Positions 1 through 64,000 of a stretch of 64,000 nt of DNA are shown piece by piece (positions within the stretch are counted from its first letter, which is position 1; each line of letters begins with the position of its first letter). Under the pieces are notes generated by a model. That model was not told the origin of the DNA. It worked only from the letters and a program-made list of their open reading frames with translations, and did not search any database. Made by a program: the position numbers and the translations under genes. This DNA comes from Magnetococcales bacterium (GTDB taxonomy: Bacteria > Pseudomonadota > Magnetococcia > Magnetococcales > UBA8363): assembly GCA_015228925.1 (NCBI GenBank), contig JADGCQ010000002.1:62001-126000 (forward strand), in the 5' to 3' direction.

Positions 1-2
1 CA

Positions 3-620
3 GTTAAAAACAACATCGGCATCGACCAGACGGGGTTTGCCTTCCGTATTCAATCGGTGGAATTGCCATCAGGCATCCAGACTTCCAAAATTGGATGGGA
101 AGCGGACCAGATTTCAACTACAGCAGATGAGGCGTTGGCCGCGCAGTGTTCCAACCAAGAGGAAAGATCACAACTGGACGAGGCAAAGGAATTTTTGGTG
201 GACCAATTAAAGAACGGGCCAATCGATGTGCAAAAGATCAAAACCGAATCGCGGGGGGCAGGCGTTTCGGAAATTACCCTTCGCCGAGCAAAAACCGCAC
301 TGAAAATCAAACCCAGGAAGGAACCTATCTCAGGAAGGTGGAAATGGGCCTTGCCCCCTTCCAGTGATGAAAAAAGAGGCACTGCCAACCAAGATGCTCA
401 TCCACCCACCCACGATCACCTTGATCACCTTGATCACCTTGATCAACATGCATCACACACATCATATAAAAATAATATAAATAATAATAACCCCAGGATA
501 CCTTCTATAGGAAAACTAATAGAAGGTGATCAAGGTGATCAACATGCTCATGATGATCGTGGGTGGGGGGATGAGCATCTTGGTCAGATTGACCTTGAAA
601 ATAACGGGGAGATTTTTTGA
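3..620 (+). CDS. RepA-like AAA ATPase, C-terminal part (5' end off window)
   Basis: Open reading continues in frame to the left edge (first full codon at 3), so the internal GTG at 57 is not the real start. The visible part reads like the end of the RecA/KaiC-type ATPases of prophages and plasmids: a beta-strand end (GFAFRIQSVELPSG), a linker, then a winged-helix-like region rich in conserved residues (LDEAKEFLVDQL, ESRGAGVSEITLRRAKTALK, GRWKWALP). The P-loop part lies outside the window. After the winged helix the protein ends in a low-complexity His/Asp/Asn-rich tail that is encoded by GATCACCTT repeats. It stops one base before the next gene (ATG at 622), so the two are probably co-transcribed. 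Family call is from pattern recognition only. Confidence 0.7.
   Translation, partial: VKNNIGIDQTGFAFRIQSVELPSGIQTSKIGWEADQISTTADEALAAQCSNQEERSQLDEAKEFLVDQLKNGPIDVQKIKTESRGAGVSEITLRRAKTALKIKPRKEPISGRWKWALPPSSDEKRGTANQDAHPPTHDHLDHLDHLDQHASHTSYKNNINNNNPRIPSIGKLIEGDQGDQHAHDDRGWGDEHLGQIDLENNGEIF
414..540. repeat. GATCACCTT direct and inverted repeats
   Basis: Three 9-bp GATCACCTT units run in tandem from 414 to 440, followed by GATCAA. Two units of the reverse complement AAGGTGATC lie at 523-540. Positions 423-440 and 523-540 are perfect 18-bp inverted complements, and an inner inverted pair (CCTTCTAT at 501-508, ATAGAAGG at 519-526) sits between them. The block is inside the 3' end of the ATPase gene and encodes its low-complexity tail, so it may be a DNA site (iteron-like origin or operator) rather than selected protein sequence. 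Confidence 0.75.
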
Positions 621-621
621 C

Positions 622-1317
622 ATGGGCGTCCAACACGTTTTTGAATCACTCAAAAAATCTGGATTGAAGGTTTCTATCCTGGATGGTGATCAGCTTTTGG
701 TTACTCCACGCGAAAAGATCACAGCCGAATCCCGCGCCATGATCCGGGAACATAAGGCTGGGTTGGTTCGTTTGCTCCAAGGCGTGGCCACCGGCACCCC
801 AAATCCCCCTCCTGGAAGGCCCACCACTTTTCTCCAAGAACCCGGCACCCCAACTCCCGACAGCCACAACCAGGCGGAAGAATCGCTGATCATGACGGGT
901 GAAGACGCCTTCCAGGAAAGATCCTCTATCATCGAGTCCGAGGGTAGGATCCCACGGGATTGGGCTGAGGGGTTGGCGCGGATCGCCACCATGGACAGGC
1001 CGAATGACATTCCACCCCGACGTTGGGAGATGATCGTCAAGACGGCGGCAATATTCGCGGAACGGTGGGCGGCGGAGGCTTCCCGACTCGGATGGACCAC
1101 GGAAGAGGTTTTCGGGATTCATCAACATGGGCCAAACGTTCGGTTCGATTCGATGGGGCTGGTTTATTCCTTGGCCGACGACCGGGTAAGCCTTGAATCC
1201 ATCGACCATGAAAAGGCCGTGATCCGGGTAAACAACGGGGCTGTGCAAACCTTTCGGCGCGAACCCTCTGGAAGGTCTGCCGTTCGTTTGCTATGGGATC
1301 AAGGAAGGCAGCAATGA
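622..1317 (+). CDS. Hypothetical prophage-type protein with TubC_N-like N-terminus
   Basis: 231 residues. The ATG at 622 is chosen because it follows the preceding stop by one base; a longer reading from 526 would overlap that gene. The first 50 residues (ESLKKSGLKVSILDGDQLLV, then a short helix ending GLVRLLQG) resemble the small TubC N-terminal docking fold often seen in phage-island proteins. A Pro/Thr-rich linker follows. The C-terminal half (about 125-231) contains PPRRWEMIVKTAAIFAERWA and a WTTEEVFGIH stretch that I associate with small conserved proteins of proteobacterial prophages. No catalytic motif is visible. It overlaps the next gene by ATGA at 1314-1317, which indicates translational coupling. 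Confidence 0.65.
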   Translation: MGVQHVFESLKKSGLKVSILDGDQLLVTPREKITAESRAMIREHKAGLVRLLQGVATGTPNPPPGRPTTFLQEPGTPTPDSHNQAEESLIMTGEDAFQERSSIIESEGRIPRDWAEGLARIATMDRPNDIPPRRWEMIVKTAAIFAERWAAEASRLGWTTEEVFGIHQHGPNVRFDSMGLVYSLADDRVSLESIDHEKAVIRVNNGAVQTFRREPSGRSAVRLLWDQGRQQ

Positions 1318-1820
1318 AGGGCATTTGGCTTTCAATGGCCGACGTGACCAAGGCATTTCAACGCGGAGAAATTTCGTTTTCAAAGGCCGTCCAACTGGCA
1401 AAGGACATCAGAAGCCGGGAACTTGAGGGAGATTCTTATTGCCAATCATCCGAAAAAAGAGAGGAGTTTACGATGAAAATTTATCCTGAATTTATTGTTG
1501 CGGCATATCTTATCAACCAAGGCTGTGAAGCCGACCCCAAGTTTCTTGATACCGAAGAAGGAATGGAAATCCTTCTCGAAATGATTCGACATGCTCCACC
1601 CAACTTTCACGACCAGTTGAGGGCAAAACTTCTTGAAGTCAGGGGGCCACTTCCAAAGCCGCATGGCTTCGGCGATGACGGGAAACCGCTATTTCTCCCC
1701 AGCCAAATTGCCGCATGGGCCGGAACAACGGAGTCTTACGTAAAAGAACATCTCGAAGAATTACAAACCGAATATGGAGAAGACTATTACCATCGGGGTC
1801 CAGTCCATCCGTGCCAGTGA
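1314..1820 (+). CDS. Hypothetical protein coupled to the prophage-type gene
   Basis: 168 residues if started at the ATG of the ATGA overlap (1314); an ATG at 1335 is possible. An upstream reading from 1293 is less likely because it would overlap the previous gene more deeply. It is acidic and charged, with helical stretches (GDSYCQSSEKREEFTMKI, EEGMEILLEMIRHAPPNF) and a C-terminal segment (LPSQIAAWAGTTESYVKEHL) that could be a small helix-turn-helix. I do not recognise a family. The arrangement ATPase, TubC-like protein and this gene, without gaps, suggests one operon of a mobile island. Confidence 0.55.
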   Translation: MKGIWLSMADVTKAFQRGEISFSKAVQLAKDIRSRELEGDSYCQSSEKREEFTMKIYPEFIVAAYLINQGCEADPKFLDTEEGMEILLEMIRHAPPNFHDQLRAKLLEVRGPLPKPHGFGDDGKPLFLPSQIAAWAGTTESYVKEHLEELQTEYGEDYYHRGPVHPCQ

Positions 1821-1834
1821 GATGGGAAAGAGGC

Positions 1835-1863
1835 AAAGGGTGTAACCAGTCGTTACACCCTTT
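1835..1863 (+). terminator. Perfect 12-bp hairpin after the island operon
   Basis: AAAGGGTGTAAC (1835-1846) and GTTACACCCTTT (1852-1863) form a perfect 12-bp stem with a 5-nt loop, 14 bases after the stop at 1820. There is no strong T-run behind it, so it may be a terminator of the three-gene unit, an RNA-stability hairpin, or a recombination or operator site. Confidence 0.55.
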
Positions 1864-2048
1864 CGGCTCTGAGAACATGCCTCGTCAAACCGTTTGTGGC
1901 GCGTCATCCCCTCAATGGCAAGGGGATGTTCATTTACGGCAAAAGACGCAGTAGAAAGGCTCCCATGATGGTTGTTGGGTCCTTCCAGGCTTGTTCACAT
2001 GCGGGTACCGTTCGATCCCCAACATTGGGCTTGGCAGAGGCGCATTTA

Positions 2049-2148
2049 CTTACTTGACAAGTCGAATGGCTGGTAAAGTTTGGACCAACATAACAGACCG
2101 AAATATAACGATAAATTTTAAAAACTTACTTGACAACTTACTTGACAA
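2049..2148. repeat. Three copies of CTTACTTGACAA
   Basis: The 12-mer CTTACTTGACAA occurs at 2049-2060 and then twice in exact tandem at 2125-2136 and 2137-2148. Each copy contains TTGACA, a -35-like hexamer. The spacing (76 bp, then 12 bp) fits iterons or repressor-binding sites in a replication or immunity region. No gene is recognisable between 1864 and 2600, so the repeats sit in non-coding DNA. Confidence 0.5.
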
Positions 2149-2399
2149 TTTTTCCGTCTCTTGGATCGGTTGATACCTTATGCCAGAAATCCAAGTCACA
2201 GGCAGTCAGAGTCGAATTAGAATCCGTGGGAATGCCTTACCAGCCCGCTTGTGGCGCGTTTTGGCATGATTACGCCTAATCCCTGTTCGGCAGAACTTAA
2301 AACACGCCAGAACGCTTCCTGTGAGTCTTGGCGGGCAAAATAGTGGCACGTAGAGATTCCCCTTGAATTCCCTTCTGGATGGGCTTAGGGTTTTGACAC

Positions 2400-2458
2400 G
2401 GGGTTGCAAGCCCCAATCAAGTAGCGGAAACCGCATCCGTCAGTCATGCGGTATTTTT
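2400..2458 (+). ncRNA. Candidate small RNA 3' end with terminator hairpin
   Basis: Two adjacent hairpins: GGGGTTGCAAGCCCC (2400-2414), and ACCGCAT (2430-2436) pairing with ATGCGGT (2446-2452), followed by ATTTTT. The second is a plausible intrinsic terminator on the plus strand although no protein gene ends here. The layout recalls the short structured immunity RNAs of P4-like elements, but I have no sequence match to support that, only position and structure. The transcript 5' end is unknown; only the structured end is given. Confidence 0.3.
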
Positions 2459-2550
2459 GTGCCTGGAATCTGGGTATGCTCTATGCGTGCCTGTCTTCTG
2501 GCCGGGTGTGGGCGAATACAATACCCTTCCAAGGGAAATTAGCCCGCCGA

Positions 2551-2604
2551 CTACTTGCGGCTTGCAACACCCGACCATTCAACCTCCCTGCAAGGAGCAA
2601 GTAG
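2551..2604 (+). promoter_or_regulatory. Hairpin that could hide a ribosome binding site
   Basis: CTACTTGC (2551-2558) is perfectly complementary to GCAAGTAG (2597-2604). The second arm touches the AAGGAG ribosome-binding sequence (about 2592-2597) in front of the ATG at 2608, so a folded leader would reduce initiation of the small reading frame there. Purely structural inference. Confidence 0.3.
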
Positions 2605-2607
2605 CCA

Positions 2608-2700
2608 ATGTCCGACCAATCCAAAGAATCTCCGTATGACGAACTAATTGAACGCATCGAACATTCTGCAATTCCTTTCGGAGTCCCAAGGTGTCGCTGA
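2608..2700 (+). CDS. Possible 30-residue peptide or frameshifted small gene
   Basis: ATG at 2608 sits behind a good AAGGAG at normal spacing and reads MSDQSKESPYDELIERIEHS before ending at 2698-2700. In the +1 frame the reading continues without a stop to 2845 (ILQFLSESQGVADF and so on), and the two together would make a protein of about 78 residues. This looks like a small gene broken by one frameshift near 2665-2680. I do not recognise it. Confidence 0.3.
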   Translation: MSDQSKESPYDELIERIEHSAIPFGVPRCR

Positions 2701-2856
2701 TTTTCCCAGTGAAAACATGCTGAGTTTGTCGGTCAATGGGACGCAAGGGTTCAGAATTCTCCTCGATCAACTTGCGGATACCGTCTATCGATCCACAAAG
2801 AGATTGCAAAGAGAAGACCGGAGGGAAACCCACGTCCAAGGTTGACCCCATTTGTA

Positions 2857-3270
2857 ACGGGCTGAAAATTGAGCCGTTTTAGGGAATCCCCCAGGGATGA
2901 CTCATCACCGCCAGGGAAGGCGGTTTGATGGGGTCGCGTTTCGCTACCCCCTTTCGCACACCCCGACCTTTTTGATTCCCCAATTTTGGGGAATCAATAT
3001 AGTCCTGTTCCCCCATGTGATGACTCAATCTGGAAGTTCCAAAGGATTTTAACGAGCGCAATTTTACGCCCGTCGAATATCGTAACGCCAAAGGCGAGAT
3101 GCACCCATGCCCGCCAGGGAAGGCGGTTTGAGGGTGTCGCGTTTCGCTACCCCCTTTGGGGATCCTTCAGATATTCGGTATCTCCTGGGGGCCGCCAAGG
3201 GTGTCCACAATCTGGACGCCCTTGTTTGCTCCCCAAATTTGGGGAGCAACCGGCTCAATTTTCAGCCCGT
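2857..3270. repeat. Non-coding element bounded by a perfect 20-bp inverted repeat
   Basis: ACGGGCTGAAAATTGAGCCG at 2857-2876 is exactly inverted at 3251-3270. Inside are two near-identical copies of a ~46-bp motif (about 2909-2954 and 3112-3157, both beginning CGCCAGGGAAGGCGGTTTGA and containing GTCGCGTTTCGCTACCCCC), with a degenerate third copy beyond the right arm (about 3280-3305). Two short hairpins are also present: GATTCCCC with GGGGAATC (2973-2994) and GCTCCCC with GGGGAGC (3230-3249). No protein is credible inside. It resembles a MITE or REP-type non-autonomous element. Confidence 0.6.
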
Positions 3271-3849
3271 AGAATCGATGAAGTCGCGTTTTGCTACTCC
3301 ATTGGGGTTTGCACAGTACGCAGACCCTTTTTCAGAGTTTTCCGAAGAACTTACACAAGTCTTGGTTCTCAACGAGTCCGAACCTCGAACCTCGAACCTT
3401 GCCCACATCCCCTTTTCCCCGTCCAGTGTGGATGCATCAATCATTCAATATTCCCTGATTTTTTCCATACTTGTTTAAATTGCCGTCAAAAAGAAACAGC
3501 CTCAAAAACAACCAAAATAGCCTCGAACCTCGAACCCAAAATTTAAGGGTGTGACTATCGATTTTTCGAGCCTTGCGCTCCCGTACTGTAAAAACAACTT
3601 GGAAGAACCTACCTTGTGTGGGGCCGTCGTCTCAATGTCGAAGGGTAGGCGGTCAGGCCACCAACCGATAACGGTTCCTCTTCCCGTAGAATCTGATTCG
3701 CGCCAGGAAATTATTCATATTCTTTTGAACCCGCCATTCTTGCCACACCCTGATTTCGTCTTCCCACCACCCAATATTTTTCCCCCTTTGACACCCAGTA
3801 GTTTGCCCCATTAATTCACCGAATACCGATCAGCAGCAGAAAAATGGGG
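3271..3849. other. Gene-free stretch
   Basis: No credible gene. It contains short CCTCGAA tandem pieces (around 3379-3400 and 3520-3535) and AT-rich or C-rich low-complexity DNA. A reading frame at 3551-3814 is rejected because it lacks a ribosome binding site and has a Pro-rich, random-looking product. Confidence 0.5.
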
Positions 3850-4071
3850 TCAGGTCTTGTATTGCGACATTTCCTTTTCAAAACGTTTTACTGCCCGGTT
3901 GACCGTAGCGTAATGGACATCAAAAAGGTCGGCAATTTCTTTCATGGAATAATCACCCGAGAGGTAGGCTTAAGCCATGGCCTGATAGTGCAGAGCTGCC
4001 TTGTCATACTCTGCAAGCGACTTGACCAGTGGTCTCCTCTGACGTCGAGGCACCTCTCGCAGATCGTTCGC
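3850..4071 (-). pseudogene. C-terminal remnant of REP-associated tyrosine transposase (RayT)
   Basis: Reading the minus strand from 4071 gives a 73-residue piece ending at the stop 3850-3852: PRRQRRPLVKSLAEYDK, one in-frame TAA, then AYLSGDYSMKEIADLF and HYATVNRAVKRFEKE. This is the typical C-terminal helix-turn-helix tail of Y1-type REP-associated transposases. The HUH/Tyr catalytic half is missing, and the internal stop makes it non-functional. The end of the frame overlaps the repeat TGGGGTCAGGTCTTG, the same motif that makes up the cluster at 4714-4960, as expected for a transposase bordered by its own REP sequence. Confidence 0.75.
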
Positions 4072-4214
4072 CAAGACCTGACCCCAGGCATGTGTGACGG
4101 GTGAAAGGCTACATCCTTAGTTGGCGAAATCATCAAGGAGGAATTTTGTCTGCTGTCTGGTCGGGTCTCGTGGTACACTTATCCCAGTTGTCACCCTGCA
4201 AAGGAGGTTTTCCC

Positions 4215-4499
4215 ATGAGTACCGCGATTGCGTTTGACACGTATGTCTTTGTGAAAAAACTCAAGGATGCTGGTATGCCGGAGGAGCAGGCCAGAATTTT
4301 GGCTGAGACCCATACCGAACTGATTGAGGAACGTTTGGCGACAAAGCGGGATTTAAAAGAACTGGAAACCAACCTCCAGCGCGACATCGAGTTTGTCCGG
4401 CGCGACGTAAAGGAGATGGAATTACGGCTCATGATTCGCCTTGGCGGAATACAAGCTGCATCGATAGCGATTGTAGCGGCACTGGTAAAGTTGCTTTGA
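4215..4499 (+). CDS. DUF1640-type coiled-coil membrane-anchor protein (copy 1)
   Basis: 94 residues. The ATG at 4215 follows AAGGAGG at 4201-4207. Layout: a short N-terminal segment (FDTYVFVKKLKDAGMPEEQA), a coiled coil (LATKRDLKELETNLQRDIEF and on, about 45-75), then one C-terminal hydrophobic helix (IQAASIAIVAALVKLL). This is the usual plan of small DUF1640 proteins, whose bacterial role is unknown. A second copy lies at 5053-5292. Upstream leader (TCTCGTGGTAC, ATCCCAGTTGT) and downstream sequence are shared by both copies, so the whole unit was duplicated. Confidence 0.8.
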   Translation: MSTAIAFDTYVFVKKLKDAGMPEEQARILAETHTELIEERLATKRDLKELETNLQRDIEFVRRDVKEMELRLMIRLGGIQAASIAIVAALVKLL

Positions 4500-4557
4500 T
4501 CCCTAGGGAAAGTTGCTCTTGCATGACCCCTCCCCGCATAGCGACCTCTTTGACATA

Positions 4558-4713
4558 TCATTTCAATTGCTGTTGTATCGTAATAATCTTTGGTAAAATT
4601 CTGAGAAATTTTTCTACTAATTCTGGATCAAAATGGCGGCCACTTTCCTTCTTGATCAATTCCACAGAATCACCGATCGGCCAAGCAGCCTTGTAAGGAC
4701 GTGTACTTGTCAA
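4558..4713 (-). pseudogene. Duplicated 3' tail of the HD-GYP gene
   Basis: Positions 4479-4713 repeat 5272-5506 with a constant offset of 793 and only a few substitutions. The part 4558-4713 corresponds to the last 52 codons of the HD-GYP gene at 5351-6382, including its stop. There is no start and no catalytic region, so it is a dead fragment. The similarity breaks off exactly where the REP-like cluster begins at 4714. Confidence 0.8.
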
Positions 4714-4960
4714 CATACAAGAATGGGGTCAGGTCTTGCATTGCATACAAGAATGGGGTCAGGTCTTGCATTGCGACATTTCCTTTTCAAAACGTTTTAC
4801 CGTAATGCAAGACCTGACCCCAGACATGTGAATGTCGTAATGCAAGACCTGACCCCAGGTGTGCAGCCTGACCCCAGGTGTGTGAATGTCGTAATGCAAG
4901 ACCTGACCCCAGGTGTGTGACCCCAGGTGTGCAGCCTGACCCCAGGTGTGCAGCCGTGGC
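4714..4960. repeat. Cluster of REP-like TGGGGTCAGGTCTTGCATT repeats
   Basis: The motif AATGGGGTCAGGTCTTGCAT occurs twice in direct orientation (about 4723-4770). Its complement AATGCAAGACCTGACCCC then occurs at least three times (about 4802-4910), with shortened copies of CCTGACCCCAGGTGTG between them. Direct and inverted copies can pair as hairpins. A small piece of the transposase end (GCGACATTTCCTTTTC) is also repeated here. These are likely products of the RayT family represented by the remnant at 3850-4071. Confidence 0.75.
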
Positions 4961-5052
4961 GGCGGCGGTGTCAAAATGGGAATTTAATCTGTTGTCTGGA
5001 AGAGTCTCGTGGTACGCTGATCCCAGTTGTAACCCTGGAAGGAGAATGCAGC

Positions 5053-5292
5053 ATGACTACGACGACGTTTGACACATTGGCGTTTTCTGAAGAACTCAGA
5101 GCCGCCGGGGTTCCAGAAATGCAAGCAAAAGCACATGCCAAAGCGTTATCCGCTATCGCCAGCGAAAAATTGGTGTCTCAAGAGTACCTGGATACGCGGC
5201 TGAAGGAACTTGAGTATCGGCTAACCCTGCGCCTTGGCGGGATGATGGCAGCATCAGTCGCCGTGGTGGCAGCACTGGTGAAGTTGCTTTGA
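5053..5292 (+). CDS. DUF1640-type coiled-coil membrane-anchor protein (copy 2)
   Basis: 79 residues. The ATG at 5053 is preceded by AAGGAG (about 5038-5043). Same plan as the copy at 4215 but with a shorter coiled coil: FDTLAFSEELRAAGVPEMQA, then LDTRLKELEYRLTLRLGG and a C-terminal helix (MMAASVAVVAALVKLL). The last residues of both copies are identical (AALVKLL), and so is the following DNA. An in-frame extension upstream to 4927 runs through the REP-like repeats and is not part of the gene. It converges with the HD-GYP gene, with 58 bases between the stops. Confidence 0.75.
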   Translation: MTTTTFDTLAFSEELRAAGVPEMQAKAHAKALSAIASEKLVSQEYLDTRLKELEYRLTLRLGGMMAASVAVVAALVKLL

Positions 5293-5350
5293 TCCCTGGG
5301 GAAAGTTGCTCTTGCATGACCCCTCCCCGCATAGCGACCTCTTTGACATA

Positions 5351-6382
5351 TCATTTCAATTGCTGTTGTATCGTAATGATTTTTGGTAAAATTCTGAGAA
5401 ATTTTTCTACTAATTCTGGATCAAAATGGCGGCCACTCTCCTTCTTGATCAATTCCACAGAATCACCGATCGGCCAAGCAGCCTTGTAAGGACGTGTACT
5501 TGTCAATGCATCAAAAACATCGGCAACCGCAACAATCCGCCCCTCCAAAGGGATCTCTTCACCTTTTAACCCTTTAGGATAACCGCTTCCATCCCATTTT
5601 TCATGGTGCGTCAAAGCGATGGTCTGCGCCGTTCGTAAAAGGTTGGAATGGTGATCCCCCAATATCTTGGCTCCAATCTCTGGATGTTTCTTCATTAAAA
5701 CCCATTCTTCATCCGTCAACGGTCCTCCCTTCATTAAAATTTGATCCGGTATGCCAATCTTGCCGACATCATGCATCGGTGCCGCATAAAACAAACACTC
5801 CAAACGATCTCCAACCATGCCTGTTTCCTGAGCTAACAGTCTACAGTAATGACTCATGCGGATGACGTGCAAACCTGTTTCGTTATCCTTGAATTCCGCA
5901 GCCCGACTCAAACGATGAATAATCCCTTGCTGTAAATCTTCCAATTCCTTTGTACGTAATCGGACCGTGTTCTCCAATACCTTGCTGTGCTGTGCCATCG
6001 CCATGTGGGCACGAACACGCGCTAAAACAACCTGGCTGTTAAATGGCTTGGCAATGAAATCCACTGCTCCCATGTTAAAAGCTCGCATTTCCAAAATTTG
6101 TCCCGCGTTCCCCGTAAGAAAAAGAACCGGAATGCCACGGGTCAAATCATCTCGCTTTAAAGTGGATAATACTTCATAACCATCAATGTCGGGTAAAACC
6201 ATGTCCAAAAGGATCAAATCTGGAGGTTCATCACATTTTACCATGCCAAGAGCCGATTCACCATTGAGTGCAACACGTACATTGAAAAATGGAGAAAGAA
6301 TCTCATCAATGGCGGTGACAATAATGGGGTCATCGTCTACCACCATAACCGTATTGATATCGGCTGGCGATTCAAAAAGCAT
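5351..6382 (-). CDS. Response regulator with HD-GYP domain (c-di-GMP phosphodiesterase)
   Basis: 343 residues. An N-terminal receiver domain (about 10-130) has the acidic cluster VDDD, the phospho-acceptor Asp60 in LILLDMVLPD and the conserved Lys112 in AKPF. A short coiled linker leads to an HD-GYP domain (about 150-340) with HD at 204-205 (PMHDVGKIGIPD) and THHEKWDGSGYPKGLKGE at about 258-274. All signature residues look intact, so hydrolysis of c-di-GMP under phosphorelay control is likely. The gene starts 11 bases after the stop of the hybrid histidine kinase, so the pair is very probably co-transcribed and the kinase is the likely phosphodonor. Its last 52 codons are duplicated at 4558-4713. 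Confidence 0.93.
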   Translation of the reverse strand: MLFESPADINTVMVVDDDPIIVTAIDEILSPFFNVRVALNGESALGMVKCDEPPDLILLDMVLPDIDGYEVLSTLKRDDLTRGIPVLFLTGNAGQILEMRAFNMGAVDFIAKPFNSQVVLARVRAHMAMAQHSKVLENTVRLRTKELEDLQQGIIHRLSRAAEFKDNETGLHVIRMSHYCRLLAQETGMVGDRLECLFYAAPMHDVGKIGIPDQILMKGGPLTDEEWVLMKKHPEIGAKILGDHHSNLLRTAQTIALTHHEKWDGSGYPKGLKGEEIPLEGRIVAVADVFDALTSTRPYKAAWPIGDSVELIKKESGRHFDPELVEKFLRILPKIITIQQQLK

Positions 6383-6393
6383 ATCTTTTCCCC

Positions 6394-9300
6394 TTATGAA
6401 TCACGATCGGGTTTATTATTTGTCATCCTCTGAATTGAACTTGCCAAAGTCTCTGCTGCTTGTTTCATGTCATAGCGATTTAACTGGTCCGTCATCGTTT
6501 CAACGACATCTTGAGATAATATATTGGAAATATTTTCTTTATGTTTATGAAAAATTCGAATACTTCTTGTGTCGCCCCGCCGTAACAACTCCTGAAGCCT
6601 TCCAATAACTTTGTCCACATTGGGATGATCATAAGAGGACTTTATGATAGCCTGCGGGTTCTTCATGGCGCGAATTCCACCCATGACCTGTTCAAGAGAA
6701 CATAACAAACGAGATAGCAATTCATGCTCACCCACATCGGGATTCATGTTCTTCGTGAACCATTCTTCAAAATTGATGGCGTGAGACCTCAAATCGTTGG
6801 CACCAAGGGTTCCTGCAATCCCTTTAAGGGTATGCGCTAACCTGATCGCCTGATGACGATCACCAGAATTGAGTGCCGCTACAAGGTGTAGACCTGACAA
6901 TGCATGTGCATCATGAAAGCTCTTTAACAGCTTGCGATAAAGTTTGATGTTATTTCCCAATAAAGCTAGACCCACGTTGATATCAATGCCAGGCAATTCA
7001 GAAGGAAAATATTTCTCTTTCAACGCAGGCTCTTCCAAACATAACGTTTGCTCGGACTCATAGGCCGGTGATTGCTCATCCCTTACAGGACGAATCCACG
7101 CAATCAGCTTTTTAATAAGCGTCTCATAATCTAACGGCTTTCCTATATAGTCGTTCATACCAGCATGCAAACATTTTTCTTTCTCTTCCCCTTGAACGCC
7201 CGCAGTCATGGCAATGATGGGTAAATGGGTCAACTCCAGACGGTTGCGGATAATTTGCGTCGTTTGCAAACCATCAAGTACAGGCATCTGAACATCCATC
7301 AACACACCATCTATTTGTCGTTGTTCTAAAATATTAAGTGCTTCAACACCATTGATGGCAATATATGTCTTCAAACCTGCAAGCGTCAGGGCCTCCAAAG
7401 CAACCATACGGTTGATCTCATTATCTTCTACCAAAAGAAGTTGGCCACCACCCAACAATTCCCGCGCACGAAGTTTTTTCGCAATTTCCTTCCAGTTTCT
7501 TTTCAATCCCCATTTTTTACCAGCATAGGATTTTTTCCCCTCTAAAAGATCCATGACAACATCCAGTATCAAGGAGCCATAGACAGGTTTGGTAATCATT
7601 GCAGAATAGGGAACATTCTCCAAAAGTTGAGAAGTCCCCTTGTTTTGGTCATAGGTATTGATCAAATAGACGACGGGAAGATGTGCCAATCCCGGTTGGC
7701 TACGTAATTTCTGTGTCAGTGATATAATATCCGAACCATACAGATTACAATCCAAAAAAACAATATTGACCTTGGCCTTCCATTCATCCATAGCCTCCAG
7801 CAAAGATATTTCATCGCTATAGCTGTAGGCCATAAAATTCATATCCGCCAGCGTGCGAACCAGCGTATCTCGTGCCGTAGCATTGTTCAGGGCACACAAT
7901 GCATGGATTGTTTGTCTCATACTGGGTGTTTCTGGACGCTTGCCCGCCACACGTTTCCAGGGCAAGGAAACGCGAAAAGTGGATCCTGTTCCCAACAGGC
8001 TTGCCACTTCAATGGTTCCATCCATGGCCTCAACCAGTTTCTTGCAGATGGTCAATCCAAGTCCGGTCCCACCAAACATCCTTGATGTGGTGGCATCCCC
8101 TTGATCAAAAGCGGTAAAAATACGCGAAATATTATCATTGGATATACCGATACCCGAATCACGAATACTGAAACAAATCGTGGGAATGGTGTCACTGGAT
8201 TCGGATGTGGTCATTGTGAGAGATATTTCTCCGGTTGGGGTAAACTTGATGGCATTGCTGATCAGGTTGGATAAAACTTGTTGTAACCGAAATGAATCTC
8301 CAATAATCTGGTCTGGAACTGTCCTATCCTTGTAAATGACAAACTCCAAATTCTTTTCATAGGCCCGCGTAACGGTCGTATTGATCAGGTTTTTAATCAA
8401 TGGATCCAAAGAAAAGGGGGCGTTCTCTATTTTCATTCCCCCCGCCTCAATTTTGGAAAAATCAAGGATGTCATTGATCGTCGTGAGGAGAATTTCTCCC
8501 GAATCCCGTAACCCTTCGATCCAACGTTTTTGATTGCCTTTAAATCCGCTCGCCCGCAGCAATTCGATCATCCCAAGCATGCCGTTGATCGGAGTACGAA
8601 TTTCATGGCTCATCGTTGCCAAAAAATTGCTCTTCATGGCATTTGCCTGGACGGCGGCATCTTTTTCCCGCCGTAAGGTTTCCGTTTGCAAACGATCAGA
8701 AATGTCGTTTTCCATCCAAACCAGTTCACCACTGCTGAGCCGGTAGATTTGCGATTCACACCACCCTTTCATACGACCATCGGCACAGGAATAAGGCGCC
8801 ACCGATTGCGACCAAACCTCCGATAGCGTCGCTTTGAGGGCAGGCCAAACGGGGGTATTTTCAATATCGGGAAAAAAATCTTTGATAGATCGACCCAAAC
8901 ATTGGGATTTCTCCAAATGATTCAATGACTCACCGGCATGGTTGATATCGACGATCTTAAAATCATTTCCCTGGGGCTTGAGTACAATGGCCGCAACCAT
9001 CATGTGTTCAAAAAGATTCCGAAAACGCCCCTGACTGTCGTTAAGAAGATGAATCAGTTCGCCAACATGGTTGACCGCAAGGCTGAGATGGAAAATTTCC
9101 AGACAACCAAACATCTCCTTTGCAGGCAGTTGCCCCTTGGTTTGGTGTATATCACAAAGTCGGCGATAAACCCTTTTGACCGGCCTGACGGCGAGCCAGT
9201 AGACGGTACCACCAATTAGCAAAGAAAATGAAAGAAGAAAACCTGTAAAAAGCAACTGCAAATGCAATACGTGCGTCTCATGTTTTTTGATTTGGCTCGC

Positions 9301-9513
9301 CAAAACGTCAGCAGATTTTCCAATGATTCCAAATGCCCGACCTTCCAGGCGATACCCCAGTTCCTGGTAGTGATAGTCCCTTTCCATGTTCTTGAGCCAC
9401 TGCAAATTGAAAAAGACCGTAATGACCAAAATTATCAAGGAAACCCCAGCCAGTTGCATGATCATCGGAATTCTTGCCACGATCCTGCTATATTTTGTTG
9501 TAAGATTGCTCAT
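6394..9513 (-). CDS. Membrane hybrid sensor histidine kinase with two receivers and HPt
   Basis: 1039 residues. Two membrane helices (about 15-36 and 87-108) enclose a short periplasmic loop. A HAMP-like segment and a PAS domain (about 160-275) follow. Then HisKA with His303 in MSHEIRTP, and HATPase (N box SNLISNAIKF, G1 DSGIGIS, G2 GGTGLGLTI). Next come a divergent receiver (about 535-655), a second receiver (about 690-805, phospho-acceptor Asp740 in VLMDVQMP, Lys792) and an HPt domain with His894 (LAHTLKGIAG). This is a BarA/EvgS-like multistep phosphorelay in one chain. The first receiver-like module has an Asp in VFLDCN but otherwise poor conservation and may be inactive. It leads the operon with the HD-GYP regulator. 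Confidence 0.92.
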   Translation of the reverse strand: MSNLTTKYSRIVARIPMIMQLAGVSLIILVITVFFNLQWLKNMERDYHYQELGYRLEGRAFGIIGKSADVLASQIKKHETHVLHLQLLFTGFLLSFSLLIGGTVYWLAVRPVKRVYRRLCDIHQTKGQLPAKEMFGCLEIFHLSLAVNHVGELIHLLNDSQGRFRNLFEHMMVAAIVLKPQGNDFKIVDINHAGESLNHLEKSQCLGRSIKDFFPDIENTPVWPALKATLSEVWSQSVAPYSCADGRMKGWCESQIYRLSSGELVWMENDISDRLQTETLRREKDAAVQANAMKSNFLATMSHEIRTPINGMLGMIELLRASGFKGNQKRWIEGLRDSGEILLTTINDILDFSKIEAGGMKIENAPFSLDPLIKNLINTTVTRAYEKNLEFVIYKDRTVPDQIIGDSFRLQQVLSNLISNAIKFTPTGEISLTMTTSESSDTIPTICFSIRDSGIGISNDNISRIFTAFDQGDATTSRMFGGTGLGLTICKKLVEAMDGTIEVASLLGTGSTFRVSLPWKRVAGKRPETPSMRQTIHALCALNNATARDTLVRTLADMNFMAYSYSDEISLLEAMDEWKAKVNIVFLDCNLYGSDIISLTQKLRSQPGLAHLPVVYLINTYDQNKGTSQLLENVPYSAMITKPVYGSLILDVVMDLLEGKKSYAGKKWGLKRNWKEIAKKLRARELLGGGQLLLVEDNEINRMVALEALTLAGLKTYIAINGVEALNILEQRQIDGVLMDVQMPVLDGLQTTQIIRNRLELTHLPIIAMTAGVQGEEKEKCLHAGMNDYIGKPLDYETLIKKLIAWIRPVRDEQSPAYESEQTLCLEEPALKEKYFPSELPGIDINVGLALLGNNIKLYRKLLKSFHDAHALSGLHLVAALNSGDRHQAIRLAHTLKGIAGTLGANDLRSHAINFEEWFTKNMNPDVGEHELLSRLLCSLEQVMGGIRAMKNPQAIIKSSYDHPNVDKVIGRLQELLRRGDTRSIRIFHKHKENISNILSQDVVETMTDQLNRYDMKQAAETLASSIQRMTNNKPDRDS

Positions 9514-9981
9514 TTAGGAATCTCATTGATTATAATTATTTTATAAATGGCTATTATTGCAGGTCATTACCATGGATACGTTGGCAAAGCACTTTTCATG
9601 ACGACGGCATCGGAAGCACCACAGCCAGAACCATGCCATGCGCCTTGAATGAGACCCTGAACAGGAGGGAAAATGTTGGGAAATATGATATCTATACATT
9701 TGTTAAATAATGATATTTTCCATGGATGACGGTCGTGATGTTGATAAGATTCTATGTTAGATGCACCCTTTTCTGACCCCGTGCTTGATCTCGGAAAGAA
9801 GAAGAATCTTTTATATCTGGCAATAATTCTTAAACCATCCCCAGCCAGACATGGAAGCTTGAACAAAAACGAGACATATCCGCATCGTCTTCGTTTCGTA
9901 GGTGCAATATCCATTGAAAATGCACCCTGAGGGTGGTAGGATAAAAATATCATGCAACCCAATCCTACCCTGGAGAGCTGA
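9514..9981. other. Intergenic region between divergent genes
   Basis: About 470 bases, AT-rich next to the kinase start (9520-9560), as expected for promoters of the minus-strand kinase operon and the plus-strand XRE gene. I see no convincing promoter boxes and no credible gene; a 131-codon minus-strand frame here has a composition typical of chance. Confidence 0.4.
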
Positions 9982-10359
9982 ATGAATAATCATAAGTTGA
10001 AGGCGTGGCGTGGCCGTATGGGATGGAGCAAAACCGACGCCGCAAAAAAGCTGGGTGTGTCACGCAACCAGTATCTTCGCTATGAAAAGGGCATTGGCAA
10101 CGATGAAAAAAAAGTCAAAATTCCACAGACCGTGGCGTTGGCCTGTGAAGCTTTGGAAACCCGGCCCATCCTCGCCAACTTGCGGGAGATGGTCGGGCGT
10201 TATGGTGTGGAAATAACGGACGCCACCCCCGTTCAGGATTCTGCCGGAGATCCCGTGGAAGAACAGACACTCCCGGAAGAGAAAAAGAAAGTTTCAAAGA
10301 AAAAAGCGCAAAAAAACAAGGAATCCGAACCATCAATAGAGAGGTCAACCCCAAAATGA
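9982..10359 (+). CDS. XRE-family helix-turn-helix protein with basic tail
   Basis: 125 residues. The ATG at 9982 is preceded by TGGAGAG. Residues 5-60 form a Cro/C1-type HTH (LKAWRGRMGWSKTDAAKKLG, VSRNQYLRYEKG). A short helical middle part follows (ACEALETRPILANLREMVGR). The tail is Lys/Glu-rich (EEKKKVSKKKAQKNKE) and probably disordered or DNA-contacting. It stands alone between gene-poor stretches, so target genes cannot be inferred. It is probably a small transcription regulator, but a phage-derived or antitoxin role is possible. Confidence 0.8.
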   Translation: MNNHKLKAWRGRMGWSKTDAAKKLGVSRNQYLRYEKGIGNDEKKVKIPQTVALACEALETRPILANLREMVGRYGVEITDATPVQDSAGDPVEEQTLPEEKKKVSKKKAQKNKESEPSIERSTPK

Positions 10360-11011
10360 ACAGGCTCATGCAATTTTTCACATCCGGGTCATCCAAGACG
10401 CGGCACCGTGGTCGAGAAGGATCGCTTTGGCAGTTCAGTTGGCCAGCAGTGAGCGATTTTGTGTTGCGTTGCCAGGATCGGGATTGTCTGCAAAATGGAA
10501 ACCGGGGCGATGTAATTCCAAATCCTCCAGCGCATCGGCGTCATCCAGGCTGAATCCGGCTATGACCGCCGTTTCAACCCTCCGCCACCCCAGGGGTACC
10601 CCCTCTCTATGAGGTGCATCTTGCTGCCTTTGGGGTGACGTGGACGCTTTGTGAGAATCAAGGCCCGATCATCCCAATGGGGTTGCAGCGTTTCTTTGTC
10701 TCCACACCACCCGGTCTGCCACGTTCGGGTCGTAAATATTTTTCTTATTGCCAAGAAATTCTTCATAGTCCCCCCCTGATATCCTGCACACGATTGCTTG
10801 CTCATGAAGGGGGGTCTTCTCCCCTTGCAAGCGCGTAACAATTTTTTTCTCATGCTATCATAAAATACTGATAAATATATAATTAACTTTATGGTCCGAT
10901 GGCGTTGGCTACGGGATCAATAGGGCGACTTTCGGTCTTGAGAAAAATAATGGTTGACTGTGGCATGAAAATTTCTCTGTGAATCATGCGCTACACTGAA
11001 TAACCATTACG
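10360..11011. other. Gene-poor intergenic region
   Basis: About 650 bases without a credible gene. On the minus strand around 10700-10790 a short coding-like stretch (DYEEFLGNKKNIYDPNVADR) suggests a decayed gene, but it has no start or recognisable family. The last 150 bases before 11012 are AT-rich and may hold the promoter of the AAA+ gene. Confidence 0.4.
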
Positions 11012-12163
11012 ATGGAAAATAATATGGATAATGAAAAGAATAGAAATGGGGGTGGGTCAGATCCGCTCGTATCAAAAGAAAATCAAGATGACTCATCAGG
11101 TTCCAATAGCCACTCTGAGGGAAGAATCAGCGGTAGCAACCTGCTTGAAACGATGGATTTGGATTTAGACCCCCATGGGGATGAAATGGTATTCCTGAGC
11201 AACTCCATGAAAACGTTGATTCGGAGGGCCAAACAGGTGGCCTTCCTCGACTGGCCCATCCTGTTGCAGGGAGAGTCGGGTACCGGAAAAGATGTTGTGG
11301 CTAGGCTGATTCATCGCGAGTCCAAACGCAGAGATGCCCCCTTCGTATGTGTCAATTGTGGGGCCATACCTGAAAACCTGGTAGAGGCAGAGTTGTTTGG
11401 TCACGAAAAAGGGGCGTTTACGGGGGCCATTTCGGCCAGAAAAGGGTACGTCGTCGAAGCTGATACAGGAACCTTGTTCCTCGATGAAGTCGGGGAATTA
11501 CCACTCTCCGCTCAGGTTAAACTGCTCAGGGTCATCCAGGAACGCGAAGTGATCGCCCTGGGATCCGTAAAAACACAGCATGTTAATTTTCGTATCATCG
11601 CCGCAACCAATCGTGATCTGTTAAAAGAAGTCTCTTCTGGTCGATTTCGTAATGACCTTTTTCACCGGTTGGCGGTCGCAGTCTTCAAAATACCCCCTTT
11701 GAGGGAGCGCATGGAAGACTTGGAAGCCCTGATTGCAGCCTTTGTCAAAAATATCAACCGGGAATTGGAGCAACATCCGGCCCTGGGGGAAAAGAAAAAA
11801 ATCTCAGACAAAGCCAATGAATTTCTCCTGGGATATAACTGGCCGGGAAATATTAGAGAACTCCGTAATACCCTCCTGAGAGCGATGCTTTGGAGTGAAC
11901 ATCATACTGTAAAATTGAAAGATATTGAAGATGCCATATTTTCATCCCATGAAGATAATACGGAAGATATACTGGGAAGAAGTTTTGGAGCCGACTTCCG
12001 TCTCGTCGATATATTGACCAAAGTGGCCGACAACTATTTTGAAAAGGCATTTTTAGAAAGTGCTGGAAACAAAGCGATGGCAACAAGACTTCTGGGATTG
12101 CCCAATCCGACAACCTATTCAAACTGGGTCAAGAAATATCCCTGGGAGAAAAATGTCAAATGA
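11012..12163 (+). CDS. Sigma-54-dependent transcriptional activator (no receiver domain)
   Basis: 383 residues. A short polar N-terminal region (1-60) without a sensory domain leads into the sigma-54 interaction AAA+ domain (about 65-300). It contains Walker A GESGTGKD, the sigma-54 contact loop [13 protein letters not shown], Walker [11 protein letters not shown], the ATNRDL region, the R-finger region FRNDLFHRL and [11 protein letters not shown]. The C-terminal 60 residues include a Fis-like HTH ([20 protein letters not shown]). All residues for ATP hydrolysis and sigma-54 remodelling appear intact. It is followed 112 bases later by a paralogue lacking several of these elements, which may modulate it. 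Confidence 0.9.
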
Positions 12164-12275
12164 TCATTGTATTATAGTAGCAGGCGGATACAGGAGAATA
12201 GTTATCAATCCTCATCTCTTTCATTAGTTTTGTTGAGTAATAAGATTTCTACCGGAGAAACTATGGGGTTTTGGC

Positions 12276-13187
12276 ATGAGTGCGATGAAAGAAATTTCCA
12301 ATGTTATTTGTGTAGCAAAACCACTTGATAGAAACAATATTCTACCAGGTTTACCCAGTATCTGTCATGCCTCTGCTGTGGAAAATATGGTGCAACCGGA
12401 AACCATCGATCAAGATTTTCCTTTCGTCTTTTTCAGCAACCCCATGAAAGATCTTGTCCGTCGCCTTTGTTTGATAGCCCCCACGGAAAGACCGGTATTG
12501 ATTCAAGGAGAGTCGGGGACAGGAAAAGACACCGTGGCCAAATTGCTCCATGCTTATTCTCATCGCAAACATCAACCACTCGTCCGTATCCATTGTGGAT
12601 CCATCCCGGAGCAACCAGCCGAAATCTGGTGGAAAGCCGCCCATGCGTCCTCTGTCTGGCGACGATTGTTTTCCTCGGAATTGATACCACCGGAAATCAA
12701 TTCGGGGACGTTGGTGTTGGATAATGTGGACGAACTTCCGAAACCTTTTCAAGCCGATCTACTCCGCATTATCAATAGGGTGATGCCCATTATTCATGAG
12801 AATCACCAGCCAGATTGGGATGCGTTCCGCGTGGTAACAACCACAAAAGTTAATCTAGCCGAAAAAGTGCGAAACAGGCAATTTATTGGCGGACTCTTGT
12901 ATAAAATTAGTGCCATTTCCCTCACCGTGCCACCCCTGAGGGAACGACATGACGATATAAATTATTTAATCGATTTGACGGTCAAGAAAATCCATAGCGA
13001 ATTGATATCAAGTAATTATCCGCTCTCCAGTCTGGTGCAAATATCTCATGAGGCAAGAGAATTCCTCATGAATTATAATTGGCCGGGAAATCTTCATGAA
13101 CTCTACAATACCCTTGCACGGACCATCCTATGGTCGGAAAATAATCTGATTTGCCCTGATATTTTAAAAGGTTTCATGCATGATTAA
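12276..13187 (+). CDS. Degenerate sigma-54-type AAA+ protein lacking the sigma-54 contact loop
   Basis: 303 residues, clearly paralogous to the preceding gene (shared [32 protein letters not shown]). Three changes stand out. The GAFTGA loop that touches sigma-54 is replaced by unrelated sequence (WWKAAHASSVWRR). Walker B reads TLVLDNVDEL, with Asn where the catalytic Glu normally follows Asp. The protein ends right after the lid domain, so there is no DNA-binding HTH. It can probably still bind ATP through Walker A. It could form mixed hexamers with the neighbour and act as an inhibitor or adaptor; that is inference. Start ATG 12276 has only a weak upstream purine stretch. Confidence 0.8.
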   Translation: MSAMKEISNVICVAKPLDRNNILPGLPSICHASAVENMVQPETIDQDFPFVFFSNPMKDLVRRLCLIAPTERPVLIQGESGTGKDTVAKLLHAYSHRKHQPLVRIHCGSIPEQPAEIWWKAAHASSVWRRLFSSELIPPEINSGTLVLDNVDELPKPFQADLLRIINRVMPIIHENHQPDWDAFRVVTTTKVNLAEKVRNRQFIGGLLYKISAISLTVPPLRERHDDINYLIDLTVKKIHSELISSNYPLSSLVQISHEAREFLMNYNWPGNLHELYNTLARTILWSENNLICPDILKGFMHD

Positions 13188-13215
13188 ATTTATATCAACA
13201 TAAATTATAGGTATC

Positions 13216-13344
13216 ATGATGAAACACCTTGAATCAATATTACTGATTATCGATGATAACCCTGCCGATATTGATGTCCTTGTGGAAATGGTGGTGTTTC
13301 AGAATTATTGTGGCTTTCAATCAGTGGTATCCTTTGCCGTATGA
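13216..13344 (+). pseudogene. Truncated response-regulator receiver domain
   Basis: Only 42 codons: MMKHLESILLIIDDNPADID is a typical first strand and acidic pocket of a receiver domain, followed by VLVEMVVFQNYCGF, after which the reading ends at 13344. The phospho-acceptor and the rest are missing. It starts 28 bases after the degenerate AAA+ gene and was probably its operon partner. The break lies next to an IS1-family transposase fragment, which probably caused it. Confidence 0.7.
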
Positions 13345-13373
13345 AAATCAACTCTCAGGTGGAGGATGTGGAA

Positions 13374-13634
13374 ATGGCTGTGTTGGATGTGAAATGCCAC
13401 AGATGTGCTGGATTGAATGTCGTAAAGCATGGCAAACTTCCTGGTAGAAAACAGAGGTATCGCTGTGGTTCTCCTGACTGTGGTATGATGACCTTTATTC
13501 TGAATTACACGGCTATTGGTCGAACTCAAGAGGCTAAGACCAAAATTGTAGACATGGCCATGAATGGAAGTGGAATAAGAGACACAGCCAGGGTATTGAA
13601 AGTCAGCCCAACAACTGTGATTGCGGAAATTTAA
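13374..13634 (+). pseudogene. IS1-family InsA-like remnant
   Basis: 86 codons after a good ribosome-binding sequence (GGTGGAGG). The product has the IS1 InsA plan: a zinc-ribbon start (VKCHRCAGLNVVKHGK, QRYRCGSPDCG) and an HTH end (IVDMAMNGSGIRDTARVLK, VSPTTVIAEI). It stops at TAA right before a run of nine A residues, the type of place where IS1 elements shift frame to make InsAB'. Another frame continues for only a few residues (KKKEPFLENAERR). The DDE part is absent and phoU follows within 110 bases, so this is a dead 5' fragment. Confidence 0.75.
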
Positions 13635-13745
13635 AAAAAAAGAACCTTTTCTTGAGAATGCTGAGCGTCGTTAGACACGAAGGGGATTTTCTCATGTCTG
13701 CTTGTTTAAAATAGAACTCAGGGTCTTTCTGGCTCTCCCACAGAT

Positions 13746-14456
13746 TCAGTTAGGAGCTAAGCTGGTATTATTTTCCTTGGGCCGGTCTCCCGATGGTTTT
13801 TTACCCGTAATCCTGAAAATAAGTTCTTCGGCGATGTTGGTGACATGATCACCGATCCGTTCCAGGTTATTGGCCATGAATAACAGATGGATACATGATG
13901 TAATATTGCCATGATCTTCAAACATATGGGTCAAAAGCTCTCGAATCATACTGCCATACAAGGCATCTACGGCACTATCTCCTTGCCAGGCTTTCATGGC
14001 CAAATCGACATTTTCATCAATCCAGGAATGTTGCATACTTTCCAATTGTTCCAAAACCATGAACCCCAAAACACGGAGTCCACTCGTCGCCTCCGGCAAT
14101 GGTCGCCGCGCCAGTTCGGGGATGCGTTTGCAGATGTTTTTGCTCAAATCCCCGATCCGCTCCAATTCTCCAGATACTTTTTGAATCGTGACGACCCAAC
14201 GTAAATCATCTGCCAAGGGGCTACGCAAGGCCAAAATTTTGATCACCCCCTCTTTGATCAGTGTATCCAGGGCATCCACTTCTTTATCCCTCTGGACAAT
14301 CTCTTGGGCACCCTGCACATCAAACTGAGAAACGGCACGCATGGCATCGTTCAGCATGTTATACACCATGCCAAATTGCCGCACGAGCAGCCCATCCAGT
14401 GTTTCTAGTTCCTGGTCAAAGGATGCAACCAGATGAGGGTTGAGATTTTTTGACAT
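13746..14456 (-). CDS. phoU: PhoU phosphate transport/PhoR regulator
   Basis: 236 residues. Two tandem three-helix PhoU repeats with the metal-binding signatures: GELERIGDLSKNI in the first half and NNLERIGDHVTNIAE in the second. It is the last gene of pstC-pstA-pstB-phoU and starts 37 bases after pstB. PhoU normally links the Pst transporter to the PhoR-PhoB two-component system and prevents excess phosphate uptake. The C-terminal 20 residues are polar and variable. Length is typical of the family. Confidence 0.96.
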   Translation of the reverse strand: MSKNLNPHLVASFDQELETLDGLLVRQFGMVYNMLNDAMRAVSQFDVQGAQEIVQRDKEVDALDTLIKEGVIKILALRSPLADDLRWVVTIQKVSGELERIGDLSKNICKRIPELARRPLPEATSGLRVLGFMVLEQLESMQHSWIDENVDLAMKAWQGDSAVDALYGSMIRELLTHMFEDHGNITSCIHLLFMANNLERIGDHVTNIAEELIFRITGKKPSGDRPKENNTSLAPN

Positions 14457-14493
14457 GAACGTCGATTCCCGCGTAAAGGATCAATCTGAGCCA

Positions 14494-15321
14494 TCAGCCA
14501 AAACGGCCAGTGACATAACCTTTGGTTCGTTCTTGCTGTGGATTGGTAAAAATCGCTTCCGTATGGTCATATTCTACCAACTCACCCATGTGAAAGAAGC
14601 CGGTGTAGTGGGAAACCCGTGCCGCTTGCTGCATGGAATGTGTCACGATGATAATGGTGTACTTATTGCAAAGTTCGTCGATCAACTCCTCAATGCGGGC
14701 AGTCGCAATCGGATCCAGGGCGGAACAGGGTTCATCCATCAGGACCACCTCTGGATTGACGGCAATGGCCCGCGCAATACACAATCGTTGCTGTTGTCCG
14801 CCAGATAAACTGGTCCCAGGCTCTTGCAGCCGGTCTTTGACCTCGTTCCATAACCCCGCCCTGGCCAAACTTTCCTCGACAATCTGGTCAAGCTCGGTAC
14901 GATCGCGTGTCATACCATGAATGCGCGGACCATAAGCGATATTGTCGTAGATAGACTTTGGGAAGGGGTTTGGTTTTTGAAATACCATGCCAACCCTGGC
15001 CCGAAGCTGCACGACATCCACCGTTGGGCTGTGGATATCCTCTTCATCCAGGGTGATGGACCCCGTAACACGGCAGCCGACAACGGTATCATTCATGCGG
15101 TTGAGACATTTTAAAAACGTACTCTTTCCGCATCCCGATGGACCAATGAGTGCCGTAACCCGGTTCAGGGGGACAGGCAAATCGACTTTTTCCAACGCCT
15201 GTTTGTCACCATAGTAAACATCCACACCTTTGGCTTCCATCTTGACGCGAGGAGGTGTTGTGTTTTGGGACGCTTCGAGATGCATGGTTTCAAAGGAATA
15301 GTTCACGTTCTTTCCTACCAT
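14494..15321 (-). CDS. pstB: Phosphate ABC transporter ATP-binding protein PstB
   Basis: 275 residues. Walker [11 protein letters not shown]-loop [14 protein letters not shown] signature [14 protein letters not shown], Walker [14 protein letters not shown], and the switch His in [10 protein letters not shown]. These match PstB closely. The start at 15321 overlaps the pstA stop by 7 bases; a Met 12 codons further in is an alternative, because family members often start close to it. It energises phosphate import by the PstCA channel. Confidence 0.97.
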
Positions 15322-16598
15322 CTGCGCTCAACGCGATTGCGAATGTAAACCGCAAGAGCATTCATTGTAATCAAGAAGGCCAACAAAATGAGCGTGGCAC
15401 CCGATGTTTTTTCCAAAAATGCCCGTTCGGGACTATCTGCCCAAAGAAAAATTTGCACGGGAAGTACGGTAGACGGGTCCATGACCCCGCCAGGAATATC
15501 CATGATGAATGCCACCATTCCGATCATCAGCAACGGGGCAGTCTCTCCCAGGGCACGCGCCATGCTGATGATGGTACCGGTGAGCATTCCGGGTGCAGCC
15601 AAGGGGAGGACGTGATGCAAAACAACCTGCAAAGGGCTGGCTCCCAAGGCACGCGCACCATCCCGTATAGGGTCAGGAACCGATTTGAGGGACGCCCGGG
15701 TCGCTATGACCAGTGTTGGTAAAGTCATCATCGCCAACGTCAGTCCACCAACAAGAGGGGCAGACCGCGGCAAATGCATCAAGTTCAGATAAAGGGCCAA
15801 TCCCAACAGACCAAACACAATGGAAGGGACCGCCGCCAAGTTATTGATGTTGACCTCGATAAAGTCGGCCCATCGTCCTTTTGCCGCAAATTCTTCCAGA
15901 TAAACCGCCGACGCCACTCCCAGCGGAAACGAAACCAAAAATGTAATCAAAAGCGTCAGGGCAGAACCCTTTATAGCTCCCAAAATACCCGCCATTTCTG
16001 GGTTGCGCGAATCACCACTGGTGAAAAACATTGCGTTGAAACGTAACTGCAATTGATGGTTAACTTCGAGAAACGCAAGCCATTTGGCCTGAAGATCGGA
16101 GATACGACGCTGAGATTCCGGCAAATCATGATCCACAACCTCCTTGACCCACATATCCACATTATCCGATGCAATCAACCAAACATTCTGCGAGGTAGAC
16201 ACCCACTCAGGATGAGAAATCAAAAGGTTTTGAAGTTGGAAAGAGGCTCCATCACTGAAGATTTTGCTCAACTGCCGCCGGTCATCACGCGACTTGATTT
16301 CTGGAAACGCCCGTTTGATGGCATTCCCAAGGATGGCGCGATAATCGCCACGAGCCAAAGATTCCACCGACTTATCGCCCACGGGATCCACCAATGTTTG
16401 GTCAAAGGAGACCGACAGTTGAATCTGTGTTTGAAAAAAAGAGGAATATCCCTTGAGAAGCATCGTCCCCAACAACAAAAACAGCGTCGTCAAGGCAATG
16501 CCCAAACCCATAAGTCCGTACCAACGGAAACGCCGACTTGCCGCATGACGCTTGGCCAAATACTTCCTTTGTTCCGGTGTCTCGTTTTTATGGTTCAT
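15315..16598 (-). CDS. pstA: Phosphate ABC transporter permease PstA
   Basis: 427 residues, longer than the usual ~290. After a basic cytoplasmic start there is a membrane helix (about 25-50), then a ~150-residue soluble insertion (about 50-195) of unknown role. The typical permease core with five or six membrane helices follows, with the EAA-type loop ([20 protein letters not shown]). Extended PstA proteins of this kind occur in various proteobacteria. It overlaps pstC by ATGA (16595-16598) and pstB by 7 bases, showing tight translational coupling. Confidence 0.94.
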
Positions 16599-17968
16599 TG
16601 TTTTTCGTGGTACCGCTTGACCACGCCCAGGGCAACAATATTGAGGATTAATGTGACAAAAAACAGCGTGAGTCCCAAAGCGAAGGCGGCCAGAGTCTTG
16701 GGGCTATCGAACTCCTGGTCTCCGACCAGAAGGGTGACGATTTGCACGGTCACGGTCGTCATGGCTTGAAGGGGGTTGGCAGTCAAATTGGCCGCAAGGC
16801 CGGCGGCCATGACCACGATCATCGTTTCACCCACAGCGCGTGAAATGGCAAGCAACAAGGCACCCACGATGCCAGGTAAAGCGGCTGGCAGCACCACTTG
16901 GCGAATGGTCTCCGCCTCTGTAGCCCCCATGGCCAAAGAACCATCACGGATGGCTTGCGGGACGGCGTTGATCACATCGTCCGAGAGGGAGGAAACGAAG
17001 GGGATGATCATGATACCCATCACCAGCCCTGCGGCCAAGGCACTCTCAGAGGCAATGTCCAAACCAATTTGCCCGCCAAAATCCGAAATGGCGGGGGCCA
17101 CAATCAACGCCGCAAAAAGGCCGTAGACCACCGTAGGGATACCAGCGAGAATTTCAAGTGCTGGTTTGACCCAGCCACGCACGTTGGGAGAGGCAAACTC
17201 AGAGAGGTAAATGGCACAAAAAAGCCCCACCGGTGCTGCAACCAGGATGGAAATACCCGTAATCATCAGCGTACCAGCAAAGAGGGGTATCGCCCCAAAA
17301 GAACCTGAACCTCCGACTTGATCGGCACGAATCGCCGTTTGGGGACTCCACTGCAATCCGAATATAAAATCGCTGACCGGAACGACTGCAAAAAAGCGCA
17401 ACGCCTCAAAAATCAGGGATAGAACAATTCCAAGGGTGATGAAGATAGAGACCGAAGAGGCCACAACCAGCAGGACGCGAACGATACGTTCCACCTCCTG
17501 GCGTGCCCTGAAGTCGGTGCGGATGCGCCGTAAGGCATACAAAAATCCCACAACCCCCACGGCAATCACGCAAAAAAGAGCCAGGATATCGGCATTCCGG
17601 TGCAGGTTCTTCATCCTTTCAACCGAATCCCAGGAAACCCCCATCCCCTCCTGAAACGGCATGCGCCCTTCAGCGATCAGTTGAATTTTGTTGAGTTCCA
17701 CGGCGAGCATATGCGGATCTCCCGCCCCCCCCTGACCATTTTCCATGACCATGGAATTGATCATCCCTGTGGAAAATACGGCAAACAGGATGATCATCAA
17801 CAGTCCCGGCAAGGCGGTCCAAAGTGCGACAAAGACACCATGGTATCGCGGCAGCGAATGCAACCGACCTGCCCGTGCCAACCCCCGCGCTCTCTGGTTA
17901 CCGATGAGAAACCCCAGAACCGCCATAATGGCCAAAACAGTTCCTATCAATGAGAAGCCCATGATCAC
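16595..17968 (-). CDS. pstC: Phosphate ABC transporter permease PstC
   Basis: 457 residues, also longer than the usual ~310. The N-terminal 190 residues hold three or four membrane helices and a periplasmic loop. The permease core begins around 215 (FGAIPLFAGTLMITGISILV) and includes the coupling loop AVPQAIRDGSLAMGATEAET. It is the first gene of the four-gene operon. Upstream to 18625 there is an AT-rich divergent intergenic region, where Pho-regulon control would be expected, but I could not identify a convincing Pho box. Confidence 0.94.
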   Translation of the reverse strand: MIMGFSLIGTVLAIMAVLGFLIGNQRARGLARAGRLHSLPRYHGVFVALWTALPGLLMIILFAVFSTGMINSMVMENGQGGAGDPHMLAVELNKIQLIAEGRMPFQEGMGVSWDSVERMKNLHRNADILALFCVIAVGVVGFLYALRRIRTDFRARQEVERIVRVLLVVASSVSIFITLGIVLSLIFEALRFFAVVPVSDFIFGLQWSPQTAIRADQVGGSGSFGAIPLFAGTLMITGISILVAAPVGLFCAIYLSEFASPNVRGWVKPALEILAGIPTVVYGLFAALIVAPAISDFGGQIGLDIASESALAAGLVMGIMIIPFVSSLSDDVINAVPQAIRDGSLAMGATEAETIRQVVLPAALPGIVGALLLAISRAVGETMIVVMAAGLAANLTANPLQAMTTVTVQIVTLLVGDQEFDSPKTLAAFALGLTLFFVTLILNIVALGVVKRYHEKQ

Positions 17969-18624
17969 CTTCTTGCTAAAGAATACCTTGCACGCAATTC
18001 ACATCCTAACCGACTGCAACGCGCCAATGTGTGTGATGCGAAGGTACAGCCATAACCGTGCCAGATCGGACGGCAATCGGTAACCCAAAAAAACATGACA
18101 CATACAATAGATTGATTATTAATAATATATAGCAAAATCCACTCTTCAACAACCCCACAAAAATTTTGTGTTTGTATCACAAAATTTTGAAAGAATAATC
18201 AAGAAAGATTCTCAATCCTGAAATTTCTTTGCGATAACCCAATCATGACAGGTTTGTGGTCGTTTCTTCTTAATATTGTGCGATTTCATGCCATTGACCG
18301 TTTAAAATCGACCATGGCAGCACAATCCAAAAAATATGTTTTCTTTCCAAAAGAATCTTTGGAACGGCGTTCAATTTATCGTAACTCAGAGGGGGACGAT
18401 TTCTATTTTATGCAAGATTGAAGACCCGGCGTTAATTGATGGAAATATATTCAATATCAATTGGTAAAACAAGCCATAATCTTCAGATTCCTGTCATTCA
18501 ATATCCTATTGGCATGATTTTTGTCAGAGATACGAAAGGATTTTGGAAGGGTTCGGTTGATTTTTTGCTGAAAAAAACGGGCTTTCTGGGCGATGGTGTC
18601 AGAGATTGTTTCGGGAGTGTGACC
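17969..18624. other. Divergent pst intergenic region
   Basis: About 650 bases between pstC (leftwards) and the arsC-like gene (rightwards). It is AT-rich at 18110-18140. A CTGTCAT half-site occurs at 18491-18497, but the expected second half 11 bases on is poor, so I do not call a Pho box. No gene is visible apart from an in-frame upstream extension of the arsC-like gene, judged non-coding. Confidence 0.4.
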
Positions 18625-19116
18625 ATGGAGAAGAAAATCAACGTTTTGTTCTTATGTACAGGAAATTCCGCCCGGAGCATTCTGGCACAAGCCATACTGG
18701 AGCGAGAAGGGAATGGACGCTTTGGTTCCTTCAGTGCCGGCAGCAAACCCGTTGGACAGGTCAATCCAGAAGCATTGCGTGTTCTTACCCTCATCAAACA
18801 TCCCACAGAACATCTTCGCTCTAAGAGTTGGGGGGAATTCAGCCAACCGGGGGCACCAGAAATGGACTTTGTTTTTACCGTATGCGATCAGGCCGCCAAT
18901 GAAATTTGTCCCGTCTGGCCAGGTCACCCGATTTCTGCCAATTGGGGCGTCCCCGATCCCGCAGCCGTTGTGGGAACCAGTCAAGAAAAAGCGGTGGCGT
19001 TTAACGAAACCTACCGTCTTCTGTTCAACCGTATTTCCCTGTTTGTCAATCTTCCATTGAAAAGCCTGGATCGGATGAGCCTTAAAAAACGGGTGATGGA
19101 AATCGGGAATCATTGA
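18625..19116 (+). CDS. Arsenate reductase / low-molecular-weight phosphatase family (ArsC type)
   Basis: 163 residues from ATG 18625, which follows CGGGAG; the in-frame reading from 18436 adds 63 unrelated residues and is not used. The CX5R P-loop is CTGNSAR (Cys11 to Arg17), followed by SILAQAILER. The second signature is FTVCDQAANEICPVWPGHP, typical of arsenate reductases of this fold. Family members reduce arsenate to arsenite using thioredoxin or glutaredoxin. Placement between pstC and pstS suggests coping with arsenate that enters through the phosphate transporter, or membership of the phosphate regulon. A protein-tyrosine phosphatase activity cannot be excluded. Confidence 0.85.
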   Translation: MEKKINVLFLCTGNSARSILAQAILEREGNGRFGSFSAGSKPVGQVNPEALRVLTLIKHPTEHLRSKSWGEFSQPGAPEMDFVFTVCDQAANEICPVWPGHPISANWGVPDPAAVVGTSQEKAVAFNETYRLLFNRISLFVNLPLKSLDRMSLKKRVMEIGNH

Positions 19117-19153
19117 GCCGTATGCTTGGTGTATAACAATTTATTTTTTTATC

Positions 19154-19188
19154 CCAAAGAATTCATCGGCCTATAGCAAATTCTTTGG
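19154..19188 (+). promoter_or_regulatory. 10-bp inverted repeat between arsC-like gene and pstS
   Basis: CCAAAGAATT (19154-19163) and AATTCTTTGG (19179-19188) form a perfect 10-bp inverted repeat with a 15-nt spacer, 42 bases before the pstS start. It could end the arsC-like transcript or act as an operator; no T-run follows. Confidence 0.4.
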
Positions 19189-19229
19189 ACTTCCACAACG
19201 AGTTAAAATGATCGACTGAGAGAGGTATT

Positions 19230-20282
19230 ATGCGTATCAAATCAACATTGCGTAGTTCCGTTTTAATGGCAGCCTGTACCGGCGTCGTCCTGCTGATTCC
19301 AGGTCAAGCTCAGGCACGGGATCAAATCCAGATTGTGGGTTCTTCCACGGTCTATCCCTTTGCAACCACGGTCGCCGAAGAATTTGGCCGTGCTGGAAAA
19401 TTCAAGGCCCCCGTGATCGAGAGTACCGGAACCGGCGGTGGTTTCAAACTGTTTTGTGGTGGCGTTGGCGACCGGTTTGCGGACATTTCCAATGCCTCCA
19501 GGCGCATCAAGAAATCGGAAGTGGAAACATGTGCCGCCAACGGGGTCAAAGAAATTGTAGAAATCAAGATTGGATATGATGGTATCGTTTTGGCCAGTTC
19601 CAGTGGTGCCAAACCCATGAATCTGACACTCAAGGATATTTTTACGGCCCTTGCCCGTCAGGTTCCAGGCAAAGATGGCCAAATGATCAACAATCCCAAC
19701 AAAACCTGGAAAGATGTCAACGCCGATCTGCCCGACATGAAGATTCGTGTTCTTGGTCCTCCGCCGACTTCGGGCACCCGTGATGCGTTTGCCGAATTGG
19801 CCATGGAGGGGGGCTGCAAGGCCTATTCCGAACTTAAGGAGTTGGTCAAAAAAGACGAAAAACAACTCAAACCCATCTGCCATAGTCTGCGTGAAGATGG
19901 GGCGTATGTCGAAGCGGGGGAGAACGATAACCTGATCGTACAAAAACTGGAAGCCGATCCGACTTCCCTGGGCGTTTTTGGCTACTCCTATCTGGAACAA
20001 AACCAGGATAAGTTACAGGGAAATCCCGTCGGCGAAGTCAAGCCGACCTTCGACAACATTGCCAGTGGCACCTATCCCGTCTCTCGTCCCCTGTTCTTCT
20101 ATGTCAAGAAGGCCCACATCGGTATGGTCCCTGGGATCGTCGAATTCACGGCGGAATTTGCCAGCGAGCGGGCATGGGGTCAAGAAGGTTATCTTACCGG
20201 CAAAGGACTCATCCCCATGCCGGATGCGGAACGGCAAAAATTTGCGGAAGATGCCAAAACCTTGCCTAACTTGGCACTGTAA
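19230..20282 (+). CDS. pstS: Phosphate-binding protein PstS
   Basis: 350 residues. An N-terminal signal peptide (MRIKSTLRSSVLMAACTGVV and on, ending near AQA-RD at 29-30) directs export to the periplasm. The mature protein begins with the family hallmark IQIVGSSTVYPF. ESTGTGGGFKLFCGG and the phosphate-contacting TSGTRDAF follow at the expected spacing. It delivers phosphate to PstCA. The start has GAGAGAGG upstream at good distance. It is separated from the transporter operon and transcribed the other way, but the two together make the complete Pst system. Confidence 0.95.
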   Translation: MRIKSTLRSSVLMAACTGVVLLIPGQAQARDQIQIVGSSTVYPFATTVAEEFGRAGKFKAPVIESTGTGGGFKLFCGGVGDRFADISNASRRIKKSEVETCAANGVKEIVEIKIGYDGIVLASSSGAKPMNLTLKDIFTALARQVPGKDGQMINNPNKTWKDVNADLPDMKIRVLGPPPTSGTRDAFAELAMEGGCKAYSELKELVKKDEKQLKPICHSLREDGAYVEAGENDNLIVQKLEADPTSLGVFGYSYLEQNQDKLQGNPVGEVKPTFDNIASGTYPVSRPLFFYVKKAHIGMVPGIVEFTAEFASERAWGQEGYLTGKGLIPMPDAERQKFAEDAKTLPNLAL

Positions 20283-20308
20283 TATCCCTGTTTGAAGGCG
20301 ACCTGCGC

Positions 20309-20341
20309 ACGAGACCGCTCCTCGACTTCGAGAGGACGGTT
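20309..20341 (+). terminator. Imperfect hairpin after pstS
   Basis: GACCG at the left pairs with CGGTT at the right around a CTCGACTTCGAG core, making an imperfect GC-rich stem 27 bases after the pstS stop. It may partially terminate pstS and reduce read-through into phoX, a common way to keep the binding protein more abundant. Confidence 0.4.
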
Positions 20342-20362
20342 TCGTGCGGCAGGTTCCTGCCC

Positions 20363-22267
20363 GTGGAAACAAATACCATGTTTTCTGCCATCACATTGGA
20401 AACATTGATTTCTGTTAGAATGGATCGGCGCCAAGTCCTCCAGGGGATATTGGCGGGTGGAGCGACAACCCTGTTTCCCATGGGGAGTGAAGGTGGCAAT
20501 CTGGGTGTATCAACCCTGGATTTTAGCCCTTTGGCTCAGAAAATCCATGACACGCATCGCTGTGCCGAAGGATATGATGCCCAGGTTTTGATGCGCTGGG
20601 GAGATTGGGTTTTACCAGGGGCACCCCCGTTCGATCCACACCATCAAACGGTCAGTGCGCAAAAACAGCAATTTGGCTATAATAATGATTTTGTTGCTTT
20701 CATGCCATTACCCCGTGGTTCCCAGAACAGTGATCATGGTCTGCTGTGTGTCAATCATGAATTCACCAACCCAGAACTGATGTTCCCTGGGGTCACTGTC
20801 GGCGATCGGGTATGCCGGATTAACCGTGAACAGGCCGATATTGAAATGGCCGCGCATGGTCACTCCATCGTTGAAATACGGCGGAAAACCGATGGATCCT
20901 GGATCCAAGTGGCCGAAAGTTTGTATAACCGCCGCATCACGGCCCTGGATACGCTGATGGTGCTGGCCGGTCCTGCCGCCGGCAATGCCCGTCTCAGAAC
21001 CAGCCAAGATTTAACGGGTCGTTATGTGACCGGCACTCTGAACAATTGTTCCGGTGGGGTAACACCGTGGGGTACTCTGTTGCTGGCAGAAGAAAACTTT
21101 GACAAATATTTTGGCGGTGATCCAGAAGGTCTCGAAGAAGAAAGAACCTTACGCGATCTCGGCATCAAGGGCAGTCCCGTTCATGGCTGGTACCGTTTTT
21201 ATGATCGGTTTGATTGTACCAAAGAACCCACCGAAGCGAATCGATTTGGTTGGATTGTCGAATTGGATCCCTATGATCCTACAATGGTTCCCATCAAACA
21301 TACCGCCCTGGGACGTTTTAAACATGAAGCGGCAACGGTTTGGACCATGCCGGATGGACGGGTGGTCGTTTACAGCGGCGATGATGAAAGGTTTCAATTT
21401 TTGTATCGATTTGTGAGTACTTACGCCATGGTGGTGGGCGATTATAAAGCAAATCGGACGCTTTTGGATGAGGGTGTTTTGTCTGTAGCACGGTTTTATC
21501 CCGATGGACGGATGGAATGGTTACCGCTGATTTGGGGTCAAGGACCGTTGGTTGCGGAAAATGGTTTTTTGTCTCAGGCGGATGTTTTGATTGAAACGCG
21601 CCGTGCCGCCCGACTTCTTGGGGCAACCCCCATGGATCGACCGGAAGATGTGGAACCTTCTCCCATCACAGGTAAAGTGTATGTCGTATTGAGCAACAAT
21701 ACAAAACGCAAAGCCAAATCTTTGGACGCTGCCAATCCCCGTGGACCCAATCCCTACGGACACATCCTTGAACTGATTCCCCCCGGTACTGGTCGGGACT
21801 CCCGACATGACGCCCCTGAATTTTCATGGGAAATTTTGCTGTTGGCCGGTCCCTTTGAGGGTGCCAACGCCCATTATCACCGAGATACACCCCTCCAGGG
21901 TAACTGGCTTGCGGCCCCGGACAATATCTGCTTCGACATCAAGGGGAGACTCTGGATTGCCACCGATCAGGGGGAGATGCAAAGAGAGCGGAATTTTCCT
22001 GACGGCCTGTATGCCTGCGATTTGGAAGGGGTAGGACGCGCTTTACCCCGATTCTTTTTTGCCTGCCCCCGCGATGCGGAAATGGCTGGCCCGTGTTTCA
22101 CCCCAGATAACACAACTCTTTTTATTGCCGTGCAACATCCGGGAGAGTTTGCGTTATCCACCTTTGACTGGCCCAGCACCTATTGGCCCGATTTCAATGA
22201 ACGCATCCCCCCTCGGCCTTCTGTGGTGGCGATTACCCGAAAGAATGGTGGTCCCATCGGTGGGTGA
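20363..22267 (+). CDS. phoX: PhoX-family alkaline phosphatase (DUF839)
   Basis: 634 residues from GTG 20363; an ATG at 20378 is an alternative. The region around residue 20 (MDRRQVLQGILAGGATTLFP) is a plausible Tat signal with its twin Arg. The rest matches the PhoX/DUF839 family: LLCVNHEFTNPELMFPGV, NNCSGGVTPWGTLLLAEENF, EAATVWTMPDGRVVVYSGDD and LAAPDNICFDIKGRLWIATD. PhoX enzymes are calcium- and iron-dependent periplasmic phosphomonoesterases that release phosphate from organic esters. Its location right behind pstS fits Pho-regulon scavenging. Confidence 0.92.
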   Translation: METNTMFSAITLETLISVRMDRRQVLQGILAGGATTLFPMGSEGGNLGVSTLDFSPLAQKIHDTHRCAEGYDAQVLMRWGDWVLPGAPPFDPHHQTVSAQKQQFGYNNDFVAFMPLPRGSQNSDHGLLCVNHEFTNPELMFPGVTVGDRVCRINREQADIEMAAHGHSIVEIRRKTDGSWIQVAESLYNRRITALDTLMVLAGPAAGNARLRTSQDLTGRYVTGTLNNCSGGVTPWGTLLLAEENFDKYFGGDPEGLEEERTLRDLGIKGSPVHGWYRFYDRFDCTKEPTEANRFGWIVELDPYDPTMVPIKHTALGRFKHEAATVWTMPDGRVVVYSGDDERFQFLYRFVSTYAMVVGDYKANRTLLDEGVLSVARFYPDGRMEWLPLIWGQGPLVAENGFLSQADVLIETRRAARLLGATPMDRPEDVEPSPITGKVYVVLSNNTKRKAKSLDAANPRGPNPYGHILELIPPGTGRDSRHDAPEFSWEILLLAGPFEGANAHYHRDTPLQGNWLAAPDNICFDIKGRLWIATDQGEMQRERNFPDGLYACDLEGVGRALPRFFFACPRDAEMAGPCFTPDNTTLFIAVQHPGEFALSTFDWPSTYWPDFNERIPPRPSVVAITRKNGGPIGG

Positions 22268-22305
22268 GTGGTCTTTCCGATAGAAATTTTTGTTTAAGAT
22301 GATCC

Positions 22306-22351
22306 ATCAACACCATTCATACCATTGATCTTGGTATGAGGCGGTGTTGAT
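22306..22351 (+). terminator. Nested hairpin after phoX
   Basis: ATCAACACC (22306-22314) pairs with GGTGTTGAT (22343-22351), and inside it CATACCA (22318-22324) pairs with TGGTATG (22332-22338). This makes a 46-nt two-part stem 38 bases after the phoX stop. It probably ends the arsC-pstS-phoX transcript, though there is no T-tract, so it may instead be a REP-like element. Confidence 0.5.
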
Positions 22352-22376
22352 TGATCGTGACCGATCACGAAATACC

Positions 22377-22562
22377 CTATGCCGACAAGTGAAGTAACGC
22401 ACGGCTGGGAGAAATACCAATTTTAATGATCCACCCCCCATTCTTATCTTCACATGAAAGTGTATAGCGATGATAGCAGTAATACATACTGGAATTATTC
22501 ACCCGATTGTGTATCCCTTTTTTGGCACACTCTTCACAAACTCCCACAGGATTTTTTTTCAT
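22377..22562 (-). CDS. Small Cys-rich protein, probable zinc-binding
   Basis: 61 residues. The ATG at 22562 follows AGAAAGGTGCGA on the minus strand, a good ribosome-binding sequence. The product has GVCEECAKKG near the start and YYCYHRYTLSC later, i.e. CxxC plus CxH pairs that could bind one zinc ion. No family is recognised. It lies downstream of, and on the same strand as, the FGE genes and may be the last gene of that transcript or a separate small gene. Confidence 0.5.
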   Translation of the reverse strand: MKKNPVGVCEECAKKGIHNRVNNSSMYYCYHRYTLSCEDKNGGWIIKIGISPSRALLHLSA

Positions 22563-22601
22563 TTTCGCACCTTTCTTTCTTGAATGTATGAATCGTCTGA
22601 G

Positions 22602-22787
22602 TCAGTTCAAAATTTCTTTTAGTTGTTGAAGATTTCTTTGTTCTCTTTCTGCCGCTTGGGTGTTTTGGTGGATCTTGGAATGTTCATGGTCACCCAACAA
22701 GAATTTCACCATGCACATGGAAATATTATGTTTTTTCCGCAAGAGCCGAGGAAAAACCACTGAATAAACAGTGTCTCCGACATGCAC
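22602..22787 (-). CDS. Hypothetical small protein
   Basis: 61 residues. The ATG at 22787 is preceded by GGTAGGTGC. The product is MHVGDTVYSVVFPRLLRKKH and then a charged helical end (AAEREQRNLQQLKEIL). It is not recognised. It ends 39 bases before the start of the small Cys-rich gene on the same strand, so they may be paired. Only the start context and composition support it. Confidence 0.35.
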   Translation of the reverse strand: MHVGDTVYSVVFPRLLRKKHNISMCMVKFLLGDHEHSKIHQNTQAAEREQRNLQQLKEILN

Positions 22788-22996
22788 CTACCAGGAAATA
22801 TTGAAAGAAATATGCCAGTTTGGCCCAACAAGGTTGCGTCACCTCATCGGATCGAAAGGTTATGGTAAAAGAGCTACCACGAATTCGTCATGAAGTGATA
22901 AACTTTTCGGTCTGTGATTTTCGGACAAAATGTGATGGCTGTGGCTCTTGGAATTTCACATGAATTGTTTGCCTAATTGCCCAGGCCTAGCTTGGC

Positions 22997-23899
22997 TCAC
23001 GACTGAACTCGGGCACAACGGAAACCCAGGTCGTCGTAGCGATCCGCCGGACCGCCCCCGTCGCGATTCGCCGCACGCACACCGCGGGCAAGGATGAGCC
23101 AGGAACCACCGCGCACCACGCGATCCGCCGACGGCCCATCACTTTCCCAGACTCCCCCATCTACGGGTGCCCCCTCGTAGGAACCGTGCCATGCATCCGC
23201 GCACCATTCCCAGACGTTTCCCAACATGTCGTACAAACCCCAGAGATTGGGATCCTTCATGGCCACCGGATGGGTTCCAGCGAGTTCATGGGGATATTGC
23301 TTGTTCTTCCAGCGCGAAGAGTCCTCACCATTGGGCAGTTCCGAGGGTTCCACGCCGCTGTTACCGCTGTACCAAGCGATGGAATCCAAGGCTGGCGCAT
23401 TATTGTCACCCAGAATGACGATTGCACCGGAATACAAGGCGGTCGTGGTTCCCGCCCGGCAGGCATATTCCCACTGCGCTTCGCTGGGGAGGATCAGGTC
23501 CAGGCCGGGACATGTCTGATTGATGCGGGAGAGGAACTTCTGTACATCCTCGAAGCTCACCTGCTCCACGGGCCGATTGCTGGTTTGGAATTGGCTGGGA
23601 TTCTCCCCCATCACCACCTGCCACAGGGCCTGGGTGCAGAGGGTATCGAACAACCAGAAACCCTGGCCGATGGTCACCTTGCGTTGCGGTCCTTCATCGT
23701 CACCACGCCCCGGCTCATCTCTAGGCGATCCCATGGTGAAATGCCCCGGCGGGATCCAGCGCAAACGCTGTTGGACACCTTGCAGGGTAAATTCAACAAA
23801 AACACCAAACCGATCCTGTCCCCAGCCGGAAGCCCATGACGGGGGGAAACCATCGACCAACGGGTGCCAGGCGGGATCGGAACGCAGGGGAAGATTCAT
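22997..23899 (-). CDS. FGE-sulfatase (C-type-lectin fold) protein with DGR-like variable C-terminus
   Basis: 300 residues from ATG 23899 (MNLPLRSDPAWHP), which follows GAGGTATCCCGTC; a longer GTG start would overlap the upstream gene. Residues 30-60 resemble the linker before the FGE domains of the neighbour (WGQDRFGVFVEFTLQGVQQR). The FGE domain (about 65-298) shows RWIPPGHFTMGSP, PVEQVSFEDVQKFL, LPSEAQWEYACRAGT, GNVWEWCADAW and the end RGGSW to LGFRCARVQS. The cysteine pair that makes formylglycine in true FGE is absent after GGSW, so this is probably a ligand-binding domain, not an enzyme. Codons between GGSW and LGFRCAR vary in the way DGR targets do. Likely co-transcribed with the upstream 1146-residue protein (77-base gap). 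Confidence 0.9.
   Translation of the reverse strand: MNLPLRSDPAWHPLVDGFPPSWASGWGQDRFGVFVEFTLQGVQQRLRWIPPGHFTMGSPRDEPGRGDDEGPQRKVTIGQGFWLFDTLCTQALWQVVMGENPSQFQTSNRPVEQVSFEDVQKFLSRINQTCPGLDLILPSEAQWEYACRAGTTTALYSGAIVILGDNNAPALDSIAWYSGNSGVEPSELPNGEDSSRWKNKQYPHELAGTHPVAMKDPNLWGLYDMLGNVWEWCADAWHGSYEGAPVDGGVWESDGPSADRVVRGGSWLILARGVRAANRDGGGPADRYDDLGFRCARVQS
23006..23110 (-). repeat. DGR-type variable region VR1 (FGE protein C-terminus)
   Basis: 105 nt encoding GGSW to CARVQ of the 22997-23899 gene. Aligned without gaps to the segments at 23986-24090 and 24973-25077. Constant blocks such as GTGCGTGCGGCG and GGTTTCCGTTGTGCCCGAGT are identical. Variable codons are CTC, ATC, CTT, GGT, AAT, GAC, GGC, GAT, TAC, GAC, GAC: every one ends in C or T, as expected if the template reads AAC or AAT and its adenines are mutated. 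Confidence 0.8.
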
Positions 23900-23976
23900 G
23901 ACGGGATACCTCGAAATGACCGGCGGCGAGCCGGCACCAGGGTGGCCGCCCCCCCTCCCGCCTGTTCCTGCCAGGC

Positions 23977-26900
23977 TCACGACCAAACTCGGGCACAACG
24001 GAAACCCAGGTAGTCGATGCGATTCGCCGGACCGCCCCCGAAGCGAAGCGCCGCACGCACGCTGCGGGCATTGCTGCTCCAGGAACCACCGCGTATCACG
24101 CGATCCGCCGACGGCCCACTCCGCACACTACCATCCGCAGGAGCTTCTGCATAGGACTCATGCCAAGCATCGGCACACCATTCCCAAACATTACCATGCA
24201 TCTCGTAAAGCCCCCAAGGGTTCGGGGGGAGACTCGCCACCGGAACCGTCTGCTTCCGGTATTCCCCCTTGGGTCCATCCCGGTAAGGATGTTTGCCATT
24301 ATAATTCACTTGCTCTGGGGTGATGTCTTCGCCAAAACTAAACGGGGTCGTGGTGCCAGCGCGGCAGGCGTATTCCCACTGGGCTTCGCTGGGGAGAGTC
24401 AACGCCAACCCCGAATGTTTTTCATTTATTTTTTCAATAAATTCTTGCACATTTTTAAAGTCTACATTCTCCACCGGTCGGTCTGGAGACTTAAACCGGC
24501 TGGGATTGTCCTCCATTACCACCTGCCACAGGGCCTGAGTACACGCGGTGTCGAACAACCAGAAGCCTTGTTTGAAGGTTACCTCATGCTGCGGGCCTTC
24601 ACGATCCAAACGATCATGCTCATTCTCCGGCGAACCCATAAGGAACCGCCCTGGGGGGATCCAGCGCAGACGTTGGGTCATGGGTTGGGATCCCGGCACG
24701 GGAATGGCGATCCGCGTCCATAGCCCATGACCATCCCGGCCCATGGCTTCAGCCCACGGGGGTTTTTCCATCTGGCCAAAGATCAAGATTTCACGATCAC
24801 TCTTGATTAAAAATGCCGATCTTTTGGGAAGTGGCACCATGGACTGTTTGCCATCCCCTTGCAGATTGAGCAACTTGGTGGAGCCGGGTGATCCCAGCGT
24901 TGGCCCGCGCTCCGCTTGCGGGCCAAACGCCGGGATCACCGGCTCCGCTGCCTGGCCTGCCTGGCTCACCTGAACTCGGGCACAACGGAAACCCAGGGAG
25001 ACGTAGCGAAGCGCCGGACCGAACCTGCCGCGATTCGCCGCACGCACGCTGCGAGCGTGATTGCTCCAGGAACCACCGCGCATCACGCGATCCACCGACG
25101 GCCCATCCCAGACGCTACCATCCGTGGGAGCCTTGGCATAGGAACCATGCCAAGCATCCGCACACCATTCCCAAACATTCCCATGCATCTCGTACAGCCC
25201 CCAGAGATTGGGCGGGAGGCTTGCCACCGGAACCGTCTGCTTCCGGTATTCCCCCTTGGGTCCATCCCGATAGGGAAAATTGCCATCATAATTCACCTGC
25301 TCCGGGGTGATGTTTTCGCCAAAGCTGAACGGGGTCGTGGTACCGGCGCGGCAGGCATATTCCCACTGGGATTCACTGGGGAGGGTCAGTTCCAGGCCGG
25401 GATGGGCTTGGTTGATCTTTTCGAGAAATTTTTGTACATCCTCAAAATTCACCTTCTCCACAGGCCGGTCCGGGGATTTGAACGCACTGGGATTATCCCC
25501 CATCACCGTCTGCCACAGGGCCTGGGTACAGACGGTATCGAACAACCAGAACCCTTGTTTGAAAGTCACCTCGTGCTGCGGGCCTTCGTCATCAGAATGG
25601 TCAGGCTCCTCTTTCGGCGAACCCATGAGGAACCGCCCCGGGGAAATCCAGCGCAAACGTTGTTGAACACCCTCGTGGGTAAAAACCACCCAGGCACCAT
25701 ACGTATCCCGACCCCAAGATTCGGCCCAGGGGGGAGACACGCCCCCTTGCCAGAAATCCGGGGAGTCATCGGCGGGGGGAAGAAAAAGCGTGGGTTCCAG
25801 ATATAGCAGATCTTGCGTGCCGTAAATCACCCCCAGGGGGCTGCCGCTGGCGGCGGTCCCCGCCATCAGGTGGTCCCCCTGTTGAAAAAGGGAAATGGCC
25901 ACCGGAGTCTCATGGCGCGGCGGCAGATGGCGCAAGTCGAAGCCCGGCGGTGGCAAGCGGTCAGGCTCATCGCGGAAGGCGGCGGCGAACATCGCGTCCT
26001 GCACCGACTTGAGTTCCCTATCTCCGTGTTGGTAAAGGTCGGTGGGATCGGCGCGGCGATGCACCCGACGAAACCAAGCCTCGCCTAGTTCCGAGTCCAC
26101 CACCCTGGCCGAAAGCTTTTTGAACCGACCACGAGCGGCGGCATGATCCTTCCCGGTGAGGGAGGCCGGTAGGCGCAACACCTCCTCATCCCACACCTCC
26201 CGGCACAACCCTTCCCGGTTGTGCCAACGCCGCAGAGAGGCCACAACCTGTTCTTTCAGCGTTTCTTTTTCTCCCGCAAACCGGGGCCAGAGCCAGTCCA
26301 GGGCGTTGGGATCCAGGGTACCACCCATCGTTGATCGGCCCACCATGGCAGGGTGGGTCCAGCAATCGGCCTCGGTCCCGGCATCCGCCCCATTACCCAA
26401 AAGCAAGCGGATTTCCCGCAGCAACCCGGTTTCGATGCGCACCGCCGGGGCCAGGAGTGCCAACAACCGTTCCGTCCGGGCGTTGATTTCCTCCCGTGTC
26501 AGTGCCACCCCCTCCGCTCCCCGCTCCCAAGGCAAGAGAATCCAGGAGGGCAACCGCCGGGGCCGCATACGCCAAGCTGGAGCCGGCGACAAAGCCAACA
26601 GGCGGCAGCCATGGCGGCGCAGTCGCTTCCCCCATTGCTCCCACAGGGCCGCCTTTCGAGCAGCATCGGGGGCAAGCGCACCCATATCCCCCAAGGCCAG
26701 CACCAAGGCACCGGGATCCGGGGGGACATATTTTCTGAAGCGGTTTCCGGGTTCGACAATCACGGGACGGGCGCACGTCTCCCGCAGCAGGACAAACTCC
26801 ACCGCCTGCCGGGGAAAAAGTGCCGCCAGCCGCAAGGCAGCCCAATCCAGATCGTCCTGAAAAGGGATCAAACGCTGGGAACGATCAAGAATAATCTGGA

Positions 26901-27417
26901 TCCCCCGCCCCCAGCGGCGGCGCGACAACCGGGGCAGACGATCCAACACCCGCCCCTGGACGACACAACGCACCAGCCGGTCCTGGTCCGGTCGCGCACC
27001 GGAAATCTGCACTGTACCCCAGGCTCGCAGCCGGGTCATCACCCCGTTCCAGCCGCCAAGCCGGACACCATCCGGCATCTGGGGTCGTGGTTCCTCCCCA
27101 TCCTCTTGATCGAATGGGGAAACCACTCGTGGCAGGGGGGAGAGAAATTCACAGTGAACCAGATGCCAGAAAGGGACGGGAAGCTGGTCGGCGATACGGA
27201 ACTCTTTTGGCTCGGTTTTGATTGTCTCCTGGACAGCGGCTTCCTCGGAGGAGATACCTTCCAGCTGAAAAACCTGTTCAGACTTGGTTTCCAACTCAAA
27301 CCCCACCAGCCCGACCATGGCCGCCAACGCCTCTGGGCCACCCTCCCCATAGACGATCAGCAGATCCGTGTAACCGCAGATTCCCCGTGGGAATGTTGTT
27401 TTATCTTGTACGCGCAT
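23977..27417 (-). CDS. vWA-like/SAV_2336-like protein with two FGE-sulfatase domains
   Basis: 1146 residues. Region 1-165 is unrecognised. Region about 170-300 looks like a degenerate vWA/SAV_2336-type fold: a beta-strand ending in ILDRSQRLIPF (D178, S180) and LVLALGDMGAL, then LLALSPAPAWRMRPRRLP. Region 300-545 is helical. Two FGE domains follow: about 590-815 and 918-1144, each with RFLMGSP, EGPQHEVTFKQGFWLFD, WEYACRAGTTTPFSFGE, GNVWEWCADAWH and GGSW to LGFRCARV. Both lack the catalytic Cys pair. It starts 15 bases after the MoxR gene stop. A MoxR ATPase plus vWA-like plus FGE layout is known from vWA-MoxR-type bacterial conflict systems; the fusion to two FGE domains with variable ends suggests a diversified sensor. 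The vWA assignment is my inference. Confidence 0.8.
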   Translation of the reverse strand: MRVQDKTTFPRGICGYTDLLIVYGEGGPEALAAMVGLVGFELETKSEQVFQLEGISSEEAAVQETIKTEPKEFRIADQLPVPFWHLVHCEFLSPLPRVVSPFDQEDGEEPRPQMPDGVRLGGWNGVMTRLRAWGTVQISGARPDQDRLVRCVVQGRVLDRLPRLSRRRWGRGIQIILDRSQRLIPFQDDLDWAALRLAALFPRQAVEFVLLRETCARPVIVEPGNRFRKYVPPDPGALVLALGDMGALAPDAARKAALWEQWGKRLRRHGCRLLALSPAPAWRMRPRRLPSWILLPWERGAEGVALTREEINARTERLLALLAPAVRIETGLLREIRLLLGNGADAGTEADCWTHPAMVGRSTMGGTLDPNALDWLWPRFAGEKETLKEQVVASLRRWHNREGLCREVWDEEVLRLPASLTGKDHAAARGRFKKLSARVVDSELGEAWFRRVHRRADPTDLYQHGDRELKSVQDAMFAAAFRDEPDRLPPPGFDLRHLPPRHETPVAISLFQQGDHLMAGTAASGSPLGVIYGTQDLLYLEPTLFLPPADDSPDFWQGGVSPPWAESWGRDTYGAWVVFTHEGVQQRLRWISPGRFLMGSPKEEPDHSDDEGPQHEVTFKQGFWLFDTVCTQALWQTVMGDNPSAFKSPDRPVEKVNFEDVQKFLEKINQAHPGLELTLPSESQWEYACRAGTTTPFSFGENITPEQVNYDGNFPYRDGPKGEYRKQTVPVASLPPNLWGLYEMHGNVWEWCADAWHGSYAKAPTDGSVWDGPSVDRVMRGGSWSNHARSVRAANRGRFGPALRYVSLGFRCARVQVSQAGQAAEPVIPAFGPQAERGPTLGSPGSTKLLNLQGDGKQSMVPLPKRSAFLIKSDREILIFGQMEKPPWAEAMGRDGHGLWTRIAIPVPGSQPMTQRLRWIPPGRFLMGSPENEHDRLDREGPQHEVTFKQGFWLFDTACTQALWQVVMEDNPSRFKSPDRPVENVDFKNVQEFIEKINEKHSGLALTLPSEAQWEYACRAGTTTPFSFGEDITPEQVNYNGKHPYRDGPKGEYRKQTVPVASLPPNPWGLYEMHGNVWEWCADAWHESYAEAPADGSVRSGPSADRVIRGGSWSSNARSVRAALRFGGGPANRIDYLGFRCARVWS
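23986..24090 (-). repeat. DGR-type variable region VR2 (second FGE domain)
   Basis: 105 nt at the end of the 23977-27417 gene. The variable codons at the same positions as VR1 are AGC, AGC, AAT, AGC, CTT, TTC, GGC, AAT, ATC, GAC, TAC. Differences from VR1 fall almost only in first and second codon positions of these codons, apart from the terminal TGG versus CAG codon and one third-position change. Confidence 0.8.
24973..25077 (-). repeat. DGR-type variable region VR3 (first FGE domain)
   Basis: 105 nt inside the 23977-27417 gene. Variable codons: AGC, AAT, CAC, AGC, AAT, GGC, TTC, CTT, TAC, GTC, TCC. The codon between two of them is AGG here and GGG in VR1 and VR2, again an A-to-G type change. 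Internal placement is unusual, because DGR variable regions normally sit at the 3' end of a gene; this one may be a duplicated copy now frozen. Confidence 0.75.
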
Positions 27418-27432
27418 AAGATAAAACCGGCC

Positions 27433-28422
27433 TCAATCCATGGTCCTGGGATCCACATTCTTCTTCAGGGTAAACTGGGCCACCACCTTCAGCATTTTTG
27501 TTTGCTCATCTGCGGTTTTGCCCAGTTTCAGGACCGCGCGCAAAAGATCCAGATATTCCGCCTGTCCAGGAAGCGGGGTGATACGTTCCTCCTCGGCCAT
27601 CCTGCGATGGGTAGTGAGCAAATTGGCGGCCTCTTTCAGTACCTCCCGCCCCGCCTGGGGAAAATGGGCCTGGCCCCGTTGCAGCAACAACGCTTTCAAC
27701 GCCTCTTCACCCTTGGGCAGTTGCAACCAAAGCACCATGCAGCGACGCAAGAAGGCATCGGGCAAGGCGCGCTCCTCGTTGGTGGTGATGATCACCAGGG
27801 GTAGGGTTTCATTGGCTCGCACCGGATAACCATGGCCCTTGGGGGTAAAGGCGCGGTTGCCCAAAACTTCCAACAAGCCATTAGGCACCTCCGGTTCCGC
27901 CTTATCGATCTCATCCAGAAGAAATACACTGCCATTTTTCCAGACACCACCATCGTTCTGGGTGGGTTCCTCACCGCCGGAAAGTTCGGCCTGTTTGATC
28001 GCCCCCGGCCAATCAAAGGCCCACCACAGGGGACCGGGCTGGATAAACCGGGCCACCTGCAATCCCTCCCGGATGGTCTCCGGCTCCTGGCGCAGGGCCG
28101 CCGCCAGTTGCGCCTCGGCCAGACGATGGACGGCATCAAAACTCCAGAGCAGATCCCGAGATTCGGTCTGGGAATCCACCACATGAGAGACAAACACCCG
28201 CCCCAATTTCTTGGCCGCCGCCCGCGCCAACTGGCTCTTCCCGGTTCCCGGTTCTCCCCGCACCAAAAGGGGCCGACCAGCGGCAATAGCGGCATTGATA
28301 GCGTGGATCTCCTCGACCGTCAGGAGATGTACTTGGTCGGCCACCTCGCCACCATTTTTGAAATCAACCTGGATCCAGGGTGCTTTTCCTGTGGGTAACG
28401 CGATATGATCCTGTTGGCTCAT
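27433..28422 (-). CDS. MoxR-type AAA+ ATPase
   Basis: 329 residues. Walker A VRGEPGTGKSQLARA, the MoxR-type substrate loop region (SQTESRDLLWSFDAVHRLAE), Walker B SVFLLDEIDKA, sensor 1 VIITTNEERALPDAFLRRC, and a helical lid. MoxR ATPases usually work with a vWA-domain partner as a metal-ion-dependent chaperone. Here the next gene, 15 bases downstream, encodes the vWA-like/FGE protein. The start overlaps the stop of the upstream cyclase-like gene (28419-28422, ATGA). Residues for ATP hydrolysis look intact. It is likely the ATP-driven core of the conflict-system module. Confidence 0.92.
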   Translation of the reverse strand: MSQQDHIALPTGKAPWIQVDFKNGGEVADQVHLLTVEEIHAINAAIAAGRPLLVRGEPGTGKSQLARAAAKKLGRVFVSHVVDSQTESRDLLWSFDAVHRLAEAQLAAALRQEPETIREGLQVARFIQPGPLWWAFDWPGAIKQAELSGGEEPTQNDGGVWKNGSVFLLDEIDKAEPEVPNGLLEVLGNRAFTPKGHGYPVRANETLPLVIITTNEERALPDAFLRRCMVLWLQLPKGEEALKALLLQRGQAHFPQAGREVLKEAANLLTTHRRMAEEERITPLPGQAEYLDLLRAVLKLGKTADEQTKMLKVVAQFTLKKNVDPRTMD

Positions 28423-29972
28423 GGGGTCGTCCGAATGACAAGGTTGCGAATCTGATTAACAAGACGCTGTTCATCTACGGAATATTCGCTCAAACGAACA
28501 ATAGCCAGTTCGGGATAGGTCTCTGCGAGCCAGTCGAGCCGCTTATCGTATATTTCCCTATCGGCAGGATTGCCCGGATCCGCTTCGCAAATATAATAAT
28601 GGCGATAGCCGGACTCGACAAAATAGCTGCGGTACTGCTCACGGATGGCTGCCTCGACATTTGTCACTGTTCTTGCGTTAGACGGTATCTGAACTCTTTT
28701 CTTCATATCCGCCTGGACATTTTGCTGGAATCCGTCGGACAATCCAATCTCCGGTTGTCCCAGAAGAGACCCCGGTAAGGATGTGTCCGCTTCAACAGGA
28801 AAATCCTGTTCCGTAGAATCCCAGACCACCTCACGCGAATCCAGCCCAGCCATGATAAGAGCCGCCAACGTGGGATCGCCTGCGGGGAGAAAAACAACTT
28901 CCCCAAGTTCGACCTGTCCGCCCAAACGCTCGCGCTCGGGGACACTCATTCCCATACCACTGGCACTGCGGCTGGGAAGCAGGTACCTGCTGATCGCTTC
29001 GATCCCATGGACGCTCTCCTTATCCGGTGCGGCAAGGAACCCTTGGTGAAGTGTGGAGAGCATTTCTATGGCTTTTTTAAATTCCAGGGCAACCAGACGG
29101 CTGGTCAAAACATCTTCGTTCCTGAACGCCGTTTCATCGGATATGGGTTCGGACGTGGGATCCAAGTGGAGTTCCAACGCCTCCATGACCCTCGGACACC
29201 TACCAAGGATGTCGGCAATCTTCTTTTTCAACTCATTAAATAACCTGTCGATATCGCGTTTGGAATCAGCAGATGAGGGGCTTGGTTTTTTCGGCTTGGT
29301 ACCCGTGGAAGTCTTTGGCCCGCTTGTTCCACTGCCGGAGGCTTTTTTGGCTTTCTTCACTGTGGGGGCAAAGTCTTTGGCATCTGCCTGAACATAAGCC
29401 ACCATTTTTTTTCCACCTTTGACAACCAGTACCCTGCGCTCCCAGTTACGATTTACCGGAGGGGCCAAATCAGGATCGGATTTCTGGGTATGGCTGTTCC
29501 AGTTGTCCCAGAAGAACAGTGATGCCACCAGCACCAGTGGATCATCCTTCTTTTTTTTCAAAAGATTTCGGATTTCCACGCTGTCAATCAGCCGGGCGGC
29601 CTCAATGAGTGCCGAACCCAAAATCTGGTCTTCCGCCAATCCAACCTGCCCCAAGGTCAATCCCACCCGCAGTCGCAGAGGGTATCCCGAGTGGTTGGTG
29701 TTGTCCGTTTTCAAAAACTCCTCCAGGTTAAATCCAATGCGCATAGCCACTGGAGTGGGAAAATTTTCCAGGAATAGATAATAACCATCGCCAACGCCAT
29801 GACGGCGGATAATCCCTCCAGGATTGGCAAATCCCACCAGGGGTTTGATACTGGCCACGAGTGCCCCATACAGACGAACCAAGATGGCGGCTCTCTCATC
29901 GTCTGTCTTCAAATCGCTGAATCCAGCCATATCCACCAGGATAATGGGGATGGCTGACGGTTTTTTTTCCAT
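28419..29972 (-). CDS. Degenerate class III nucleotide-cyclase-like protein of the MoxR operon
   Basis: 517 residues from ATG 29972, which follows GGAGAAACTCGC; an in-frame start at 30014 is less likely. The N-terminal 190 residues resemble a class III cyclase: IILVDMAGFSDL with a metal Asp at 14, GVGDGYYLFLE with a second Asp at 62, and ALIEAARL where cyclases have VNxAARL. The transition-state Asn is thus lost and Arg kept, so activity is doubtful; it may be a nucleotide sensor. A Lys/Ser-rich linker (about 203-240) follows, then a helical middle and an unrecognised C-terminal domain (about 390-517, YRHYYICEADPGNPADREIY). By position it could be the third partner of a vWA-MoxR ternary system. 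Confidence 0.7.
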   Translation of the reverse strand: MEKKPSAIPIILVDMAGFSDLKTDDERAAILVRLYGALVASIKPLVGFANPGGIIRRHGVGDGYYLFLENFPTPVAMRIGFNLEEFLKTDNTNHSGYPLRLRVGLTLGQVGLAEDQILGSALIEAARLIDSVEIRNLLKKKKDDPLVLVASLFFWDNWNSHTQKSDPDLAPPVNRNWERRVLVVKGGKKMVAYVQADAKDFAPTVKKAKKASGSGTSGPKTSTGTKPKKPSPSSADSKRDIDRLFNELKKKIADILGRCPRVMEALELHLDPTSEPISDETAFRNEDVLTSRLVALEFKKAIEMLSTLHQGFLAAPDKESVHGIEAISRYLLPSRSASGMGMSVPERERLGGQVELGEVVFLPAGDPTLAALIMAGLDSREVVWDSTEQDFPVEADTSLPGSLLGQPEIGLSDGFQQNVQADMKKRVQIPSNARTVTNVEAAIREQYRSYFVESGYRHYYICEADPGNPADREIYDKRLDWLAETYPELAIVRLSEYSVDEQRLVNQIRNLVIRTTP

Positions 29973-30010
29973 GCGAGTTTCTCCGACAATGTGAATGAGA
30001 GCGCAAACGA

Positions 30011-31468
30011 TCAAACCAAAACTTTGATCTTTCGATACGCATAAAAAAGCATACGAAATAATAAAATACCATGACGAAACCGAGAGATTTGGGTTTCACC
30101 ATAGGCCCTTGAGGCATAATGGACGGGAATCTCCACCATTTTTAAATGCCCCTTGATGGCCCCAAAAATCAGATCAAAATCGCCAAACGGATCAAAATCT
30201 CCAAAATAATGGCGATTGGCCTTGATGGTCTGATAATGCCGCCGGCGTAGCACCTTGGTTCCACATAATGTGTCGGTATATCTTTGATTGAGTATCCAAG
30301 TAAACAAAATGGAAAACAATGCGTTGGCGATGCGGTTGAGTGGACGCATGGCCTCCCCCTCCATGGCATAAACCAGCCGCGTACCAATGATAAAATCCCC
30401 CTTGTTGCTGGCAATGGCGTGGTAAAACTTGGGCAACTCCTCGGGGGGAACCGTCAAATCGGCATCGAGAATAATCAAAACATCCCCCCGTGCATGGTCA
30501 AATCCCTTGTAGACGGCATCCGCCTTCCCCTGGCCATCCTGGACCAACACCGAAATATCCCATTGGGGATAGGCTTTCATGACACGATGGATCTCTTCCA
30601 AAGTCCCATCCTGGCTGTGCCCCTCGACAAAAAGTATCTCCATGTCGGCACACAGACGGGGCATTCGTTGGATAGCCGCTTCAATATTGCCTTTCTCATT
30701 GCGGCAGGGGATGACAACCGTGGCCGAGGGTGTTCTATCTTCCGGGGATTCAAGACCCATGGGGCGTGCCACCAAATAATAGCGGACGCACAACCGACGA
30801 AATACCGGTAAGGGGGCCAACAGCAAATTGACTAAAAACCCCAGCCCAAATAACCGGATGGGAAGCAATTGTCGCCGTTCATGACGCACCACCTGATAAT
30901 CCGAAAACTCCAAAAGTGCCCCAATCTCCGCCATGGAAAGCCAATTTTCCTGAAGTGACGGCATTTTCAGCCCCAGTTTCTCTCCGGCACGTAAAACAGG
31001 CTCCCAAATCCAGTTATAATGCGAAACAACCAGGCGGGTATCGCTGGTACACAAAGAACGGAGACGGGTGAATACCTCAGTGCAGTCATGCAGCATCCCC
31101 ACGGTATCGACAAGAATGATAAAATCAAAAGGTTCCGACCATTGCCCAAGGATCTCAGGATCTTCCAGATTTCCCTCGACAAAATGCAGATGGGGATGGT
31201 TTTCCCGGGCCACCGCAATCATGGCAGGACTGATATCCACACCCACGCCATAAGAAGGTTTCAACTCTGCAAGCAACCTCCCAGAACCACACCCCAGATC
31301 CAATACCCGCTTCCCCTCGGGAATCAGAAAGCGCATGGTGCGCAGATCGTCCTCATGAAAAAAACGGTTGCGTTGGATCCAATCCTCTCGTTGAGCGGCC
31401 AAAGGGTCATAATGAGAACGGATGGTTTGATCTCTGGTACGGGTAATCTGCGCGTGCCGTGTCATCAC
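30011..31468 (-). CDS. SAM methyltransferase fused to family 2 glycosyltransferase
   Basis: 485 residues. The N-terminal half (about 40-170) is a class I SAM-dependent methyltransferase: GKRVLDLGCGSGRLLAEL, GVDISPAMIAVA, FDFIILVDTVGML. The C-terminal half (from about 245) is a GT2 enzyme of the dolichyl-phosphate-mannose-synthase type: SATVVIPCRNEKGNIEAA, LIILDADLTVPPEELP, FIIGTRLVYAMEGEAMR, GTKVLRRRHY. No membrane helices follow the GT2 part. It is probably involved in lipid-linked sugar or surface glycan synthesis. It lies 38 bases upstream of the cyclase-like gene on the same strand, so it may be co-transcribed with the conflict genes although no functional link is obvious. Confidence 0.88.
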   Translation of the reverse strand: MMTRHAQITRTRDQTIRSHYDPLAAQREDWIQRNRFFHEDDLRTMRFLIPEGKRVLDLGCGSGRLLAELKPSYGVGVDISPAMIAVARENHPHLHFVEGNLEDPEILGQWSEPFDFIILVDTVGMLHDCTEVFTRLRSLCTSDTRLVVSHYNWIWEPVLRAGEKLGLKMPSLQENWLSMAEIGALLEFSDYQVVRHERRQLLPIRLFGLGFLVNLLLAPLPVFRRLCVRYYLVARPMGLESPEDRTPSATVVIPCRNEKGNIEAAIQRMPRLCADMEILFVEGHSQDGTLEEIHRVMKAYPQWDISVLVQDGQGKADAVYKGFDHARGDVLIILDADLTVPPEELPKFYHAIASNKGDFIIGTRLVYAMEGEAMRPLNRIANALFSILFTWILNQRYTDTLCGTKVLRRRHYQTIKANRHYFGDFDPFGDFDLIFGAIKGHLKMVEIPVHYASRAYGETQISRFRHGILLFRMLFYAYRKIKVLV

Positions 31469-31569
31469 ATCTCTCTATAACAATGGCTCAACGGGGGCAT
31501 CAGTCCCAATGCCGTGATATGGGTCAGTGTACTCTGGCATACCCTGTTTTCCAATATATCATGGCAAGG

Positions 31570-31610
31570 AAAATGCAAAAAGCCCGTGGGGACGTGACTC
31601 CCCACAGGCT
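31570..31610 (-). terminator. Intrinsic terminator of the peptidase-hydrolase gene
   Basis: On the minus strand AGCC-GTGGGGA pairs with TCCCCAC-GGCT (31581-31610) around a 6-nt loop, and the stem is followed by TTTTTGCATTTT. This is a classical intrinsic terminator 42 bases after the stop at 31652, so the peptidase-hydrolase gene is a transcription unit separate from the methyltransferase-GT gene that follows. Confidence 0.8.
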
Positions 31611-31651
31611 CGCACAGACTGTGTTGCATCAAAACAAAAATACAACGCCCA

Positions 31652-33745
31652 TCAATAATCCAGGTTGGTCACCGGATATTGCAAATCGCCAGAGATAATC
31701 CGTTGCAACGTCGCGGTCACGGTTGCCACATCATTGTCAAAACATCCATGCGCCGCCTTGATCGACCGTACACCCGTGGAAACATCGGGGGTGGTGACTA
31801 CATGGAGATGACCACCTTTGCTTTGCCAAGTAGCTTGCCACGCCCCCACATCATCGATTGCCTGCGGGTTCCACAGGGTTTTGTTGGGCATCTGGGTGAA
31901 CACGTTTTCCAAACCAAGAATCGGCGTCTTTTCCCATTTGTCCAACGCCCTGGAGACCAAATAAAGGAGAGACTTGCCATAAATAGGTTTATCCGCACTG
32001 GGAAGCCCATCCCCCCGCTCCCGCTCATCGGAAAGCAGATGAATATGAGTTTTGGGGACGAGGGTGCCATAATGGGTGTTGGCAAATTCAACCGAGCAGG
32101 CCGGCGCAAAAAGACTACAGGTCGTCACATCCAATTTGTCATGGCCCTCGCTCATACTTTTGAGCAAATGCCCCAGAATGATGGAACCCGCCGAATGACC
32201 GACAACGTGAAGTTTCAGTCTGTTGGGATAGTCTTCCTTTAATTTGCGCAACGCCTGCAACAATAAAAATCCACCGTTGCCCTTCTCGATACAAGCCCCG
32301 GCATTTTGTTTCATCTGCGTCCAAATGGGCTTGGCAAACGTCTTCCCCAACCCGATCTCAATCATCCGATCCTTGGCTTCGCTGATCCCTTCGACAACAC
32401 CCCTCAGGCTCCATTGTTGCGGCATGTTGTCCGTCATCCGACTTACATTATCTTCCAGAATATAACGTAACGATTCCCACACCCCGGTGTGCCAAGTCAA
32501 AAATAAGGGATAAACACCATTGGCCTGGAAATAGGGGGCCAGGTGGCGGATACGCTCAATGGATTCCTCCTCATTGTTCAGCCCACCGTGGGCATAAATC
32601 GCCACATTCACCGGGGCATTCTTGTCAGGATTGGCCGCTATCCACTGTTTTGGCAATTCATAGGCAATATGATTGACGGCATCCAAAGCGTTTTCAGCCT
32701 GTACCCGGCGAGAGACCGCCCGACCTTCATTTTCCAAAATCACGGTATGAAGATAGGCTTTCTCCTCTGTCCAAAGGGCGGTCGGACCACTCACGGAAGC
32801 GGCAGATCGACCACGATCACGCGAAGAAGGTGCCATGCCCAGCATATCATGATAGGAAGACGGGGCAATACTGACGTAGGACGGCGATTTCAGCCCCCCA
32901 CTTTGTTTGGGAACCCCCAAACCACAAACCCAGGCATCCGTGCCATTTTGAACCCAATCCTCGTAGGTGAGAATGGCAAATCCTCGCATTCCCCACTGTT
33001 GACTCCAAGAATTTTGTACAACAAAGCCTCTCTCATTATAACCCACCAGGGCAAACGCATGCCCTCCCGTTAGCTCTCCAGGAAACGGGATGACCGGCAG
33101 CGTATCGTGGGTCGGATCATCCATGGAATGCGGCACCTTGCTCCAACCGGAATGGACCCCGGCAGACACATAGATCGCCCCCACCTCCTGAATCGCCGCC
33201 TGCATATCTACCACAGATTCACTCGTGATCCGATAATAGACCCCAAGCGGTCGCTGCATGGCATCGGCGTCCCACCCCTCTTTGGGAGGGATAAACACAA
33301 CTTTATTTTCTGCATCACGATAAGGCCACAAGGTCTCCGTACAAACGCCATGCTTGTGCCATGCCTTCAAGGCACCACGACAACTGGATCCCTCATAATC
33401 TTCCCCAGGCCATTCGTCATAGATGCGGGCCAGATGATATAACATGCGGGGACTCACCGATCCCCCAGAATAAGCCTTGGCTCCGTCTTTCCCCTCCGCG
33501 AGATACCACCGATACCACAGGAGATAATTGACAACGCAGGCCAGTCCAAAACCCGTACAAGCCCCCTCCTTCCCCTGATCCAAAATCAGGCCAGCCTCAA
33601 TATATTTGACCGATGCCTGTGATAGCACCGTATCGGCTGGCCAATGGGGAATCAAAGAACGGACCGGAGGGCTGTAAACACGATCCCGCAAGTCCAAGCG
33701 GTCGGGCCTGGCATCCATGGTTGGAAGTTGAAAACTCATAATCAT
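31652..33745 (-). CDS. Papain-like cysteine peptidase fused to alpha/beta-hydrolase
   Basis: 697 residues, no signal peptide. The N-terminal third (about 15-280) is a C1A papain-like peptidase with Gln57 and Cys63 (DQGKEGACTGFG), His229 (TGGHAFALVGYN) and Asn245 (VVQNSWSQQWG), a full catalytic set. No inhibitory propeptide is visible. The C-terminal half (about 325-660) is an alpha/beta-hydrolase of lipase/esterase type with an oxyanion region AIYAHGGLNNEEES and nucleophile elbow VVGHSAGSIILGH (Ser518). Fusion of two hydrolases in a cytosolic protein next to a MoxR/FGE locus suggests an effector, but a link is only positional. The start ATG has an alternative Met two codons on. Confidence 0.85.
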   Translation of the reverse strand: MIMSFQLPTMDARPDRLDLRDRVYSPPVRSLIPHWPADTVLSQASVKYIEAGLILDQGKEGACTGFGLACVVNYLLWYRWYLAEGKDGAKAYSGGSVSPRMLYHLARIYDEWPGEDYEGSSCRGALKAWHKHGVCTETLWPYRDAENKVVFIPPKEGWDADAMQRPLGVYYRITSESVVDMQAAIQEVGAIYVSAGVHSGWSKVPHSMDDPTHDTLPVIPFPGELTGGHAFALVGYNERGFVVQNSWSQQWGMRGFAILTYEDWVQNGTDAWVCGLGVPKQSGGLKSPSYVSIAPSSYHDMLGMAPSSRDRGRSAASVSGPTALWTEEKAYLHTVILENEGRAVSRRVQAENALDAVNHIAYELPKQWIAANPDKNAPVNVAIYAHGGLNNEEESIERIRHLAPYFQANGVYPLFLTWHTGVWESLRYILEDNVSRMTDNMPQQWSLRGVVEGISEAKDRMIEIGLGKTFAKPIWTQMKQNAGACIEKGNGGFLLLQALRKLKEDYPNRLKLHVVGHSAGSIILGHLLKSMSEGHDKLDVTTCSLFAPACSVEFANTHYGTLVPKTHIHLLSDERERGDGLPSADKPIYGKSLLYLVSRALDKWEKTPILGLENVFTQMPNKTLWNPQAIDDVGAWQATWQSKGGHLHVVTTPDVSTGVRSIKAAHGCFDNDVATVTATLQRIISGDLQYPVTNLDY

Positions 33746-33904
33746 ATCCCCTCTGACATAACGGTTTTAGAGATGAAAATCTGACACTGATAATATTTAT
33801 AATTATCCTGATCATTGTCAAGTCAGATTTATCACAACCTTGATAAATTCACACACTCTCCAAACCGTTTATCCCATGACTTGTTTTCGGCATAATCATT
33901 GCTT

Positions 33905-34495
33905 ATGGATTCTCGCTTAGCGCAAAAGCTCTTCCATATCAAACCGACGACACGACTCCGCATGAATTCAGACGAACCTGCAACGGCTGACCTTGCCACC
34001 GAAAACCGCCATCTGCGAAAAACTGTCCAAGCCATGCGAGAAGCCTTGGATCAATTGGCGTATGAAAAAAACAGGGCGGTCCAGGAAGCGCAACTGACCC
34101 GAGATAACGAGGTCGTCCTTCTGAGGCAGACCGTCTCGACCATGCGGGATAAACTGGACCAAGTGGCTTACGAAAAACGCCAAACGGTGCAACGAATCCT
34201 TTCCGAAGGCCAAACGGATACCGTCCAACTCAAAGATACGATACAGGCACTCCGCGACCAGATGGATGACCTGAATCATCGTAAAAATCAACACATCCAG
34301 GAAATTCAAACCCGTTCCCGGGTTGAAAGCGGCTATCTGGAACAGACGATTGCCTCCATGCGCGATGAAATTGAAACGATCCGGCTGAACCATCTTGAAG
34401 AGATCCAAACCATCAAAAGATCTTTCCAGAAGGAACGCCAACATCTGGAAGAGATGATCGTCGCGTTGAGAGAACAATTGGAGCGGCGTACATGA
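33905..34495 (+). CDS. Coiled-coil repeat protein coupled to the GAF-cyclase
   Basis: 196 residues if started at ATG 33905 (a second Met is at 33962; neither has a clear ribosome binding site). Almost the whole chain is a coiled coil with an internal repeat of about 38 residues: LRKTVQAMREALDQLAYEKN, LRQTVSTMRDKLDQVAYEKR, LKDTIQALRDQMDDL and LEQTIASMRDEIETIRL. No membrane helix. The stop overlaps the next start by ATGA (34492-34495), so it is translated together with the GAF-GAF-cyclase and probably interacts with it as a scaffold or length-measuring rod. It is divergent from the peptidase-hydrolase gene. Confidence 0.75.
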   Translation: MDSRLAQKLFHIKPTTRLRMNSDEPATADLATENRHLRKTVQAMREALDQLAYEKNRAVQEAQLTRDNEVVLLRQTVSTMRDKLDQVAYEKRQTVQRILSEGQTDTVQLKDTIQALRDQMDDLNHRKNQHIQEIQTRSRVESGYLEQTIASMRDEIETIRLNHLEEIQTIKRSFQKERQHLEEMIVALREQLERRT

Positions 34496-36783
34496 CGACA
34501 GTGACCGAACAAGACGAGGGGAAACCCAACCTGACCTCTGCCGGCGCCATCGCACAGCGCATGTCGCAAATGGAGATGTTGTTGAGCATATCCCGGCAGG
34601 TGGCTGCCAATGAAACCTTGGAAGAGATGCTCAAAACCATCATCGAACTCACCACGGAAAAAACCCATTCGGAACGGGGATCCATTTTTCTTAATGATGA
34701 ACGGACCGGAGAGCTTTATACCCGGTATGCCCAGGGTCATATTCGCCGTGAAATCCGCATCCTCAATAATCAAGGAATCGCCGGTCATGTATTTCAAAGC
34801 CAACAGGGGATCATTATCCACGATGCCTACCAAGATTCACGTTTCGACCCTTCGGTAGACAAAGAGACCGGTTTTGTCACCAGAAGCATTATTTGCGCCC
34901 CCATCCGAACCGCCAAGGGGGCCATCATCGGGGTTGTTCAAAGTCTCAACAAACAGACAGGAAACTATTCCGAGGATGATCTCAAACTTTTGGAGGCCAT
35001 GACGCAACAAGCGGCCATCATCCTGGAAAACACCCAACAGATTGAACGGATGGAGATTACCCGTAAGCTGGAGATGGAATTTCTGGAGATGGTTTCCGAC
35101 ATCACCTCGGAAATTGAGATCGATAACCTGCTCCAAAAGGTCATCCGCGAAGCGACACGCCTGTTGCAGGCGGATCGGGGTACCTTATTTCTCAACGATG
35201 AAAAAACCAACGAACTGTTTTCGCGGGTTGCCATGGGGGGATCTATCGGCGAAATCCGCCTCCCCAATCATGTCGGCATTGCCGGAGCAGTCTTCACTTC
35301 CGGTGAAACCATCAACATCCCCTACGCTTATGCCGATTTGCGCTTCAACCCCGCCTTTGACAAAAAAACCGGCTATTTTACCCGATCCATCATTTGCATC
35401 CCCGTCGCCAACAAAGAGGGGCGTACCATTGGCGTCACCCAGATGCTCAATAAAAAAGGGGGGGCCTTCAACCAGGAAGATGAATCCCGCCTCAAGGCGT
35501 TCACCGCCCAGGTCGCCATCGCTCTGGAAAACGCCAAGCTGTTTGAGGATATCCAGAGAATGAAAAATTACAATGAAAGCGTCCTGGAATCGATGACCAA
35601 CGGCGTGATCACCATCAACGAAGAGGGGATCATCGCCACAGCCAACGCCGCCAGTTTAAAGATACTTCATGTGGCGTTGGATGAGGTCTTGAAAAAACCG
35701 GCCAGGGAATTTTTCATCGACAACCCCTGGATTATGGAAAAAGTGGCCCAAGTATCCCAGGCCAAGAAGGAAGAAATGTTGATGGATGTGGAAATCGGCA
35801 CCCCCAAAGGGAAGGTTTCTGCCAATTTGACCATTCTTCCCCTGATCAGCAACGATGACAAACACCTGGGAACCTTGATCATGATCGAGGACATTTCCAG
35901 TGAAAAACGGATGAAATCGACCATGTCCCGTTACATGGACCCCGGTGTTGCCGCACAGTTGATGGGAGGTGGCGAAGATCTTTTGGGTGGAAAGAGTGTC
36001 ACCGCCACGGTGGTCTTCACCGACATCCGTAGCTTCACCACCTTGACCGAAGAGTTAGGCCCCCAAGGGACGGTCAAACTGTTGAACGAATATTTTACCC
36101 TCATGGTAGACTGTATTCAGGAAGAGGGGGGGATGCTGGATAAGTTTATCGGTGATGCCATGATGGCCGCTTTTGGCCTCCCGATTCCCAAGGGGGATGA
36201 TGAAGATCGTGCCGTCCGGGCCGCCATCGCCATGATCAACAAACTCAACGGATTCAACCTGAAACGGACTACGGAAGGAAAGAAATCCCTGCACATGGGG
36301 ATCGGGTTGAATACCGATATGGTGGTTTCGGGCAATATCGGCTCCCCCAAACGGATGGATTATACCATGATCGGCGATGGGGTCAATCTGGCGGCCCGTC
36401 TGGAGAGTGCCTGCAAACAATATTCGGCGCAAATTCTTATCAGCGAAAACACCTATCGCAAGTTGCGCGGCACCTACCGCATTCGTGAAGTGGACAAAGT
36501 GGTCGTCAAAGGGAAAACCAAACCGGTCAGCATCTTTGAGGTTCTGGATTACCATACCGACGAAAGTTTTCCCAATCTGATGGAGGTGGTCAATTATTTC
36601 AAAGATGGCTTGGGGCATTATCAGGGAGGGCGGTTTGACAAGGCAATCCGTGGATTTCAAGAAGCTTTGAAACTCAATCCTGCCGACGCTTTGTCGGCAC
36701 TGTACATTCAACGCTGTGAGACGTTGCAAACCCATCCCCCGGAAGGGCCATGGGATGGGGTCTATGTCATGAAGTCCAAATAA
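34492..36783 (+). CDS. GAF-GAF-PAS adenylate/guanylate cyclase
   Basis: 763 residues. Two GAF domains (about 43-180 and 215-350) share the motifs ERGSIFLND/DRGTLFLND and the TRSIICAP/TRSIICIP strand. A PAS domain (about 365-480) follows, then a class III cyclase domain (about 500-690) with TVVFTDIRSFTTL, KFIGDAMMAAFG and GDGVNLAARLE, so both metal Asp and the Asn/Arg pair are intact. The tail (about 700-745) has one TPR-like unit (GRFDKAIRGFQEALKLNPAD). No membrane helix, so it is a soluble cyclase regulated by small molecules. It is coupled to the coiled-coil gene upstream. Confidence 0.93.
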   Translation: MTTVTEQDEGKPNLTSAGAIAQRMSQMEMLLSISRQVAANETLEEMLKTIIELTTEKTHSERGSIFLNDERTGELYTRYAQGHIRREIRILNNQGIAGHVFQSQQGIIIHDAYQDSRFDPSVDKETGFVTRSIICAPIRTAKGAIIGVVQSLNKQTGNYSEDDLKLLEAMTQQAAIILENTQQIERMEITRKLEMEFLEMVSDITSEIEIDNLLQKVIREATRLLQADRGTLFLNDEKTNELFSRVAMGGSIGEIRLPNHVGIAGAVFTSGETINIPYAYADLRFNPAFDKKTGYFTRSIICIPVANKEGRTIGVTQMLNKKGGAFNQEDESRLKAFTAQVAIALENAKLFEDIQRMKNYNESVLESMTNGVITINEEGIIATANAASLKILHVALDEVLKKPAREFFIDNPWIMEKVAQVSQAKKEEMLMDVEIGTPKGKVSANLTILPLISNDDKHLGTLIMIEDISSEKRMKSTMSRYMDPGVAAQLMGGGEDLLGGKSVTATVVFTDIRSFTTLTEELGPQGTVKLLNEYFTLMVDCIQEEGGMLDKFIGDAMMAAFGLPIPKGDDEDRAVRAAIAMINKLNGFNLKRTTEGKKSLHMGIGLNTDMVVSGNIGSPKRMDYTMIGDGVNLAARLESACKQYSAQILISENTYRKLRGTYRIREVDKVVVKGKTKPVSIFEVLDYHTDESFPNLMEVVNYFKDGLGHYQGGRFDKAIRGFQEALKLNPADALSALYIQRCETLQTHPPEGPWDGVYVMKSK

Positions 36784-37252
36784 GGTTACATGTGTTGGAA
36801 TAACATGCGATTCAACAACAGGATTATGCCCGCCTATTTTTAATCTACTATGGGGTTTCCGGGAAAAAGCTGCCGGATTTGAGCGGAAAAAGGCAACTCT
36901 TGCCGCATCACGATGGGGTTGGCGGAAAAAACATCCCCTCGGAGAAACAAATAAATTACTTGTTTAAATTTTTGATATTATTGATTATTTATATATGATA
37001 CGACAGAGATGATTACGGATAGCACAGACTGTCTACATTATTTGCATGGAAATTGCTTTCATCTTTTTTTGTACCAAATGCCGTCCATGGGGTGTCCCTG
37101 GAGCGGTTTTTATGGATCGACACTAAAAAATCCGCTAAACTGAATATTGCGTGAGTGTCGCAACCGTCCGCTTGGGATTTTTTGCGGTTGCAGCACCTCT
37201 CAAAAACCCGGTGAAAGCAGGGAAAGAGTCAGGGGAGAAGGAGAAAATTATT
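36784..37252. other. Leader region of the flagellin gene
   Basis: About 470 bases without a gene. It is AT-rich at 36940-37010. A short inverted repeat GGCAA-CTC-TTGCC lies near 36890-36905. I see no clear sigma-28 or sigma-54 promoter. A strong ribosome-binding stretch (GGGGAGAAGGAG) precedes the flagellin ATG. Confidence 0.4.
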
Positions 37253-38062
37253 ATGGCTATGATCTCGACCAGCAGTATTGGACACCCAAACTTTACCAAT
37301 AAGTCCGACGCGGCACTCAAGTCGCTCAATGATACCTTCAGACAACTCTCCAGTGGCCTGAAGACCGGGCACGGGTTTGAAAACGCCGCGCTCCTCGCCA
37401 TTGCCGATCGGTTCACCAATCAACTCCAGGGTACCCACCAAGCCCGATTGCAAGTCAACGACGGCATCTCCCTGACGCAGGTTGCCGATGCCGCCCTGGC
37501 CGAGGTTGAATCTGGATTTCAGCAACTGCAATCCCTGGCAACGCAAAGTGCCAGCGGATCCCTCAACGATACCGATCGCCAAGCATTGCAAGAACAGGCT
37601 TCCGCCATCCAGGACCAAATCCAGTCCGTCATCACGGATACCGACTACAATGATATCAGCGTCCTCGCTTCCAACGAGACACTGACCTTTCAAACCGGGG
37701 CAAACGCCACCGGCCAAACCCAAATACAACTTCAGGATTTGACCACCGCCTTTTCTCAGATCGATATTTCATCGCAGTCGGGAGCCGAAGTCGCCATCAG
37801 TTCCACCACCGATGCCCTCACCCGTATCGGCACGCAAAGGACAGACTTCAGCAATGTTCAACTCAATCTGGTCAGCGTCTCCGATACCCTTTCCAGACTC
37901 TCCGAGACCCTGACCTCTGCCGATGGTCGTATCACCGACGCCGACATGGCACAAGAGGTTTCCAATGCCATTGCCCTCGCTATCCGCGCCCAAGCGGGCG
38001 TCGCATTGCAAGCCCAAGGTGATCGACTCTCTGGCTCCAGGGTTCAACAACTTCTGCAATAA
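37253..38062 (+). CDS. Short flagellin
   Basis: 269 residues from ATG 37253, chosen for its strong ribosome-binding stretch; the in-frame extension to 37151 is not typical of flagellins. The N-terminal D0/D1 helices (FRQLSSGLKTGHGFENAALL, AIADRFTNQLQGTHQARLQV, ND.ISLTQVADAALAEV) and C-terminal D1/D0 helices (RIGTQRTDFSNVQLNLVSV, SRLSETLTSADGRITDADMA) are complete. The surface-exposed middle is very short, so the filament would be smooth. It is a single gene followed directly by a terminator; other flagellar genes are not in the window. Confidence 0.93.
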   Translation: MAMISTSSIGHPNFTNKSDAALKSLNDTFRQLSSGLKTGHGFENAALLAIADRFTNQLQGTHQARLQVNDGISLTQVADAALAEVESGFQQLQSLATQSASGSLNDTDRQALQEQASAIQDQIQSVITDTDYNDISVLASNETLTFQTGANATGQTQIQLQDLTTAFSQIDISSQSGAEVAISSTTDALTRIGTQRTDFSNVQLNLVSVSDTLSRLSETLTSADGRITDADMAQEVSNAIALAIRAQAGVALQAQGDRLSGSRVQQLLQ

Positions 38063-38095
38063 TCACCACCACCCTTTGATATTCAATAATTGCCG

Positions 38096-38124
38096 AGTGG
38101 GGAAAATACTCCCCACTTTTTTTT
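38096..38124 (+). terminator. Intrinsic terminator of the flagellin gene
   Basis: AGTGGGGA (38096-38103) and TCCCCACT (38110-38117) form a perfect 8-bp stem with a 6-nt loop, immediately followed by a run of T residues to 38124. It is 33 bases after the flagellin stop. Confidence 0.92.
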
Positions 38125-38389
38125 ACCCTTTTTTCCTACCTTGATCCGCTCTCGACCATCCCTGCTCCCTGTCCCAATATTAAAGAGACCATGACCGGAT
38201 CGTGTTCATGGTATCTTGTTATAACGACTCATATTTATAACAAATCCGCCCACCAGATCTTCCCTGTTACAAGTTGGCATGAAGTTGGCAGTTCTCTATA
38301 TACCAACGGTTACTCAGAAAAAGAGGCTGCGTCCGATCAGAAGACAGACGCTCTGGATGTTTTCAGAACAAAAAACGAGGAATGGTCCC

Positions 38390-39415
38390 ATGGGCATTTG
38401 TGTATCGCTTTCCAGTCGCAAAACACCAGAAATCGATCCGGCACTGTTTGCAAGGCATCCCACCGACCTTCAAGAAGAGTTGGAAGATTACAAGCGTGAG
38501 ACCATACGCTTATCCAGGGTTTATGAACTCAACCGGAAGCTTGGCGAGACATTGGATTTGGATTCCATGTTGGGGGTATTTTCCCGTTGGGTTTCCAGGA
38601 AAATTGATCACGAATTGGTCGCCTTGCGCCATTCTGGTTGTCTACGCACACCGATGGCCTGTTCCTGCCATGGCCCCTATCGACAGAAACTTGTGGATGC
38701 AGCCACGCGGTTGTTTGAAAATTCGATGGATCAGGAAATTCTTAATCAATTGGAACGGTTAGGATTGGTTGCACAGCGGTGGATTTTGGATAGGGAGGGC
38801 AACGATTGTTTGTTGATGATCCATAGGGAAGATTCCTTGGCAGAATATGGGCATCTACAAGAGGTGGAGGCGGTACTGGGTGATCTTCGTGGTCCGTTGG
38901 AGCGGGCATTGGTGTATGAAAATCTTTATGATCAGGCACGCAAGGATGCCTTGACGGGGTTGGTGAATCGGCGGGTGTTCATGGAACGGGCTGAACAAGA
39001 ACGGATCAAAGCGGATCGATATCATTGTCCCTTGGTACTGGCATGTCTGGATCTGGATTACTTTAAGGAGATTAATGATTCTCTAGGACATGGAGAAGGA
39101 GATTTGGTATTAAAGAAAGTGTCACAAACCTTTCTAGGAATGATACGCGATGCCGATCTTTTGGCGCGGACGGGGGGTGATGAGTTTGCGTTGATTTTAC
39201 CCAATACCACGTTAGCCAATGCGGGGATGTTGATGACGCGCATTTGCGACAAGGTTCGTGAATTGAACATTGTGGCTTCGACATCGACTGTTTTGGGGGT
39301 AAGTATTGGATTAGCCCCCTGGGAAAAGCATGATGATTTGTCCCAATGGTGGGAAAAAGCGGATGCGGCACTGTATCGCGCCAAGGCGGGTGGTCGTTCC
39401 CAGGTTTCCCTGTAG
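38390..39415 (+). CDS. Diguanylate cyclase (GGDEF)
   Basis: 341 residues from ATG 38390, behind a GAGG sequence; the in-frame reading from 38279 adds a basic leader of doubtful reality. Residues 25-175 form an unrecognised sensory region with a short coiled coil (LQEELEDYKRETIRLSRVYE), a Cys cluster (RTPMACSCHG) and GAF-like spacing. The GGDEF domain (about 185-335) has DALTGLVNRRVF, the product-inhibition site RDAD (253-256) and the active GGDEF (262-266). Synthesis of c-di-GMP is expected, with feedback inhibition. Soluble, no membrane helix. It balances the HD-GYP phosphodiesterase elsewhere in the window. Confidence 0.92.
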   Translation: MGICVSLSSRKTPEIDPALFARHPTDLQEELEDYKRETIRLSRVYELNRKLGETLDLDSMLGVFSRWVSRKIDHELVALRHSGCLRTPMACSCHGPYRQKLVDAATRLFENSMDQEILNQLERLGLVAQRWILDREGNDCLLMIHREDSLAEYGHLQEVEAVLGDLRGPLERALVYENLYDQARKDALTGLVNRRVFMERAEQERIKADRYHCPLVLACLDLDYFKEINDSLGHGEGDLVLKKVSQTFLGMIRDADLLARTGGDEFALILPNTTLANAGMLMTRICDKVRELNIVASTSTVLGVSIGLAPWEKHDDLSQWWEKADAALYRAKAGGRSQVSL

Positions 39416-39482
39416 ACTTTGATCCAAAGGCCCATTGGGGATACCCCTGGATCCCAGCACGCATTGGGGCACAAAAAAGTTT

Positions 39483-40604
39483 ATGAAGGTATCCATTGCC
39501 AATATTTGGAAAAATGCCCTTCTTGTTGCTAGTTCCATAGTATTTTTTCTGGTTCTCGCGGAGTTGGCACTGCGTTGGGGTGGATTTGAATCGCGACCAA
39601 CCCGCTTTGGCTGTCCCCATCCCGTCCTTCGGGCCATCTATTGTCCCAAGGCGTCCGCGACCTTCACCCGTGGTCCCTATGAATACACCCCTTTGATCAA
39701 CGCCGAAGGGTTTTATGATCACGACTATCCCCGGGTCAAAACACCCGGGACCGAACGGATCGCCGTGTTGGGCGACTCTTTTGCCGAATCGCTCTATCTC
39801 CCCCTTGCAGAGCGGTTTGACGGCATCTGGGAAGCACGATTACCCGCCTACGTTCACCATCCTGTTGAGGTCATCAATTTTTCCGTCGGCGGCAATGGCA
39901 CCTGGGACCAATGGCAAATTTATCATCTCATCACCCAACAGTACCGGCCCGATTGGGTTGTATTGCCGTTTTTTCTTGGCAATGACGTTAAGGATAACAT
40001 TGAGCGACTGCTTGAAGGCAACCCCAACCCACTCCGCAACGAATATGACACCGATTCGTTCAAGAAACGTTTCAAGATGGTGAAAAGCGGGTTTAACGAT
40101 TGGTTATGGAACCATTTTCTCCTTTATCAACTGTTACGGGAAGAATCGACCCGGATTCGGGGTTATTTCCATTGGAGCCGACGCCCCGACTTTATGAAGA
40201 CTCCGGTTGCAACGACCCCGCATACCATTGTGACCGACACACGCTCCACCTATGATGATGTTTTTTTCTGGGATTCTGCGGGTTGGTCGTTGACCCGTGA
40301 ATTATTGCGCGGATTTCAGGAAGAAGTCACCCGACAAGGTGGGCAATTGGTGGTCATCGACTTTCCATCTTTGGAGCAGGTCGGCGCACAACCGGCACTT
40401 CCCTTGGAAGAATTTCACCACTTTCTTGATTCTTTGCATATTCCGCATCAGGGACTCTATGATCTTTACGCCGCCATGGAAGCTTCCGACCGGACAGCGC
40501 AGTTTATTCCAGAAGATGGCCACTGGACACGCAGGGGGCACAGGGACGTGGCCTTGGCAACTTTGCCGTTTTTGGCAGATTTGTTGCGTGCTTCTGGGAG
40601 ATAA
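39483..40604 (+). CDS. Membrane-anchored SGNH/GDSL hydrolase
   Basis: 373 residues from ATG 39483. One N-terminal membrane helix (NALLVASSIVFFLVLAELAL) anchors a periplasmic domain. The SGNH signature is present: block I IAVLGDSFAESLYLP (Ser nucleophile), block II NFSVGGNGTWDQW (Gly), block III FFLGNDVKDN (Asn) and block V DGHWTRRGHRDVA (Asp and His). Proteins of this type act on acetyl groups of polysaccharides or on lipids. The neighbours do not specify a substrate. Confidence 0.85.
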   Translation: MKVSIANIWKNALLVASSIVFFLVLAELALRWGGFESRPTRFGCPHPVLRAIYCPKASATFTRGPYEYTPLINAEGFYDHDYPRVKTPGTERIAVLGDSFAESLYLPLAERFDGIWEARLPAYVHHPVEVINFSVGGNGTWDQWQIYHLITQQYRPDWVVLPFFLGNDVKDNIERLLEGNPNPLRNEYDTDSFKKRFKMVKSGFNDWLWNHFLLYQLLREESTRIRGYFHWSRRPDFMKTPVATTPHTIVTDTRSTYDDVFFWDSAGWSLTRELLRGFQEEVTRQGGQLVVIDFPSLEQVGAQPALPLEEFHHFLDSLHIPHQGLYDLYAAMEASDRTAQFIPEDGHWTRRGHRDVALATLPFLADLLRASGR

Positions 40605-40643
40605 CCAATAACAGTTGTCGCATCATACGGAAGTACGCTCGAT

Positions 40644-41042
40644 ATGAACCGCAAAAAGCGCAAAAAGGATCATTTGAACCTTCCCACGGACTATGCGGGA
40701 CTGCTGGCTTTGGTCAAGGAGCGGGTACGGTTGGCGCAGTATGCTGCACTGAAAGCGGTCAACACCGAACTAGTTGGGCTTTACTGGGACATCGGGCGGA
40801 TGATCGTGGAGCGGCAGGATGCTGAAGGCTGGGGCAAGGCGGTGGTGGAAAATCTGGCCGCAGATTTACGGGCGGAATTTCCCGGCGTAGGCGGTTTCTC
40901 GTCCTCCAACTTATGGCGAATGAAGGGTTTTTTTGAAACCTATCAAGGGGCTGAAAAACTCGCACCAATGGTGCGAGAAATCGGTTGGAGCCATAACATC
41001 GTCATCATGGAGTACTGTTCCGATCCGCTGGAACGAGAATAG
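40644..41042 (+). pseudogene. Truncated YhcG-type nuclease (DUF1016 N-terminal part)
   Basis: 132 residues that match the N-terminal DUF1016 domain: VNTELVGLYWDIGRMIVERQ, AVVENLAADLRAEFPGVGGF, SSSNLWRMKGFFETYQ and IGWSHNIVIMEYCSDPLERE. Family members run to about 340 residues and carry a PD-(D/E)XK nuclease domain at the end. Here the frame stops right after PLERE, exactly where the second domain should begin, so the nuclease part is gone. The break lies a few bases before an inverted-repeat copy at 41049 and the helicase gene. Confidence 0.8.
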
Positions 41043-41046
41043 AATA

Positions 41047-41148
41047 ATGGATATACTGTCCCCGGATTTCCCTGACACACACACGACCGAGATCTGCCTG
41101 CAAGTCCTGAAAGCAGCCATCGCCGATTTATCAGGAGACAATAAATGA
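41047..41148 (+). CDS. Possible 33-residue leader peptide before the helicase
   Basis: A short frame MDILSPDFPDTHTTEICLQV and on, ending in the ATGA that overlaps the helicase ATG (41145-41148). It could be a coupled leader peptide or merely the remnant of a deleted gene. Its start lies on the inverted repeat at 41049-41069. Low support. Confidence 0.25.
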   Translation: MDILSPDFPDTHTTEICLQVLKAAIADLSGDNK

Positions 41149-43304
41149 TAACAATTGTACAAGGAACAACGAAGAAACCAGTATCCTCACAACGACTAGC
41201 AAATTTTTTTGCATGTCGGGACGGATACGACGGATTTCTTTACATAGGTTATCCAATTATTGGGACATCAGAGGGACCATATCCTATCGATGCGTTGTTG
41301 GTATCCAGAGACAAAGGGCTAGTCGTATTCAGCCTTGTGGAAGGCCGTGATATGGCTAATTCAGAAGAAACCCAAGACGACTGCTATAACAAGTTGGAAT
41401 CAAAACTTCGCGCCCACAAGACCTTGATGCACGGACGTAACCTCTGTGTCCCCATTTATCCGGTGACCTTTGCGCCAGCACGCGACGATGTAGAAAATTT
41501 ATCCAAAAAAGAATATTCAATTTGTAATGAGGAAAACCTTGATGCGTGGCTCGATAACCATAAGTGGAATGAGCCTATCCACTTCGAAGCGTTGGTTTCT
41601 GTAATCCAAGCGATTTCGACCATACGGAAAGGGCGCAAAAAGCGGGATGTACAAAAGAAAGACTCACGCGGTGCAAAGCTAAAACGGCTGGAAGACTCTA
41701 TCGCAAACTTGGACAATCTTCAGGGACGTGCGGTCATTGAGACAGTTGACGGGGTGCAGCGGATTCGTGGCCTGGCCGGTTCTGGTAAGACTATCGTTCT
41801 TGCTTTAAAGGCAGCATACCTTCACGCACAGCACCCGGACTGGAAGATTGCTGTTACATTTCAGACCAGATCTTTAAAGGGCCAATTTCGTCAACTCATC
41901 AACACCTTCACCATTGAGCAAACCTATGAAGAGCCAGACTGGGACAATATCCAGATAATTCATGCTTGGGGTGCTCCGGGCGGTGGTGACCGAAACGGAC
42001 TTTATTACAGCTTTTGCCAAGCCCATGGCGTGGAGTATCACGATTTTAGCTCAGCCAAAAGCAAGTTTGGACAAAAGAAGGCGTTTGAAGGCGCATGCCA
42101 GAAAGTACTGGATGAATGTCCCAGTCCCACAGGTATTTATGACGCCATTCTTGTGGACGAGGCCCAGGACTTTCCACCCTCATTTTTGCGTATGTGCTAT
42201 GAGTTGCTCAAGCCTGAGAAGCGGCTCGTTTATGCCTACGACGAACTTCAGAACCTGAACTCACAGTCACTTCCATCTCCAGAAGAAATCTTTGGCAAAC
42301 ATGCTGACGGAACGTTCCGGGTACGCTTTTCACCAAACCAGCCGGACAAGCCCCAGCAGGATGTGATTCTTGAAAAATGTTACAGGAACTCGCGACCTGT
42401 GCTGGTCACCGCACATGCTCTAGGTTTTGGCATTTATAGAACCCCGGATGCAAACGTCGAAACCGGCTTGGTCCAGATTTTCGACCACAATCAGCTTTGG
42501 CTCGAAGTCGGTTATGAAGTAACAGGCGGGAAATTGGCGGATGGCCAGGAAGTAACCCTCTCGCGCTCTCAGGAAAGTAGTCCGGCTTTTTTGGAAGACC
42601 ACTCGCCTACAGAGGATTTAATCCAATTCCACTGCTTCAAATCTAAAGAAGAACAATATCAATGGGTTGTCAAACAAATTTATTCTAACCTCTCAGAGGA
42701 CGAATTACGCCCGGATGATATTGTGGTCATTAACCCCGACCCTCCTACAACGAGAGATGCTGTCGGCCCTATCCGCAAGCAGCTTCTTGAACTCAGGGTC
42801 AATTCGCATCTAGCTGGTGTTGATACATCTCCAGACGTTTTCTTTGACGCCGACAGTAAGTCTGTTGCGTTTACCGGTATTTACCGAGCAAAAGGAAACG
42901 AGGCCGGTATGGTCTACATCATAAATGCACAGGACTGTTATTCATCATTTGGGAATGTGGCGGGTGTGCTGCGAAATCGGCTTTTTACCGCTATTACTCG
43001 AAGCAAGGCCTGGGTCCGAGTTCTAGGGGTGGGTAATGGCATGCAGGCCCTCAAGAATGAGTTTGAGCAGGTTAGGAAAAACGCATTCAGTCTCTGTTTC
43101 CGCTATCCTACAGAAGACGAGAGGAAGCACCTAAATATTGTTAATCGTGACATGACGGAAGATGAACGTCGTCGTGTGCGTAAGAAGAAAGATGATCTTG
43201 CGCAACTTCTTGACGACCTCGAAGCTGGCCGGGTCTATCCAGAAGACCTGGGTGCAGATCAATTGAGACGATTAAGAGTACTGCTAGGCAGGGAGGCAGA
43301 ATAA
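41145..43304 (+). CDS. UvrD-like SF1 helicase with nuclease-like N-terminus (defence candidate)
   Basis: 719 residues. Residues 1-150 look like a NERD/PD-(D/E)XK-type fold (YPIDALLVSRDKGLVVFSLV), but the usual K after the second acidic residue is not clear. The SF1 helicase core follows: Walker A RGLAGSGKTIVLALKAAYL (209-216), motif II LVDEAQDFPPSF (338-342), EKCYRNSRPVLV, the UvrD-type TGIYRAKGNEAGMVYIINAQ and LFTAITRSKAWVRV. The C-terminal 90 residues are charged and helical. RBS AGGAG precedes the ATG. The stop overlaps the next gene by TAATG. Helicases of this form paired with a DUF2290 gene look like a two-gene defence module; function is inferred from family and context. Confidence 0.85.
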   Translation: MITIVQGTTKKPVSSQRLANFFACRDGYDGFLYIGYPIIGTSEGPYPIDALLVSRDKGLVVFSLVEGRDMANSEETQDDCYNKLESKLRAHKTLMHGRNLCVPIYPVTFAPARDDVENLSKKEYSICNEENLDAWLDNHKWNEPIHFEALVSVIQAISTIRKGRKKRDVQKKDSRGAKLKRLEDSIANLDNLQGRAVIETVDGVQRIRGLAGSGKTIVLALKAAYLHAQHPDWKIAVTFQTRSLKGQFRQLINTFTIEQTYEEPDWDNIQIIHAWGAPGGGDRNGLYYSFCQAHGVEYHDFSSAKSKFGQKKAFEGACQKVLDECPSPTGIYDAILVDEAQDFPPSFLRMCYELLKPEKRLVYAYDELQNLNSQSLPSPEEIFGKHADGTFRVRFSPNQPDKPQQDVILEKCYRNSRPVLVTAHALGFGIYRTPDANVETGLVQIFDHNQLWLEVGYEVTGGKLADGQEVTLSRSQESSPAFLEDHSPTEDLIQFHCFKSKEEQYQWVVKQIYSNLSEDELRPDDIVVINPDPPTTRDAVGPIRKQLLELRVNSHLAGVDTSPDVFFDADSKSVAFTGIYRAKGNEAGMVYIINAQDCYSSFGNVAGVLRNRLFTAITRSKAWVRVLGVGNGMQALKNEFEQVRKNAFSLCFRYPTEDERKHLNIVNRDMTEDERRRVRKKKDDLAQLLDDLEAGRVYPEDLGADQLRRLRVLLGREAE

Positions 43305-43990
43305 TGCCGACACCTGAGGACATTAACCATCAAGTGGAAAAACTTACGGCTGACCTTGTTGGCCTGAGCCTTTGTGATCGACTGAATTTTCCAGCGTTGC
43401 GCAATCTTGGCCAAGGATGTCGAGAAGTCGGTATTGGCAATCAAGGGAACATCAGTTTTGCACTGAAGAATGTCCCTTATCACGAAATTTATTCCGAACT
43501 AGAGCGAACCCAGACATACAACTTGAGAATGTTGGACGGAGCACTCATCCAAATGATGTATCGCTTCCGGGATAACCAAATTGAAACACACCGGTTGGCA
43601 TTTTTCCCGTCGCCATTTTTAGAGGAGTTCCAGAACAACCCCGAAATATATCTTGAGGATGAAATCTACGCTGAGGTAATCAAAAAGAATATCGTGCCAT
43701 TCCCTTTGAGGTTTGATTTTGACTGCCGGAACGGTGTTACAGTCGATGTCGATCATCCGATATCACACTTGACCTTAGGGCAGTATCAGAATTGCCGTAT
43801 TCCAGTTAGTTCCCCCCTAACGCCATATCACTTCATCGGCTTTATTCTGAGAAATTTCTACAACACGGCTTATCGCCGATATTGCACGCAGATCTCTACT
43901 TTTCCGCATGCTTTTGATGTTTCAATCACTGATAGGGAAATGGAGTTGATTTACGTCCAGGCTCCAACTCAGCAAAGACGAGCAGTATGA
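43304..43990 (+). CDS. DUF2290 family protein
   Basis: 228 residues. The start overlaps the helicase stop by one base (TAATG). Features match DUF2290: YHEIYSELERTQTYNLRMLD, GALIQMMYRFRDNQIETHRL, AFFPSPFLEEFQNNPEIYL, FPLRFDFDCRNGVTVDVDHP, HPISHLTLGQYQNCRIPVSS and GFILRNFYNTAYRRY. The family has no defined biochemical activity that I know of, and its members often neighbour nucleases and helicases. Tight coupling suggests it forms a complex with, or regulates, the helicase. Confidence 0.82.
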   Translation: MPTPEDINHQVEKLTADLVGLSLCDRLNFPALRNLGQGCREVGIGNQGNISFALKNVPYHEIYSELERTQTYNLRMLDGALIQMMYRFRDNQIETHRLAFFPSPFLEEFQNNPEIYLEDEIYAEVIKKNIVPFPLRFDFDCRNGVTVDVDHPISHLTLGQYQNCRIPVSSPLTPYHFIGFILRNFYNTAYRRYCTQISTFPHAFDVSITDREMELIYVQAPTQQRRAV

Positions 43991-44037
43991 GATGCCGAAA
44001 TTCGGGGAACAAATCCGGTGACAGAATATCCGTTTCC

Positions 44038-44130
44038 CTAATCCCTACTGCAATCTGGAACTTTTTCCGGCTCCGTCCCGGAGAAGGCATAAACCAGCAC
44101 ATTGGTATCCAGAAACAGTTCATCGGGCAT
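44038..44130 (-). pseudogene. Truncated VapC-type PIN toxin
   Basis: 30 codons starting at ATG 44130, which overlaps the end of the antitoxin gene. MPDELFLDTNVLVYAFSGTE is a textbook PIN-domain start with the first catalytic Asp (LDTN). It goes out of family at KVPDCSRD and stops at 44038-44040. The remaining ~100 residues with the other acidic residues are missing. The break is a few bases from the inverted repeat at 44011-44031. Confidence 0.75.
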
Positions 44131-44323
44131 TGGCCTGTTCCCGGTTAAAACGCCATTCCCGCGTATCGAGAACAGGAATATCACCCTGTTCCGTGTCCGT
44201 TTCTTGAATAGCTTTCCCCACCTCGTGCCGTTGCTCCAAAAACAAAACAAAATCCAGCACCCGATCCGCCAAACCGTCGGGAAGGCATTTGACTTCATAA
44301 TAAATGCGTTCAGCCGTGTTCAT
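44120..44323 (-). CDS. VapB-like antitoxin (DUF2281 type)
   Basis: 67 residues from ATG 44323, behind GGGAGGGTGCC. MNTAERIYYEVKCLPDGLAD and RVLDFVLFLEQRHE are typical of the small DUF2281 antitoxins that pair with PIN toxins. The C-terminal arm (DTREWRFNREQ) would wrap the toxin. Its toxin gene is truncated, so this is an orphan antitoxin. Confidence 0.75.
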   Translation of the reverse strand: MNTAERIYYEVKCLPDGLADRVLDFVLFLEQRHEVGKAIQETDTEQGDIPVLDTREWRFNREQANAR

Positions 44324-44544
44324 CGTGGCACCCTCCCATCCCAAATCCGGGAACAGTACATCCCATCCAGATTTCCTCAGGGTTTTGACTTTAAATAAAA
44401 ATCTTCAATTTTTACTTTTGATCGAAGTATTTGACTTTCAATTGAAAGCCTAAAGCTGGAAGTGTTTTTATTTAAATTCAAAAACACAGTCAAAAGCGGA
44501 GCATGGAAACCTTTTTGTTTCAATTCAAAAACAAAATCAAAACC

Positions 44545-44657
44545 CTGGGGGCAATCCCCCAGACCCCTTTTTCTTTTTAATAGTTTTAATATGAGGGGGA
44601 CTAAACGACTACGGTAGTAAACAGAAACCTCGCGGATACCGGGGGAGATTCCCCCGG
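44545..44657 (-). terminator. Pair of GC-rich hairpins after hdrB
   Basis: CCGGGGGA and TCCCCCGG (44639-44646, 44650-44657), and CTGGGGG with CCCCCAG (44545-44551, 44556-44562) are compact hairpins downstream of hdrB. The second is flanked by T-rich DNA on both strands (GGTTTTGATTTTG on the minus strand, CCCCTTTTTCTTTTT on the plus strand), so it can end transcription from either side. The intervening region 44324-44679 is AT-rich with repeated TTGACTTT-like pieces and no gene. Confidence 0.6.
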
Positions 44658-44679
44658 CACCCCGCACCATATAATTTTT

Positions 44680-45564
44680 TCAGACAAACCGCTTCAACAC
44701 ATCCGGTTGCACCACCTGCTGATGCAACGCCGCATCGTTCCAACTCCCACCCCACGACAACACCATCAACTGAGAATAATACAACACCGGAATCTTAAAA
44801 CTGGTCCCAAACAGTTGGTTGATCTTGCCCTGATAAACCTCCAAATTCAACTGGCATACCGGACACGGCGTCACAATGCAATCGGCCCCGCCATCCACCG
44901 CACACTGAATGATCTCCCGGGTCAACTGGCACGACTTTTCCTGCTCGGAAAACATCAACGCACCACCACAACACGCAACCTTCTTGGCATAAGGGATCGC
45001 CGTCGCCCCCGTCAACTCAATCATCCGATCCAAATATTGCGGATTCTCAAAACTATCCCCCGCAACCCCAAAAGGACGGTTGGTCTGACACCCTACATAA
45101 CCCGCAACCTTTAAACCAGTCAACGGCTTGGTCACCTTCCCCTTCAACGTGTCCCAACCAATATCCTCAATCAAAACCTCCACCAAATGCCTCGTCTTGA
45201 TCCCCCCCTCATAGGAAAGACCCCCTTCCTTCAAGGCAATATTGACCTTTTCCTTGACCTCCGGCTCATGCGCCAACCGCTCACTGGTCTCCCGCATGGA
45301 CAGCCAACACGCAGCACACGTCGCCACCAAATCACGATCACCCTGCTGCTGCTTGGACAAGGCAAAATTACGCGCCGATAACGCAAGCCTGGGAATCACA
45401 CCACCCCCAGCATACCCAATGGAGGCACTGCAACAGTTCCAATCATCAATTTCGTTGAGCTTGATATCCAGCATCCGGCACATGGATTGAACGGAGGTCT
45501 CCAAATTGGCCGCCGAAGCGTTATGCTCCGAGCTGCAACCTGGAAAAAATGAATACTCCTTCAT
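44680..45564 (-). CDS. hdrB: Heterodisulfide-reductase-like subunit B (CCG protein)
   Basis: 294 residues. Two CCG motifs of the HdrB/GlpC type: a first with DWNCCSASIGYAGG and CAACWLSM, and a second with GCQTNRP, ACCGGALMFS and CPVCQLN. In HdrB these bind two noncubane [4Fe-4S] clusters. It overlaps hdrC by ATGA (45561-45564). Behind qmoA-qmoB it replaces the membrane protein QmoC that completes the Qmo complex in sulfate reducers. Known qmoAB-hdrBC clusters in some sulfur oxidisers point to electron transfer from adenylylsulfate (APS) reductase. Confidence 0.9.
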   Translation of the reverse strand: MKEYSFFPGCSSEHNASAANLETSVQSMCRMLDIKLNEIDDWNCCSASIGYAGGGVIPRLALSARNFALSKQQQGDRDLVATCAACWLSMRETSERLAHEPEVKEKVNIALKEGGLSYEGGIKTRHLVEVLIEDIGWDTLKGKVTKPLTGLKVAGYVGCQTNRPFGVAGDSFENPQYLDRMIELTGATAIPYAKKVACCGGALMFSEQEKSCQLTREIIQCAVDGGADCIVTPCPVCQLNLEVYQGKINQLFGTSFKIPVLYYSQLMVLSWGGSWNDAALHQQVVQPDVLKRFV

Positions 45565-46157
45565 GCCTTGCCCTCCTTTTGATTTTCAAGTTCAAACGCC
45601 TTCTTCAACATGGCCTTGAATCCAGGATAACCCTTGATCTTTCCACGAAAAGGGAGAGGTTTCAACCGCTTGGCCTTCAACATCCCAAGCGCAGAGTCCT
45701 TCATCTCCAACCCCTGTTTGATCCCTTCACCAATGCCATCCTTAAAATAAAGCTTCATGGTGAGGGCCGCTTCACCAACCCGACCCGTGGCAACAATATT
45801 TTCCCAAAAAATATCCTTGGCAAAATGATGCGTAGACTGCTTGGGGTCCGCCTTGCCTTGAACCGAAGCATAACGGGCCAAACCATGAATGATATGGGTG
45901 ATGGGAAGATTGCGCGGACAACGGACAATGCAATTATAACACGAAGTACACATCCACATGTCGGTGCTGCTCAATACCTCATCACGCAACCCCGCACGTA
46001 CCATCTGGAAAAGCTGCCGGGGGGAATGGGTCCAGGCCCCCAGGAAACCCATCGGGCAAGATCCCGCGCAGACCCCGCACTGCATACACATCTTGATCCA
46101 GTGCCCTTCCTCCGAATTTTCATAGACCTCTTTGGCAAAAGTCAGGTCGTAAGTCAT
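45561..46157 (-). CDS. hdrC: Heterodisulfide-reductase-like subunit C (two [4Fe-4S])
   Basis: 198 residues from ATG 46157 (MTYDLTFAKEVYENSEEG), behind a GGAG at good spacing; an earlier in-frame start adds 15 unlikely residues. Two ferredoxin-type clusters: CMQCGVCAGSCPMGF and CTSCYNCIVRCPRNLP. The rest is helical. Unlike QmoC, there is no membrane-bound cytochrome b part after the HdrC domain, so the complex must pass electrons to the membrane by another partner. Confidence 0.9.
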   Translation of the reverse strand: MTYDLTFAKEVYENSEEGHWIKMCMQCGVCAGSCPMGFLGAWTHSPRQLFQMVRAGLRDEVLSSTDMWMCTSCYNCIVRCPRNLPITHIIHGLARYASVQGKADPKQSTHHFAKDIFWENIVATGRVGEAALTMKLYFKDGIGEGIKQGLEMKDSALGMLKAKRLKPLPFRGKIKGYPGFKAMLKKAFELENQKEGKA

Positions 46158-46241
46158 GTTTATTCTCCAGTTGAACCTTGCCAAACGGTTGGAACCCCCC
46201 ATCGGGAGATTCCAACCGCAATCGCACCGCTCGCAATAGGA

Positions 46242-48455
46242 TCAGAACCCCTTATAGGGATTGGGATCCAACGCGCTGATCTCCGCCACAAACCCATTGA
46301 TGACCTGTGGCAGGGTTTCGGCATCCATAATATTGACCTCCACCATCTTCACCCGGGACGATTCCAACTGGAGCCGATCCAAGGTCTCGGACACCTTGCT
46401 CAACCGAATCTCCGCCAAAGCGGAACCACGAACATTGTGGCATTGATAATCGGTGCCATGACGACACCCCATCAACAACACCCCGTCGTAACCCGAAGCC
46501 ATGGCATCGGCAATCCAAACCAAACTCATGGACCCCATACAACGCAACGGAATAATCCGAATATACGGCGACAAAGCCCCGGCATGACTCCGACCCACCA
46601 TGTCCAAAGCGGGAATGGCATCGTTCTCACAAGCAAAAACAAGAATCCGTGGCTTTTCATCATCCGCCTCGGGAATCTCCATCTCCTTGAGCATGGAGCC
46701 GATCATATCCACCGAATAGTTGGCAAAGGAGATGATCTTTTGCGGACAAGCACCCATACAAGTTCCACAACGGCGACAACGGGTCGGATTGAACAAGGGA
46801 TTGCCCTTTTCATCCTCATTGATGGCCCCAAACGGACACTCTTCCGTACACCGTTTGCACTGGGTACACCCCTCCTCCCGAAACGACGGAAACGAAAGAT
46901 CACCCGCCCGTGGATGCACAGCGGCACCACGCGCCACCGACTCCACCACTTGAATCGCCTTCAAAGCCGCACCGGCAGCATCGGTACACGTTGCGGCGAT
47001 ACCCATGGGACGCCTAGCAGGACCGGCAACATAAATCCCCGTCCGCCGCGTCTCATAAGGGAAACAAATGAAATGAGAATCGGGAAAGTTGTTCTTCAAC
47101 GATGGCAAACCGGGACCTTGACGGTATTGCAGATTTAAAATCGATCCCGGCAGTTCATCCACCTGTTTACCCACCGGCGATGCCGAATTGGGATCGGTGG
47201 TATCCATCGTGGTCTCCATTCCGGTCGCCAAAACCAGAAGATCAACCTCCATCGTGACACCCTGACGCAACAACTTGTCATTGACCTCCAACGTCAATCC
47301 CGAACTGCCCGAAGTGACCTTGTTGACATCACCTTTGATGAAAATACCCCCTTCGTTCTGGACTTTGCGATAAAAATCCTCCATCTGTCCAGGGGTCCGA
47401 ACCTCCTGATAAATCAAATAGGCCGAGGCATCGGGATGATTTTCGATGACATAAAGTGCCTGCTTGAGAGAATAAACGCAGCAGGCCCCAGAACAATATT
47501 CCAAATGACTCGTATCACGCTGACCAGCACACAAGGAAAAAGCGACCCGCTTGGCCGGTTTACCATCCGATTTACGGACGATTTTCCCCGCTTTGGCCAT
47601 CTCCTCAAATTCCATACTGGTGATGACATCGGGAGAGGAACCATATCCCAACTTTTTATCCAACTTGCCCGGGTCATACGCCTGAAAACCGGTGGCGACA
47701 ATGATGCTCCCCACCCGCTCCACCGCAGCGGTCCCGTTGTGATTCAAGGTAACATCAAACAACCCCGGTGCCCCAACGGTCTTCTGGACAACGGTGTTGT
47801 TCATGATCCGAATATTCTTGTTCCCCTTGACCTCCGCCAACAGCATAGGAAGCGGATTCTCCTCCAATTTGTTGTACGGTGCCCTGGCGGGGGAAACCTT
47901 GTGCATCTTGGCAACCTGACCGCCGAGCGTTTCTCCCTTTTCCACCAAAATCGCCTGGTAGCCGGTACGGGCTACCTCCAAGGCGGCGGTCAACCCGGCG
48001 ATACCACCGCCGACCACCAAAACAACCTTGGAAAAAGGGGTCGAAGCCTCATACGGATTGGGATCATTCATCTTCTTGACCTTGACACACCCAATACGGA
48101 TGTAATCCTCGGCCATCATCTGACGATCTTCCTCCGCCGTGTCATCGCCCTCTGGAACATCGAGAACCCACAGGCATTTGTCACGAAGATCGACCCGATC
48201 CATCTGGGCAATCCCCAACCGGAACTCCTCATTCTTGACCCGGTGCGAACAGCCAGCGATGACCAGGGCATTGACCCCTTCGTCGGTCAAATCCTTCCGA
48301 ATCATCGCAATTCCCTCGGTACCGCAAAGGAATTCATGGTTTTTCACGACGGGAATCTTTTGTTCCTTGGTGGCAATGTTTCCAAGCGCCTTGACATCCA
48401 GGGCATCCCCGATGCCACAGCCGGTGCAGATATAGCAACCAATCTTTTTTTCCAT
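46242..48455 (-). CDS. qmoB: QmoB-type HdrA/MvhD flavoprotein
   Basis: 737 residues from ATG 48455 behind AAGGGAACG; a start 21 bases earlier would overlap qmoA. N-terminal cluster region CYICTGCGIGDAL (about 7-20), the flavin domain with VVLVVGGGIAGLTAALEVA (about 140-160), two ferredoxin clusters (CTQCKRCTEECPFGAI, CRRCGTCMGACPQKI; about 560-620), and a C-terminal MvhD/FlpD-like domain (RILVFACENDAIPALDMV, RCMGSMSLVWIADAM, GCRHGTDYQCHN). This is the QmoB plan. QmoB takes electrons from or gives electrons to adenylylsulfate reductase. Confidence 0.92.
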   Translation of the reverse strand: MEKKIGCYICTGCGIGDALDVKALGNIATKEQKIPVVKNHEFLCGTEGIAMIRKDLTDEGVNALVIAGCSHRVKNEEFRLGIAQMDRVDLRDKCLWVLDVPEGDDTAEEDRQMMAEDYIRIGCVKVKKMNDPNPYEASTPFSKVVLVVGGGIAGLTAALEVARTGYQAILVEKGETLGGQVAKMHKVSPARAPYNKLEENPLPMLLAEVKGNKNIRIMNNTVVQKTVGAPGLFDVTLNHNGTAAVERVGSIIVATGFQAYDPGKLDKKLGYGSSPDVITSMEFEEMAKAGKIVRKSDGKPAKRVAFSLCAGQRDTSHLEYCSGACCVYSLKQALYVIENHPDASAYLIYQEVRTPGQMEDFYRKVQNEGGIFIKGDVNKVTSGSSGLTLEVNDKLLRQGVTMEVDLLVLATGMETTMDTTDPNSASPVGKQVDELPGSILNLQYRQGPGLPSLKNNFPDSHFICFPYETRRTGIYVAGPARRPMGIAATCTDAAGAALKAIQVVESVARGAAVHPRAGDLSFPSFREEGCTQCKRCTEECPFGAINEDEKGNPLFNPTRCRRCGTCMGACPQKIISFANYSVDMIGSMLKEMEIPEADDEKPRILVFACENDAIPALDMVGRSHAGALSPYIRIIPLRCMGSMSLVWIADAMASGYDGVLLMGCRHGTDYQCHNVRGSALAEIRLSKVSETLDRLQLESSRVKMVEVNIMDAETLPQVINGFVAEISALDPNPYKGF

Positions 48456-48462
48456 CGTTCCC

Positions 48463-49734
48463 TTATCCCTTTGCATTCACAGCGGTTTGAATAGCTCTCA
48501 GCGCGGATGCGGTACTCGATTGAACCGAGCCAGACACATCGTTGGGTTGGCTGGAGCAGCCCGAAGAAAAGAGTCCGCCGCCAGAGACGACAAAACCATA
48601 TTCGTCGTACCGGGCATCCGCCATAGGAACCTTGGCTGAGGTCGCGGAATTGGGTTCCATACCCGTGGCCAAAACCACCAGATCATAAGGCTCTTCATAA
48701 CGGACGCCGGTGAGGGTGTTTTCCCCAACGACCACCGGATTGCCCGTCTTGGGATCCTCATCGATACGCGCCGGTTTGGACTTGATCCACTGGACCCCAG
48801 AATCGGCCTCAACCATCTTCTGGAACCCTTCATAACGGTCCATGGCCCTCAGATCAATATAATAGATGGTCACCTTGGCATCGGGATTTTTCTCCCGAAC
48901 ATATGTCGCCTGCTTCATCGAGGCCAGACAACAAATCCGCGAACAAAACGGAAGATAATTATGGTCCCTGGAACCGGCGCATTGAATAAACGCAATATTC
49001 TTGGCCTCCTGACCATCGGAGGGGCGCACCAGCTTCCCACCCGTAGGGCCAAATTTATCCGCCATCCGCTCAAAACGCATATTCGTAGTCACATTGGCGA
49101 TGCGGCCAAATCCATAAGGGAGAACTTTTTCGGCATCGTAAGGTTTCCATCCCGTCGCCCAGACAACGCTGGAGACCTTCTCTTCGGTGACCGTCGCCTT
49201 CATGTCGGGTTCGATGGCCCCCACGGGACAAACTTCCACCAGCTTTTTCGCTTCCGCCGACGCTGCAAAATCGGCATCCATGTAATAGTGGCTGGGATAG
49301 GCCATGAAATGATCATGACGAATCGCCTTGATCTTGTTCATGCCAAAATTATACGGATTATCCACCTCTGTCTGACAGGCCTTGGCGCAGTCACCACAGG
49401 CGGTACACTTTTGGTTCACAAAACGGGGATTCTGCCGGATCCTTGCGGTGTAGGCTCCAGCCGATCCTGTGATTTCCTCAACTTCCGCCAGCGTCATCAA
49501 CCGAATGCGGGGATTGTTCTTGATGCGTTGATAGTTGATCTCCAATCCGCAGGTGGGGGAACACAACTTGGGAAAATATTTCGTGTGTTGTGCAACCCGC
49601 CCTCCAAAATGGGGCGACTTTTCAACCAACAGAACATTGTATCCGACTTCGGCAGCCTCAACGGCAGTGGTTAGACCACTGATTCCGCCGCCGACGACCA
49701 GAATGGTTTGGCCCGCGGCTTGCCCATCCGCCAT
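48463..49734 (-). CDS. qmoA: QmoA-type HdrA flavoprotein
   Basis: 423 residues. FAD-binding GxGxxG (ILVVGGGISGLTTAVEAAE), the HdrA Cys region (KLCSPTCGLEINYQ), one [4Fe-4S] ferredoxin motif (CTACGDCAKACQ), a flavin contact (VVWATGWKPYDAEKVLPYG), CAGSRDHNYLPFCSRICC and a C-terminal LVVLATGMEP. Length and layout fit QmoA. It is the first gene of qmoA-qmoB-hdrC-hdrB, with 7 bases to qmoB. The region 49735-50013 holds divergent promoters for this operon and the M16 peptidase gene. apr and sat genes are not in the window. Confidence 0.92.
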   Translation of the reverse strand: MADGQAAGQTILVVGGGISGLTTAVEAAEVGYNVLLVEKSPHFGGRVAQHTKYFPKLCSPTCGLEINYQRIKNNPRIRLMTLAEVEEITGSAGAYTARIRQNPRFVNQKCTACGDCAKACQTEVDNPYNFGMNKIKAIRHDHFMAYPSHYYMDADFAASAEAKKLVEVCPVGAIEPDMKATVTEEKVSSVVWATGWKPYDAEKVLPYGFGRIANVTTNMRFERMADKFGPTGGKLVRPSDGQEAKNIAFIQCAGSRDHNYLPFCSRICCLASMKQATYVREKNPDAKVTIYYIDLRAMDRYEGFQKMVEADSGVQWIKSKPARIDEDPKTGNPVVVGENTLTGVRYEEPYDLVVLATGMEPNSATSAKVPMADARYDEYGFVVSGGGLFSSGCSSQPNDVSGSVQSSTASALRAIQTAVNAKG

Positions 49735-50013
49735 GATTCACCTCCGAGAGTTTCCATAATTAGGTGGGTACGATCCAGGTCGGGACTCAAAGCCCTTCCG
49801 CTGGACAGGAACAAAATAAAAAGCTGATTCTATGAATCCCCCAATCAATGTTCAACAGAGTTTCGCTATTTGGCCGTTTTTTGCTTTGATAAAAACATTC
49901 TTGTTTCTAATCCGACATAATCACCCCTTTTTCCCATCAGACCATTGCGGGAAGGGTATCGAATAACCGAAAATACCGGATTCCATCGTAATTGGTTAAC
50001 GTAAAGGAGCATC

Positions 50014-52923
50014 ATGGACAACGCTTTCTTCAAACTGCTGCACCGGGAACCTGTGGAAGCCCTGAGAATTACCGTGGAGTCCTACCTCCATGAGGCAACC
50101 AACGCCCGTCACCTCCATCTTGCCACCGACGATCCTCACAATGCCTTTCTGGTGGCTTTTCTGACGGTTCCTACCGATTCCACCGGGGTTGCCCACATCC
50201 TGGAACACACCGCCTTGTGCGGCAGCCAACGCTATCCCGTCCGGGATCCATTCTTCATGATGTTGCGGCGGTCGTTATCAACCTTCATGAACGCCTTCAC
50301 CGCCAGCGATTGGACGGCGTATCCATTTGCCAGCCAATCGCGCAAAGATTTTAATAATTTATTGGATGTCTATCTCGACGCCGCCTTTTTTCCCCAACTC
50401 CTGGAGCTGGACTTCGCCCAGGAAGGGTGCCGCATCGAGTTGGAAAACCCAGAGGATAAAACCGCAAACCTTGTCTACAAAGGGATCGTCTTCAACGAAA
50501 TGAAGGGGGCCATGAGTTCCCCGGAACGGGTTCTTTGGGAACACCTCTCCAAGGAGATCTTTCCCACCAACGCCTACCATTTCAACAGCGGTGGCGACCC
50601 GGAACATATCCCCGATCTGACCTGGAAGGATCTGAAAGAATTTCATGCCCGCCATTATCATCCATCCAACGCCATATTCATGACATTTGGTAATATTCCC
50701 GCCAGCGAACATCAAACGGTCTTTCAAGATCGTGTCCTGAAAAACTTCCAAAAAATCGATGTGGATTTCAAGGTTCCCCTCGAACAAAGACGCAACACCC
50801 CGGTCCGCGTTTCCGGTCACTATGCCTTGGATGGAGAAGAAGACACCTCGGAGAAAACCCATGTCGTTCTTGGATGGTTGTTGGGGGAGAGTGTCGATCA
50901 GGAGCTACTCTTGAAAACCCATCTACTCAATGGGGTACTCCTGGATAACAGTTCCTCACCACTGCTCAAGTTTCTTGAAACCACCGATCTAGGCACCTCC
51001 CCCTCGCCCATTTGTGGATTGGACGATTCGGGTCGGGAGATGGTGTTTGCCTGTGGCGTCGAAGGGTCGGAACCGGCGTTGGCCGATCAGGTTGAACAGG
51101 GGATCCTCGGCATCCTCGAACAGGTGGCCAGGGATGGTGTGGAACAGGAACGGATCGACGCGGTACTCCATCAACTGGAACTGTCGCGCCGGGAAATTGG
51201 TGGCGATGGCTTGCCGTATGGTCTCAAGCTGATGCTGACCGCCTTGCCGGCGGCGTTGCATGGGGGTGATCCGGTGGCGGCCCTGGCGTTGGACAGTATT
51301 TTGGAAAAGCTGCGGGATGATGTCAAAAATCCTGAGTTCATCAAAGGGTTGGCCAGGAAGTGGCTTTTGGATAACCCCCATCGGGTCCGGGTGATCCTGG
51401 AACCGGATACCCATCTCAATGCACGGTCTGTCCAGCGTGAGGCGGCCAGATTGGCGAAAATCAAAGCTGAAATGACCCCCAATGCCATCGCAGCGATACA
51501 ACATGCCGCGCAGGCACTCAAAGAACGTCAAGAACAAGAAGATGATTCAGAAATTCTGCCACGGGTCACCTTGGCGGATGTCCCGCCCAACCCAGTCATC
51601 CCGATCGGGTCGGTCAAAGAATCCCTGGCCATCCCTTTGACCCATTTTGAACGTCCGACCAATCGTCTGGTCTATCAACAGGTCATCTTGGACGTTCCCG
51701 ACATGGGGGATGATTTATTGGATATCCTCCCCCTGTTTTCATCCAGTCTTCCAGAAGTCGGGCTGGGCAAGCGGGATTATTTGGAAACTCAGGCTTGGCA
51801 ATCGGCGATCAGCGGTGGCATTGGTGCCCGCACCTCGGTACGGGGTGATGTCGATGATGGTGATCGATTCCGCTGTGTCTTTTCGGTCTATGGCAAGGCG
51901 TTATCCCGCAATCAAATCCCTTTGGCAGAATTGCTCAACGAAACCCTTCTCAAGGGGCGGTTTGATGAATTGACCCGATTGCGGGAACTCATCGCCCAGT
52001 TTCGCGCTGGTGCTGAAATGCGTGTCAATGATAATGGCCATGTGTTGGCCATGAGTGCCGCCAGCAGTGCCAGCAGTCCCACGGGAACCATTCATGAACG
52101 TTGGAGCGGCATGTCGGCCATTAGCCGCCTCAAGGCATTGGACGAATCTTTGGACGATCCGGTTCAGTTGCGCCTTCTTTCCGAACGGTTCCAGCGAATC
52201 CAGGAGCATCTCCTTCGGGGACCACGGCAGTTGTTGGTCGTCGGGGAACGCGATGATTTTGCAACCCTGGAAGATTCCCTGAAGCAACTATGGCCGGAAA
52301 GCCATGGAGATGCTATCGAAGCTTTGAAACCCCGTTTCTCAGAGACAAAAGGTAATCTTGGCTGGGAAATTGTCACCACGGTCAATTTTTGCGCCCGTGT
52401 CAATCGATGCATCCCTTTTTCTCATCCCGACGCGCCGACCCTTTCGGTTTTGGGGCAATACCTGAAAAATGGGTTTTTGCATCGTGCCATCCGCGAACGG
52501 GGGGGGGCTTATGGTGGCGGGGCCGGTTATGATTCGGACACCGCCTCCTTCCGGTTTTATTCTTATCGTGATCCCAGGCTGGCCGATACACTCACAGACT
52601 TTGAACGTTCCTTGGAATGGCTTCATGGGGGTCAACATCCACCCAGGGCTTTGGAAGAGGCCATTTTGGGTGTCATTGGGGCCATCGATCGTCCCGCCTC
52701 CCCGGCGGGTGAAGCGAGACGAGCGTTTCATGATGCATTGCATGGACGGACGGCTCAAAAACGGACACGGTATCGTGAACAGGTATTGAATGTAACGTTG
52801 GAATCGATGCGGCGGGTCAGCGAACTTTATCTGCAACAAAGTGATGCGGCGTTTGCGGTGGTAGGGAGTGCGGTGGCTTTGGATCGGGAGACCGACGCAA
52901 CCTGGCAGCGGCAATCGCTCTGA
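50014..52923 (+). CDS. M16C metallopeptidase (PreP/CYM1 type)
   Basis: 969 residues, the full length of presequence-protease-type enzymes. AAAGGAG precedes the ATG. The inverted zinc motif HILEH (His61, Glu64, His65) and the distal Glu162 (FNEMKGAM) are intact. SQRYPVRDPFFMMLRRSL, FMNAFTASDWTAYPFAS and GGAYGGGAGYDSDTASFRFY (the C-terminal half R/Y substrate-binding pair) match the M16C family. No signal peptide, so probably cytosolic degradation of peptides of 10-60 residues. It stands alone between the qmo operon and a toxin-antitoxin region. Confidence 0.92.
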   Translation: MDNAFFKLLHREPVEALRITVESYLHEATNARHLHLATDDPHNAFLVAFLTVPTDSTGVAHILEHTALCGSQRYPVRDPFFMMLRRSLSTFMNAFTASDWTAYPFASQSRKDFNNLLDVYLDAAFFPQLLELDFAQEGCRIELENPEDKTANLVYKGIVFNEMKGAMSSPERVLWEHLSKEIFPTNAYHFNSGGDPEHIPDLTWKDLKEFHARHYHPSNAIFMTFGNIPASEHQTVFQDRVLKNFQKIDVDFKVPLEQRRNTPVRVSGHYALDGEEDTSEKTHVVLGWLLGESVDQELLLKTHLLNGVLLDNSSSPLLKFLETTDLGTSPSPICGLDDSGREMVFACGVEGSEPALADQVEQGILGILEQVARDGVEQERIDAVLHQLELSRREIGGDGLPYGLKLMLTALPAALHGGDPVAALALDSILEKLRDDVKNPEFIKGLARKWLLDNPHRVRVILEPDTHLNARSVQREAARLAKIKAEMTPNAIAAIQHAAQALKERQEQEDDSEILPRVTLADVPPNPVIPIGSVKESLAIPLTHFERPTNRLVYQQVILDVPDMGDDLLDILPLFSSSLPEVGLGKRDYLETQAWQSAISGGIGARTSVRGDVDDGDRFRCVFSVYGKALSRNQIPLAELLNETLLKGRFDELTRLRELIAQFRAGAEMRVNDNGHVLAMSAASSASSPTGTIHERWSGMSAISRLKALDESLDDPVQLRLLSERFQRIQEHLLRGPRQLLVVGERDDFATLEDSLKQLWPESHGDAIEALKPRFSETKGNLGWEIVTTVNFCARVNRCIPFSHPDAPTLSVLGQYLKNGFLHRAIRERGGAYGGGAGYDSDTASFRFYSYRDPRLADTLTDFERSLEWLHGGQHPPRALEEAILGVIGAIDRPASPAGEARRAFHDALHGRTAQKRTRYREQVLNVTLESMRRVSELYLQQSDAAFAVVGSAVALDRETDATWQRQSL

Positions 52924-52986
52924 GGAATTAGCTAATTTTTCCCGTGATTTCTCTTCTAAGGGGAAAATACGCAAACGCGCACCTTA

Positions 52987-53025
52987 GCTTGAGGTTTTTC
53001 GCACCTTTTGCGACAAACCTCAAGC
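52987..53025. terminator. 39-nt hairpin after the M16 peptidase gene
   Basis: GCTTGAGGTTT (52987-52997) pairs exactly with AAACCTCAAGC (53015-53025), and inside it TCGCA pairs with TGCGA around a CCTTT loop. It lies between two converging genes and could end both transcripts; there is no T-tract of note. Confidence 0.55.
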
Positions 53026-53031
53026 ACCGTG

Positions 53032-53238
53032 CTATGTTTCCGAGGAAAGAAAGGGACTTCCCGCATCTTGCCCGGGTAAATCGTGATACATTTTCGGCGC
53101 AAAGGAGACGACCGGGCGATTTGAAGATCGCTCAGAGTTTTGGAGATCTGTCACGATGGCGTCTATGTCGTAATTGAAACGGGCAGCATGCTCATCACGA
53201 AATTTGTGCAACTCTTCTATGATGGGATCGTTCCACAT
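53032..53238 (-). CDS. Small conserved protein of a PIN-toxin module
   Basis: 68 residues. MWNDPIIEELHKFRDEHAAR and FNYDIDAIVTDLQNSE are a recurrent pattern for short acidic proteins found directly after PIN-domain toxins. Its start overlaps the end of the PIN fragment (53217-53238). It may be an antitoxin or a toxin-associated protein; the activity is unknown. A stretch after ERSSNRPVV is less conserved. Confidence 0.65.
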   Translation of the reverse strand: MWNDPIIEELHKFRDEHAARFNYDIDAIVTDLQNSERSSNRPVVSFAPKMYHDLPGQDAGSPFLSSET

Positions 53239-53450
53239 GGTGATTCCTCCTCAGGCAATTCCTCTGGGGTGCTGATAACCGACGCAACAACGCCATATCT
53301 TCGAAAATTCTCGGTTATTCTTTGGCGGGTCAGGGCATTGGCGATGTGCCTACAATTCCACGTCAACAAATAGTCCATGCCATGAACAGCCGCCAGGGCA
53401 ATATGGACGGCATCATCTCCTGCCTGTTTCGAACGCGGTTCCGTTGGGAA
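53217..53450 (-). pseudogene. C-terminal fragment of a PIN-domain toxin
   Basis: Reading from about 53450 gives GDDAVHIALAAVHGMDYLLT, WNCRHIANALTRQRI and VISTPEELPEEE, the last third of a PIN toxin family with the conserved DAxHIA and LLTWNC motifs. The upstream two thirds are missing; the frame continues through the neighbouring vapC gene only as out-of-frame sequence. It probably lost its start when the vapC-type pair at 53458-54113 was acquired. Confidence 0.65.
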
Positions 53451-53457
53451 CCCTCTG

Positions 53458-53862
53458 TCATGATCTGTAGGGCAGTTTTTCCTGGGGGATCGGCAGGTTC
53501 TCGAACTCTGGATCCTTATGCACCAGGATTGCTCCAATCTCCAAGGATGCGGCGGCAATCCAGGCATCTCCCAATGAAAGTGGGTAGGTTGCCTTGATGC
53601 GAGCTGCGTTCTCCAATAACGAGGGCGATTCGTGAATCCAGTGGATCGGCAACGCGAGGCAATGGCGATAGGCTTGGCGTCCTGCTGTTTCTCCTTCATC
53701 TTTCCAAACACGATAGAGTATCTCCATCAACGAAATGAAACATCCGTGGCACGCATTTCCTCCTGTAGCGGCGTTATGGAGTAGCATCGCCACTCGTGCC
53801 GCACCCGGCTCGTTGTCGCGCAGTGCCAACAGAGCCGAGGTGTCGAGCAAAAATCCACTCAT
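53458..53862 (-). CDS. vapC: VapC-type PIN-domain ribonuclease toxin
   Basis: 134 residues, the standard length. Acidic residues at the expected places: FLLDTSALLAL (first Asp), SLMEILYR (Glu), and LSLGDAWIAAASLEIGA (Asp) followed by LVHKDPEFE (Asp). It likely cleaves tRNA or other RNA when free. Its ATG overlaps the antitoxin stop (ATGA at 53859-53862). Intact as far as can be seen. Confidence 0.9.
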   Translation of the reverse strand: MSGFLLDTSALLALRDNEPGAARVAMLLHNAATGGNACHGCFISLMEILYRVWKDEGETAGRQAYRHCLALPIHWIHESPSLLENAARIKATYPLSLGDAWIAAASLEIGAILVHKDPEFENLPIPQEKLPYRS

Positions 53863-54113
53863 GCTTCTCGTCCCAAATCGCTCCGGCGCTCCGTCAACAG
53901 GCTTTCCGTCCCACCGCCCTTGCCGCTGCCACGAAATGCAGCAACGGTCTGCCCTGCCATGGATTCCACGCTGTGCCGATTACGGAGGACATCAGGATCC
54001 GTCAATCCATGGCGGTATCCCAAATAACCGATGAAATCCAGCACCTCCTGGATCAACGGTTCCGGCAAGCGGCGCAATTCGTGTTGGACTTTCTCAGCAA
54101 GGTCCATGATCAT
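53859..54113 (-). CDS. VapC-partner antitoxin (DUF2281-like)
   Basis: 84 residues from ATG 54113, which follows AGGAGGAAAAACA; an earlier in-frame start adds nine residues and loses this ribosome binding site. MIMDLAEKVQHELRRLPEPL and IQEVLDFIGYLGYRH match the small antitoxins that pair with PIN toxins. The C-terminal tail is Gly/Arg-rich and flexible. Coupled to vapC. Confidence 0.82.
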   Translation of the reverse strand: MIMDLAEKVQHELRRLPEPLIQEVLDFIGYLGYRHGLTDPDVLRNRHSVESMAGQTVAAFRGSGKGGGTESLLTERRSDLGREA

Positions 54114-54407
54114 TGTTTTTCCTCCTGTTGCTTGATCCATCCCCCCAGAATCCGCCCGGTTTCATTCACGCCACGGATGGCAAACTCGAAGGCGTCGTGG
54201 GACAGGAATTTTTCCTCATGACAAATGCTTAATAGCACTCGAATTTTTTCCAAGCGCAGGTTAGCCCGTTTGAGGATCTCCCTTTTGTCCCTACTGTACC
54301 GGGCTTCTACCAAATTTTCCACTTTCATCCAACGCCAGACCATCGATGCGGTTGGCGAAGGTGAAACGTACTCGACGTGGAAATTTTTCCGTAGTAAAGA
54401 TGTTCCA
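54110..54407 (-). pseudogene. avd: Frameshifted Avd-like DGR accessory protein
   Basis: Two frames together give an Avd-type four-helix bundle. Upstream frame (about 54407-54340): EKFPRRVRFTFANRIDGLAL. Downstream frame (about 54320-54110): NLVEARYSRDKREILKRANL, RLEKIRVLLSICHEEKFLS, AFEFAIRGVNETGRILGGWI. Both halves match the order of accessory variability determinant proteins of diversity-generating retroelements (EKFPR-x-RF, NRI, LVEARYS, RANLRLEKIR, GRxLGGW). A frameshift near 54320-54340 separates them and the first helix is not clearly seen. Intact Avd is about 110-125 residues and binds the DGR reverse transcriptase. No reverse transcriptase was seen next to it. Confidence 0.75.
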
Positions 54408-54408
54408 G

Positions 54409-54447
54409 TATACGGAGATGCTTATATTACCAGAAATTCTCCGTATA
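54409..54447. repeat. 10-bp inverted repeat upstream of the avd remnant
   Basis: TATACGGAGA (54409-54418) is exactly inverted as TCTCCGTATA (54438-54447) with a 19-nt spacer. It sits where the first helix of avd should be encoded, so it may mark the insertion or deletion that broke the gene. Confidence 0.4.
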
Positions 54448-54489
54448 TTGCTGAAATTTAAACGATATTCTTATTTTTCTTTCCAAGAA

Positions 54490-54765
54490 CTACTTAAACC
54501 GCTTGTAAAAATCTCCTCGCGCCCCCACGAAATTAAAAAAAACAACTTCCCGCTCAAAATCAACGGTGACGCCGATGCGATATTTCCCAAAACGAAACCG
54601 CCCCTGATTGGGGCGATTGGTAAACATAAGAAAATTTGGAAACTGCAAAGGACTACGCGGATCGTCAATCAAATCTTCAATGAAATCGCTAATCTGTCTT
54701 TGAAACGTAACGTGCAGGTGAGAAAAAGATTTTTGAAAACTACGTTCAATTTGAATCGTCCACAT
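54490..54765 (-). CDS. RelE-type toxin
   Basis: 91 residues from ATG 54765; the in-frame reading further upstream consists of repeat DNA. MWTIQIERSFQKSFSHL, IEDLIDDPRSPLQF, GRFRFGKYRIGVTVDF and the ending FFNFVGARGDFYKRFK match RelE/ParE-superfamily ribosome-dependent RNases, where the C-terminal basic and aromatic residues are functional. No antitoxin gene is adjacent; the next minus-strand frame is 300 bases upstream beyond a repeat. Confidence 0.8.
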   Translation of the reverse strand: MWTIQIERSFQKSFSHLHVTFQRQISDFIEDLIDDPRSPLQFPNFLMFTNRPNQGRFRFGKYRIGVTVDFEREVVFFNFVGARGDFYKRFK

Positions 54766-54767
54766 AG

Positions 54768-55065
54768 AGATTCTTCGCTCATGTTGCAAGCCGTGTGACG
54801 CCACATGGAATCCTGAGGAATTCCAACGTCACTTTTTTAATGCTACATTGCCGCAACGATAATGGCATAGGTCTGCTCATCCCTCTTTGAAAAATCTGCG
54901 TCCATCTGCGAAATCTGCGGATTCACGACATACCCTCCGTATTCCACATACGCTTCATGAACTTTTCTTCTGTGCTATCCGCAGATTTCGCAGATTCGCA
55001 CAGATTCAAGACGAAAGATTCTATGCGGCGTCACACAGTTTACAACATGAGCGAGATTCTTATTA
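54768..55065. repeat. Nested inverted-repeat (fold-back) element
   Basis: The outer arms, about 54768-54805 and 55028-55065, are imperfect inverted copies of about 36 bp sharing TCGCTCATGTTG and GTGTGACGCC. Inner arms near 54888-54925 and 54978-55010 share ATCTGCGAAATCTGCGGAT in opposite orientation. The ~300-bp piece can fold into one long hairpin and separates the RelE toxin from its expected upstream antitoxin. The inner motif is one I recognise as a widely dispersed bacterial repeat. Confidence 0.6.
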
Positions 55066-55269
55066 CGCCTTCTTTCGGCCCATTGACGCTAAAAAATCTT
55101 GTCCATCCATCCGATCTCTTGGATGGTCGTGCTGGTGACTGTAAGCAATGGCAGTAGCGATCTCTTCATCGGCCATGACTTCCTCCATAGCCATCAAAAG
55201 CACTTCCTCGGGTGCTGTTTGAAGAAAGGCGGCCACTTTTGGATGAGTGATTTCTCTGGAAATCAGCAT
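55063..55269 (-). CDS. Small antitoxin-like protein
   Basis: 68 residues. ATG at 55269 lacks a clear ribosome binding site. The product is MLISREITHPKVAAFLQTAP, EEVLLMAMEEVMADEEIATA and a C-terminal DGQDFLASMGRKKA. The last part resembles toxin-binding tails of small antitoxins. It may once have been the partner of the RelE toxin before the repeat element moved in. Family not recognised. Confidence 0.4.
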   Translation of the reverse strand: MLISREITHPKVAAFLQTAPEEVLLMAMEEVMADEEIATAIAYSHQHDHPRDRMDGQDFLASMGRKKA

Positions 55270-55380
55270 TTTATGGGTCTCTTCAACGGGTGGAACATTG
55301 ATAACTAGCGCAGAGTGATGGTAGCAGAATCATTGTTACCCGGGGATGATAATCCTCCCGAACCCCCGTAATATCCCCAT

Positions 55381-57168
55381 TCACTTCTTCGCTGTCACCT
55401 GCGAATTGGGTCGTTTGGTTGGTTTCTTGCTCACTTTCTTGGGTAACGGATCGACGACCTTGGGCTTTGCGGCAGACGATGGTTTCTTCTCATCGGCCAA
55501 TTCCGGCTTTTTGACAACTTCCTCCTTGGCCGGTTTTACCACCTCCGGCACATCCGAGGAGACCTTTTCCTCTTGGGTATCTCCCGACTTTTCAACGCTG
55601 GAACTCCCATGTCCCGGCATGAACGGTGTCTTCTGCTCCCCAGACCCACGCAAAACCCCCTTGTTCTTCTCAAGCCACGTTGCCATCGCCGGCCAACGAT
55701 CCACCGCCTTATCGGCATCCTGAAACAAAGACCTGACCGAATCAAAAAAATCGACCGTCATCGGATCGGCACTGGAAGGGATCTCAACACTCAACGTATG
55801 TAACAACTGCCCCATATTGGAAAGCACCCGAAATTTGGCCGCCAACTCCTGATAATGTTCCACCACCAAATTATTGCGGGCACTGTAAAGCTCATTCTCA
55901 ACATCCAGCAAATCCATCAAAGTCCGCTGTCCAATGCGATATTGCTTAAAATAAGCTGTACGCACCTTCTCGTTATCCTGCACCTGGGTCACAAACAATT
56001 CACGACGCGACTGCGCCGCCACCAACGCCGCATACCCATTGGCCAAGTTTTCGGTGATATCCAAAACCGCCTTGTCCAATTGGCTCTGCGCCTGAGCCAT
56101 ATTGAAGGTCGCCTCCCGCTTGGCATGCATGTCCTTGTAACCGGAAAAGGCGTTGACCGTCATCTCCACCACCGCACTCATGGATTCACTACGGCCAGGA
56201 GATCCTGCCAAATGGGCATCATTATTCCCCGTCAAGATCAGATTGATCGCCGGAGCAAATGCGCTGTTGGCAGACAACGCTTGCTCCTTGCTGGCAAAAT
56301 AGGCCTCCTGCGCCGAAAAGATGGCAGGATGAATCCCCAGTGCCTGCTTCAACGCCTCCTTGCGATCCTTGGGAACCAACCCTTCCGGGATGACAGGTTC
56401 CTGAAGATCCTTGGGCGGATAACCGAAAAGTGCCTCAAACGTTGCGTCGGCAACATCCTGCGTGGATTGAATCTGCGCCAATACCGCCTCGGCCTGTTTT
56501 ACCCGTGCTTGCGTCTGCGAAACATCCGCCTTAGTCCCTGCCCCACTTTCGGCCCGCTTCTGCACCAATTGCAATAACGCCTTATGCGATGCAACACTCT
56601 CTTGGGCCGCCAAAATCTGGCCCCGGTTTTTCATCACGTTTAAATAACTGTCCACGGCCCGCATACCAATGGTTTCCGCAACCTCCAAGACCCTCCATGA
56701 CGCCGCACGGGCGTTTGCCTGACTACTCAACACCAAGTGGGACGTCCCAAACCCACGATACAAATTCTGGGTCAAGACAATCCCACGCTGCTTAGGATTC
56801 AACCAAACATTATCCACGCCCGTTGCCTGGGTTGTGGCATTGTCAGACCCCTCGCGACCATTGGTTCCACGTAAATTGATCGTCGGAAGGAAATCGGCCA
56901 TGGAAGAGCCAACCCGTTCACGCGCCCCAGCGGTGGCATATACCGCCTGCGTCACCTCCGGCCTGTAATTCAACGCCTGTGCCACCGCACCCGGAAGTTC
57001 CTGGGTATGCCCCAAAGACGAGCCGAGCAACGCCCCCAATCCCACAACCATCCCCAAAGTCTTCAACACCGAACACCTTTTCCTCCCATAAGCCCGCCCC
57101 GCCCCGCCTCGTGCCCAAACTCCCGATGCATCAGCCTCTCCACAATATTCCGTCGCTGCGGCATTCAT
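55381..57168 (-). CDS. TolC-family outer-membrane protein (type I secretion)
   Basis: 595 residues. A long basic leader precedes a signal peptide (about 35-55: VLKTLGMVVGLGALLGSS). Two TolC repeats follow: ALNYRPEVTQAVYATAGARE, GIVLTQNLYRGFGTSHLVLS, then ALGIHPAIFSAQEAYFASKE, RIGQRTLMDLLDVENELYSA. This is the AggA/LapE-type outer-membrane factor of type I secretion. An unusual ~115-residue Lys/Pro/Glu-rich C-terminal extension (VVKPAKEEVVKKPELADEKK) is not part of the barrel. Its ATG overlaps the stop of the cytochrome gene. With the giant repeat protein upstream, it probably exports that adhesin; the ABC and membrane-fusion parts are not in the window. Confidence 0.88.
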   Translation of the reverse strand: MNAAATEYCGEADASGVWARGGAGRAYGRKRCSVLKTLGMVVGLGALLGSSLGHTQELPGAVAQALNYRPEVTQAVYATAGARERVGSSMADFLPTINLRGTNGREGSDNATTQATGVDNVWLNPKQRGIVLTQNLYRGFGTSHLVLSSQANARAASWRVLEVAETIGMRAVDSYLNVMKNRGQILAAQESVASHKALLQLVQKRAESGAGTKADVSQTQARVKQAEAVLAQIQSTQDVADATFEALFGYPPKDLQEPVIPEGLVPKDRKEALKQALGIHPAIFSAQEAYFASKEQALSANSAFAPAINLILTGNNDAHLAGSPGRSESMSAVVEMTVNAFSGYKDMHAKREATFNMAQAQSQLDKAVLDITENLANGYAALVAAQSRRELFVTQVQDNEKVRTAYFKQYRIGQRTLMDLLDVENELYSARNNLVVEHYQELAAKFRVLSNMGQLLHTLSVEIPSSADPMTVDFFDSVRSLFQDADKAVDRWPAMATWLEKNKGVLRGSGEQKTPFMPGHGSSSVEKSGDTQEEKVSSDVPEVVKPAKEEVVKKPELADEKKPSSAAKPKVVDPLPKKVSKKPTKRPNSQVTAKK

Positions 57169-58391
57169 AACAAGCTATCCTTATCACTCTGGCTCGGAGA
57201 AGCATTCCCCGGAAGCGGTTTCAACGTAACGGCGCGTTTCTTATAGTCAGGCACTGCCATGCGGGACATGTAATCCATGACCGCTGTAATCTCCTCCGGC
57301 GTATAGGCCTCCACCTGAACAATCATCAGAGGATGGCCATTACGACGCTTTTCTTCTTTGATCCACTGAAACTGCCGCACCAGATAGTTATAGTGCTGCC
57401 CGTAAACCAACTCAAACATTTTCCGGCTGTCACCCTCCCCGGCAGCACCATGACATGCGGCGCAATCCCTGTCATACAATTCCTTGCCGCGCTTGAGATC
57501 TTTACCAGGCCCCTTGCCGTTGTTATCGGTCATGGCCATGGCCTCGATATAGGCGGCAACATCCGCCATATTCTGAACGCCACCAATCTCACTGGGGAGA
57601 GAAAACCGATACATCTCTGGGTTATCCCGATTCTTGGAGCGGATATCGGCCAATTGCTTGAGGGTGACATCTTTATATTGCCCTGCAATCTGCGGATACT
57701 TCCCTTCTTTGTCCCCCCATCCATCGGGCTGATGGCATTTTTCCGAGCAATAATCCTTATAGACCTTTTGACCATGGGCGACATCCGCCTTCAACCGCAT
57801 AGCCTCTTCCTTCTCTTGGTTGCGCTTGTTCCACTCCCCCAGAATAACATCCAAAATCTTTTTATTCTGGCCGGTGCGCACACTGGGATCGGAAACCTTC
57901 AACAATGCCTGGGGATTGGCCAATATCGCCTTGCGGTACATCTTGCGCGCCATCTCCAATTTTCCAGTATTTTCATAAACAACCCCCATGTTGGTCAATG
58001 CCGCCAAATTCCTTGGGTCCAGATCCAACGACTCCTTGAGGATTTTCTCCGCTTGCGCAAAATCTTTGTTCTGAATAAATTGGAACGCTTGCTGGTTCAA
58101 CTTCTTGCTTTGCATTTTTTTATCCGCATCGGGATCCGTTGCGGCAGCACCATCCTCACCCGAAGCCCCCTCGGCGGAAGCCTCCACATCCCCAGCATCC
58201 AGATCTTCCATTTTCCCCAACCAGGGGGCTTTGGCAAACTGGGAAAACGGCGGTGTTGACGGCTTGGTAGCCATCTCGTTTCGTGGCGTGGAGATAAACG
58301 CACGATCCACATCGGGCACATCTGGCCGCCAACCCAGACAACTGGAAAGCATCATTCCAGCAATCAATGTGATAATCCAAATCCTCTGCAT
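57165..58391 (-). CDS. TPR and cytochrome c lipoprotein with one CxxxCH motif
   Basis: 408 residues from ATG 58391. A lipoprotein signal MQRIWIITLIAGMMLSSC (lipobox LSSC) is followed by a polar linker. TPR repeats (about 110-190: QAFQFIQNKDFAQAEKILKE, LAALTNMGVVYENTGKLEMA) precede two cytochrome c-like units. The second has a normal heme site CAACHG; the first reads YCSEKCHQ, i.e. C-x3-CH in place of C-x2-CH. Each has a Met that could be the distal ligand. It lies between the giant surface protein and the TolC protein and is coupled to the latter, an odd place for a cytochrome. It may be an outer-membrane-linked redox lipoprotein. Confidence 0.8.
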   Translation of the reverse strand: MQRIWIITLIAGMMLSSCLGWRPDVPDVDRAFISTPRNEMATKPSTPPFSQFAKAPWLGKMEDLDAGDVEASAEGASGEDGAAATDPDADKKMQSKKLNQQAFQFIQNKDFAQAEKILKESLDLDPRNLAALTNMGVVYENTGKLEMARKMYRKAILANPQALLKVSDPSVRTGQNKKILDVILGEWNKRNQEKEEAMRLKADVAHGQKVYKDYCSEKCHQPDGWGDKEGKYPQIAGQYKDVTLKQLADIRSKNRDNPEMYRFSLPSEIGGVQNMADVAAYIEAMAMTDNNGKGPGKDLKRGKELYDRDCAACHGAAGEGDSRKMFELVYGQHYNYLVRQFQWIKEEKRRNGHPLMIVQVEAYTPEEITAVMDYMSRMAVPDYKKRAVTLKPLPGNASPSQSDKDSLL

Positions 58392-58586
58392 TGTGAACAC
58401 CCTTAACTGATGAACAACATCAAACTGGAATCCCAGAAAAAAAACGTCCGCCGGAGATAAACCGAGCAAGGTTGTGACTTACTGCGGAAAATCCCCCGAT
58501 CCGAAGAATATAGCAAAAAACAGGCCTTTTTTTAACGATATCCCCCCCAATTTTGCCAAAGGACACCTTCGCCATCGGCAGCAACA

Positions 58587-61500
58587 TCAACCATGTGTTT
58601 CAGCCCCTCCCGTCCCCAGATGGTCCAACCCATGGAAAGAATGCACATCCACCGGATCAAAACCGCCCGCAATGGCCGCCATCCCTTCATGGTAGGATCC
58701 CATCGCCTGAGCGGAATGCAAATCGACCAGATCCATATAACCCTGCATCGGAACTTGTGGAACGTCATTGCCAAACATTTGCATGATATTCAAGGCCATG
58801 AGACTCTGCCCTGCATCGGTTCCACCCAATCCCGCCTCCCCCTGGGATGACATGGACTTCATAAGCTCCATGAACTGTTGATCCAGCAAAGCGGCATCAT
58901 CCATCGCGTCTGGGAGCGACGCCTCGGCTGGTGACGGTGTTCGCACATGAAGAGCCAATTCGGAAAAACTCCCCTTGCTCCCATCGCCATACGCAAACGA
59001 CCCCTCGGAAAGAATCCTGGCACCATCCACCGGTGTTCCCAAGGGTGTTACAGCCAAGTCAATGGCGGTGATGTCCCAATGGGCCAGGTTTTGCATCTCC
59101 CCGGCATCGGTCGTTCCGTTGGTATTGGTATCGCTCCAAAGAGACAAGTGCGCAAACTCGGAATCTGCGGCATCGATACGACCATCATGATTGTCATCCA
59201 ACCCCGCCAGCGCCCCAACCCCCGTCGTCTTATAAGATTGAAAATACTCCGAAAACATCTCAGTAACGTTATCTACCACACCATTGGCATTCTGGTCCAG
59301 CACCAGAAACCCATCACCAGGATCAATCCACCCTTCTGCGACAAGCGAACCATCCGGTGCCATGGCAAAGGGATGCCCACCCATGGGAAAGTGGGTAATC
59401 CCCAATCCATTGCCATCCAGATCGAAGACAAGTGGATCGACAACATTGGGGAGATAAAAAGAATGGACCGCCCCATGGGCACCGCCATTGGGATTCCCAA
59501 CCGCAGCATAATCACCGTAAACCGCAACAGCACCGTACCCGCCTTCGCCACCATCAATAGACACAGAAAGATCGGAATAATGTTGCCAAGTTCCATCGGC
59601 CTGCTGTTTGAATACCTTTGTCTGCCCAGCACCCGGCACACCGGCAACTATCGTGTCACCTTGAATCGCAACAGAGTCTCCCAGGTAGAAAAAGCTTCTT
59701 CCTTCACCACCATCGACCGGAAGATCACCCGTCAATCTTTGGACAAAGTTCCAACTGCCCGTCGTTCCAACGCGCTCAAAAACATCGACAGCACCATAAT
59801 CCAGCAGCGTATTGCCATAGGAATTTTCCATGTCGGCGTTCGGAACGCCAACGACCAGAGTATTTCCTGAAATGGCCACTGAAGAGCCGAAATGATCATC
59901 ACTATTCACGAATGATCCTGGCTCATCGAGGGTTTGAATCAACGTCCATCCTATCCCCTCACCGGAATCGATACGTTGGTAAATGCTGACCAAGCCCGAT
60001 CCGCTGTACGGTGTCCCAACCACAGCAATACTGCCCTGGATATCCACAGCACGACCAAAATTGATCAACTCTCCAAGAACATCTGACACCAATTCAGTCT
60101 CTTGCTCCCAAGCACCACCCACTTTGTGAAAAATATAAGCAGCCCCAGAGTCTAAATAATTGTCGCGATCAGCCCAGGGGGCACCAACAATGGCATAATC
60201 ACCAGAAATCGCGGAAGCGTAACCAAAACCGTCCCCACTGCTACCGTCAGAGGCCATCAAAACATCGGTCTCGACCCAAGCATTGCCCTGATGTTCAAAT
60301 ATGTACGCCACCCCAGAATAGGAATCATAATCGTTCATCGCATCACCAGCACCGATAATCGCTTGGTCACCCGAAATATCAACAGAACTCCCAAATCCAT
60401 CTCCGTCAACAGATAAGCTGGAAGTAATTGTCGATGCCAACGACCATTCCCCATTGCTTTGGAGTTCATAGGCATGCACTGTCCCGGTGTATGCTGTATC
60501 AGCCCATTCTCGTGCGCTTACCAACAGCACACCATCCCCCATGGCGACACTTTCACCAAAATAGCTCCAATTACTGCTAAAAGGAGACGCGATCACTTGT
60601 TCGGGTTTTTCAAGATTGACGGTGATGGATACACTGTCCGTCCCCCCATGACCATCCGAGATTTCATAGGAAAAGACCAACGATTCCCTGATAGACGTAA
60701 GATTTTTTGCCGCCAAAACGTTTATATGCTCCAACTCGGATGCGGCCATAGTATCGCCGACATGCAACAAGTTTCCATGATAGAATAAAGAGATATATTC
60801 AGAGTCAGGAACCTGCGTCAGCGTCACCGTCAAGGAATCACCCTCGATGTCGGTCGGTAGCACCAGATCAACAGCCGACAGTTGAAACCGATCCATCGTC
60901 AGACTGATACCAAGCACTTCTCCCCAGGCATAGGCATAGTCCGCGTTATACCAATTCCAACCCATGGCGGCAATCGTACCATTCCCATAGGGGATCATCG
61001 CCACCGTGCTGACGGAGCCATCCGAAGACACAGTTGGGGTCAACTCATAGATACTCATAGCACCCAAAGGGAGAGACGCCACCGTGATACCGGTGAAGTC
61101 GGTATATTGTAACCCACTAGGGCCATTTGTGAAAATCGTATGTCGTCCCGTTTCTGTCAACAAGGCCGTATACAAATCACCATTGGTTAGAACAGAGCGG
61201 TCCGAGCCAAAGTCTGAAATATTCGCCGAAGGGGGATCAATACTCATTTGCAGAGTATAATTCCTTACGCCATACGCACTGTCATCGGATGTCGTTCCCG
61301 TAGAAGAGGAATTGATTCCATAGGGAATATTAGGGAAATTCGTGACGACGACATAATAATAACCGTTTGCATCGACTGTATATTCAAAATAGGAATCAAA
61401 AGCATGCACGCTCCCCGTTCCACCATAACCTGTACTGTTATCATCATTATAATTCAACCGCGTTCCATCACTATTATAAAGACCAACTTCTGTATCCAGA

Positions 61501-64000
61501 TACTGCGTACCTGTACCATAAGCATGGTCAATATCAAAGATGATTCTTTCCCCTGCTTTCAGGTAAATTTTATAAAAATCAAATTCTCCCGAAGAGCGGA
61601 TATCACCTTGGATTTGGACGGAGGGGAGGGAAGTGTTCCCCAACTCAGGGTCGTTGGCATATCCAAACTGTGTTCGGCCAATAGAGACTGCCGAGTTCCA
61701 GGTGTAGTCCACCTCAAGGGTCTCGGACGCGCTCCTCGGAACCAATCCCAACCCAAAAATATCATTCAACATCTCAGGATCGGCCATGGAGACCACAGTG
61801 CCACCATTGGCGACAAAATTCTGAATGATAGCCGCATATTCGGGGGATATCTCCGGTGTACTGGACATCTCCGGGGTGGTGAACATATCATTGGACACCG
61901 ACATGGTGGACATGGTGGACTGACCGAAACCGGGCGGGAGTACCAAGACATCCTTGTTATTCGCCAGAAAATCACTAAAAGCCGGAAGAGCATCCCCCTC
62001 ATAGAAAGAAACCGTATGGCCTAGACTATATTGCAACACCTCCGATATAACACTAGAATATTGAGATCCACTCGGAAGAAACGCCACATTAAGAGAATGG
62101 TCCAAATAGAGAGGGGAAAGATTGACCGTAAAGGTTTGGTCTACACCACCATCGGGGGTATCATTGACGGGGGCGATGCTCAAGGTCATGGTATTGGTCG
62201 AAGCGGAAAAGTCGGTCCCATCACTAACCTGGAACTTGAAAGTGGTCTGCCCACTGGTATTGGACACCGGGGTATATTTCAACAGCCCGGCAGTGATATC
62301 CGCCTCGGAAATCACTTGATTGGTGGTAACCGTCACCCCATTCAGTGCCAAAACACCATCACTAGGCAACTGGGTCACCCGAACCGAAGAGAGTTGACTG
62401 CTCTCCATGTCGGTAAAACCAAAATCGCTGACGGCAAACGTCAACGCAACGTCCTCACTCACCCCTGCAATTTTGTCCAAACCCGTAGGCAAATCATTAA
62501 CGGGGGCGATACTCAAGGTCATGGTATTGGTCGAAGCGGAAAAATCGCTCCCATCGCTGACCTGGAACGTGAAAGTGGTCTGCCCGCTGGCGTTGGACGC
62601 CGGGGTGTATTTCAACAGCCCGGCAGTGATATCCCCCTCGGAAACCACCTGGCTGGCAGTAACCGTCACCCCATTCAGCGACAAAACACCATCACCGGGC
62701 AACTGGGTCACCCGAACCGAAGAGAGTTGACTACTCTCGCTATCGGTGAAACCAAAATCGCTGACGGCAAACGTCAACGCAACGTCCTCACGCATCGATG
62801 CAATCTTGTCCAAACCCGTAGGCAAATCATTGACGGCGGTAACATCCAGAGAGACCGTATATTCCGTCGCTTGGTACTCGGTGGCATCCGTCGCCAAAAG
62901 TTGGAACTTGAGGGTATCGTAATTCTCCCCGTTATGATTTGTCTGGGGTACGTAAACCAAATGTCCCGACTGAATTTCGGAGACCGCCACTTCCTGGTTG
63001 GCAAAAACCTCGGAACCGTTCAACAGGAGAGTGCCACCCGTCACCGTCTGAATGATCTTCACGCGGGCTAGATTTTGCATCTCCCCGTCATTCAACCCAA
63101 AATCAACAATAACAAAACTGTGACTGGTATCCTCAGCCAAGGAAACGTCAAACGTAGTCGAAACCACGGGAAATACATACCGTATCGGCGTTACCGGCTC
63201 TGGTACTGGTACCGGCTCTGGTACTGGTACCGGCTCTGGTACTGGTACCGGCTCTGGTACTGGCACTGGCTCTGGAACCGGAACCGGCTCTGGTTTTGGC
63301 TCTGGTTTTGGCTCTGGCTCTAGTTTTGGCTCTGGCTCTGGTTCCGGCTCTGGCTCTGGTTCTGGCAATGTAATAGCAGGGGGAGCGTCTTGCACGAGCG
63401 GTTTATTGACAGTAACCAATTGCTGCACAATTTTCGGCGTAGCCGTAAATTCCTGCGCACCAACCAATGTTTTCAACGTAAAGGTTTCGGCGGCTGGTTT
63501 AGCAGCTAACTGCGTCCCTGCGGAAGCCACCACAGCCTGTCCCACCAGTGCCCCACCCGTTCCAATCAGATCAACCAAATTGGCAATCTGACCCACCCCA
63601 GCATCGCCGGGGGTATCCCCTCCCGTGGGTTCGCCAGCCAGTTCATCACCGACCCCTTGTGTCTCCGGCGGAACCTCCTCCATGACTCCTTCGGCGGCGG
63701 CCTGCTGGGGGCCGCCTCCCCGCCCTTCATTGGCGACTTCATTGACCGCTTGGGGTGTCCCTCCCTCCGGCGTCCCCTGCTGATTCTGGTTTTCCTGCTG
63801 ATTCTGATTTTCCTGGCTTTGTTGCTGCTCCGCAGCCGCCTTGATGTCCAATTGTTGGTTCAAGTGCTTCAGAAAGGTGGCGGGGGCCTTAAATACCGGC
63901 TGCGGTGCCCCGGCACCAAAATTAACCTGGGTAGCGGTATTGGGCTGTAACAAAGTCACGGTCCCATTGCCCTGGGCATCGGAAATATCCAAAATACCCG
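58587..64000 (-). CDS. Giant multidomain surface protein / adhesin (5' end off window)
   Basis: At least 1801 residues; the frame stays open to the right edge (in-frame TTG at 63992 is probably internal), so the true start is outside. Order: an N-terminal anchor-like region with [20 protein letters not shown]; a Gln/Glu-rich and then Pro-Glu repeat hinge; three cadherin-like repeats (about 280-620, [19 protein letters not shown] type); an unrecognised region; a PPC-like beta domain (about 800-910); a further cadherin-like repeat; seven or so FG-GAP/beta-propeller repeats (about 1130-1480, [24 protein letters not shown]); and Ca-binding loops ([30 protein letters not shown]). Classical RTX nonapeptides are not visible. 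Probably secreted by a type I system with the linked TolC protein; no substrate evidence. Confidence 0.85.
63195..63365. repeat. Tandem repeat coding a Pro-Glu/Pro-Val hinge
   Basis: On the plus strand GGCTCTGGTACTGGTACC repeats as an 18-bp unit (63195-63266), then degenerates into GGCTCTGGTTTTGGC and GGCTCTGGTTCC units. On the coding (minus) strand this gives VPVPEP repeats followed by PEPKPEP/PEPEPEP. The tract is likely to change length by slippage in whole 18-bp steps, which keep the frame. Confidence 0.85.

Follow-up and report, generated by a model that had tools for sequence, protein, structure and literature searches.

A complete helicase-DUF2290 gene pair among REP-like repeats at a synteny break in a Magnetococcales chromosome

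How did a pair of putative defense genes come to lie between matching inverted repeats and two broken genes in the chromosome of a magnetotactic-type bacterium of the order Magnetococcales? In the 64,000-nucleotide stretch of DNA that we analyzed (the window), a 21-bp motif on the reverse strand at positions 41049-41069 (AAATCCGGGGACAGTATATCC) recurs in inverted orientation on the forward strand at 44011-44031 (AAATCCGGTGACAGAATATCC), with 19 of 21 positions identical and a chance expectation in the window of 0.00. Only a helicase gene and a DUF2290 gene, coupled by TAATG, lie between the two copies. This arrangement had been recognized in the original prediction, which read it as a mobile two-gene cassette, plausibly antiphage. 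Two parts of that reading stand, namely, that an antiphage role is plausible and that the pair is foreign and patchily distributed; a transposon-like unit with inverted repeats of its own does not fit the evidence below. We consider it probable, with good confidence, that the locus is a complete, horizontally acquired Helicase-DUF2290 anti-phage module within a strain-specific patchwork, bordered through REP-linked recombination or deletion and not through a single transposition.

The gene pair matches a known anti-phage system

The first gene (41145-43304, forward strand) encodes a 719-residue SF1 (UvrD-like) helicase that fits the PADLOC Helicase model PDLC03002 along its length (residues 1-715 of 719, 1165 bits). 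The DUF2290 gene (43304-43990, forward strand, 228 residues) adjoins it in the same orientation, with a start that overlaps the helicase stop, and its product matches PADLOC PDLC02999 over residues 1-220 (349 bits) and Pfam PF10053 (176 bits, E 6e-52). Compared with their counterparts in another carrier genome (G033), the helicase, which is 80% identical, shows a dN of 0.13 and the DUF2290 protein a dN of 0.18, with dS saturated for both. Low dN alongside saturated dS indicates that both genes are under purifying selection.

Helicase+DUF2290 has been reported to defend against phage, with specific inhibition of T7 in tests in Escherichia coli (Rousset et al. 2022, PMC9122126). The present pair resembles that system in having both components at full length, adjacent, on the same strand, and with overlapping start and stop codons, and in the mobile or variable contexts in which such pairs occur. 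It differs in being chromosomal, in Magnetococcales, amid REP-like repeats and broken genes, and in being known from sequence. The full-length match to a tested system makes an anti-phage role plausible for 41145-43990, in agreement with the original prediction. Judged by its sequence, the segment is a further complete copy of a defense system that was already known.

A homologous pair is present in 5 of the 48 genomes of the order Magnetococcales that were searched, with both genes together in every carrier, and these counts support a foreign, patchy distribution. Plasmids from E. coli, Nostoc, and Acinetobacter carry further homologous pairs, there with unrelated genes as neighbors. Searches of phage records gave no match to the helicase, and those of viral contigs gave no relative of DUF2290. 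A possible third gene upstream, represented by the end of a short open reading frame before the helicase (tail DFPDTHTTEICLQVLKAAIADLSGDNK), had no relative in the loci fetched, and a conserved third gene of the system was absent from the other helicase-DUF2290 loci compared.

SF1 helicases are common repair enzymes, and the surroundings of the pair hold broken genes, both of which would accord with a housekeeping DNA repair locus, or a decayed one, having no part in defense. We regard this as highly improbable: neither frame is shortened and purifying selection acts on both, presence in 5 of 48 genomes together with carriage on plasmids is unlike the behavior of housekeeping genes, and the Helicase+DUF2290 family has been tested as anti-T7 (PMC9122126).

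The N terminus of the helicase suggests how a defense module of this kind might act. Across seven homologues, D49, E66, and Q77, which correspond to residues of a PD-(D/E)xK-like site in the N-terminal domain (window positions 41145-41630), are invariant, and R or T replaces the expected catalytic lysine of the ExK motif. The AlphaFold models were built on 3-sequence alignments and are poor overall (pLDDT of 46.1 for the helicase and 43.6 for DUF2290); residues 1-160 are the only fair part of the helicase model, a mixed alpha-beta domain with a pLDDT of about 70-87 in most blocks. The helicase also matches the PADLOC NERD+UvrD model. Based on the retained residues, the fair fold, and this match, the sequence suggests that residues 1-160 form a NERD/PD-(D/E)xK-like, nuclease-like domain that lacks the ExK lysine and whose activity is uncertain. 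A search of the PDB by fold found nothing significant, and its weak top hits, which include Card1 (E 0.24) and a Pyrococcus repair endonuclease (E 0.96), at most fit the nuclease-like reading; a PDB sequence search returned nothing useful. The translationally coupled proteins may work together in a single complex or pathway: the SF1 helicase, driven by ATP and carrying the N-terminal NERD/PD-(D/E)xK-like domain, would engage phage DNA intermediates, and DUF2290 would serve as its partner or effector.

The flanking repeats belong to a dispersed REP-like family

If the pair were a mobile cassette that had entered whole between yhcG and vapC, with the 21-bp repeats as its terminal inverted repeats, the repeats should be tied to their cargo. 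The motif is found in 41 copies in the 4.25-Mb genome that holds the window (G000) at up to 3 mismatches, compared with 0 for a reversed-pattern control, and most of these dispersed copies are without helicase-DUF2290 cargo. The original prediction had itself named genome-wide occurrence of the motif as an ordinary REP sequence as evidence against a cassette, and it had looked to the same cassette with the same repeats elsewhere for confirmation; the four other helicase-DUF2290 loci of the order (9-15 kb each) are without the motif. The repeats, therefore, do not travel with the genes. A search of 41 genomes recovered the motif from 20, among them 7 of the 8 members of the genus, with as many as 44 copies in a genome.

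In its typical form, the motif is part of a 76-bp inverted doublet (AAATCTGGGGACAGTATATCCATTTCACAGAGGTTCCAGATTACAGTAGGGAAATTGATATACTGTCCCCGGATTT). Eight doublets have an identical start-to-start spacing of 56 bp, and the doublet is able to form a hairpin with a computed folding energy of about -12.4 kcal/mol. In the closest relative of the window genome (congener G004, contig C177), motif copies directly precede the 5' ends of two RAYT genes, whose products carry Y1_Tnp and an HVHL motif. REP doublets, or REPINs, go with RAYT transposases (Nunvar 2010, PMC2817692; Bertels and Rainey 2011, PMC3116915), and the family fits this REPIN/RAYT picture in being dispersed as mostly extragenic, hairpin-capable inverted doublets of about 70-76 bp and, in one congener, in clustering next to a RAYT gene. 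It departs from REPINs in that its copies number tens and not hundreds, the copies that flank the pair are half-doublets, and a cognate RAYT of the motif was not found in the window genome. The 21-bp arm also lacks the GTAG/GTGG head of classical REPs and an internal palindrome, with a fold of just -0.3 kcal/mol on its own; because of this we call the family REP-like and not classical REP. An Rfam search of the 39- to 46-kb region found nothing.

Alignment showed that both copies flanking the pair are the remaining halves of longer 76-bp doublets. The left arm at 41049-41069 is missing the outer half of its doublet, and the right half-doublet (44011-44061, forward strand) consists of the arm followed by the inner spacer, which extends to the junction with vapC. 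A third copy with 2 mismatches, at 44343-44363 on the forward strand, had been overlooked in the original prediction. Directly beyond it, at 44372-44613, lies a different dispersed repeat of roughly 215-240 bp with an inner hairpin (CTGGGGGCAATCCCCCAG), of which there are dozens of copies in the window genome and in congeners (G004, G002, and G007).

Elsewhere in the window, at 3845-4911, we observed six copies of another dispersed repeat (AATGCAAGACCTGACCCCA), with DUF1640-like sequence inside at about 4094-4366. This repeat also flanks a RAYT gene in the same genome (G000:C90:201-521). Another RAYT gene (L036, 6120-6770, on G000:C151) has a second repeat family (GGGGACACCATACCTATTTCC) on its flanks. 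This single genome harbors several REP-like families whose GGGGACA cores are related.

Both neighbors are truncated and do not resume on the far side

To the left of the pair, a DUF1016/YhcG-type gene (40644-41042, forward strand; DUF1016_N, PF17761, 118.5 bits) retains 132 codons, ends after ...DPLERE, and is missing its C-terminal part; the open reading frames of its relatives are about 350 aa. To the right, a vapC fragment (44062-44130, reverse strand) keeps only its first 23 codons (...SGTEPEK; 22 residues by the earlier count) before running into repeat sequence. Both truncations had been correctly predicted. An intact vapC is present in congener G005, with 81% DNA identity starting at 44063. 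The vapB-type antitoxin frame (44120-44344, reverse strand, 74 aa, weak DUF2281 match) overlaps the vapC start and is uninterrupted, and, with the third motif copy, repeats lie on both sides of the vapBC fragment as well. Neither missing part, of the DUF1016 gene or of vapC, was found within 40.0-46.0 kb.

Several of these features are what insertion of a transposon-like cassette would leave. Near-identical inverted motifs tightly bracket the pair, as short inverted repeats lie on both sides of the cargo of a MITE or an IS-bounded composite element, and both neighbors are cut at the motif. The distribution of the pair is foreign and patchy, and the 7-bp word CTGGAAC (41028-41034, forward strand) recurs at 44055-44061, at the other outer junction. 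The cut ends, also expected from a transposition-like event, and the shared word (chance about 0.075) count against the reading that we prefer. Other evidence makes a cassette with terminal inverted repeats very unlikely. Insertion would split one gene, but here two different genes each miss their other half, and neither resumes on the far side. Unlike a MITE or an IS-bounded composite element, the segment carries neither a transposase nor a recombinase within its repeats and shows no convincing target duplication, and its repeat family, which is present here as incomplete halves of a longer doublet, is not tied to the helicase-DUF2290 cargo. We did not count CTGGAAC as a target duplication because a match of this kind is close to chance (about 7.5%) and the word belongs to the repeat consensus; it is possibly microhomology, but indistinguishable from chance. 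Matching inverted repeats that flank a defense module, tempting as that reading is, need not be transposon ends.

The pair lies in a strain-specific patchwork

Comparison with five congeners showed that the block on the left is conserved up to about 39.41 kb, where a GGDEF gene ends (39415), and that the HdrB block on the right is present in all five at 90-95% aa identity, with similarity ending at the HdrB end at about 44.68 kb (44680). In the congeners compared, the two blocks are on different contigs, and in G005, G006, and G003 other sequence continues for at least 9 kb beyond each block. Since the blocks are conserved and yet apart in congeners, the interval between them is a patchwork specific to this strain, at a point where synteny breaks. 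The empty sites with intact yhcG and vapC that the original prediction had proposed to look for were not found, because congeners lose synteny at this same interval. Both flanks are absent from the assembly of the closest relative, G004, which is 78% complete, and this counts against our preferred reading.

In another REP-rich interval, the window genome and G004 can be compared directly: the interval spans 4.3 kb in one of the two genomes but 11.9 kb in its counterpart (94-95% DNA identity there), and collinearity changes tens to hundreds of base pairs from REP copies. A RAYT-linked repeat family in Magnetococcales, then, borders genomic patches that differ between close relatives.

According to the explanation we prefer, a Magnetococcales chromosome would have acquired the 41145-43990 module horizontally, in what is now a patchwork of about 39.4-44.7 kb between blocks that are conserved but nonadjacent in congeners. 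The flanking repeats are arms of the REPIN-like, RAYT-related family, dispersed and clustering in variable intervals. The module borders, and the loss of the ends of yhcG and vapC, would most likely trace to events of recombination or deletion at REP copies or adjacent to them. The gene content, the pairing, the selection, the repeat family, and the synteny break are shown by the data, whereas the origin of the borders, phage defense by this copy, and its molecular action are inferences.

Other candidate defense genes next to REP-like repeats

In the window genome, an FRG-domain protein (L031, 10924-11814, on G000:C195; PADLOC PDC-S15, 349 bits) is encoded exactly between two REP-like arms. 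Also in this genome, a candidate defense pair (L035, 2975-4101, on G000:C10), composed of a SLATT-like membrane protein (PADLOC PDC-M50A) and a ThsB-type TIR protein (PF08937), adjoins copies of the same repeat family. These loci were hand-picked and are for this reason a lead and not a statistic.

A broader proposal would make the doublets themselves the borders of cassettes, with RAYT- or homology-driven recombination moving single-operon segments, often defense genes, as circles or linear patches; the cassette in the window would then have been opened within the doublet loop. The left and right half-doublets would indeed join as one complete doublet in a circular segment, the segments with the FRG gene and with the SLATT-like and TIR genes would be further examples, and the shifts in collinearity with G004 close to REP copies would be in keeping with such movement. 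Set against this, REPs are known to occupy extragenic DNA in variable regions in any case, several REP-bordered segments are without a defense gene, no excised circle or empty site was seen, and the proposal draws on a handful of hand-picked loci. We consider this proposal, with the window cassette opened within a doublet loop, unlikely. In general form, REPIN-like hairpin doublets of Magnetococcales would mark the borders at which recombination moves single-operon cassettes, above all those with defense genes, into and out of sites in the chromosome. Such movement would resemble that of integron cassettes, but through RAYT or homologous recombination; we think it quite unlikely. The position of this repeat family at the borders of differing patches offers an inexpensive, testable lead on the turnover of defense genes without an integrase or a transposase.

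The contig with the FRG-domain gene holds one further arrangement: at L031 7500-10600 (G000:C195), short related DUF1640-like genes alternate with REP-like doublets, apparently co-duplicated, and the counterpart of this array in G004 has a different arrangement of copies.
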